DNA from: Verrucomicrobium sp. BvORR106
GTDB lineage: Bacteria > Verrucomicrobiota > Verrucomicrobiia > Verrucomicrobiales > Verrucomicrobiaceae
Assembly: GCF_000739655.1 (NCBI RefSeq)
Contig: NZ_BATR01000179.1
Location: 1 to 36,832, forward strand
Length of the DNA: 36,832 bases
Direction of reading: 5' to 3'
Shown: in pieces, positions 1-36,832 of the stretch
Layout: the number at the start of each line of letters is the position of its first letter
Position numbering within the stretch: position 1 is the stretch's first letter
Notes under the pieces: generated by a model
What the model saw: the letters and a program-made list of their open reading frames with translations, nothing else
What the model was told of the DNA's origin: nothing
Database searches by the model: none
Made by a program: the position numbers and the translations under genes

Positions 1-120
1 GTGCGGGAACCGCCGCTTTGGCTACGGCTTGTGACTGCCTAGAACCCTCCGTCATCCACCGAAGCTGCCCCCTCCACGCCATCTAAGCGTATGCTCAATC
101 GGCACTAGTCACTCCAATGA

Positions 121-190
121 CCGCCTGAAGGCGGAACTCCAACCCTCTCCGTTCCCGCCAGCAGGGTTGGAGTTCCGCGTTTACGCGGTC
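121..190. repeat. Hairpin repeat, copy 1, upstream of the DUF4241 gene
   Basis: A perfect 16-bp inverted repeat (131-146 with 163-178) encloses a 16-nt loop. It is flanked by two smaller hairpins, CCGCC..GGCGG on the left and CCGCG..CGCGG on the right. Bases 137-190 recur at 1695-1748 with only two differences by eye, so this is a dispersed repeat and not a gene-specific structure. The rest of 1-246 shows no gene; the adjacent start codon has no clear ribosome binding site. Confidence 0.85.
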
Positions 191-246
191 AGAATCCTGG
201 CCCCGAGCACAAGCGCCCCCGACCGAAGCCCTCTCACCTCTTAGCT

Positions 247-1632
247 ATGGCAGAGCTCATTTGCGAATCACCCGAGTCCCGCGTTCGCGAATACATTTCC
301 AACTTGTATCTCCAATGGCTTGCCGCCAGGGACTACATGGGCAGCGGCCCCTTTGACTACGACCCGGTGGCGTTCCAGAAATGGAATGAGGCCTGCAAAG
401 GGGTACAGCAACGTCACTTCACCCCCGATGCCCCAAAAGATGAATTTGGCTTAGGCTACTCCTGGAGCCAGCCTGCCCACCATTCGGAGCACGAGCGCAT
501 CGTCAATGTCCGGGCCGAAACAGATTTCGCGGTGATAGAAACTGAGAACGCGGAACATTTTCCTGCCTTCTATGAGTATGAGTTGAAACACGTGGGCAAC
601 GACTGGCGGATCACCAAGGTATCACCCTTCTATGCGCCGGAAGGCGAGCCTCTGTTCGAGGATTCGCTCAAGAACAAGATCTTGGCGATGGTGCACCCCG
701 ACGCTCCCCTGCCAGATTTGTCCACCGGCATCAGTCCCAATTGCGATCGACTTTTTGACGACAACCGGACGATAAAACTTTGGGGTCAGGAAACCCCGTT
801 GAAAGTGGTATCCGCAGGCGTCCTTCACTTGCCCTCCGGTGCTATCGGAGTTCATGACTTCGGCAGAGACTTCGATGACTTCCTTCCCTTGAGCCGATCA
901 GTCGTTCCAGGCGACTATCCCGTAGAGCTCACCGTCGTTGAGGGGTATGGAGCTGCGGCTCGCATCATCTTCCGGCCCGATTGCCAAGTCGTCAGATGGG
1001 CACCCGCCCCAACGGTTGATGGAGGCTCTCATCAGGCAGAGATAGCCTATATGAACCTCGCCTTTGTGGATGCTGGCTCCCTGATGTCACTGAAGAAAAG
1101 AGAGAAAGAACGCCATTACTATCTTTCATACCTCGAACCAATTCGACAGGACATTACCGGAACACACCGATCAATGCACTTGCGGTCAAGTCCGCCGGAG
1201 AATCCAGACGCCATCTGCGTAAACGCCCGAGACAGCACTGGTGATGCCTCGTGCTACTGGGGCCTCGCCGCTGACGGCAACGTTGTCAGTTTGGTCGCAG
1301 ATTTTCAGTTCATTGCTGAACCTCAGCTCGAGACCATTCTGGTCCCCTGGAGCTTCAGTCAATGGAACACCTCCATTGACCACCCCCTGCTCACCCGGTG
1401 GAATGTCACGATCTTCCTTGGCGGCAGCCAAATTGGCACCGGATTCCATGTCATTGGTGAAAACTTTGACTCTGCCCGGCTGCTGGATTCCACTGGAAAT
1501 GTCATCGCCAACTCCGAAGCAGGCCCCAATATTGACACCCACTTGGGAAGCGTCCATTTGATCAACGAAGTACTGACTGACGTTCAGAACGCCACCATGG
1601 AAATCACGATCTCCACGGGGTACAAGAATTGA
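247..1632 (+). CDS. NTF2-like plus DUF4241 domain protein, function unknown
   Basis: A 461-residue protein with no signal peptide or membrane segment, so probably cytoplasmic. Residues about 10-130 resemble a small NTF2-like fold (aromatic-rich, ending YELKHVGNDWRITKVSPFY). Residues about 190-355 resemble DUF4241: a start like LPSGAIGVHDF, then a GDYPVELTVVEG strand, a VVRWAPAP turn, and the signature CYWGLAADGNVVSLVADF near residue 336. The last about 100 residues are beta-rich and not recognised. DUF4241 and NTF2-like domains both occur in immunity-like proteins of bacterial toxin systems, but no toxin gene is visible here. The ATG at 247 has no Shine-Dalgarno sequence. The gene stands alone, with a 54-bp repeat on each side. 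The domain call comes from motif memory and is moderate; the function is unknown. Confidence 0.7.
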   Translation: MAELICESPESRVREYISNLYLQWLAARDYMGSGPFDYDPVAFQKWNEACKGVQQRHFTPDAPKDEFGLGYSWSQPAHHSEHERIVNVRAETDFAVIETENAEHFPAFYEYELKHVGNDWRITKVSPFYAPEGEPLFEDSLKNKILAMVHPDAPLPDLSTGISPNCDRLFDDNRTIKLWGQETPLKVVSAGVLHLPSGAIGVHDFGRDFDDFLPLSRSVVPGDYPVELTVVEGYGAAARIIFRPDCQVVRWAPAPTVDGGSHQAEIAYMNLAFVDAGSLMSLKKREKERHYYLSYLEPIRQDITGTHRSMHLRSSPPENPDAICVNARDSTGDASCYWGLAADGNVVSLVADFQFIAEPQLETILVPWSFSQWNTSIDHPLLTRWNVTIFLGGSQIGTGFHVIGENFDSARLLDSTGNVIANSEAGPNIDTHLGSVHLINEVLTDVQNATMEITISTGYKN

Positions 1633-1690
1633 TGAAAAGTCGCCACCACAGGAGCGACGAACTCCACCTTCCCTGAGCCTAATAGCAGTC

Positions 1691-1748
1691 GGTACTCCAA
1701 CCTTCTCCGTTCCCGCCAGCAGGGTTGGAGTTCCGCGTTTCCGCGGTC
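1691..1748. repeat. Hairpin repeat, copy 2, downstream of the DUF4241 gene
   Basis: Bases 1695-1748 match 137-190 in the same orientation over 54 bp with two differences. The main stem here is shorter than in copy 1 (1694-1702 pairs with 1723-1731). The two copies bracket the gene at 247-1632. Confidence 0.85.
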
Positions 1749-1804
1749 CGGCCACTGCCACCGAGCGCCCTCAGCCCATCCACAACTTACCTCGAACCCA
1801 AAAA

Positions 1805-1892
1805 CCGACGCACCGACGCACCGACGCACCGACGCACCGACGCACCGACGCACCGACGCACCGACGCACCGACGCACCGACGCACCGACGCA
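1805..1892. repeat. Tandem array: 11 perfect copies of the 8-bp unit ccgacgca
   Basis: Eleven identical 8-bp units run from 1805 to 1892, followed by a degenerate unit. Read through, they give an artificial RRTDAPTH peptide repeat, but the downstream gene most likely starts after them. On the minus strand the unit reads TGCGTCGG, almost the same as the TGCGTCAG units that form the inverted repeats around the four-helix-bundle gene at 13282-13299 and 13758-13775. Copy number in such arrays usually varies by replication slippage. Confidence 0.95.
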
Positions 1893-1946
1893 CCGTCACC
1901 CAAAAATCCCCTTTCCACACCCCGCCGCCCCATCTACCCTGTCCCT

Positions 1947-2486
1947 GTGGAAACGGTCGCCCTGCGCTGCAATCACTGTGGAGCCCCTCTCGAAATCGGG
2001 CCCGCCACCCGGTTTGTCACCTGCCAGTTCTGCCACAGCCAGCTCGCGGTGAAACACACCGGCTCGGCCGCCTACACAGAGGTCATTGAGCAGATCGCCG
2101 CCACCACGAGCCAGATGGCGGGAAACTTGAAGGTGATCGAACTTCAAAACGAGCTGGAGCGTCTCGATCGCGAATGGACAGACCACCGGGAGACCTTCTA
2201 CGTCTCAGGGAAAAACGGCCACCGCAGCCCACCCAGCCCCGCGGGAGCTGTGATTGGCGCGGTGATCGGCATCCCATTTCTGATTTTTTGGATCAGCACG
2301 GCCAGTTCCATGGGGGCTCCGCCGGTGTTCCCCATCTTCGGACTGGTGGCACTAGGGTTCATTGCTTATCAGCTCTTCTCCAACGTCCAGAAATCGGAGG
2401 GAATGGAGTCCGCGAAAGCGGAATACCAGGGTCAGCGTGACCGACTCCTCCGCCAGATTGCTGAGGCACGGCAAGGCCAGGCATAA
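1947..2486 (+). CDS. Zinc-ribbon membrane protein, function unknown
   Basis: A 179-residue protein if it starts at GTG 1947. The reading frame is open further upstream, but that part is only the 8-bp tandem array and low-complexity sequence, so the later start is preferred; it keeps the whole zinc ribbon. Residues about 7-33 hold two CxxC pairs (CNHCG and CQFCH), a typical zinc ribbon that begins with LRCNHCGAPLE. A charged, probably coiled-coil stretch follows (residues about 50-80), then two hydrophobic segments (VIGAVIGIPFLIFWIS and VFPIFGLVALGFIAYQLFS), then a second charged helix to the C-terminus. It is likely an inner-membrane protein with its zinc ribbon in the cytoplasm. No specific family is recognised, and no ribosome binding site is visible. 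Confidence 0.7.
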   Translation: METVALRCNHCGAPLEIGPATRFVTCQFCHSQLAVKHTGSAAYTEVIEQIAATTSQMAGNLKVIELQNELERLDREWTDHRETFYVSGKNGHRSPPSPAGAVIGAVIGIPFLIFWISTASSMGAPPVFPIFGLVALGFIAYQLFSNVQKSEGMESAKAEYQGQRDRLLRQIAEARQGQA

Positions 2487-2612
2487 GAATGCCCCCGGCC
2501 GGAACGTTGGTTTGTGCTGCCTCTCAGCGTTTCCGGAGTTAATTCCAGACCGGATCTCGCGGGGGAGATTTCCCTGTCCACCCTGCGCGAAACTTGCTAC
2601 ACCTTCTTCATC

Positions 2613-4832
2613 ATGCGCCCGTTGCTTTTCACCGCGCTGTGGCTGGCCCTCGGCAGCGGCCTCGTCTTGGCCAAACCCAAGCCCAAGGCTGACTCCGCCG
2701 CAGGCTCGCACGCCCATTCCGTGGAGGAGCTCACCGTGGCGGCCCGCCCCTCGTTGGTCACCGTCACCCAGATCGGCCGCGGAGGCAGTCAGGAGGCGCT
2801 TGGCACCGGGTTCATCATCAGTTCGGACGGCCTCATCGCCACGAACTTGCACGTCATCGGGAATGCCCGCCGCATCAAGGTGCAGCTCTCCGATGGCTCG
2901 ATGCACGACGTGACGGAAATCCACGCCACAGACCCCACGCTCGACCTCGCCATCATCCGGATCGGCAAGAAGGACCTCACCGCGCTGCCTCTGGGCGACT
3001 CCGACTCGATCAAACAGGGCCAGCCAGTGGTGGCTCTGGGCAATCCCCAAGGGCTGGAATTCAGCGTCGTGGAGGGGGTGATCTCTGCCCTCCGGGAGGT
3101 GGAGGGATCCAACATGATCCAGATCGCCATCCCGATCGAAGAGGGCAACAGCGGCGGCCCCTTGCTCAACCTCAAGGGCGAAGTACAGGGCGTGATCACG
3201 CTCAAGAGCGCGGTCACGAATAATCTCGGCTTTGCCCACTCGGTGAATGACCTGCGGCTCCTTCTGGAGAAGCCCAACCCCATCCCCATGCAACGTTGGC
3301 TCACGATCGGCCGCCTGGACGACCGGCTGTGGGAACCACTGCAAGGAGCCAGCTGGACCCAGCACGCAGGCGTCATCCAGGTGGACGGCTCGGGTGAAGG
3401 TTTCGGCGGCCGCTCCCTGTGCCTCAGCAAGGAGAATCCGCCCGCCATGCCATTCGAGGCCAGCGTGACCGTGAAACTGGACGACGAAGGCGGAGCGGCG
3501 GGGCTGAGCTTCTGCGCAGATGGCAAGGATGTGCACTACGGCTTCTACCCCAGCGCCGGTAAACTGCGGCTCACCCGTTTCAACGGACCCGATGTCTTCT
3601 CGTGGTCCATCCTCAGTGACGCCCCCAGCCCTGCCTACCGCTCTGGAGACTGGAACACCCTCCGGGTGCGGGTGGATGAGAACAAGATCCAGTGCTTTGT
3701 GAATGACACCCTGGTGACAGAGCAGCAGGACTCCGGTCTGCGCGGTGGTCGGGTGGGCCTCTGCAAGTTCCGCCAGACCAAGGCCTACTTCAAACACTTC
3801 CAGGCAGGGGAGAAGGTCTCCCACAGCCAGATCTCCGACCAACTTGCCTTGCAACTCAACGCCGAGCTCACTGACTACCTCGCGCAGAAGGGGCCCAAGG
3901 ACAAGACGATGGAGAAGCTCCTCGCCGAGCCTGCCGCTTCCCGCAGTCTGCTGGAGCAGCGCGCCAAGACGCTGGAGGAGCAGGCCGCCACGCTGCGCAA
4001 GCTCGGGCGGGAAGTACATCGCCGGAATACGGCGGAGGAACTTGTGAAAGTGCTGCAACGCCCCGCCGACCAGACCGAGCTGATGAGGGCCGCTCTCCTC
4101 GTGGCTCGACACGACAATGCCGAGCTGGACACCGATGCCTACTTGCGCGCCGTGGAGCGCATGGCCTCTGAGCTCAAGAAGGATCCTGAGATCACATCTG
4201 GCTCCACCTCGAAGGCTGCGGCCCGGCTCGCGCAATACCTCTTCAAGGAAAACGGTTTTCACGGGTCCCGCAGCGATGCCATCGACGACCTCTCCAACAG
4301 CTACCTCAACCAGGTGCTGGATGACCGCGAGGGCATCCCCATCACGCTCTCCATCGTTTTCCTCGAACTCTCCCGCCAGCTTGGCCTCAAGGACGTCTAT
4401 GGCGTCTCCCTCCCCGGGCGGTTTATGGTCGCCTACCGCGAGCAGTTTGGCGGCGAGAAGGTGGAGACCTACATCGACGTGTTCGACGGCGGTAAGTTCC
4501 TCCAACCCTCCGAAGCCGAGCGGTTCATCATCCAGACCACGGGACAAGTGGTCAGTGAAGCCCAGCGGGAGCCCGCCACACCCCGGGCAATGATCCTGCG
4601 ACTGCTCTACAACCTGACCAGCTTCTCCAAAAAGCCGGAGCTGTCCCTGCCTTATCTGGATCTGATCCTCGCTCTGGAGCCCGATTCACCCGGCGAACGC
4701 CTGAACCGAGCCTTCACCCGCATGAAGACCGGCGACAGCCCCGGAGCCAAAGAGGACCTGAAACGCCTGCTGGAAACAGCGCCTACGGGACTGGATCTAC
4801 AGCGCATTGATGCGTTGTATCAGTCGTTGTAG
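2613..4832 (+). CDS. HtrA-like serine protease fused to LamG-like and SirB1/transglutaminase-like domains
   Basis: A 739-residue protein, starting at ATG 2613 because a signal peptide begins there (MRPLLFTALWLALGSGLVLA, cleavage near residue 20). Residues about 35-220 form a trypsin-like S1C protease with the whole triad: His80 in TNLHV, Asp111 in TLDLAI and Ser180 in GNSGGPL. No PDZ domain follows, unlike classical DegP. Residues about 235-400 look like a concanavalin/LamG or 3-keto-disaccharide-hydrolase type beta domain (GDWNTLRVRVDENKIQCFVND). Residues about 410-480 are helical and charged. Residues about 485-660 match the SirB1/transglut_core2 family (ENGFHGSRSDAIDDLSNSYL, then GIPITLSIVFLELSRQLGL). 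The C-terminus resembles TPR helices. It probably acts outside the inner membrane in protein quality control; substrates are unknown. The stop codon lies inside a dispersed repeat. Confidence 0.85.
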   Translation: MRPLLFTALWLALGSGLVLAKPKPKADSAAGSHAHSVEELTVAARPSLVTVTQIGRGGSQEALGTGFIISSDGLIATNLHVIGNARRIKVQLSDGSMHDVTEIHATDPTLDLAIIRIGKKDLTALPLGDSDSIKQGQPVVALGNPQGLEFSVVEGVISALREVEGSNMIQIAIPIEEGNSGGPLLNLKGEVQGVITLKSAVTNNLGFAHSVNDLRLLLEKPNPIPMQRWLTIGRLDDRLWEPLQGASWTQHAGVIQVDGSGEGFGGRSLCLSKENPPAMPFEASVTVKLDDEGGAAGLSFCADGKDVHYGFYPSAGKLRLTRFNGPDVFSWSILSDAPSPAYRSGDWNTLRVRVDENKIQCFVNDTLVTEQQDSGLRGGRVGLCKFRQTKAYFKHFQAGEKVSHSQISDQLALQLNAELTDYLAQKGPKDKTMEKLLAEPAASRSLLEQRAKTLEEQAATLRKLGREVHRRNTAEELVKVLQRPADQTELMRAALLVARHDNAELDTDAYLRAVERMASELKKDPEITSGSTSKAAARLAQYLFKENGFHGSRSDAIDDLSNSYLNQVLDDREGIPITLSIVFLELSRQLGLKDVYGVSLPGRFMVAYREQFGGEKVETYIDVFDGGKFLQPSEAERFIIQTTGQVVSEAQREPATPRAMILRLLYNLTSFSKKPELSLPYLDLILALEPDSPGERLNRAFTRMKTGDSPGAKEDLKRLLETAPTGLDLQRIDALYQSL

Positions 4833-4850
4833 TCCGACGGTCCCCGTCGG
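4828..4850. repeat. Inverted repeat, left arm, overlapping a stop codon
   Basis: This 23-bp arm is the reverse complement of 4940-4962 except at two positions. Each arm also contains its own 7-bp hairpin (CCGACGG..CCGTCGG here). The two differing positions pair with each other inside that small hairpin, so both versions keep the stem. The TAG stop of the preceding gene (4830-4832) lies in this arm. The remaining gap 4833-5173 shows no gene. Confidence 0.8.
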
Positions 4851-4939
4851 TTTGCGAGCGAAGGGATGGCATAGGGCAGCACCATAAGGTCCACTTCCCG
4901 CCCGTCGGCGTTTGACCGTATATCCCCGCAGCGACTGAG

Positions 4940-4962
4940 CCGATGGGGACCATCGGACTACA
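4940..4962. repeat. Inverted repeat, right arm
   Basis: Partner of 4828-4850. Its internal hairpin is CCGATGG..CCATCGG, the same stem with one base pair exchanged. The two arms could pair across about 90 nt or fold separately. The position between two converging genes would suit a two-way transcription end, but no T-run follows either arm. Confidence 0.8.
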
Positions 4963-5147
4963 CCTATCGCGACGCTTCAGGAGGATCGCTCGCTGGCACA
5001 GGTCGCTGTTCCTCGAAGAGGATACGGCTACAAGCCCAACGTTGACGAGCTTCCAGCGAGTCTACGTTGGGTACATGAAACGATGACTCCTACTCCGAAG
5101 GAGTTGCGGCGGTCGGGCGACGCACCACGTCCGCCACACACCTGAAC

Positions 5148-5170
5148 CGGCTGACGCCTGTGACTACTTT
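5148..5170 (+). repeat. ACTACTTT-type short hairpin repeat, copy 1
   Basis: A 23-bp element with a GGC..GCC core stem followed by TGTGACTACTTT. It matches 21051-21073 with two differences and belongs to the same family as 21091-21113 (minus) and 21145-21167. It lies just past the end of the minus-strand lipoprotein gene. Confidence 0.75.
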
Positions 5171-5173
5171 GGA

Positions 5174-5788
5174 TCACTTCGTCCCCTCAGCCGGCAGCTC
5201 CATGTACTTCGGCCGTTTCAACATCTTCGTCAGCGTCATGCCATCCGAGAACTCCACCTCGGCAATCCGCCAGGCCCCGTTCTCCTGGGCCATGACCACC
5301 ACTTCCCCGCCCTGGTCATAACTCTTCCCATCAGCCTTGGAGGTAAACTTCACCTCAAACCGGGCTTTGTTCTTGTCCTTCTCCTTGCCGGCCGCCTCCG
5401 TCACCGCCGCACTCATCTCACCCTCCATCGTGGCGCTGATGAAATAACCTGAATCGGCAAACAACGGCTTCTCCACATTGGCGGGGTCGCCCTTGGCGGC
5501 GGCGAAACCTTCGTCATAGGCCTTCCCGCGGGCTTCCTCCACCTCCAGCAGATGGGCCAACTCCACCGTGCACCAGGCCTTGATGACTGTCAGATCGGCC
5601 CTCGCCCCTTGGGAAAGCCGCGCCAGCTCCTCCTTCACAAATGTCTCAAGCCGCGCCTTTGCTTCGGCCGTCGGCGCCGTGTTACTGACGTTGTAATTCA
5701 CCTCAAACCGGCTGTTGCACCCCACCTGCGCCAGTGAGGCCAGGGCAACAAGTCCGGCGAAAACCAAAGGAGAAGAAAAACGCTTCAT
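5174..5788 (-). CDS. Putative lipoprotein, function unknown
   Basis: A 204-residue exported protein. It begins with a signal peptide MKRFSSPLVFAGLVALASLAQVGC. Cys24 follows a weak lipobox (QVGC), so lipid attachment is likely but not certain. The rest is soluble, helical and rich in Ala, Glu and Lys, with a C-terminal beta portion (GGEVVVMAQENGAWRIAEVEFSDG) that resembles the last strands of a small NTF2/DUF4878-like fold. It is the last gene of the long minus-strand cluster, 56 nt after the double-VWA gene, so co-transcription is likely. No family is recognised with confidence. Confidence 0.7.
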   Translation of the reverse strand: MKRFSSPLVFAGLVALASLAQVGCNSRFEVNYNVSNTAPTAEAKARLETFVKEELARLSQGARADLTVIKAWCTVELAHLLEVEEARGKAYDEGFAAAKGDPANVEKPLFADSGYFISATMEGEMSAAVTEAAGKEKDKNKARFEVKFTSKADGKSYDQGGEVVVMAQENGAWRIAEVEFSDGMTLTKMLKRPKYMELPAEGTK

Positions 5789-5844
5789 GGTGCCCGCAGC
5801 CTACAGGCACGCGTGGCAAAACACAATCCCGCGCATCCTCACCA

Positions 5845-8409
5845 TCAAGCCGCAACTTGAGGTGTCTTCTTCTCCTCCCGCTTGAACCATCCTGCGCCCC
5901 ATCCCGTCCGGGTCTGCCAGGCCTCCAGCAGCAGGACCAGCACGAGGGCCACCGCCAGCCACCTTTGAAAATCCTTCCATGCCGGCGGGCGCGGCGCATT
6001 CCACACATCGCTCAGATCCACCCGTTCCGCCCCGCCACTGCGGGTGCTCACCGACTTCAGTTCATCGAGCCGCTTGCGCTCGAAACTCCATTCGGGATTC
6101 GTGACGGCATTCACGGGACCGAAGGCGAACGCTGCATCACCAATCTTCACCGCCCCACGCAGATAGGTACCCGGCACCAGCTCCACCGTGGCCCGGTAGT
6201 GTCCCGGTGCCAGACGCTCCCACTCTGCCGGGGCCGCCTGGATGTCATCCCCTTGAACCAAGACCAGCTGCGGAGCATGCGCGGCGATCCGCTGGTTCCA
6301 GCTCTCGTCGTAGAACAAATCAGCTCTCAGCTTGCTGCCTTCCAGCGCCGTGCGCAGCCCCACCCCAGGTGGGACGGTCTCCCCCATCAGCCAACGAGCC
6401 AGGCTCTGGGCAAACCCACCATAACCCGGCCAGCTCCGCGTGGTGGCGGAGAAATCCCCCCCCAGAGGAAACGACACCGAGGCCACCCTCCCCGCCCCCC
6501 GCTGCCAGAAGGCCACCAGCGGCGCTGCGTACTCGTCGCCACTCACAGCGGCTTGGGTTGCCCCGGGCCGCAGGTAGCTGAGATTATACCCATCCACTTT
6601 GGGCAGCCATTCCAGATTGCCCGAAGCCATTTCCATCCAGCCAGGGGTGCCTTTCAGATCAATAGGCTCCTCGATGAAGGCTGAACGCGCCACGGCCACC
6701 GTCTCCTGTGCAAAGAGGGCGGGCAGTTCCTTCGGGTCGGAGTTGAAGAAGATGCGTCCGTTTCCGCGCAGGGCCACATCCTTAAGGAAATCGGCATCAC
6801 TGTCTTTCTCCGTGCCCAGGCCGATGACGCTCACCGTCCCCTTCTCTTTGCTCATCTTCTCCAGCAAGGCCTTGTATTCGCCGGGTTCCTCAGCGTCCGC
6901 CGCATCAGCAAACAGGATGATGTGCCGCTGCCCCACTTTCGCCTTTTCCAATTCAGCCCAGGCCCGCTTCAACCCTTGATAAACGTAGATGCCCCCACCT
7001 GTACTCTCCACGCGGCGCACGGCATTTTGAAGCGTGCCACGATTGCTCCCCACAGCCACCAGCGGGCTAATTTCGTGGGGCTCGCTGTCCACGGCATAGA
7101 CGCATGCCATGTCGTTGTCACCCAGCAGTTCGATGCCACGTGCCGCCCCTTCATTCGCGAGTTGCATCTTCACCAGCGAGGTACCCGGTGCGGTCATGGC
7201 CATGCTTCCGGAGCGGTCCATGACGATCGCCATGGCCACCGCGAGCTTTCGGTGCTCCTGTTTCAACTCCATGCTCACCGGCAGGAGCGGCTCCACCGGG
7301 GAGCCGAAGTAGCCCCCGGCGGCAAAGCTGAACTTGCCCCCGATCATCGCCAGACCACCACCCTGGTGGTTGACATAGAAATCCAGTGCCTTGATGAACC
7401 GCGGATCCAGACGGTAGGCGGGCACGTTGTTGAGCACCACCACCTTTGTCCCGGTGAGCGAGCCCACATTGAGCAGGCCCAGCTCCGTAATGAGTTCCAC
7501 CTCGAACCCCTGGGCCCGCAGCGCCTGGGCCAGCGGATCGTTCTCATAGGAGGTGGCCAGCACCACCCGGGGGCCACCCTGCACCTCCACCCACTGGGAG
7601 GCGGCGTTGTTTCCTGCAACGGCATCATCCGGGGCCATGAGGCGCGCTTCATAGTGGAAGGCCCCCGCCACGCCCAGCCGGTCGGTGAAACGCAGCCGTC
7701 CCACTCCGTTGATCACCTCCACATCCCTCCGGCCGATGCTCTGGCCGTTCCGGCTGAGCTCCACGGGGATCTTGCCATCCCTATCCCCCAGCACCACGAT
7801 CTCTGCGAGAAACGCCTCCCGCAACTGCACACGACGCGGCAGGGCCAGCGCGGCGATGCGCCAGTCCCCCACGGTGCTCTGGGCTGCGAGACGGTAATCC
7901 AGCGGCACCCCTTGCTCACGCAGGCGTTCGGCCAGACCGTCCAGAGGCTCCGTGCTGTAACCATCCGTCAGCACCAGCAGGCGGCTGGCCCGGCTCTCGG
8001 GGAGCTGGGCCAGGGTGTAGGAAGCCGCCGATTTCAGCCGCGTGGCCCCGCGGGGACCCGCGTACTGGGTGCCGGAGCCTGCGCGAATCTGGGCTCCGCG
8101 AGTCACAGCCTCCCCTGCAAAGTCCACAAAGTGGAGCCGGTCAGACGGACGACGGGATTTTTCCAGAATGGTCTCCCATTCCGAGATTCGGGGGCCCAAC
8201 AGATCGCCGGCCGACTCGGACTGGTCCACCAGCACCCAGAGGTCCAGCGCATCACTCTGCTTGCGCACTTCCGGCTGCACCAGCAGGGTGGTCACGACCA
8301 GGAGACAAAGCACACGCAAGGGTCGTGTCAGCTTCAGTCCACGCCAAAACCACCCTGCCACCGCCAGCACGGGGATGAGGAGCAACCATTCAGGGGAGAG
8401 GAGACGCAT
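5845..8409 (-). CDS. Membrane protein with two von Willebrand A domains and an amidotransferase-like domain
   Basis: An 854-residue membrane protein. The N-terminus has two hydrophobic segments (residues about 8-22 and 31-44). A first VWA-like region starts near residue 57 with a DxSxS metal site (DQSES, 62-66). A beta domain covers residues about 180-275. Residues about 280-380 resemble the class I glutamine-amidotransferase-like fold common in such proteins (VVVLNNVP, then GGGLAMIGG), with no evident catalytic Cys. A second, canonical VWA domain starts near residue 390 with DRSGSM (398-403). A C-terminal segment (FQRWLAVALVLVLLLEAW) is a likely last membrane helix. It lies 35 nt after the BatA-like gene in the same operon. 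VWA proteins of this kind are usual partners of MoxR ATPases; the client is unknown. Confidence 0.88.
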   Translation of the reverse strand: MRLLSPEWLLLIPVLAVAGWFWRGLKLTRPLRVLCLLVVTTLLVQPEVRKQSDALDLWVLVDQSESAGDLLGPRISEWETILEKSRRPSDRLHFVDFAGEAVTRGAQIRAGSGTQYAGPRGATRLKSAASYTLAQLPESRASRLLVLTDGYSTEPLDGLAERLREQGVPLDYRLAAQSTVGDWRIAALALPRRVQLREAFLAEIVVLGDRDGKIPVELSRNGQSIGRRDVEVINGVGRLRFTDRLGVAGAFHYEARLMAPDDAVAGNNAASQWVEVQGGPRVVLATSYENDPLAQALRAQGFEVELITELGLLNVGSLTGTKVVVLNNVPAYRLDPRFIKALDFYVNHQGGGLAMIGGKFSFAAGGYFGSPVEPLLPVSMELKQEHRKLAVAMAIVMDRSGSMAMTAPGTSLVKMQLANEGAARGIELLGDNDMACVYAVDSEPHEISPLVAVGSNRGTLQNAVRRVESTGGGIYVYQGLKRAWAELEKAKVGQRHIILFADAADAEEPGEYKALLEKMSKEKGTVSVIGLGTEKDSDADFLKDVALRGNGRIFFNSDPKELPALFAQETVAVARSAFIEEPIDLKGTPGWMEMASGNLEWLPKVDGYNLSYLRPGATQAAVSGDEYAAPLVAFWQRGAGRVASVSFPLGGDFSATTRSWPGYGGFAQSLARWLMGETVPPGVGLRTALEGSKLRADLFYDESWNQRIAAHAPQLVLVQGDDIQAAPAEWERLAPGHYRATVELVPGTYLRGAVKIGDAAFAFGPVNAVTNPEWSFERKRLDELKSVSTRSGGAERVDLSDVWNAPRPPAWKDFQRWLAVALVLVLLLEAWQTRTGWGAGWFKREEKKTPQVAA

Positions 8410-8444
8410 GAGATATTCAGAGTTTCAGGAAACAGACGCACAGC

Positions 8445-10244
8445 TCAGCTTCGGGCGGCGACGATGGAGCCCGCAGAAGAACGTGCCGGGCCGGAGCGCC
8501 AGCCCCAAGCCCCCAGCAGACAAGCCAATACCAGCAGCACCCACAGGCCCGTCAGCGGATCGGCCTCGGTCTGTTTCAGTGCCGCCTCCCAGCGCCGCGC
8601 ATCCACCGTATCCAGCGGGGCAGCTTCCCGGAAATCAGCCTCACGCGTGTCGGCGAAGTGGATCGCCCCGCGGATCATCGCCTTGCCCCCCTCCTCCAGG
8701 TCAAAAAAGCCCACGCCATCCGGAACACGCCCGGTGAACTCCGTTCGCTTGCCATCCCGCAACAACGTGAGTGCGGCGGGGGCGGTCCCAGGAGCCGCCT
8801 GAGGTGGGGGCACCTCCAGATTCTGCCCGGCCTCGAAGTTGCCTGCCCAAGGCTCCCGCTTCGCCTTCCGAATCTGCTCCACATAGCGATGCAGCATCAC
8901 CAGCAAGGCCGGATGCCGGGCGGCATTCGACTGGGAGAGGTCCCAAGCCAGAAGCAAGCGGCGCACTGGCGTGCCGGTCGCGGTGAGATCATGCCGGAGC
9001 AAGGCCAGCGGGCGACCGCCCTTCCAGAGCAGCGGCTCGTCCCGGTCCGTCAGCCCCAGTTCCATGGGACGAGGAGTCAACAAGCTCATCCAGTTGAGGT
9101 CGCGGGTGAGCGGGTGGTCCTCCGCCACGGTGTAGTTGCCATCCAGCGGCAGGTTCTCCCCGCCTCCACCCAAAATCTGCACGGCATCCGTGTTCACAGG
9201 ATTCCCCAACTCCGCAACCGTGAGGTCAGGTACCTGGGTGACTGGCGTCACGGCCACGCCATCCAGCGCCTGCAACATCTTCTTCATCCCTCCACCAGGG
9301 GCCGACCCTGCCTCAAACGCGAGATTCACCACTCGTTCCACCGGACGCTGCAGGGGCATGCGGTCATCCCAGGTGAACTGGTCTCCGCTCAGCACGAGCG
9401 TGGCACGATCCACGCCGGGAGGCAGTTCACCCGCCAGCTCTCCAGTCTGGCCGGGAGCCAGCGTAACGTTGGAACGCTGTGGCTCCGTTTTACCCTCCTG
9501 TTCCACCCACCACTGGCGGGTCTGCGGGGCTTTACCATAGTTGCGCACCAGCACTGACCACTTCACACCGGAGTCGGCAGCCCCTGGCTTGATGAGAGTC
9601 GTCTCCACCCCGGCCCAGCCGACATTCTCGATCTCTTCACCCGCCGAGAGCACCGCGACCCCGGTGGCCACCTCCGCCTTGCGGTCTGTCACGAAGATGA
9701 CGATGCCATGTTCTTTCACCAAACCCGAGCCCACCTGGAGGGCTTCATCCGGCCGATGGGTGCCCAGCACGGGCTTCCAGCCATCATACGCCCGCAGCAC
9801 GCCAGCCACCTCCGCTCCGGTATAGAGGGTGGGCTTGCGTACATCCGTCTCCAGCAGATGCCACTCCGTCCGCGCCGCCGCCCGGCTCCAGCCCCGCAGC
9901 TTTTCTGCGAGCAGCTCCCTCGTTGGTTCCTTGAACGCCTCCATGGAGACGGAGCTGTCCAGCACCACCACCACGGTCTGGCGGGAGTCCTCCTTGATCC
10001 AGCGCGGCTCCACCAGCAGCCAGGTCAGCAGGAGGGCAGCCAGGAGCTGAAGCCATAGCGGCATCGAGTTCCGCAGGCGCTCAAACTTCGCCCCACCCGT
10101 GCTCTCCGGCCGCACCCGCTCCAGCAGGAACAGAGTGCTCACCCGCAACCGCCGGGAACGCTCCTGCAGGAAGTGGATGGCCAGCACTGCCGGGATGGCG
10201 AGCAAGGCCCAAAGGCCGGCGGGGTTGGCGAGGAGGAGTCGCAT
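8445..10244 (-). CDS. BatA-like VWA membrane protein
   Basis: A 599-residue protein. The N-terminus matches the BatA/aerotolerance-regulator N-terminal family: a hydrophobic helix (LWALLAIPAVLAIHFL), a basic RRLRVSTLFLLERVRP stretch, then a second helix (PLWLQLLAALLLTWLLVEP, 62-80). A VWA domain follows, with DSSVSM at 96-101 as metal site. A beta-rich middle part follows, then a last membrane helix near the C-terminus (TGLWVLLVLACLLGAWGW). The soluble part most likely faces the periplasm. It belongs to the MoxR/DUF58/VWA cluster, 34 nt after a small lipoprotein gene and 35 nt before the double-VWA gene. The Bat name describes the family and is not proof of an oxygen-tolerance role. Confidence 0.88.
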   Translation of the reverse strand: MRLLLANPAGLWALLAIPAVLAIHFLQERSRRLRVSTLFLLERVRPESTGGAKFERLRNSMPLWLQLLAALLLTWLLVEPRWIKEDSRQTVVVVLDSSVSMEAFKEPTRELLAEKLRGWSRAAARTEWHLLETDVRKPTLYTGAEVAGVLRAYDGWKPVLGTHRPDEALQVGSGLVKEHGIVIFVTDRKAEVATGVAVLSAGEEIENVGWAGVETTLIKPGAADSGVKWSVLVRNYGKAPQTRQWWVEQEGKTEPQRSNVTLAPGQTGELAGELPPGVDRATLVLSGDQFTWDDRMPLQRPVERVVNLAFEAGSAPGGGMKKMLQALDGVAVTPVTQVPDLTVAELGNPVNTDAVQILGGGGENLPLDGNYTVAEDHPLTRDLNWMSLLTPRPMELGLTDRDEPLLWKGGRPLALLRHDLTATGTPVRRLLLAWDLSQSNAARHPALLVMLHRYVEQIRKAKREPWAGNFEAGQNLEVPPPQAAPGTAPAALTLLRDGKRTEFTGRVPDGVGFFDLEEGGKAMIRGAIHFADTREADFREAAPLDTVDARRWEAALKQTEADPLTGLWVLLVLACLLGAWGWRSGPARSSAGSIVAARS

Positions 10245-10278
10245 GAGGACGGATCAGCAGTCGGTGGCCGGTTGAGAA

Positions 10279-10686
10279 TCAGGGTTTCACGATCGGGGCC
10301 TTGTCCAGAATCTTGTCCAGCGCAGCGCGGGTGGCGTCATCATTGCCTTTGGTTTTCACCTCGAACTCCACCTCTTTGCTTTCACCAGGGACCGGGCCCG
10401 CGCCGTCGTCAGTGGCCGTGGCCCCCAGCTTGGCAGGGGCATTGGGAGCCGCTTCTTTCAGCCGGCTGCCGCTCTCTGCGGGCTTTTCCTTCTCGCTCCC
10501 GACTTCTTTACTCTCTTCACCCGTGATCATGCGGTTGCGCGCCGCGCCCGCGCCGGTGGTGCAGCTCGGGCCGTCCTCAGCAGGCACGGCACTGCCGGTG
10601 CTGTCCCCCTGGGTTCCGGTTTTCTTGTTGCAGGAAGACAGCGCGACCGTCAGGAGGACGGCTGCGGTGAAATGGATGAGTTTCAT
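10279..10686 (-). CDS. Small putative lipoprotein
   Basis: A 135-residue protein with a lipoprotein signal peptide (MKLIHFTAAVLLTVALSSC; Cys19 after LSS). The rest is low-complexity, rich in Lys, Glu, Gly and Ala, and probably disordered, ending in a short helix (DDATRAALDKILDKA). It has no recognised domain. It lies between the DUF58 gene (114 nt upstream) and the BatA-like gene (34 nt downstream), on the same strand. It could be an outer component or spacer of the cluster, but there is no direct evidence. Confidence 0.7.
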   Translation of the reverse strand: MKLIHFTAAVLLTVALSSCNKKTGTQGDSTGSAVPAEDGPSCTTGAGAARNRMITGEESKEVGSEKEKPAESGSRLKEAAPNAPAKLGATATDDGAGPVPGESKEVEFEVKTKGNDDATRAALDKILDKAPIVKP

Positions 10687-10800
10687 GTGGTTGAGAAAGG
10701 TGAGTTAAAGATTCAGGGGAAGGTTACGATGGAGTCGATGCCAGTGGTGCAGAAGGCGGTGACGGTCAGGGATACATTCAACATCAACTCCGCGTCCGGG

Positions 10801-11721
10801 TCAGCCCATTTCCACCACGCCCGCGCTCAGGGCCTCCGCCCGGAGGGCCACCAGGAAGGGAGGCTCCGCCGCTACCCTGGCCAGGCCCGCCCCGCGACGC
10901 ACGGCCTGTTCCCGCCAAAGAGAGAAGTGCATCTGATAAGCACGGAGGTAGCGGACCAGGATGTCTTTGTCCACCCGCCGCTTGTCACGGAGCGCCGACT
11001 CACACTCTTCAAACTCGATGTTGCCGTCCCACGCCGGATGAGCCTCCTCAATGCAAAAGGGGGCGAACACCAGTGCGCGACCCTTCCCGTGGAGCAGGGC
11101 GTTCATCATGCGCTCTGGCGGAGTCTCGCTGAGCAGATCGCTCACCATCACCCGCAGGGATCCTGCGCGCAGAGGGCTCCGCTCCAACAGCCCGGCGACG
11201 TCGACCTTGGCGTTGAGGTTCGTTGAAACTTCACCACGGGGCCAGTCATGTGCCAGGGCCCGCTCCAGCGGCACATCCACCGCATCCCGGCCCAGGGCGT
11301 GAATCCGCACCGCTGCGCCAAGACGCAGAGCGCTCTCGAGACAGAAATACACCACTTCCCACGTGCGCTGCGCCTTGGCGGGTGTGAGGAACATGGAGGG
11401 GCTCAGATCCAGCAGCAGATCCACCTTGGGCGTGACCTCCTGACGGTAGAGCTTCATCGTATAGTTTCCCGTGCGGGCATAGGCCTGCCAGTTGATGTGG
11501 CGCGGATCATCCCCAGGGATGTAGGGACGCTGGTCCTGGAAGTCGATGGAACTCCCCGTCCCCTGCCCCAGCACGCTGCCCGCCACCCCGCTCCAATGCC
11601 CGCTGCGCAAAGGGAGCCGCGCCACGGCCGCCGCGCCCTTCATCCGCTGGTGCAAGGTCGCAAGTGCTGCAGGCTGGAAGTCTGCGGCGGTAAGATCCAT
11701 CTGAGGGGGCGCGGTGCTCAT
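10801..11721 (-). CDS. DUF58 domain protein
   Basis: A 306-residue protein starting at ATG 11721; an upstream extension in this frame only overlaps the permease gene. DUF58 is a VWA-like family nearly always encoded with MoxR ATPases. The signature QRPYIPGDDPRHINWQAYARTGNYTMKLYRQE (residues 64-95, given as key motif) is clear, and is followed by the VWA-type site DLLLDLSPSM (101-110). No membrane helix is seen, so this is the short soluble form. It starts 17 nt after the permease stop, which indicates the same transcript. It probably pairs with the MoxR protein at 16812-17831, although three cluster genes plus the inserted four-helix-bundle gene lie between them, an unusual separation. Confidence 0.93.
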   Translation of the reverse strand: MSTAPPQMDLTAADFQPAALATLHQRMKGAAAVARLPLRSGHWSGVAGSVLGQGTGSSIDFQDQRPYIPGDDPRHINWQAYARTGNYTMKLYRQEVTPKVDLLLDLSPSMFLTPAKAQRTWEVVYFCLESALRLGAAVRIHALGRDAVDVPLERALAHDWPRGEVSTNLNAKVDVAGLLERSPLRAGSLRVMVSDLLSETPPERMMNALLHGKGRALVFAPFCIEEAHPAWDGNIEFEECESALRDKRRVDKDILVRYLRAYQMHFSLWREQAVRRGAGLARVAAEPPFLVALRAEALSAGVVEMG

Positions 11722-11738
11722 GAGGAGGTGATTGAGGA

Positions 11739-13244
11739 TCAGGATTGCGGAAGAGCTGGCGCGGCGGCTTCCTGGGTCTCGGGCTTGGATTGGTCTTCCA
11801 GCCGGGAGATGGCGCGAAACTCCTTGAACATACGGAAGCCCAGATAGGCCACCAGAATGACCACCACGGCGAAGGTCACCTTGAAATAGAAGTCCAGCGG
11901 CGTGCCATCCGTTCCGCCCTCCATGTAGGCAAACAAGGCACTGGACGGAAACGGCGCAAGCCACCGGTAGGCAACTTCCTTGGTCACCCCAGGAGTGCCT
12001 GCCACGATGGAGGCAATGGCGAACAGCAGGCCAAAGAGAGCCTGAATCAGCACATAGAGCCAGATCGGCTGGCGAACGCGAGGGAAGAGGAGCAGCACCG
12101 GCAGCGGGCAGATGGCGGAGGCATAGACCAGCACAAAGGTCACGATCAGCTCCATCTGTTTCAGGTCGGTCAGGCCGGACCCGGCTGTCACCGAAATCTG
12201 GTAGACAGCATTGAACTGCGCGAGATACAAAATGCCCGTAAAGAGCAGGGCCGTCGCCCACCCGGGATAGAGCACCCGGCCGGCCATCCGGCCCAGAAAA
12301 CCCCGGCGCGTCCATGACGCATAGAGGCTGGGCAGGCGCACCGTGTGCTCACACAGCGCCTCCAGAATGATCCAGCCCCAGATGGGCGTGCACAGTAAGA
12401 ACCACATTCCCGCCACATCCTCGTGCATGGTATAGGCCAGCACATTGGCCACGGCCGCCATGCCCAGGGCCGTCATCCGTTTCCGCGCCGAATGGTTCTC
12501 GGAAACAGGAGCGATGCGTGTGGCCGCGATCTCCAGCAACAGATACACATACAACCCCACCATCGTCGCGATCAGCCACACCGGAGGCCCACTGCCAGAA
12601 GCGCTGGCGAAAAAGAAAAACCCTCTGGAAAACAAGCTACCGACCCCGACGGAAAACATAAAGGGAAGAAACAGCACCAGCGCGATGATGCGGAACACCA
12701 TCGGAGCACTGGAAAGCGCCACTGTGAAAGCAGTGAAGACAAAAGAAACCGCCACCATGATGGCAATGACGGACAGATCATCCACCACGTTCACCTGCCC
12801 GAAGAAGTAACGCAGCACGGCATATGGCAGCACCGCCGCCACCAGCAACAACGACTGCGCCACCAGCGCCACCCACTTGCCCAGCACAATGCGGAAGGCA
12901 CTCATCCGCGTGAGCTGCACCAGGTCCAGCGTGTTTGCCTTCACCTCATCGCTCACCGCCATGAGCCCCCGCGCCGGCATGAGCACCAGCAGAGGAATCC
13001 AGACGAAAGCCCAGAAAAACCCGTCAAACCCCACCATCGCCCCCCGCGATGCTCCATTGGCCAGCGCCAGCAGTTGCATACCCACCAGCAACGTCATCAC
13101 CACCTGCACCAGAATGAAGATGGAAATAAACGCCTTCGTCTTCAGCCCCTGCCGCAGCTCCTTCACTAGGATGGGACTGAGCCAGTCTGAGAAGTCGGGG
13201 GGAGGTAGGGTGTGGGTGGGGGCTGTTGTGGCAGGTGAGGACAT
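11739..13244 (-). CDS. ABC transporter permease, ABC-2 type
   Basis: A 501-residue integral membrane protein with roughly ten to twelve hydrophobic segments. It opens with the pattern typical of ABC-2 permeases: a short cytoplasmic tail, then FSDWLSPILVKELRQGLKTKAF (key residues LVKELRQ) before the first helix. A cytoplasmic SDEVKANTLDLVQLTRMSAFRIVLGKW stretch is the usual contact region for the ATPase. It pairs with the ATPase at 13786-14850 on the same strand. The two genes are now about 540 bp apart because a repeat-bracketed four-helix-bundle gene lies between them. The substrate cannot be read from sequence; GldF-like and other exporter permeases share this layout. Confidence 0.88.
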   Translation of the reverse strand: MSSPATTAPTHTLPPPDFSDWLSPILVKELRQGLKTKAFISIFILVQVVMTLLVGMQLLALANGASRGAMVGFDGFFWAFVWIPLLVLMPARGLMAVSDEVKANTLDLVQLTRMSAFRIVLGKWVALVAQSLLLVAAVLPYAVLRYFFGQVNVVDDLSVIAIMVAVSFVFTAFTVALSSAPMVFRIIALVLFLPFMFSVGVGSLFSRGFFFFASASGSGPPVWLIATMVGLYVYLLLEIAATRIAPVSENHSARKRMTALGMAAVANVLAYTMHEDVAGMWFLLCTPIWGWIILEALCEHTVRLPSLYASWTRRGFLGRMAGRVLYPGWATALLFTGILYLAQFNAVYQISVTAGSGLTDLKQMELIVTFVLVYASAICPLPVLLLFPRVRQPIWLYVLIQALFGLLFAIASIVAGTPGVTKEVAYRWLAPFPSSALFAYMEGGTDGTPLDFYFKVTFAVVVILVAYLGFRMFKEFRAISRLEDQSKPETQEAAAPALPQS

Positions 13245-13281
13245 GGGGAGTCAGGGAGCAGAAGTTCAGTGCGTCAGTGGG

Positions 13282-13775
13282 CGGTGCGTCAGTGCGTCAG
13301 TTTTCGTTGCGCGGGGGCGGCAGACAGAAGCGAAGGTGGTTTGAGATCATGGTGCCCAGCATGCGGCCGAGCTCGCGGCATTCTGCCGCGACGGTTTCAC
13401 AGTCGGCCTTGTTCAGGTATTTGCAGGAGTAGGCCGTGCGCAGCCAATGCATCGTTTCTTGGAGTTCACCATCGGAGTCAGTCAGTTTGCTGAGGAAATG
13501 AGCCTCGTAGCGCCGCTTCGACCAGGCCTCTGCGATGTTAGCTCCAATAGCCCGTGAACTCCGACGCACCTGATCAGTGAGAGAGTACTTTTCCTCCGGT
13601 GGAAAAGTCAGGGTCAGCTTGAACACGTCCTGTTGAAACCGAAAACAACGTTTGTAGAGCTCCAGATCGCGATAAGACCTGGCCAGCGGCTTCCGCCCCT
13701 GTTTTTCACTCTCAAATTCCTCAGCCATGTCTCTATCTCCTTTCATAACCTCCCCCTTGACGCACTGACGCACCG
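13282..13775. mobile_element. Putative inserted cassette: four-helix-bundle gene between 18-bp inverted repeats
   Basis: The sequence CGGTGCGTCAGTGCGTCA at 13282-13299 is the exact reverse complement of 13758-13775. Between them lies a single small gene. Both arms are two 8-bp TGCGTCAG-type units, with further degenerate units outside (from about 13267 on the left and to about 13785 on the right). The unit splits an ABC ATPase/permease gene pair, the ATPase stop being only about 10 bp away. No transposase is present, so movement would need help in trans. Calling it mobile is inference; the repeats are directly seen. Confidence 0.5.
13297..13728 (-). CDS. Four-helix-bundle protein, 23S rRNA-intervening-sequence-protein family
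   Basis: A 143-residue soluble helical protein. The ATG at 13728 is chosen because AAAGGAG lies 8 nt upstream on the minus strand, a strong ribosome binding site; earlier in-frame codons run into the repeat. Family motifs are clear: YRDLELYKRCFRFQQDVF, then FPPEEKYSLTDQVRRSSRAIGANIAEAWSKRR (key residues LTDQVRRSSRAI.ANIAE), and a final helix before a short basic tail. Related proteins were first found in intervening sequences of bacterial 23S rRNA genes; their biochemical role is not settled, and nucleic-acid binding is only a hypothesis. The TGA stop (13297-13299) is the end of the left inverted repeat. It interrupts an ABC transporter operon, which suggests insertion. Confidence 0.9.
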   Translation of the reverse strand: MAEEFESEKQGRKPLARSYRDLELYKRCFRFQQDVFKLTLTFPPEEKYSLTDQVRRSSRAIGANIAEAWSKRRYEAHFLSKLTDSDGELQETMHWLRTAYSCKYLNKADCETVAAECRELGRMLGTMISNHLRFCLPPPRNEN

Positions 13776-13785
13776 ACGAACTGAC

Positions 13786-14850
13786 TTACTGTTTTTTCAG
13801 CATATCCACAAACGCATCCTCCAGCCGCCGGACCTCGCGGTGGAACTCCACGACCGGGATGCCTTCGTTGACCATTTTCTTCAGGCCGGCGGCGAGGAGG
13901 TTGAGGTCGTCACTGGCTACAGCGAGGCGGGCACCGTCGCGGCGTTGTTCGACCAGGCTCCAGCCGGGGTTCATGCCAGCCCAGAGATGGAGTTCCTCCA
14001 CCTTGCCGAGCACGGTGATGTCGACCATAAGCTGGGAGTCACCGTTGCTGGCGCGACCGGCCCCGCGTCGGAGGGTTTCCGCAGCCCCGTGATACACGAG
14101 TTTGCCACCGTCGATGAAAAGCAGCGTGTCGCACATCTCCCCCAGCTCACTCAGAATGTGGCTGCTGATGAAGAGGGTCTTGCCACGCTGGGCCAGGAGA
14201 CGGACGAGGTTCTTGAACTCCAGCCGTGCCTTGGGATCCAATCCCGCGGCCGGTTCATCCAGGATCATGAACTCCGGATCCGGCAGCAGCATGCGACCGA
14301 AGCAGAGGCGCTGGCCCATGCCCTTGCTCAGCTTGTTCATCGGACGGTCTGCGAGTACCAGAAGGTCGGCAAAGTCCATGACCTCCTCCACGCGGGCGCG
14401 GCGCTCGGCACGCTTGAAACCATAGGCGCGGGCAAAGAAATCAAGGTACTCGTACACCGTCATGCAGGAGTAGGTGCCGTAGTGGTCCGGCATCCAGCCG
14501 ATGAGACGACGCACCTTCTCGGGCCGGTCCATCACATTCACACCCGCCACTTTCACCATGCCGCTGGTGGGAGAGTCCAGCGTGGCCATGATCCGCATGG
14601 TCGTGGTCTTCCCAGCGCCGTTGGCACCGATGAACCCCACCACCTGCCCACGGTGGATGTCGAAGTTGAGATCCTTCACCGCATGCACGTTGTCGAACAC
14701 CCGGTGCAGATGCCGGACCTCCACCAGAGTCGCTGGCAGTGGAGGAGGTGGCGCGATGGAGCGGGCCGGGGATGGAGCAGGAGATGCCGGTGAAGACGCA
14801 GCGGCCTGCGGCGGTTCGATCTCGGGTGGAGCGGCAGAAGGAGTGTCCAT
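13786..14850 (-). CDS. ABC transporter ATP-binding protein
   Basis: A 354-residue ATPase starting at ATG 14850; a TTG at 14898 is a weaker alternative. The first about 40 residues are a Pro/Ala/Ser-rich, probably disordered tail, unusual for this family. The ATPase core is complete: Walker A GANGAGKT (75-82), signature LSKGMGQR (174-181), Walker B FMILDEP (194-200) and switch His231. The C-terminal about 90 residues form an accessory domain that ends in LEDAFVDMLKKQ, as in exporters of the ABC-2/CcmA/GldA group. It energises the permease at 11739-13244. It starts 77 nt after the upstream membrane-protein gene in the same cluster. The substrate is unknown. Confidence 0.93.
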   Translation of the reverse strand: MDTPSAAPPEIEPPQAAASSPASPAPSPARSIAPPPPLPATLVEVRHLHRVFDNVHAVKDLNFDIHRGQVVGFIGANGAGKTTTMRIMATLDSPTSGMVKVAGVNVMDRPEKVRRLIGWMPDHYGTYSCMTVYEYLDFFARAYGFKRAERRARVEEVMDFADLLVLADRPMNKLSKGMGQRLCFGRMLLPDPEFMILDEPAAGLDPKARLEFKNLVRLLAQRGKTLFISSHILSELGEMCDTLLFIDGGKLVYHGAAETLRRGAGRASNGDSQLMVDITVLGKVEELHLWAGMNPGWSLVEQRRDGARLAVASDDLNLLAAGLKKMVNEGIPVVEFHREVRRLEDAFVDMLKKQ

Positions 14851-14927
14851 GATGACGAAACAGGCTGGGGATGGAATGGAATCGGTGGGGCGGTTCAATG
14901 AAGCAACGGCGCCCCTCCGGCGGTGAG

Positions 14928-16700
14928 TTAGAGTTTCTTCACGTAGGTGCCCAGGATGATCAGGCGGTCGTCTTTCCAGTTAATGGAGCTGAGCGTGGGC
15001 ACGGCCAGCTTCTCGGCATCGGCCGCCTCAGCATAGAGGCGTCCCGCCAGCCCCTTGGCGGGCCCTAGCACCTGCTCGGCGATCGGGCCACCATCTTCCT
15101 CCACCTTCTCCCTCACCCAGCTGCGGAAATCCTGCTCGGTCGCAGCACGCAACACTTTCTTCTCGCCCGTACCGAGATCATCCGCCACCCAGTAGCGGGG
15201 ACCTTCCTCCACGAGGAAGATCTTCTTCAGGGGGACCTCCAGACTGGACAGCACCTCCGGCGCGCCATCGCCTGCCGCTGGCTTGAACTCGACGGCCGCC
15301 CGGGTGGGCCGCACGGACTGGATGAGCTGCCCCTGCACGGAGCGGCTGGCGAACCAGTCGCCCCAGCGGGACTCGCCGTTGTCAGCAAAAGTGCCCTCGC
15401 GGTTCGAGGTGCCAAAATTGGGCACACGCTCGTCATCGATGTCCAGAGGCATCATCCACACCTGTTCAGTGACCGGGAAGGTGCTTCCCATGAGCACGCC
15501 GGTGCGGGCCACCTGCTCCTGCAAGATCGTCATGCGCTTCTGCTCCGGTATCAGGGTGGCCAGGACCAGTCTCACCCCCGAGCCTCCCGTGCCGTCCTGC
15601 AGCACCATGAGCGCCACCAGCAGGGCACTCCCCGCCAGGGCGATGGCGGGCGTGGTCCAGAACAGGCGGTGCCGACGACGGCCACCTGCGAGCCAGAAAA
15701 GATTCACCGGACCAATGAGCACTCCGAAGGTCAGGATGAAGGTGAAGATCAATCCCGATTTCAGCGTGAGCTTGCCCACCTTTTCCTTGAGGCTCCATTT
15801 CTGATCATAGTCATCCAGGCGCCCCCAGGCACCCAGATCGCCGCCGTTTTTCACCCGCTTCGCCACTTCATCCAGAGGGAAGGTGTTGCCATCCCACACC
15901 AGTGCCTCCAGCCACCCTGCACCGTGCCTGATCTTGCCAGGACGATGCTCCGCACCGCTGACCATCGGGAACAGCTCCTTGACCGAGTCCCCTCCGGAAC
16001 CGGCGTTCAGGACATAGAGCCGGCCTCCCAGAGAGACCCAGTCCAGCACGGCCCCTTTCGTTTTTGCATCCAGGCCCTGCCACTCCCCTGCGTCCAGCCA
16101 CAGGTGGGCCAGCCCTGTGTAGCCGCGCCAGTCGTCCGGCGCATCCTTCACATCCACTTCACTGCCGATGAGTTCATTGCTGGAGCTGGAGCTCCCGGAT
16201 CCACCGGTGATCTTCCCGCGCAATCCGCTCCAGCCTTTGATGGAGAGCTTCTTCCCCATCGCAATAAACTCGGTGCTGCTGCTGCGGTACGCCGAGCCCT
16301 GGGTGTGCAGGTTCCCCGCTTGAGGGCGATTGACACCAGGGCCCTCCACCGTGATGCCGAGGTTGCCATAGTAATAGGCATTGTCCGTCTGCGGGGTGAC
16401 TGGCGCATACACCATGAGACGGCCGGACGACTCCGCTTCCACGGTGAGCTTCGCCTCGGTCGAGAGGCCACCACCATAGAGATTGCCCGCACGCAGCGTC
16501 CACGTATGCGGCCGGGAATCGCCGTTGCGGATGCGCAGCTCCAGCGGGACCAGCCCGTACTGGGGACACGTCTCCAGCCAGGACCGTACTTCGATGTTGA
16601 AGTTGGCACCGGTCTCCAGTCCCGGCGAGTAAGTTGTCCCGCCGTACAGCGGCAGGAGCAGGCCGACTGCCAACAGTGAACACAGAAGGGTGCGGATCAT
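14928..16700 (-). CDS. Large exported membrane protein of the MoxR cluster
   Basis: A 590-residue protein starting at ATG 16700, where a signal peptide begins (MIRTLLCSLLAVGLLLPLYG). The N-terminal half is beta-rich and periplasmic. Residues about 190-245 look like an amidotransferase-like or DUF4350-type module (GLAHLWLDAGEW, then GAVLDWVSLGGRLYVLNAG). Two membrane helices follow, at about 316-338 and 348-366, separated by a basic GGRRRHRLF loop. The C-terminal about 220 residues form another soluble domain. It has no VWA metal site. It lies 111 nt after MoxR and 77 nt before the ABC ATPase gene. Proteins of this layout accompany MoxR/DUF58 genes in Verrucomicrobiota and Planctomycetota. Specific function is unknown. 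Confidence 0.8.
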   Translation of the reverse strand: MIRTLLCSLLAVGLLLPLYGGTTYSPGLETGANFNIEVRSWLETCPQYGLVPLELRIRNGDSRPHTWTLRAGNLYGGGLSTEAKLTVEAESSGRLMVYAPVTPQTDNAYYYGNLGITVEGPGVNRPQAGNLHTQGSAYRSSSTEFIAMGKKLSIKGWSGLRGKITGGSGSSSSSNELIGSEVDVKDAPDDWRGYTGLAHLWLDAGEWQGLDAKTKGAVLDWVSLGGRLYVLNAGSGGDSVKELFPMVSGAEHRPGKIRHGAGWLEALVWDGNTFPLDEVAKRVKNGGDLGAWGRLDDYDQKWSLKEKVGKLTLKSGLIFTFILTFGVLIGPVNLFWLAGGRRRHRLFWTTPAIALAGSALLVALMVLQDGTGGSGVRLVLATLIPEQKRMTILQEQVARTGVLMGSTFPVTEQVWMMPLDIDDERVPNFGTSNREGTFADNGESRWGDWFASRSVQGQLIQSVRPTRAAVEFKPAAGDGAPEVLSSLEVPLKKIFLVEEGPRYWVADDLGTGEKKVLRAATEQDFRSWVREKVEEDGGPIAEQVLGPAKGLAGRLYAEAADAEKLAVPTLSSINWKDDRLIILGTYVKKL

Positions 16701-16811
16701 AGCAAACAAAGCAGAAAGGGAAAATGAGAGAGGAGCAGGGTCATGCACTTCCGGGCCTGAAAGACCCGCGGCACCAGCAACCCAGGTCACTGGCGCATTG
16801 AGGCACGAAGG

Positions 16812-17831
16812 TCAGATCTTGGCAGCCTTCAGGCTGGTGGGTAGCGGCTTGTCCTGCGCCGGCACCTGCTCCAGCAGGCGGGCCACAATCAGATCCGGCG
16901 TAAGCCCCTCCAGCTTGGCACCGTAGTCGAGCAGGAGACGGTGGCGCAAGACGGCCGGAGCGACAGCGCGCACATCTTCATAGCTGGCATTGAGCCGCTG
17001 ATCCATGAGCGCACGTGCCTTCGATGCCGCGGCGAGGGCCAGCGCCGCACGGGGGCTGGCTCCGTACTTCACCCCGCCAGCATGCGGCTCGCCGGGATGC
17101 GTGGCCTTGACCAAGCGGGCAATAAAGTTCGCGACCGGCTGCGGCATGTACACGCGGCGGGTCAGGTCCAGGAGCCGGTTCAAGGAATCAGCCGTCATCA
17201 CCGTTTCCACGGTGGGTTCCACGCCGATCTCGCGATGCAGCACGATCTTCTCCAGCGTGTCGGCATCGTTGCTCTTCACATCCAGCTTGAAAAGGAAACG
17301 GTCCAGCTGCGCCTCCGGCAGAGGATAGGTGCCCTCCAGCTCGATCGGGTTCTGCGTGGCCAGAACAAAGAACGGCTGCGGCAACGGGTGGGATTCACCC
17401 ATCACTGTCACACGGCGTTCCTGCATGGCCTCCAGCAGGGCCGACTGGGTTTTGGGAGAAGCGCGGTTGATTTCATCTGCCAGCACCAAACTGGCGAAGA
17501 GCGGCCCCGGCTGAAACACAAAGCGTCGGCCCTCCGGCGTGTCCTGCAACATGGGGTTGCCCGTGATGTCACCCGGCAGCAGGTCTGGTGTGAACTGCAC
17601 GCGTTTGGCCTCCAGAGCGAGCGCCTTGGACAGGCCTTTGACAAGCTCCGTCTTGCCCAGGCCCGGCAGGCCTTCCAGCAACAAGTGCCCCCGAGCCAGC
17701 AGCCCGGTGATCACATGATCAATGAGGGCCTCCTGACCAAAGAGCACCTGCTGCAGCGCAGCGCGCAGGCGGTTGATCGAGGCTGCACCTTGTGAGGCTT
17801 CTTCTTCAGTGAGTGGCTGGATGGGGGTCAT
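16812..17831 (-). CDS. MoxR-family AAA+ ATPase
   Basis: A 339-residue cytoplasmic ATPase, typical length for MoxR. Walker A is GLPGLGKT (54-61), Walker B is LVLADE (115-120) followed by INRASPKTQSALLEAMQE, and sensor 1 lies in ATQNP (159-163); a LPEAQLDRF stretch follows (171-179). The C-terminal helical lid domain contains GASPRAALALAAASKARA. MoxR proteins act as chaperone-like ATPases that activate or assemble complexes together with VWA proteins. The ATG at 17831 overlaps the stop of the previous gene in an ATGA arrangement, so translation is probably coupled. It is the likely motor for the DUF58 and VWA proteins encoded further down the cluster. Confidence 0.96.
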   Translation of the reverse strand: MTPIQPLTEEEASQGAASINRLRAALQQVLFGQEALIDHVITGLLARGHLLLEGLPGLGKTELVKGLSKALALEAKRVQFTPDLLPGDITGNPMLQDTPEGRRFVFQPGPLFASLVLADEINRASPKTQSALLEAMQERRVTVMGESHPLPQPFFVLATQNPIELEGTYPLPEAQLDRFLFKLDVKSNDADTLEKIVLHREIGVEPTVETVMTADSLNRLLDLTRRVYMPQPVANFIARLVKATHPGEPHAGGVKYGASPRAALALAAASKARALMDQRLNASYEDVRAVAPAVLRHRLLLDYGAKLEGLTPDLIVARLLEQVPAQDKPLPTSLKAAKI

Positions 17832-18214
17832 TGAGGGATTGGATTCAGATTGTCAGAAATGGTGGGTTTGTGACGTGCAAGTCTTCCCACGCACCAAGCA
17901 AGTGAGTGCATGACGAGCATCAATGTGAAGATGCAGGTGCCAGCAACGAAGAGATCTTCTATCTCCCCAAGCTTGGCTTGGACATGTGGCACATCAGGAA
18001 TCGACGGATGCGCCCGGAATTGAGCAAGTCTCATCCATGCGATGGACAACGGTACAATCACGGCAGCAAAGACCAGAACCAGGCGAGAGGACATCCAAGG
18101 CAATCTACCGCCCAGACTGGGCATACAACGGGCGGCGAAAATGGCAAAGATCACCATTTCCATGGCCCAAAGCCCCATTTCCAGATGGTAGCCGGGTGGA
18201 GGCGCCTTGGTCAT
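17828..18214 (-). CDS. Small membrane protein of the MoxR cluster
   Basis: A 128-residue protein with three probable membrane helices (about 12-30, 43-63 and 87-110) and a polar C-terminal tail. The ATG at 18214 overlaps the stop codon of the upstream gene as ATGA, and its own stop overlaps the MoxR start in the same way. These two overlaps fix the start and indicate tight translational coupling of three genes. No family is recognised. The position suggests a membrane component of the MoxR system. Confidence 0.8.
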   Translation of the reverse strand: MTKAPPPGYHLEMGLWAMEMVIFAIFAARCMPSLGGRLPWMSSRLVLVFAAVIVPLSIAWMRLAQFRAHPSIPDVPHVQAKLGEIEDLFVAGTCIFTLMLVMHSLAWCVGRLARHKPTISDNLNPIPQ

Positions 18215-19536
18215 TTGAAATAACGCTTCAGCGCCTCCCGTTCCCCGGGCAGCAGGGAGTTCTGCCACACCGCCGCCCCGCCGTCGCCTGCGTTCTGAAT
18301 CGTGCCACCCTGCTTCGAACCCGGGTAGGCGTTCTCATCCACCTCGTGCTTGCCATCCTGCACCCCCATGACATCGCCAGGCGCGATACGGTTGAGATCG
18401 AGCTGCGCATTCAGGTTCTCCAGCTTCTTGGTGTCCAGATTGGTCTCGTCCTTCTTAAAGGTGAGCGGAGCCGTGCCCGGTCCACGAGTGATTCCCCCTT
18501 TGCCCGGCCCTTCCTTCTCACCTTCGCCGCCCGAGCCCTCACACTGGCTCAGCTTCAGTTCTGGGGAGTTCGCGAGGGCCTCTGCCAGCGCCTTGGCGTT
18601 ATCCCGCAGCATTTGGGCCAGTTGCTCGAGCTGCTCCTTGGTGAGATTACCCATGCCATTCTGCCCCTGCCCGTTGGAGGCCTGCTGAAGTTGCTTCAAG
18701 AGCTGCTCCCCCGGCTTGATCCCACCCGTGCGCAGGCCTTGGGCGGCATTGGCCAGTTCACTGCCAATCGCATCTCTGGCCTCCTGAGGGAACGCATCAC
18801 CCGCCGCCCGCAGCGCTGAAGCCGCCCGCTCTGCATCGGCCATGTTCTCAGAGAGCTCCCTCAACATCTCAGAGGTCTGCTCCTTCAAGTTCCCCGCCGC
18901 CTCCAGGCTGCCATGCTCATACCAGTTCTCCGCCGGACGCTCCAGAAGCTCCGCGATTTTTTTCTCCACCTCTTTGAGTGACTCCTCCTCGGCAGCGTCC
19001 TTGTGGCGCATCTCGTCGATCCACTGCTCCACGTCTTTCACCGCAGATGGCTTTTCGATCGTCCGCTTCTTGGACGCCGCCCGTGCCTCAATCGGCACCC
19101 AGGCCGCCAACGCCAGCAGCGCGGCCACCAGCCCCACGGTAATAAGAGGACGTTGCCATCTCCAGCGCACCGGCCAGGTGATTTTTTGGGCAGGCTCCGG
19201 CCACGCTCCCACCCCTTGCGAGGCGGCGGTCAGGCGGGTCTTCAGCCCCATCGCGTCTTCCAGACGGATGCGCGATGCCTCGGCCGATTCGAACTTCCTC
19301 CGCACCGTCCCCCAGGCCACGAGGGCTCCGGTCACGAGCACTCCTCCCAGAGCCGCCCAGACCCAGCGCAGCTCCACGCCCTCCATCCATCGCACCAGCA
19401 GGATCGCCACCGCGCCCGCGAGCCCGGCCGCCACCACCCACGTGAGCCAGCTTTCCAACCACCAGCCCAAATTCACAAAATGCGCCAGACGCCTGGCTGC
19501 CGATTGCCAGTAGCGGGCAGAGTTTTCTATTGGCAT
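18211..19536 (-). CDS. DUF4175-like membrane protein with long coiled-coil region
   Basis: A 441-residue protein and first gene of the MoxR cluster. Membrane helices lie at about 31-49, 58-76 and 130-147; the last is followed by a long charged, helix-rich region (about 155-340: DEMRHKDAAEEESLKEVEKKIAELLE, then KEQLEQLAQMLRDNAKALAEAL). A Gly/Glu-rich linker comes next and a polar C-terminal part ends in LLPGEREALKRYFK. The layout of two N-terminal helices, a third helix and a large coiled-coil part resembles DUF4175-type proteins found beside MoxR/BatA genes. Its stop overlaps the next start (ATGA). Function is inferred only from context: a scaffold or client of the MoxR system. Confidence 0.8.
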   Translation of the reverse strand: MPIENSARYWQSAARRLAHFVNLGWWLESWLTWVVAAGLAGAVAILLVRWMEGVELRWVWAALGGVLVTGALVAWGTVRRKFESAEASRIRLEDAMGLKTRLTAASQGVGAWPEPAQKITWPVRWRWQRPLITVGLVAALLALAAWVPIEARAASKKRTIEKPSAVKDVEQWIDEMRHKDAAEEESLKEVEKKIAELLERPAENWYEHGSLEAAGNLKEQTSEMLRELSENMADAERAASALRAAGDAFPQEARDAIGSELANAAQGLRTGGIKPGEQLLKQLQQASNGQGQNGMGNLTKEQLEQLAQMLRDNAKALAEALANSPELKLSQCEGSGGEGEKEGPGKGGITRGPGTAPLTFKKDETNLDTKKLENLNAQLDLNRIAPGDVMGVQDGKHEVDENAYPGSKQGGTIQNAGDGGAAVWQNSLLPGEREALKRYFK

Positions 19537-19543
19537 GGTGGAA

Positions 19544-19572
19544 AATTAACGACCCCATGCCCGCTTTGGCAA
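19544..19572 (-). promoter_or_regulatory. Possible promoter of the MoxR cluster
   Basis: On the minus strand, TTGCCA (19572-19567) and TTAATT (19549-19544) are separated by 17 nt, the usual spacing of -35 and -10 elements. The -10 match is weak. Transcription would begin near 19537, directly at the ATG at 19536, so the mRNA would be almost leaderless. This fits the lack of a Shine-Dalgarno sequence, but is only a hypothesis. Read-through from tadA, 92 nt upstream on the same strand, is an alternative. Confidence 0.25.
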
Positions 19573-19628
19573 CGGCTAAGTAGGGCTTCACACCCTTTTC
19601 ACCCGATCTTCACCGGGCCTTCACGCGC

Positions 19629-20162
19629 CTACTCGGAGCCCGTGTCAGACAGGCCCTTTTTGTGGTTGATGCCGTTGACCTTCCTCGCCCGCGCCTCGCG
19701 GAAGAAGCTCTTCAGCACCTCCACGCACTCCTCGCCCAGCACCCCGGAGGTGATCTCAGAACGGTGGTTCAAGTTGGGGGCCTGGAGCAGGTTCCAGTAC
19801 CCGCCGGCCGCCCCACCCTTGAGATCCGGGCAGCCGAAAATGACCCGCCGGACCCGGCAGTGCATGATGGCTCCGGCACACATCGGGCACGGCTCCTTGG
19901 TCACGTAGAGGTCGCATTCGTTGAGCCGCCAGTCCCCCAGTGCCCCCTGGGCCTGGGTGAGGGCGATCATTTCGGCATGGGCGGTCGCGTCTTTCAGCGT
20001 CTCCACCTGGTTCCAGGCCCGGGCAATGATCTGGCTGCCGTGGACGATGATCGCCCCGATTGGCACTTCATCCTGCCGGGCCGCCTTGCGCGCCTGGCGC
20101 AGGGCCTCCCTCATATAGTGGTCATCCCCCAGGGGCTCTTCAAAGTTGATCTCAAAATCCAC
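19629..20162 (-). CDS. tadA: tRNA-specific adenosine deaminase
   Basis: A 177-residue cytoplasmic zinc deaminase that converts adenosine 34 to inosine in the anticodon of tRNA-Arg(ACG). The zinc site is complete: HAE at 62-64, with the catalytic Glu64, and PCPMC at 91-95. The N-terminal YMREALRQARKAARQDEVPIGAIIV pattern (key residues MREAL, EVPIGA) is diagnostic. The GTG at 20162 gives an N-terminus of about the length seen in other TadA proteins; the ATG at 20114 would be shorter. The gene is divergent from rpe with a 112-bp gap, and is followed after 92 nt by the MoxR cluster on the same strand. Confidence 0.95.
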   Translation of the reverse strand: MDFEINFEEPLGDDHYMREALRQARKAARQDEVPIGAIIVHGSQIIARAWNQVETLKDATAHAEMIALTQAQGALGDWRLNECDLYVTKEPCPMCAGAIMHCRVRRVIFGCPDLKGGAAGGYWNLLQAPNLNHRSEITSGVLGEECVEVLKSFFREARARKVNGINHKKGLSDTGSE

Positions 20163-20274
20163 TGGCCAACATGCGCAATCCTGGGCCAGTGCGCAATCGG
20201 TTGTGACCAGTTCCGCCCTCTGGCCCTCACCTCACCGTTTGAAAAGCCGTCCGGCCCGCGCATACTGCACCACA

Positions 20275-20949
20275 ATGGACTGTTTTACGCCTCTCATCCT
20301 CCCCTCCCTGCTCGCTGCCGATTTTTCCAACGTCGCCGTTGAAGTGAAACGTGCCGAGGAAGCCGGTGCCAAATGGCTCCACCTGGATGTGATGGACGGA
20401 AACTTCGTGGACAACATCTCCTTCGGCCCCGCCATGATCGAGGCCGTGAAGCGCCATACGGACATGTTCCTGGACGTGCATCTCATGATCCAGCGCGCCG
20501 ACCACTTCCTGGACCGCTTCATCAAGGCGGGTGCGGGGAACATCAGCGTGCATGTGGAGGCCCGCTACGACACCTCCCTGCTCTCCACCCTGCAACGGAT
20601 CAAGTCCGCCGGGCTCAGCGCGGGTCTCGTACTCAACCCCGCCACCCCGTTCGAGGCCGCCATACCCTACCTCCACTTGGTTGATCTGCTCCTCATCATG
20701 ACCGTGGTGCCAGGCTTCGGCGGCCAGCCCTTTATGGAAAAGGAAACCATGCCCAAGCTCGCCGCAGCCCGCGACTACCGCGAGGCCCACGGCCTGAAGT
20801 ACCACCTCCAGGTGGACGGCGGCATCTACGTGACCACCGCCCCCATCGCCCGCCAGCACGGGGCCAATCTCTTCGTCGCCGGCACCTCCTCCTTCGGCCC
20901 CCCAGACATGAAGGCCTCCATGGCCGCCCTGGCGGAATCGGTGAAATAA
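20275..20949 (+). CDS. rpe: Ribulose-phosphate 3-epimerase
   Basis: A 224-residue TIM-barrel enzyme of the pentose phosphate pathway that interconverts ribulose 5-phosphate and xylulose 5-phosphate. Expected residues are present: PSLLAAD (10-16), metal ligands and catalytic residue in LHLDVMDGNFV (His36, Asp38), His69 in DVHLM, the loop VVPGFGGQ (144-151) and the second catalytic Asp181 in QVDGGI. The ATG at 20275 directly precedes the normal family start (CFTPLILPSLL); an in-frame extension upstream has no family support. A rho-independent terminator follows 18 nt after the stop. Confidence 0.96.
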   Translation: MDCFTPLILPSLLAADFSNVAVEVKRAEEAGAKWLHLDVMDGNFVDNISFGPAMIEAVKRHTDMFLDVHLMIQRADHFLDRFIKAGAGNISVHVEARYDTSLLSTLQRIKSAGLSAGLVLNPATPFEAAIPYLHLVDLLLIMTVVPGFGGQPFMEKETMPKLAAARDYREAHGLKYHLQVDGGIYVTTAPIARQHGANLFVAGTSSFGPPDMKASMAALAESVK

Positions 20950-20967
20950 CCTTCCGGGAATCCCCTC

Positions 20968-21007
20968 TGCCGCGCCCGCCTTCATTCAGGCAGCGCGGCA
21001 TTTTTTT
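20968..21007 (+). terminator. Rho-independent terminator after rpe
   Basis: A perfect 8-bp stem, TGCCGCGC (20968-20975) with GCGCGGCA (20993-21000), is followed directly by seven T residues (21001-21007). It lies just after the rpe stop on the plus strand and is the clearest terminator in the window. Confidence 0.8.
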
Positions 21008-21050
21008 GATATGAGCCCGGTTTTGCGGGGAATCGAGCCTGCGACTGAAC

Positions 21051-21073
21051 AGGCTGAAGCCTGTGACTACTTT
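21051..21073 (+). repeat. ACTACTTT-type short hairpin repeat, copy 2
   Basis: A 5-bp stem AGGCT..AGCCT with a GA loop is followed by GTGACTACTTT. It is the first of three copies in the gap between the converging rpe and DUF1501 genes. Confidence 0.75.
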
Positions 21074-21090
21074 TCCGGCAGCGATGCAAA

Positions 21091-21113
21091 AAAGTAGTTC
21101 AGAGCTTTAGCTC
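21091..21113 (-). repeat. ACTACTTT-type short hairpin repeat, copy 3 (inverted)
   Basis: Read on the minus strand it has the stem GAGCT..AGCTC followed by TGAACTACTTT. It has the same length and layout as copies 2 and 4, but a different stem sequence. Confidence 0.75.
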
Positions 21114-21144
21114 GGTATTGGGAGACATGGATAGCCCGACTGAC

Positions 21145-21167
21145 GGACTAAAGTCCTGCACTACTTT
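21145..21167 (+). repeat. ACTACTTT-type short hairpin repeat, copy 4
   Basis: Stem GGACT..AGTCC with a two-base AA loop, followed by TGCACTACTTT. The stem sequence differs from the other copies while its pairing and the ACTACTTT tail are kept. It ends 14 nt before the DUF1501 stop codon. Confidence 0.75.
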
Positions 21168-21181
21168 GTCGAGCCCTCTCC

Positions 21182-22657
21182 CTACGCAAACAACTGCGTC
21201 ACCGCCTTGGCCTTCACCAGCTCGCGCGGCTGATTGAGGTGATTGTAAACAATCGTCTCGGGATCGATGCCAAACGCATGGTAGATCGTCGCCAGCAGCT
21301 CCGCGGGATGCACCGGGCTGTCTGCAGGTGAAGAGGCCGTGGCATCGGACTTGCCGTGCACATAACCGCGCTTGATACCCGCACCCGCCACGATGCTGGT
21401 GTAGCAGTAGGGCCAGTGGTCGCGGCCATCCGCGCTGTTGCCATTGCCGCTGGTGCTCACGCCCTTTTCCGGGCTGCGGCCAAACTCGCCAATCGCCACC
21501 ACGAGCGTTTCATCCAGCAGACCGCGGCTGTCCATGTCATCAAAGAACGCGGAGAGCCCGGCGTCCAGCATGGGGCCGCTCTGGTCCTTCATGCGCTTCG
21601 TCAGGCCCACATGGTGATCCCACGAGTGATTGTCGGAATTCGCCACCTTGGGCCAGATCACCTCCACCACGCGGGTACCGGCCTCAATGAGGCGGCGGGC
21701 CAGCAGCAGGCTCTGCCCAAAGGTGTTTTTCCCATAGCTCTCCCGCACCTTCTCGGGTTCGCGGTCTAACGCAAACGCATCACGCGCCCGGCCACTGGCA
21801 ATGAGGTTGAGCGCACGACTGTAGTAGTCGTCCAGGCTCATGTCCTTCACGGCATTCTCGATCGCCGGCATCTGGTCGCTCAATGCCTCACGCAGGCGGG
21901 CTCGGCGCTGTAGACGCACGCTGAAGAGGTCCGGCCGCAGTTGCAGATCATCGATCTTGATGCGGCTCATCTTCAGCATGTCCATGTCATCGCCGTCCGG
22001 ATACAGCGTGTAGGGATCGTAGCTCTTGCCCAGGAAACCAGCCGTGCCGCCTTTGCCAATGACGTTGGATTCCTGCAAGGGACGCGGCAGCATCACGAAC
22101 GGCAGCATCGGCTCATCCAGCGGACGCAGCCGGATGATGTTGGAGCCGAAGTTCGGGTAGTCCTTCGCATTCGGCGGCTCAAGCTGGCCGGAGGGGCTCA
22201 CCTTGTCCGTGGTGTAGCCCGTCATGATCTGGTAGATGGCCGCCGTGTGGTTGAAGAGCCCGTTCGGCGTGTAGCTCATGCTGTTGATCATGGTGAATTT
22301 GTCATTCACCTTGGCCAGACGGGGCAGGATCTCCGTGAAGTGATGCCCGGGGATCTTCGTGGGAATGGTGTTGAAGGCGCTGCGCACCTTGTCCGGCACG
22401 TTCAGCTTCGGGTCCCACAGGTCAATGTGGCTGGGCCCACCTTGCAGATAGATCATGACCATGTTCTTGGCCTTGCCCCACCCTGGGGAACCCGCCGCGC
22501 TGGTGCCGCTGGCAGCCGCAGCAGCCTGAGCGCGGAAGATGTTGTTGAGCGTCAGGCCCACCATGCCGGCCCCACCGATGCGCAAAACGTCGCGTCGGCT
22601 CAGCCCCAGATGGGAGTCACACAGATCTTTGGCAAGCTGGCCGGGTATGCGAAACAT
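21182..22657 (-). CDS. DUF1501 domain protein with twin-arginine signal
   Basis: A 491-residue exported protein. The N-terminus has a twin-arginine motif ([13 protein letters not shown], Arg21-Arg22) followed by a hydrophobic stretch, so it is probably exported folded by the Tat system. The body shows DUF1501 motifs: [42 protein letters not shown], a SWDHHVG segment and [12 protein letters not shown]. The family belongs to the sulfatase/alkaline-phosphatase-like superfamily and is abundant in Planctomycetota and Verrucomicrobiota, commonly beside DUF1549/DUF1553 genes. Here such a partner lies at 29052-34244, with other genes between. Biochemical function is not established; a role in polysaccharide breakdown is often proposed. 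It starts at ATG 22657, divergent from the GloVer gene. Confidence 0.93.
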
Positions 22658-22860
22658 GGCAGTCGGGGTGAGTTGATGACACGATGATGCCGGAAAGAAC
22701 GCCAGCCGTCACCCCTGCATTGCACCTCACCCGTCTGGGGCACTGCACTATCCTGCTCCAGCAATTGAGGATCTTGCTCAGAGCAACTGCGGACCAAAAC
22801 CTCCAAGAAAACACGAGATCCCATCAGGCAGCAGCCTACGCTAACAAGATTGAGACTTAG

Positions 22861-22878
22861 TAGCAACAAGTATTGCTA
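22861..22878. promoter_or_regulatory. Operator-like palindrome upstream of the GloVer operon
   Basis: TAGCAA and TTGCTA form a perfect 6-bp inverted repeat with a 6-nt centre, within an AT-rich stretch 32 nt before the ATG at 22911 in the divergent intergenic region 22658-22910. It could be a regulator binding site. No regulator gene is nearby, and a chance palindrome of this length is quite possible. Confidence 0.2.
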
Positions 22879-22910
22879 ATGAGACCGGTTTGCATAAATG
22901 ACACCCATCT

Positions 22911-24311
22911 ATGCGGCCCCCCACTCTCTCTTTTGGCCTACTCCCCCTCTTCGCCATGACCTTGGCGATGGCACCAGCTCATGGTGCCACCATCACCAAG
23001 CTCATCGATTTCAACAATTCCGGCACCCGGGAAAGTGTGCAGAACCCGATGAGCACCCCTCTGGTGATCGGGTCGGAATTGTGGTTCACCTCAGAAGGAG
23101 GGGGTGAGGTGGGGTTCGGAACGCTGGCGAGCTACAATCTGGCGACCAATACCCTGACAAAGCGATTGGATCTGGGGGTACCCGATGAGGAGACCTTCTA
23201 CGATCAGGGAAATTCACCCACCAGCAGCTTCACCCGGGATGGCAACCTTCTCTACTACACCACCACGCGTGGTGGCACTGGAGACCGTGGCACGCTGAAT
23301 GTGTACAATACCACCACGGGCAGCAATACCGTCCTGTGGAACTCCCCCACCAACAGCCCCGCCACCAACCCCAACACCCCTTCAGGGAATGTTGCCGTCG
23401 TGGATCGTGGTGCCGCTGGCAAGGATGTCTATTTCATGACCGGCAACGGCGGTGCCAGCGGCTCCGGCTTCGGCACCATTCAGCGCTACAACACAGTGTC
23501 GGGTGTCACGAGCACGGTGTATGAATTTGCGGGAGGAGCCACCGCGGGCCGCCAGCCCTTCGAGGGCTTCACCCAGGTCGGTAACAAACTCTACTTCAAC
23601 ACCTTCACCGGCGGCAACGCCACCACCACGGGACAGACCCCAGCCTCCGGAAACGGAGCCGGAACGCTCTCAGCTCTGGATGTAACGACAAGCGGAAGTG
23701 AATCCCTCGCGACGTTGGCGCTCCTGCCACTAGGCGACGGCTCCACCCGCCTCCCCGCGCACAACCCCTTCTACAGCGCGGCGCAGAACGCCTTGTTCTT
23801 CACCACGGTGGGTACGGCAGCCCAGCCCGGCAGCCTGCAGAAGTTTGACTTTGCCACCGGCACGCTCACCACCCTCTACGAGGTAACCGGTGCCCCCACC
23901 TCCTCCGGTCCGTTCCCGGACGGTCGCTACATCTACGGCTCCGCCTTTGAGTGGGGTGGCTCCCTCTACTACGCCACACGCCAGGGTGGAGCCCTCGGCG
24001 GAGGCACGATCAACCAGTTTGACCTGGCGACCTCCACCAACACAGTCCTGTACAACCTCAGCTCCGATACAGGAAACAACTTGGGTGGTGACGTGCAGAG
24101 CGGCTTCGCCTTCTCCGACTGGGACGGCATTCCCGCCCTCTACCTGCTCACGCGCCAGGGCGGCCTCTACGACCACGGCACCTTGCTGCGCATCGATCTG
24201 GTGCCAGAGCCCTCCCGCGCCCTGCTCCTCATGGCCGGACTGGCCACCGCCTTCCTTCGTCGTCGTCGCCCGGCTTCCTTCCCCCATTCCCTCAGCCCTT
24301 TTATTTCATGA
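22911..24311 (+). CDS. PEP-CTERM protein with GloVer tandem repeats
   Basis: A 466-residue exported protein. A signal peptide (LSFGLLPLFAMTLAMAPAHG) leads into a beta-propeller-like body with repeats of the Gloeobacter/Verrucomicrobium type: GTLNVYNTTTGSNTVLW, GTIQRYNTVSGVTSTVYEF, GSLQKFDFATGTLTTLYEV and GTINQFDLATSTNTVLYNL, each preceded by a GG or GSL strand. The C-terminus is a PEP-CTERM sorting signal: VPEPS, a hydrophobic helix (RALLLMAGLATAFL) and RRRR, followed by about 15 further residues, longer than usual. Such proteins are processed by an exosortase, not seen here. Its stop overlaps the pseudopilin start (ATGA), so the two are coupled. Confidence 0.88.
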   Translation: MRPPTLSFGLLPLFAMTLAMAPAHGATITKLIDFNNSGTRESVQNPMSTPLVIGSELWFTSEGGGEVGFGTLASYNLATNTLTKRLDLGVPDEETFYDQGNSPTSSFTRDGNLLYYTTTRGGTGDRGTLNVYNTTTGSNTVLWNSPTNSPATNPNTPSGNVAVVDRGAAGKDVYFMTGNGGASGSGFGTIQRYNTVSGVTSTVYEFAGGATAGRQPFEGFTQVGNKLYFNTFTGGNATTTGQTPASGNGAGTLSALDVTTSGSESLATLALLPLGDGSTRLPAHNPFYSAAQNALFFTTVGTAAQPGSLQKFDFATGTLTTLYEVTGAPTSSGPFPDGRYIYGSAFEWGGSLYYATRQGGALGGGTINQFDLATSTNTVLYNLSSDTGNNLGGDVQSGFAFSDWDGIPALYLLTRQGGLYDHGTLLRIDLVPEPSRALLLMAGLATAFLRRRRPASFPHSLSPFIS

Positions 24312-24892
24312 AACCCACCCCGCCCAAAGGATTCACGCTCGTGGAACTGCTGGTCACCATCGTGATCCTCGCCATCCTAGCGACCATCGGCTTCAGCGGC
24401 TACAACGCCATCAAACTAAAAGCCCTCTGTGTCAAAGACATCACCCAGATGCGGAAGATCGGCAACGGTGTGCTCGCCCGCGCGGCGGAGAACAACGGCT
24501 ACTTCTACACGCGTGAGGAGATCGGCAACTCCTCGTTCCGCGCCTATCCCGACAAACTGAGCCTCTGCCAGATCCTGGATCCCTGGCTGGAAGACAAGGA
24601 TGTCTGGATGAGCCCACGCCCCAATCCCAAGCTGGTTCGGTATGGCAACACCTATGCCTGGTCCCGTGCTCCGGACGTCACCCAGAAATCTCTGGGCATG
24701 CAGCAGAACCTGGGCAAGCTGCTTTTGCTCTGGAACGCCCACACCTTCACCATCCCCAGTGTGAAGAATGTCGCAGAATCCTCCAGCAACGGCGGCCCGC
24801 GCAATGCGTCCAAGCAGTATTACTTCTATCCCTGGCAAAACGGAAAAGCCATCAACTGGCTGTACGCCGACGGACATGTGGAGACACGCTAG
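24308..24892 (+). CDS. Type II secretion/type IV pilin-like pseudopilin
   Basis: A 194-residue protein with a classical prepilin N-terminus: short basic leader (MKPTPPKG), then FTLVELLVTIVILAILATIGFSGY. Cleavage and methylation by a prepilin peptidase would follow Gly8, with Glu13 as the conserved fifth residue. The remaining part is a globular domain ending in NWLYADGHVETR, the ADGHVE ending seen in many Verrucomicrobiota and Planctomycetota prepilin-like proteins. It starts inside the stop of the GloVer gene and its end overlaps the cytochrome peroxidase start by 17 nt. It is probably a minor pseudopilin; no secretion machinery is encoded in the window. Confidence 0.92.
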   Translation: MKPTPPKGFTLVELLVTIVILAILATIGFSGYNAIKLKALCVKDITQMRKIGNGVLARAAENNGYFYTREEIGNSSFRAYPDKLSLCQILDPWLEDKDVWMSPRPNPKLVRYGNTYAWSRAPDVTQKSLGMQQNLGKLLLLWNAHTFTIPSVKNVAESSSNGGPRNASKQYYFYPWQNGKAINWLYADGHVETR

Positions 24893-26126
24893 CCTGTTCC
24901 GTCCATCACTCGTCCTCAGCATGCTGACCCTCCTGAGTGGCAGCATGCTGCTGCACGCCCAGGATCCTGCTGCGGAGGAGGGCGAGAGCGCTGAAGCAGC
25001 GGATCGGTCCGCCACCGCCGCCCTACCGGAGCGTGACCCGGCCCTGCTCGCCGCCCTAACCGCAGACTTGAGGCAGCGTTACAGCAAATCTGCCAAGGAG
25101 TGGCCGACTCCGGAGATCGATCCAGGCGTAGTCTACGCAGAACTCAGCACACCCACCATTCCAGCTGGTCCACCCGACAATCCAACCTCTCCCGCTAAGG
25201 CCACGCTGGGCCTGAGCCTCTTTTTTGATCCCCGACTCTCGGGCAGCCAGCAGATCTCCTGCGCCAACTGCCACAGTCCGGAGCTGGGCTGGGCCGATGG
25301 TCGGTCCTTTGCTGCTGGGAACTTCCGGCGCACTCTGAAACGTCACACCCCTTCCCTGCTGGGAATTGGCCATGCTGCCACGTTTTTTTGGGACGGCCGC
25401 CAGAGCACCCTGGAAGACCAGGCGACCGAGGTGATCACCAACCCGGATGAAATGGCTGGAGATCCCAGTGAGGTCGTGGCTCGCCTGCAGAAGGAGTCGG
25501 AGTTTTACGCACCGCTCTTCACCAAGGCCTTTGGCGATGCCACCATCGATTTCCAGCGCGTGGTGCAGGCGCTGGCCGCCTTTCAGCGCAGCCTCAAGGT
25601 GGGACGCGCCCCGTTTGACAAGTTCATCGCGGGCAAGCCGGGCTCCCTCAGCGATGCTGCAGTCCGGGGGCTACACCTTTTCCGCACCAAAGGACGCTGC
25701 CTGAACTGCCACCAGGGCCCCATGTTGCAAAGCGACACCTTTCACAACCTCGGCCTCACCTACTACGGCCGGAAATACGAGGACCTGGGGCGCTACAAGG
25801 TGACGGGCAAACCTGAGGATGTGGGTCGGTTCAAGACTCCAACCCTCCGCAATGTCGCCCGCACCGGCCCCTGGATGCACAACGGACTCTTTCCCTCTCT
25901 GGATGGCGTCCTGCGCCTCTACAACGCCGGCATGCCCCGCCCCCGCCCCAAGGCCGGCCAGGAGAATGATCCCCTCTTTCCCAAAACGGACGCCCTCTTG
26001 AAGCCCCTAAAAATGGATGCGGGGGAACTGGCGGACCTGAAGGCCTTTCTGGAGGCGTTGAACGAGCCCCAGGTGCGCATCCTTTCCCAGCCATTCCCTC
26101 CCATTGCCCCCTCGCAAGGAAGCTGA
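24876..26126 (+). CDS. Di-haem cytochrome c peroxidase (MauG/CCP family)
   Basis: A 416-residue protein if it starts at ATG 24876, inside the pseudopilin gene; a later ATG (24921) would also leave a signal peptide (MLTLLSGSMLLHAQ). Two haem c sites are present: CANCH (129-133) and CLNCH (275-279). The family motif LGLSLFFDPRLSGSQQISCANCH is clear (key residues LFFDPRLS), as is RFKTPTLRNVARTGPWMHNG around residues 318-336, with the distal-haem Met334 candidate. The enzyme would act in the periplasm, reducing hydrogen peroxide or oxidising a protein or small-molecule partner. Grouping with a pseudopilin and a PEP-CTERM protein in one operon is unusual. Confidence 0.94.
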   Translation: MWRHASLFRPSLVLSMLTLLSGSMLLHAQDPAAEEGESAEAADRSATAALPERDPALLAALTADLRQRYSKSAKEWPTPEIDPGVVYAELSTPTIPAGPPDNPTSPAKATLGLSLFFDPRLSGSQQISCANCHSPELGWADGRSFAAGNFRRTLKRHTPSLLGIGHAATFFWDGRQSTLEDQATEVITNPDEMAGDPSEVVARLQKESEFYAPLFTKAFGDATIDFQRVVQALAAFQRSLKVGRAPFDKFIAGKPGSLSDAAVRGLHLFRTKGRCLNCHQGPMLQSDTFHNLGLTYYGRKYEDLGRYKVTGKPEDVGRFKTPTLRNVARTGPWMHNGLFPSLDGVLRLYNAGMPRPRPKAGQENDPLFPKTDALLKPLKMDAGELADLKAFLEALNEPQVRILSQPFPPIAPSQGS

Positions 26127-26168
26127 TACGCAGGAAAGGGATCCTCGCATCAGGGCAGGCCTGTACAC

Positions 26169-26203
26169 GGTGGGCGCAAGGCCGGGGTTTGCCCCGGCCC
26201 ACC
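26169..26203. repeat. GC-rich hairpin after the cytochrome peroxidase gene
   Basis: The stem GGCCGGGG (26180-26187) pairs with CCCCGGCC (26192-26199), and GGTG (26169-26172) with CACC (26200-26203) outside an internal bulge. It lies in the 135-bp gap before the glycosyltransferase gene. It is not followed by a T-run on the plus strand, so it is not a classical terminator. Confidence 0.6.
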
Positions 26204-26261
26204 AACGCATTGCAAAAAAAAGTTCCGCGCCTAGCGTGATGTCATCTTCCTCCGAACATCC

Positions 26262-27947
26262 ATGCAGGCCCGGCATTGTGTCGTTGCCCCCTTCCACCCG
26301 GCAGCGGCCTCTGACGAGTGGCTGGAGCTCATCCGTGCCCATTGCCTGGGGCTGGCGACCTGGCTGCAGAGCCAGGGCCAGAAGGTGACCCTCTTGTTTG
26401 CCTTTGGCGGAGAGTCGCACGGCGAGGACACCCCCCTGCCCCTGATTGCGGGAGTGGAGCAGAGCTTTCTGCCCCTGCCTGAAGGGACCCATCTTCACCT
26501 CCCTCCTTGTGTTAACCTCGAACTCTCGGTCCGGGTAGCGGATTTTCTTGGCACACGGGAGTTTGACTTCATCCATTTTCAGGATTGGAAGAGCACCGGC
26601 TTCGTGGCATTGCAACGACGCCGCACCCTGGGACTGCCTGGCGGTCCCGTGATCACTACCACGCTGCATGGGGGAACGGAACGCGAGATGGAATCCCTTC
26701 GCTGCTTCCCGGCCGGCACCGTGGATCATCTGGTAAACGGCCACGGGGAGAGGTGGTCCATCCAGCATGCGGACGTCGCCATCCTGCCCGCTGGGGAAAT
26801 GGAAAACTGGGGACACGAACACCACTGGGAGTTTCCTATAACTCGGGTCACCCTGCCGCTCTTCGGCACGGACCAGAGGGCTGACACTGCCTGGGCATCG
26901 TGGCTCCCGGCTCTGCTGGAAATGAGGCCGCGCAGCTTCGGCCCCGCGGCACCGGCGGAGGCCCCACCCAAGCTCACCGTGTGCATGGCCCACCACAATC
27001 ACGGGGCCTATCTGGCAGCGGCTCTCGAGTCCCTGTCCGCGCAGACCCTATCCAGCTTCACGGTCATCGTCGTGGATGACGGCTCCACGGACGCAGAATC
27101 GATCGAGACCTTCAGTGCGCTGGAAAGCCAGCATGAGCACCGGGGCTGGAAGTTCATCCGGTCCATCAACCGCGGAGCCTCGGGAGCGAGGAATCACGCC
27201 GCCCGCCAGGCCCCCACCCAGCACCTGGTGTTCATGGATTCCGACAACATCGCCCGGCCGGAGATGCTGGAAATTCTCAGCCAGTCCCTGCACCGTTCGG
27301 GCGCGGATGCGCTGACCTGCCACTTTCAGTTGTTTGCAGGAGAAGTTCCCTCCCCCACCCGTGCTGACTCCTGGTTCGCGGAATATCATGCCGTCGGCCC
27401 CTGCCTTGAAGCCGGCTTCCTGACCAACGTTTTCGGCGACACCAATTTCATCATCCGCTCCGAGGTGTTTCACAAGCTGGGAGGGTTTCGCGAACTCCCC
27501 GGCTTCAGCCTCGAGGATTGGGATTTCCTCAGCCGGCTCGTTCATTCGGGACATGACTTGGAGGTGGTTCCACAGTCGCTCTTCTACTACCGCCACCTAT
27601 CCGACAGTTTCAGCCGCAGAGGCGCCTTCCATACGAATCACCTGCGAGTGATTCAACCCATGATGGACGCCTCGCCCCTCTGGGTAAAGCGCGCGCTGCT
27701 CGCATGGTTTGGCAGCGAAGGTCCAGGTCAATTCGGCAGGCAGCAGGGATACCTTCAGCTACAGGAGAAGATCGCCAGCTTGACCGCCCAGGTCGAACGG
27801 CTCCAGCAAGAGCGTGCAGAAGACAAAGAACGCTTGAAATCCGCCAAGGAAAAAGCGTCCCGCTTGCGGGACAAACTGCAGGCAGAGAAAACCCGGACCA
27901 GCAAGTTCGGCCACAAACTACGACGGCTGTTTTTCGGCGGGCAGTGA
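26262..27947 (+). CDS. Two-part glycosyltransferase: GT-B-like N-terminal half plus GT2 domain
   Basis: A 561-residue cytoplasmic protein. Residues about 1-215 resemble only the N-terminal (acceptor) Rossmann half of a GT4/GT5-type enzyme: GLATWLQSQGQKVTLLFAF, then FDFIHFQDWKSTGFVALQRR and ITTTLHGGTEREM. The donor half is missing. A complete family 2 (GT-A) domain follows from about residue 235: KLTVCMAHHNHGAYLAAALESL, the VVDDGST motif near 270, the metal-binding MDSDN near 325, and LEDWDF near 417 as catalytic-base region. The last about 70 residues form a coiled coil (ASLTAQVERLQQERAEDKERL) ending in a basic tail. It probably adds a sugar to a surface polysaccharide or glycan; donor and acceptor are unknown. 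Confidence 0.88.
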   Translation: MQARHCVVAPFHPAAASDEWLELIRAHCLGLATWLQSQGQKVTLLFAFGGESHGEDTPLPLIAGVEQSFLPLPEGTHLHLPPCVNLELSVRVADFLGTREFDFIHFQDWKSTGFVALQRRRTLGLPGGPVITTTLHGGTEREMESLRCFPAGTVDHLVNGHGERWSIQHADVAILPAGEMENWGHEHHWEFPITRVTLPLFGTDQRADTAWASWLPALLEMRPRSFGPAAPAEAPPKLTVCMAHHNHGAYLAAALESLSAQTLSSFTVIVVDDGSTDAESIETFSALESQHEHRGWKFIRSINRGASGARNHAARQAPTQHLVFMDSDNIARPEMLEILSQSLHRSGADALTCHFQLFAGEVPSPTRADSWFAEYHAVGPCLEAGFLTNVFGDTNFIIRSEVFHKLGGFRELPGFSLEDWDFLSRLVHSGHDLEVVPQSLFYYRHLSDSFSRRGAFHTNHLRVIQPMMDASPLWVKRALLAWFGSEGPGQFGRQQGYLQLQEKIASLTAQVERLQQERAEDKERLKSAKEKASRLRDKLQAEKTRTSKFGHKLRRLFFGGQ

Positions 27948-28069
27948 GGACATGGCGGGGAAATCCGCCACGGCCACAAGCCGGAAGTCTCAGCGAGATT
28001 CCGGTCCCGCATGTGAGCGAAGGAACCGCCCTCGCTCTCGACACCAAGCCTCCTCTCCTCAACTCCTCT

Positions 28070-28185
28070 ATGCCGAAGGCATCACAGAGGGTAGCCGGAG
28101 GTCGAGGGAGCGTAGCGACTGACACCCCTGGTAACTTCCTGTATCTCCCCGATCCTGAAGGGGTCGCAGAACCGCCCGGCTTCCC
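28070..28185 (+). repeat. 116-bp hairpin repeat, copy A
   Basis: It begins with the small palindrome ATGCC GAA GGCAT, followed by an imperfect long stem (CCGGAGGT..ACCCCTGG) around GGGAGCGTAGCG, and a second hairpin CGATCC..GGGTCG. The same 116-bp element recurs at 28535-28650 and 28830-28945. The gap 27948-29051 between two converging genes carries this and related repeats, and no credible gene. Confidence 0.85.
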
Positions 28186-28433
28186 GCCATACATCTTCCC
28201 CCCTTCACCTCACGGGCCGATCGACTGAGCGGGGCTGGGAACCCCCGCCTCCTTTATTTCCTCATCCCCCTCACTCCTGATTTGAACGTCACCCCCTCCG
28301 GCACACGTCGTCGATAGCCCCTCGACGCCACACCATGCTCTCGACACCCAACATCCCCGCCAGCCGGAAAAGGAGGCGGGATCTCCGGTCCCGCGGGTGG
28401 CCGAAGCAACAACACTCCCTCCCGGCCACCACG

Positions 28434-28728
28434 CCTCCTCACCACCCATCACCTCAGGGGCCACTCGAATGAGCAGACCTGCCCTCACCTCCTCAATCGG
28501 CCGGCAGCCCTCCTCGAACATTCGCCTTCCCCCTATGCCGAAGGCATCACAGAAGGTAGCCGGGGGTCAAGGGAGCGTAGCGACCGACACCCCCGGTAAC
28601 TTCCTCTATCCCCCGACCCAGAAAGGGTCGCAGAACCGCCCAGCTTCCCCCAGATCCCATGTCACCCGACCCACCTCCGAAGCTGCACTCAACCACAGCA
28701 AGAGCCGAGACGGCTCTTCTACCTTACC
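28434..28728 (+). repeat. 295-bp tandem repeat unit, first copy
   Basis: The unit aligns along its whole length with 28729-29023 without length change. It contains the 116-bp element at 28535-28650, whose stem is CCGGGGGT..ACCCCCGG, and a downstream hairpin AGAGCCG..CGGCTCT at 28701-28717. An older, more divergent copy of the sequence just before this unit (28361-28434) can be recognised at about 27990-28060. Confidence 0.85.
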
Positions 28729-29023
28729 CCTCCTCACCGCCCATCACCTCAGGGGCCACTCGAATGAGCAGGCCTGCTCCCACCTCCTCAATCGACCGGC
28801 GGCCCTCCTCGGACAATCGCCTTCCCCCGATGCCGAAGGCATCACAGAAGGTAGCCGGGGGTCGAGGGAGCGTAGCGACCGACACCCCCGGTAACTTCCC
28901 ACATCCCCCGACCCTGAAGGGGTCGCAGAGCCGCCCAGCTTCCCCCAAACTCCCTTTCACCCGGTCCACTTCCAAGGCTACGCGCAACCACAACAAGAAC
29001 CGGGACGGTTCTTCTACCTTGAT
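28729..29023 (+). repeat. 295-bp tandem repeat unit, second copy
   Basis: It contains the 116-bp element at 28830-28945 and the hairpin AGAACCG..CGGTTCT at 28996-29012. In that hairpin one G-C pair of the first copy is an A-T pair here, so the stem is kept by a double change. A third copy begins at 29024 but is cut off after about 17 bp, shortly before the stop codon of the DUF1549 gene. Confidence 0.85.
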
Positions 29024-29051
29024 CTTCCTCACCGCCCAGCTGCCCCGACCC

Positions 29052-32000
29052 TCAATGATTAAACAAAAACGCCGGTGAGTTAATCAACGCCCACGCCAGA
29101 TCCTGCGCCGCCGTCAGCCGTTGGTTGGCCATCTGCAGCTTGCTCAGCTCCGCATCGCGACGCAATTGCACCAGCTTGGGATCGAGTTGAATCGGGTTCT
29201 TCGCATCAACCAGCACGCCATCCAGCTCTTTCAACTTCGCATCTTCCGGCAAAGGTTTGCTCACTGCCACCACCTGCTGCTGGGCCTTCTGATACCCCAG
29301 ATCAGTCAACAGATACCCATCCTTCAATGCCGCCTGCTGCTCCTTGCTGCGCTTGTCCGGCATCAGACGCACAGCCTCCGCCACCACTTGGGAGGCACCA
29401 AACCGCAATGGCGCCTGGGCGGTCGTCACGGAGATCTTGAACCGCCCCAACTGATACCGCTGCCGCTGAAAGCCCTGCTGCATGACGATGGTAAACTGCG
29501 TACCTTCCTCGTACCCGGTCGTGGCGGGGTCCGTCTCAAACACGGCCTGCTGATACCGCCCCGTGTTGGGCGAGACTGCCCAGCCACGATCTGCCACATC
29601 GCGATTGCCATTCACAGAGGCGGCCGCGGAGAAGTCCTTCTGCTCAAAAGTGGCCTTAGGAGCCAGGAGCTTCACCGCCCCCTTCAGATCCGCATTGCGC
29701 TTGGGCGCGCCCGGCGCCTTCTGCCCGGCGGGCGTCTGACTCACCATGAACTCGGTGAGCACGAAGTTGCCGTCTGGTGCCAGGCCGGGGCCGTTGTTGG
29801 GCAGACGCACATCCGGCAGGGCCTCGATCTTGATGCCCGTGATGCCTTTCAGGTTCGTGCTGCCCCGCAACGTGTAGATCGCGTCCACATTGGGCCCCTC
29901 GGGCGTGCCAGTGACGAAGAGAGAGCCATCCAGCTGCTTCTCAATCTTCTGCACCCCCTTGGCATCCACCACGGTCAGATCCAGCGGCACCCACACGGTG
30001 GAGAGGTCCACGTACGGCTCCCAGGCCTCCTGCTTTGGCGTCGCAGCCTGCACCAGCGCCGCGGAGGCTTCCTCCGCCTTCTTGATCGCGACGGCCCGGT
30101 CGGCCTCTTTCTTGGCCACCACGGGGGCCTGTTCTTTCTTATAACCTTCCAGCGTGTTCTCCGCTGTGGCGATCTTGTCGCGACGCTCCTGCTCCATGCG
30201 GGCGATCTCCGGGGCCTGCTTCACCTCCTGCGCACTCCACTCGGCCAGGAGCCCCTTGTTCTCTGCATCCATGCCCGCCATGGCCGCCAGGGCGGCTTTG
30301 ATCTCCTGCGGCGTGGGCGGACGGTTCAGGATGCGCATGAAGAGCTCCTCCACGAGCTTGCCATCATCCGGAATCTCCTTGGCCAGCTTGGCAATGGCAT
30401 TGCCGGGATCGCTGATGGCATCGCCCACCGTGGGTCCGCTGATGAGCGCCATCACAGGGCCAAGCTGCACATCGTTGCTGCGCTCGCACTCACAGGCGCT
30501 CTCGCGCACCGGGCGGCCAAAGTTACCCAGGAACCCATCGGGGATCTTGGTCTGGGAATCGGCAAGCTGGGCGGCCCGGGTACCAGGAGCCACACCGGGG
30601 ATCTTGCTGGTGGCACCGGTCACCGTGTAGATGGCGTCAAACAGCGCTTCCGCCGGCAGACGGCGGGCTTTGGCATGGCTGTAGTTGATCTTGTCGTCCT
30701 CATTCCATTTGTTGGTCGAAATGCCCAACTGGTAGGTGCGGGACTTGCAGATCATCTGCATGAGGTGCCGGACGTTGAAACCGCTGTTGGTGAACTCCTG
30801 GGTCAGGTAGCTCAGCAGTTCGGGATTGCTCGGCGGATTGCCCGCGCGAATGTCATCCAGCGGCTCGATCACGCCCGTGCCGGTGAGGTAGCCCCAGATG
30901 CGGTTGGCATAACTCATGGCAAAGTACTGATTGTCCGCACTGGTCATCCACGAGGCGAGTTGCTCGCGCCGCGGTGCCTCCTGCGGAGTCGCGAACTTCA
31001 CTGGGTACGGGAACTCCGGTGCGGCGGGCTTGTTCGTGCGCAGGTGGATCATCTCCCCCTTGCCCGTGTCCTTCACAATCTCGAACAGCGGCTTGGCCCC
31101 TTCCACCGCCGTACCACCGATGTTCCGCTCCCCACTCGCCGGATCACGATCAAACCCGATCTGGGAGAAGAACGCCGCGGTCTGGTAGTACTGGTCCTGG
31201 TTCCACTTCTCAAACGGGTGGTCATGGCACTTGTTGCAGTTGAACCGGATGGCCAGGAAGAGGTGCGTGGTGTTCTCCATCGTCTCCTCGGGTGTGCGCA
31301 GGATCTTGTAGTAGCTCGCAGCGGGATGCTCCTTGTTGGACCCTGAAGCCGTGAGGATCGAGTAAACAAACTTGTCATAGGGCAGGTTGGACTCCACCTG
31401 CGTGCGGATCCATTCGCGGAACATCTTCGCCCCTTCATCGCCCAGGAACTTGCTGTTCACCTGCAGCATGTCCGCCCACTTGTTGGCCCACTGGTCCACA
31501 AAGGCGGGGCTGCCAATGAGCTTGTCCACCAGCAAATCCCGCTTCACCCGGGACTCGGCGGGATCGGCCAGAAAGGCGCGAACCTCTGCGGCCGAAGGCG
31601 GCAGACCGGTGAGGTCCAGATAGACGCGACGGAGGAAGTCGGTGTCGCTGCACAGCTCAGAGGGCAGGATCTTCATGCGCTGCCATTTGGCGGCGACGTA
31701 TTCATCGATCTTGTTGTGCGTGGGCGGCTCCACCCAGGCGAAGCCGGAGCGGTCCCCCATGACGGTGATGGTGGTGGCGGCATAGGCCCCCTCAAAGCGC
31801 GCCAGCATGGGCGCTTCGCCACGGCGGAGGGTGGTCACCAGGCCCTGCTTGTCGGATTCCGCCACCTCGATATTGCCGCTCTCAATAAAGGCCTCGGCAG
31901 TGACGTCCTTGGTCACGCCATCCGCATAGGTGGCCAGCACCCGCATCTGCTGACGGGAGCCGATCGTCTCCACCACCGGATTGCGTGGCAGCACCTCGAT

Positions 32001-34244
32001 CCGGGTCACGCGGGGAGAGTCCATCTTCAGACGGGTCCCGTTGGCGATCCAGGCTTTGATCGTCTCATAGTAGAGCTCTCCAGGCACGGTGATCTGGCCG
32101 CCCTCATGGGGCACACTGCCGCTGGCCTTGAGCAGCATCAGGCTGTGCCCCGGTGCCGCGATGTTGGCCCGGCGGCTCCAGAGTTCCTCGGAGAAGGCAG
32201 ACACATCATAGATGGGGTCGTAGCCACGGAGGGAGAGCTTGAAGCCATTCTTCCCGTCCTTGGAGCCGTGGCAGGTGCCCATGTTGCACCCCGCCTTGGA
32301 TAGCACCGGCATGACATCTCGCACGTAGTCGGGCTCAAACTTCGCCTTCACTCCAGACACCTCCATGGAGATCTCCACCTGATGCGTTCCCAAGGAAACT
32401 ACCAGCGTGCCTTTGCCGTCCTCCTCGGGGCGCACCAGACCGCGTGCCGACACCGCCACAGGCAGGCCCTTGGCCTCCATCTTCACCTGGCGTGTCACGT
32501 CCGCCCGGGTGCCATTGGTAAAGTTCGCCGTCACCAGCACCTGCGCGTACTCGGTCCGTTTGCCAATCTGGATGTTGCGGGGGCTGACCTCCAGTGAGCC
32601 GATGACCACGCCCTTGGGCAGGGTTTCAGGAGTCAAATCCTTCTCCACACTGCTGCGCACCGTCTCATCCGGGATGGCCGCCTCCAGCGCCGCCAGTGTT
32701 TTTTCATCTGCCAGCGGCACGCTCACGATCTCCTTCACCACCGTGCCGGCGGCCACATCCACCAGTCGCACCCGGCCATCCTCCCCGCCCACGGCCACAG
32801 TCTTGCCATCCGGGCTGAAGGTGAGGGCGAACACCCCACGCTCCATGGGCACGGACTTGAGCTGCTTCACATCCTTGGTCACCCAGGCCTCCAGCTGCTT
32901 CTTCTCATCCGCGCTCTGGCCGCTCACCACCTTCTGCACGATGGCCTGGATCTCCTTGGGCATGGCGGGGTCAAACTCCGCACTGTAAAGAGTGACGCCT
33001 CCGCGGCCCTCATAGCTGCTGCCACACGCGATGACCTTGCCATCCGGGCTGTAGTCCACGGTGAAGATGCGCCCCTCCACCGCAGGGAACCGGCGGATCA
33101 GGTTGGCATTGTCTCCAATAACCCGCTTCGTCTCGCGGAACACACGGTAGATCTGGGGGGCCCCGTCCGCACCGCCAATGAGGATTTCATCCCGCTGGGG
33201 GTGCCGCGTTACCGCGTGCATGCCGCCCTTGAGCGCACCGGGGGTGATGGAAGTAATGTTGTCCACGAAGCGCTTCGTGGACACCTCGGTCAGCTTCGCG
33301 CTCATGTCCCGGCCCGCGCCGATGACGTGGCTGCCGTCTTTGCTCCACACGGTGTCCAGCACCCAGTCGTTGGCCGATCCCGTGAAAAGCACTTCCTTGC
33401 CTGTAGCGGCCTCGATGGCCCGCAAGGAATTATCCGCCCCGCCAAAGGCGATGAGCTTGCCGTCTGGCGACCAGCTTGCCCCGTAGAGAGTGTCAAAGGT
33501 GACACTGGCGCTGACCTCGAGCTTCCGCTTCGCCACATCCCACACCTGGATCTCGCCCATGCGTCCCGGGCTGCCCCCGGCCACGGCCAGACGAGTGCCA
33601 TCTGGTGAAAACACCACCTTCTGAATGCGCTCCGACAGTCCCACTAGCCGGGCCTCAATCCCGCTGCCATCCGCACGATGCAGCAGCACTTCATGGTAAC
33701 CCGCCACCGCGATCAACTTGCCATCTGGGGAGTAATCCAGCGAGGTGATCAGCGGGGCAGTGCCGTACACGGGTGGGTGCTCCATGTCGTACTGCTGGCG
33801 GGCTGAGACCGGCGTGTCATCCTTGGCCCCTTCCGTGATCCACCGTTTGATCAGCGCGATCTGGGTGGCGTGCAGAGGGTCCGCCTTCTGCGGCATCTCC
33901 GCCTTGCCGGTGGCATCGGGGGTGATCTCCTTGAGCAGATGGCTGGCATCCGGCTGGCCGCCCACCACGGCATTGCCTTCTTCACCGCCCTTCAGAAGGC
34001 GGGTGAACTCCGTCATGATGTAGTCGCCCTTGGCCTTGGAGGGCTGGTGGCATCCGTAGCACTGACCCTGAAAGATGGGGCGGATCTGCTTGTAGAAGCT
34101 GACGGGGGCATTCGGGTCCACCACCTCCTCTTTTTTCGGGGCGGCATATCCCAGCGAAGGCCACGACAGAACCGCGCCCAAGGTGGTGGCGATTGCCAGC
34201 AGCGACGTGAACCGGGCAGAAGCAGATCGGGAGGAAGGAATCAT
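29052..34244 (-). CDS. Multidomain cytochrome/WD40/DUF1549/DUF1553 protein
   Basis: A 1730-residue exported protein starting at ATG 34244 (signal peptide to about Ala34-Ala35). Domains in order: planctomycete cytochrome C with CYGCH (62-66); WD40-type propeller blades at about 165-505 (repeated YSPDGKxIA); an Ig/Big2-like domain (about 550-630); a second cytochrome-like region with CNMGTCH (654-660), a CX4CH spacing; a second Big2-like domain (about 748-830); DUF1549 (about 845-1055) with CNKCHDHPFEKW (1004-1015); DUF1553 (about 1090-1330, RIWGYLTGTGVIEPLDDIR); a coiled coil (about 1345-1400); and a beta-rich C-terminal domain. The end NSPAFLFNH is typical of the family. It is probably periplasmic or surface-exposed. 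Such proteins are suspected to take part in polysaccharide oxidation or breakdown together with DUF1501 proteins; this is not proven. Confidence 0.93.
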   Translation of the reverse strand: MIPSSRSASARFTSLLAIATTLGAVLSWPSLGYAAPKKEEVVDPNAPVSFYKQIRPIFQGQCYGCHQPSKAKGDYIMTEFTRLLKGGEEGNAVVGGQPDASHLLKEITPDATGKAEMPQKADPLHATQIALIKRWITEGAKDDTPVSARQQYDMEHPPVYGTAPLITSLDYSPDGKLIAVAGYHEVLLHRADGSGIEARLVGLSERIQKVVFSPDGTRLAVAGGSPGRMGEIQVWDVAKRKLEVSASVTFDTLYGASWSPDGKLIAFGGADNSLRAIEAATGKEVLFTGSANDWVLDTVWSKDGSHVIGAGRDMSAKLTEVSTKRFVDNITSITPGALKGGMHAVTRHPQRDEILIGGADGAPQIYRVFRETKRVIGDNANLIRRFPAVEGRIFTVDYSPDGKVIACGSSYEGRGGVTLYSAEFDPAMPKEIQAIVQKVVSGQSADEKKQLEAWVTKDVKQLKSVPMERGVFALTFSPDGKTVAVGGEDGRVRLVDVAAGTVVKEIVSVPLADEKTLAALEAAIPDETVRSSVEKDLTPETLPKGVVIGSLEVSPRNIQIGKRTEYAQVLVTANFTNGTRADVTRQVKMEAKGLPVAVSARGLVRPEEDGKGTLVVSLGTHQVEISMEVSGVKAKFEPDYVRDVMPVLSKAGCNMGTCHGSKDGKNGFKLSLRGYDPIYDVSAFSEELWSRRANIAAPGHSLMLLKASGSVPHEGGQITVPGELYYETIKAWIANGTRLKMDSPRVTRIEVLPRNPVVETIGSRQQMRVLATYADGVTKDVTAEAFIESGNIEVAESDKQGLVTTLRRGEAPMLARFEGAYAATTITVMGDRSGFAWVEPPTHNKIDEYVAAKWQRMKILPSELCSDTDFLRRVYLDLTGLPPSAAEVRAFLADPAESRVKRDLLVDKLIGSPAFVDQWANKWADMLQVNSKFLGDEGAKMFREWIRTQVESNLPYDKFVYSILTASGSNKEHPAASYYKILRTPEETMENTTHLFLAIRFNCNKCHDHPFEKWNQDQYYQTAAFFSQIGFDRDPASGERNIGGTAVEGAKPLFEIVKDTGKGEMIHLRTNKPAAPEFPYPVKFATPQEAPRREQLASWMTSADNQYFAMSYANRIWGYLTGTGVIEPLDDIRAGNPPSNPELLSYLTQEFTNSGFNVRHLMQMICKSRTYQLGISTNKWNEDDKINYSHAKARRLPAEALFDAIYTVTGATSKIPGVAPGTRAAQLADSQTKIPDGFLGNFGRPVRESACECERSNDVQLGPVMALISGPTVGDAISDPGNAIAKLAKEIPDDGKLVEELFMRILNRPPTPQEIKAALAAMAGMDAENKGLLAEWSAQEVKQAPEIARMEQERRDKIATAENTLEGYKKEQAPVVAKKEADRAVAIKKAEEASAALVQAATPKQEAWEPYVDLSTVWVPLDLTVVDAKGVQKIEKQLDGSLFVTGTPEGPNVDAIYTLRGSTNLKGITGIKIEALPDVRLPNNGPGLAPDGNFVLTEFMVSQTPAGQKAPGAPKRNADLKGAVKLLAPKATFEQKDFSAAASVNGNRDVADRGWAVSPNTGRYQQAVFETDPATTGYEEGTQFTIVMQQGFQRQRYQLGRFKISVTTAQAPLRFGASQVVAEAVRLMPDKRSKEQQAALKDGYLLTDLGYQKAQQQVVAVSKPLPEDAKLKELDGVLVDAKNPIQLDPKLVQLRRDAELSKLQMANQRLTAAQDLAWALINSPAFLFNH

Positions 34245-34652
34245 GGAAGACGGGCGGGGTCGTGTTCTGTCTGAAAATGGAAAAAGGAGACACGGACGAT
34301 CCAGGCGGCGCGGGAGTCGGTGGCATACGCCCTCCCACGGCGGCATCAGATCATGTCACCACACGTAAATCGTCAGGGCGATGCGAATTCCCACACCGCT
34401 ACCAGATTTCCCATGATGGATGCGCAGATCATGCATGGGTGGATTCCCGCCAAATGTGGGCCCCGCCAGCCTCATCCCGGCCCCCGTCGCGAAGCGTCTT
34501 CGGAGTGCGTGCGGCTCGACGCCGCTTTCGCCAGCCGGAAATCCGTCTGCGTCCCCAGGCCTCTGCCTGCCTGATCGCGTCCAAACTGCCAAGGCTGGAA
34601 AAACGAACTCAGCCCACCTCGCAACTTGCACACCGCGGACTCCGCCTGCTGA
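34245..34652. other. Divergent intergenic region, no gene seen
   Basis: This 408-bp gap separates the minus-strand DUF1549/DUF1553 gene from the plus-strand SGNH hydrolase gene and must hold both promoters. Long open frames cross it, but they are extensions of neighbouring frames with no family similarity or coding-like composition. No convincing -35/-10 pair, operator or riboswitch could be identified by eye. Confidence 0.6.
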
Positions 34653-35474
34653 ATGGCGCTCATGCGCATCGCCTGGCTTCATCCCTTCTCCCTCGTCTCG
34701 TTGCTGGCTCTCACCTCGCCGCTCCAGGCAGAGCCCGCTGCCCCCGTCGCCCCAACCGCCCCGACTACCGCCTCTGTGGTCGCGCCCGCAGGGAACACGG
34801 CCATCATCCCCGTGGGAAAACTGGAAAGGGACTTCTATGACTGGGATCAGCGTCATGCCGCAGTGCTCGCGGTGAAGGACCAGGTGAAGCCGCAGGTCGT
34901 GCTGATCGGCGACTCCATCACGCACTTCTGGGGTGGCCCGCCCAATGAGGCCAAGGGCAACCGGGGCAAGGAAGCCTGGGCAGCCACCTTCGGCGACCTG
35001 CCGGTGTTGAACCTCGGCTTTGGCTGGGATCGCACCCAGAACGTGCTCTACCGCATCCAGCAGGGTGAACTGGACGGCCTCATCCCCCGGCTCGTGGTGA
35101 TCCACATCGGCACCAACAACCTGGCAGGCACCAAGAACGCCCGCGCCAACACCCCGGCGGAGATTGCCGAAGGCATCGGCACCATCGTGGATCGCGTGCA
35201 TGAGAAGTGCCCGGACGCCGCCATCGTGCTCATGGCCGTCTTTCCCCGTGGTGAGAAGCCGGACAACGGCTACCGCACGAAGATCAAGGAAATCAACGAA
35301 CACCTCGCACCGATCGGCAAACGCAACGGCGTGACACTTATCGACCTCACCAGCAAGCTCACCAACGCCGATGGCACCATCTCCCGCGAGGTCATGCCTG
35401 ATTTCCTGCATCCCGGTGAGAAGGGATATGCCATCTGGGGCGAGGCGCTGAAGCCCCATCTTCCCAAACATTGA
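34653..35474 (+). CDS. Exported SGNH/GDSL-type hydrolase
   Basis: A 273-residue protein; a second ATG nine bases downstream (34662) is equally possible. The signal peptide ends near LQA (26). A Pro/Ala/Thr-rich linker leads to the hydrolase. All four SGNH blocks are present: GDSIT with nucleophile Ser88, LGFGWDRTQN (121-130), GTNN with Asn155, and DFLHP with Asp250 and His253. The family removes acyl groups from lipids or carbohydrates. The closest resemblance, by the GFGWDRTQN and HIGTNN patterns, is to the platelet-activating-factor acetylhydrolase-like group, often linked to deacetylation of sugars. It lies 73 bp upstream of the PPK2 gene on the same strand. Confidence 0.93.
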   Translation: MALMRIAWLHPFSLVSLLALTSPLQAEPAAPVAPTAPTTASVVAPAGNTAIIPVGKLERDFYDWDQRHAAVLAVKDQVKPQVVLIGDSITHFWGGPPNEAKGNRGKEAWAATFGDLPVLNLGFGWDRTQNVLYRIQQGELDGLIPRLVVIHIGTNNLAGTKNARANTPAEIAEGIGTIVDRVHEKCPDAAIVLMAVFPRGEKPDNGYRTKIKEINEHLAPIGKRNGVTLIDLTSKLTNADGTISREVMPDFLHPGEKGYAIWGEALKPHLPKH

Positions 35475-35547
35475 GCTTTGGTTTTGCCTCTTTCTCCACG
35501 AAGATGCCCCACGGCGAGACTCCGCCTGACCTCCCCTCCCCCTGCCC

Positions 35548-36453
35548 ATGAGCAAAGGCCCCGATTTCGAGCAATTCCGCGTCACCAAAGGTGAAGACTT
35601 CAATCTGGGGGACTTCCCCACCAAGATTCCCAATCTCTACCTGGATGAAACGGACTACCTGGAGAAGCTGGGCAAGTATCGTGATGATCTACATGAGATG
35701 CAGCTTCAGATGTATGCTCATGACCGCTACGCCATGCTGGCCATCTTCCAGGCCATGGATGCCGCAGGCAAGGACAGCACCATCGAGCATGTCTTCAGTG
35801 GGGTGAATCCTCAGGGCGTGGATGTGTACTCCTTCAAGAAACCCAGCGAGGAGGAACTGGACCATGACTTCCTCTGGCGGGCCAACACCCTCATGCCCGG
35901 TCGCGGCAAGATCGCCGTCTTCAACCGCAGCTACTACGAAGAAGTGCTCGTCTGCAAGGTGCATCCGGAGATCGTCACCAAGATCCAGCGGCTCCCCGAG
36001 CGCGCCGTGAAAAACATGGGTAAGCTTTACGAGCAACGCTACGACAGCATCCGCGATCTGGAGAAACACCTGCACCGCAACGGCACCCATGTGGTGAAGT
36101 TCTTCCTGAACGTCTCCAAGCGCGAACAGGCGAAACGTTTCCTCTCCCGTCTGGATGACCCGGAAAAGAACTGGAAGTTCAACGAGGGCGATCTCTCAGA
36201 GCGGCAGTACTGGGACGACTACCAAAAGTGCTACCAGAAGGCCATCCGTGAAACAGCCACCCCGGAATCCCCCTGGTACATCGTCCCGGCCGACAGCAAG
36301 AAAAACATGCGCCTCCTCGTGGCCGCCATCATCCGGTTTGAGATGAAGAAGTTCCACCTCGCCTGGCCCGAGTTCCCGCAAGAACACCGAGACGCCCTCA
36401 CCCGCAGTCGCGACGTGCTCATGAAGGAACTGGAGAAGAAGCCCAAGGGTTAG
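35548..36453 (+). CDS. ppk2: Polyphosphate kinase 2, class III type
   Basis: A 301-residue cytoplasmic enzyme that transfers phosphate between polyphosphate and nucleotides; class III members can phosphorylate both AMP and ADP. The Walker A region is FQAMDAAGKDSTIEHVFSG (67-85, Lys75), followed by NPQGVDVYSFKKPSEEELDHDFLWR, whose wording is typical of the polyphosphate:nucleotide phosphotransferase subgroup. The Walker B region is IAVFNRSYYEEVLVCKVHPE (122-141). A lid region rich in Arg and Lys follows (SKREQAKRFLSRLDDPEKNWKF). The length matches single-domain PPK2 enzymes. The start ATG 35548 fits the family N-terminus. It may share a transcript with the SGNH hydrolase gene. Confidence 0.95.
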   Translation: MSKGPDFEQFRVTKGEDFNLGDFPTKIPNLYLDETDYLEKLGKYRDDLHEMQLQMYAHDRYAMLAIFQAMDAAGKDSTIEHVFSGVNPQGVDVYSFKKPSEEELDHDFLWRANTLMPGRGKIAVFNRSYYEEVLVCKVHPEIVTKIQRLPERAVKNMGKLYEQRYDSIRDLEKHLHRNGTHVVKFFLNVSKREQAKRFLSRLDDPEKNWKFNEGDLSERQYWDDYQKCYQKAIRETATPESPWYIVPADSKKNMRLLVAAIIRFEMKKFHLAWPEFPQEHRDALTRSRDVLMKELEKKPKG

Positions 36454-36464
36454 AGGAGTCGACC

Positions 36465-36531
36465 ATGTGGCGTCAGGTTGCCACGCAGACCGGTTGTCCC
36501 AACCGGTCTGGGAGGCGGAGCGATGCCACAT
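36465..36531. repeat. Nested hairpin repeat after ppk2
   Basis: Outer arms ATGTGGC (36465-36471) and GCCACAT (36525-36531) enclose a perfect 11-bp stem, CAGACCGGTTG (36486-36496) with CAACCGGTCTG (36500-36510), with a 3-nt loop. It starts 12 nt after the ppk2 stop. There is no T-run, so it is rather a repeat element than a classical terminator. Confidence 0.75.
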
Positions 36532-36545
36532 AATGCTTGGGGAGC

Positions 36546-36586
36546 GCACGCATCCTGCGTGCTGTTCGCGGCATCTTGCCGCGAAC
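36546..36586. repeat. Two adjacent perfect hairpins
   Basis: GCACGCA/TGCGTGC (36546-36552 with 36556-36562, loop TCC) is followed by GTTCGCGGCA/TGCCGCGAAC (36564-36573 with 36577-36586, loop TCT). Both have three-base loops like the 11-bp stem just upstream. The rest, 36587-36832, holds another small palindrome (GGGCCT..AGGCCC, 36744-36758) and no convincing gene. Confidence 0.75.
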
Positions 36587-36832
36587 GTCAGTCAGCGCAC
36601 GACATCGCATCCGCCTGACCTGGAGGCGTTGATGGCAATGGGCAGATAGCGGATGCTGTCGGCCTTCCCACCTGATCATCCTCTGCGGAAGTACCCAGGG
36701 TCTCCGTCCACTTCGTGACCTTTGCCCCCGGGCTGGGCTCTGCGGGCCTTTCAGGCCCAAAACCTCTGAGGGGATCTACCGCAGACTGAACCAGAATCGA
36801 ATCCTCGGCGACCACCCCGATCGCGCGTCCGA

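Follow-up and report, generated by a model that had tools for sequence, protein, structure and literature searches.

What is a small gene bracketed by perfect inverted repeats doing between two genes of a transporter? The question is raised by a window of 36,832 nucleotides from Verrucomicrobium sp. BvORR106 (contig NZ_BATR01000179.1), by which we mean the whole stretch of DNA that was analysed. The initial annotation described an 18-bp inverted repeat enclosing a single four-helix-bundle gene, with the stop codon of the gene inside the repeat and an AAAGGAG site in front of it, and these observations are confirmed. The repeat is exact (13282-13299 and 13758-13775, with a spacing of 458 nt) and forms the core of longer, imperfect arms built from 7-8-nt units. 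The arm on the permease side (13267-13300, plus strand) is made of the units GTGCGTCA and GTGGGCG and holds the TGA stop codon (13297-13299) of the four-helix gene. The arm on the ATPase side (about 13757-13791, minus strand) is an inverted copy with diverged outer units, and the stop codon of the ATPase gene (13786-13788) lies in its outer portion. The only gene between the repeats, preceded by AAAGGAG ahead of its ATG, is a minus-strand CDS (13297-13728, 143 aa) belonging to PF05635/TIGR02436. The upstream neighbour is an ABC transporter ATPase by family match (13786-14898, minus strand). The downstream neighbour is a membrane protein ORF (11739-13244, minus strand) that is permease-like only, its TIGR03518 match being weak and far below the cut-off.

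The resulting cassette is roughly half a kilobase long, with the four-helix gene as its sole cargo. It has the terminal inverted repeats of an insertion sequence or DNA transposon and, with one open gene, the coding capacity that a MITE by definition lacks. It sits between the ATPase and the permease-like gene and not in a 23S rRNA helix. Rfam returned nothing at gathering score in the window. Elsewhere in the window, positions 120-196 and 1690-1893 resemble the arm pair of L066, a repeat scattered through the genomes G000, G001, and G003.

Scanned without its first codon, the window protein matches PF05635 (E 7.5e-30) and TIGR02436 (E 7.9e-30). The profile matches of the gene are confined to PF05635, bAvd-like, and related NCBIfam models; profile searches found in it no transposase, nuclease, or reverse transcriptase domain and no catalytic family. 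Having no transposase family match, it falls outside both the recognised transposases and the Y1 HUH transposases. AlphaFold predicts four helices for the 106-residue core (mean pLDDT 95.4). The folds closest to this model are 2gsc and 2rld, followed by Avd (4dwl), with a TM of 0.83 against 4dwl and 0.85 against the DGR ribonucleoprotein 8ub8. Residues Q34, E48, and E72 are unchanged across 16 diverse family members. PF05635 was found in 33 of the 38 relatives examined and in none of 14 named control genomes. Two of the PF05635 genes, L011 and L070, each have one in-frame stop and are probably decaying copies. Avd-like by its predicted fold, the four-helix protein is the leading suspect as the mover of the cassette.

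The window's genome (8.69 Mb in 209 contigs) contains the 18-mer 16 times and the same pattern read backwards not once, which argues that the repeat is not due to chance. Arms that occur mostly without a four-helix gene would, by the initial annotation, speak against a cassette, and in part this is the case: none of the other 14 of the 16 matches is within 1 kb of a PF05635 match of the genome, so the arm sequence of the window occurs mostly without such a gene. C183 is the only contig that these 14 have in common with the PF05635 matches, and the two are about 15 kb apart there. The doubled unit GTGCGTCA has 103 overlapping matches in the genome, 32 places by count of the listing. Of 20 array-bearing stretches that were read, L049, L050, L053, L063, and L066 have convergent pairs, as the window does, and L061 has a divergent one. 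In L049, L050, L053, and L066 there is no recognised gene between the convergent arms, the ORFs of L049 reaching 169 aa. Empty sites were sought for two of these pairs and none was found: G001 has L050 in the corresponding position, and G003 has L066, as does G001 with a shorter array. In L063 (4270-5450), the convergent GTGCGTCA arms surround an ORF that by eye resembles an ABC ATPase, and other repeat types (AAGACAC-like and GGTTGAGGC-like) are nested within them.

Arms around PF05635 genes were scored by aligning the 250 bp on the left with the reverse-complemented 250 bp on the right, and a score of at least 20 was taken as the mark. The mark is a statistical one, and some alignments extend into adjoining coding DNA (e.g., L178 and L195). 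Regions 700-950 bp out served as far-flank controls at loci that were long enough. The window's genome has 10 PF05635 matches, nine of them above the family cut-off, and inverted arms are present at eight of the 10. The units at these eight loci are AGTGAAA, GGTGCTT, AAGACAC, GTGCGTCA, GGTAAGT, the longer GGTTGAGGCGCTTC, GAATTAG, and AAACTTC. The remaining two loci are L016 (score 16, arrays mainly direct) and L018 (score 13, below cut-off).

The same arrangement is found well beyond this genome. In the window's own family and order, 101 of 121 loci score at least 20, against 1 of 111 far flanks and 11 of 121 loci aligned in direct orientation; the 121 contain orthologous cassettes and are therefore not all independent. 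A scan of named genomes yielded at least 580 confirmed candidates, and the best 80 of these form a multi-phylum set in which 61 of 80 score at least 20, against 1 of 72 far flanks and 15 of 80 in direct orientation. By their record titles, the loci above the mark among the best 80 of at least 580 include members of Acidobacteria, Bacteroidetes genera, Planctomycetales, Nitrospirae, Clostridia, Proteobacteria, Kiritimatiellaeota, Elusimicrobia, and Candidatus Nomurabacteria. Scores below 20 were obtained at 20 of the 121 Verrucomicrobial loci and at 19 of the best 80 of at least 580. The enrichment at PF05635 genes over far flanks has a Fisher p of about 6e-44 and 3e-24 in the two sets, whose loci are partly orthologous and not fully independent. 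ATPase loci of relatives gave 0 of 25, cassette-bearing ones and one short one being left out, and random positions gave 53 of 3000. The latter were drawn from the window and from stretches picked for arrays, so this background is probably overstated. The cassette architecture thus occurs in many phyla.

The best arm cores have a median outer-edge span of 508 bp. A period of 7 or 14 fits best in 72 of 101 Verrucomicrobial loci and one of 8 or 15 in 17; for the 61 multi-phylum loci (from the best 80 of at least 580) the corresponding numbers are 44 and 15. The strand that runs inward has more G than C in 98 Verrucomicrobial loci against 8, with 1 tie (score at least 18), and in 56 against 3, with 2 ties, in the set of the best 80 of at least 580. 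In 89 of 101 loci an arm's own partner outscores all non-orthologous arms, indicating that the ends of a cassette match one another and follow no common consensus. A single repeat read by a single transposase is disfavoured, the repeats being private to each locus.

The direction of the cassette gene was also compared with that of its neighbours, which were taken as the longest open frames and are approximate. Both neighbours are co-directional at 76 of 121 Verrucomicrobial loci and at 49 of 79 multi-phylum loci (from the best 80 of at least 580). Between co-directional neighbours the cassette gene points the same way in 59 cases against 17 in the former set and in 47 against 2 in the latter (best 80 of at least 580). 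The neighbours are opposed at 40 of 121 and 23 of 79 loci (the latter again from the best 80 of at least 580), the remainder being uncallable. Cassettes between co-directional genes thus prefer the same direction, and this bias fits a dependence on read-through transcription or on an RNA step.

Is the window copy a recent arrival? The view that the cassette splits the transporter operon, taken as a recent event, had to be given up. At the window's junction (site A), a cassette is present in G000, G001, and G003, three species of the genus, and in G007, which belongs to another genus. A recent insertion in the window lineage is ruled out, since the same junction is filled in four genomes and two genera, and the copy is old. 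An empty ATPase-permease junction, which had been looked for among close relatives, does exist: it was read in G004, G014, G008, G009, and G018, the genomes whose junction was read among the other relatives with this ATPase. Divergence is too great for any target duplication to be told from these empty sites. As the window cassette is old and stable, whether it affects the transporter genes is a matter of its own. The arms at junction A are GTGCGTCA in G000, GTGGGCA in G001 and G003, and GTGAATCA-like in G007. Retention of the gene with diverged repeats was to count against a cassette, and in part this is what is seen, as three of the relatives have different arms. However, the two sides change their repeats together, and identical repeats would have been less informative.

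In the set of loci that were compared, eleven junctions (A-K) are filled in two or more genomes, and at such fixed sites joint change of the gene and both arms was seen. In sister species, the genes can be 61-72% identical in nucleotides and the arms different, with flanks 87-97% identical, and identity falls sharply where the intergenic space begins and ends. Conserved genes have conserved arms. At site E, G003 and G001 have flanks that are 96 and 95% identical, genes that are 64% identical, and unrelated arms, whereas G000 and G003, with flanks 95 and 92% identical, have genes that are 95% identical and near-identical arms. Site C, which we take to be ilvB-ilvN and which is empty in G004, behaves in the same way. 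In sites A, B, and F, the diverged arms retain some common letters or units, and in sites D, H, I, and K the genes are 74-80% identical and the arms recognisably similar. Site B, presumably an RND efflux operon, has a scar-like copy in L210 (G001:C183), where one arm and the first codons are left of what is a whole cassette in G000 and G003.

In the gene tree, alleles cluster by site at the nine of eleven sites for which the tree is usable; two rows (L011 and L243) are so distant that they look misread, and sites D and E are left out for this reason. A single clade of the G000, G001, and G003 alleles of site C is not rejected (p-AU 0.235 for protein and 0.244 for DNA). No donor was found for the changed cassettes, the alleles clustering by site. 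One pair of loci from two genera, L085 and L258, match in the cassette only (75.8% over 364 nt), with similar arm units. The clustering by site and this single cassette-only pair indicate that movement to new sites is rare in Verrucomicrobia. Direct repeats of 5 bp outside the arms are in no clear excess in Verrucomicrobia (17 of 84, against a mean of 11 and a maximum of 18 after shuffling).

Insertion could be read in cyanobacterial plasmids. At site P1, the empty plasmids that were read (L354-L356) have AAAAAGTAATTAAC, and the filled ones (L340 and L350) have AAAAAGTAAT, the cassette, and then GTAATTAAC, i.e., GTAAT is duplicated on the two sides of the cassette. The record of L341 is 100% identical to L340, and the empty plasmids are 97.3-97.7% identical to L340 over the aligned parts. 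Ten records had at least 80% query coverage: three filled, six shorter by the cassette (of which three were read), and L357, where the cassette seems to be truncated. At site P4, TTCTA is present on both sides of the cassette but only once in pNsp_c, a plasmid of that strain, and a G next to the cassette is missing from the filled copy. The plasmid pNsp_c itself holds another cassette at site P5, with TAATG and TTATG at its sides (4 of 5 letters alike). The P1 and P4 cassettes, 423 and 413 bp long, are identical in 322 of 423 aligned columns and have unrelated flanks. No clean target duplication was found at P2, P3, P6, and P7, which leaves 5-bp duplications at two sites only, and at P2 (L359) there are arms without a gene. 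Altogether, 31 matching records gave 16 plasmid loci, some of them mutual copies, and 13 of the 16 score at least 20 against 1 of 16 far flanks. Inverted arms are absent from L343 and L344, L351 is just below the mark at 19, and a score of 27 was obtained for the far flanks of L347 as well. Two plasmid sites thus show cassettes that inserted whole and duplicated 5 bp of the target, and the filled and empty sites indicate that the cassette is mobile. The suggestion of a small mobile cassette therefore survives as to its insertion character, through the plasmid relatives, but the copy in the window is old. Some of the plasmid PF05635 genes lie within cas operons, between cas6 and cas4 in L345 and L347 and between cas10 and cmr3 in L351. 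PF05635 proteins in cas loci also appear in excerpts of published work (PMC3936711; PMC10910872), and insertions into cas operons likely explain this CRISPR association of the family.

The arms, the fixed sites, and the plasmid insertions are most simply accounted for by a mobile cassette that recognises its ends by a logic of its own. We consider it probable that the cassette in the window belongs to a widespread family of mobile elements of about 0.4-0.55 kb with a single gene, ordered as arm, PF05635 gene, and inverted arm, whose protein recognises the paired arms and helps copying or insertion. The arms are runs of degenerate 7-8-nt units, private to a copy and common to its two ends. The four-helix protein may recognise them when paired, by structure and repeat register instead of a fixed sequence, and the form recognised could be hairpin DNA or RNA. 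In that case it may assist copying or insertion of the cassette, possibly together with an enzyme of the host or one acting in trans. Intervening sequences (IVS) of 23S rRNA that encode a PF05635 protein would be copies that landed in rRNA, and arms without a gene would be non-autonomous derivatives. In a bolder version, which we offer tentatively and would not bet on, PF05635 proteins would be what moves the smallest of all autonomous transposons. These Avd-like proteins of about 120 residues would use structure and register, and not sequence, to read the paired heptad arms; they would bring about insertion with duplication of 5 bp and keep the drifting ends alike. Heptameric repeats that lack an explanation in numerous bacterial genomes would originate from them, as would the intervening sequences of 23S rRNA. 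We know of no smaller autonomous transposon.

The arms could instead be maintained because, as RNA, they form a stem by which the cassette is looped out of a polycistronic message and which RNase III cuts, insertion being incidental and the protein acting on its own RNA. The arms of the window cassette do pair as RNA in both the minimum-energy and the centroid folds (z -4.74), the same-direction bias between co-directional neighbours is as such an element would have it, and excerpts of a study of the Coxiella IVS describe heptads before the ORF and a 28-bp terminal stem that RNase III cuts in vitro (PMC4990558). However, two species differ at site K in their 5' arms and have identical 3' arms, so changes in the arms are not always compensated. 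Arm sequences that are wholly different between genomes at sites C and E also speak against it, and both the arm pairs without a gene and the duplicated targets in DNA suggest events at the DNA level. We regard the RNA reading as possible but doubtful. That the cassette is a MITE-like passenger, moved by an unrelated enzyme while the four-helix protein serves something else, would agree with the lack of a matched catalytic domain in the gene, with the arm pairs at L050, L066, L053, and L359 that have no PF05635 gene, and with the distance of 14 of the 16 18-mer matches from such genes. This we think unlikely: an unrelated transposase is expected to require one end sequence, and one protein family is found between such arms in many phyla in spite of their differing ends.

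A different kind of objection is that nothing was exchanged at the fixed sites, gene and arms having diverged in place under a locally raised mutation rate, for example by error-prone copying as in Avd-assisted retroelements, with hairpin template switching keeping the arms alike. The clustering of alleles by site, the unrejected single clade at site C, and the sharp boundaries of divergence at the cassette are in its favour. However, the divergence is not clock-like, since at site E, with flanks alike in both comparisons, the gene is nearly unchanged between G000 and G003 and much changed between G001 and G003. Divergence in place is accordingly an improbable explanation in our estimate. Ordinary simple-sequence repeats, that is, 8-nt slippage arrays that came to lie beside the gene by chance, are hardly credible: GTGCGTCA arrays are indeed common in the genome, but the enrichment around PF05635 genes over far flanks and the locus-private matching of the arms contradict such an origin, as do the controls.

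The cassette, as the preferred reading has it, resembles several known systems without coinciding with any. REP sequences are short palindromes, and RAYT is a Y1 HUH transposase; heptameric short tandem repeats of cyanobacteria are known as STRR. The cassette is like REP/RAYT in having a gene between inverted repeats that also occur scattered without the gene, and differs in having no Y1 HUH transposase and in ends that are not REP-type short palindromes. The 23S rRNA IVS of Coxiella and Leptospira, with its S23p/IVP ORF, has in common with the cassette a PF05635-family protein, a single ORF, and complementary, stem-forming ends. The excerpts on Coxiella describe a 428-nt IVS whose ends form a stem and whose ORF, of this kind, has heptads GACAGAT ahead of its start codon (PMC4990558). 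In contrast, the window cassette is between protein genes and not in rRNA, and cassette ends are private repeat arrays, with target duplication in plasmid relatives. Heptameric repeats share the 7-nt units: excerpts describe GGGAATC repeats of Xanthomonas, with 70 and 75 close convergent pairs, which is the cassette geometry (PMC4692102), and direct TAACTGA heptads of Beggiatoaceae (PMC4679880), although a link to PF05635 is absent from these excerpted descriptions. The PF05635 structure 2gsc (Xcc0516) comes from Xanthomonas campestris. Excerpted work also treats PF05635 proteins as Avd-like (PMC10053308). The window protein shares its fold with Avd of diversity-generating retroelements but is below the Avd equivalog cut-off. 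Among the literature matches listed, with preprints and most subscription papers outside the coverage, PF05635 genes were not found tied to inverted heptad arms.

The hypothesis would assign a function to a widespread protein family that is named after a special case in rRNA. The cassettes, each with its private repeat ends, have the look of very small jumping DNA, and mobile ends without a fixed sequence would pose a new recognition problem. The presence of filled and empty plasmids in culturable cyanobacteria makes the hypothesis testable. If it is true, the association of PF05635 with cas loci would have a simple reason, namely insertion there, and the origin of a class of bacterial short tandem repeats would be explained.
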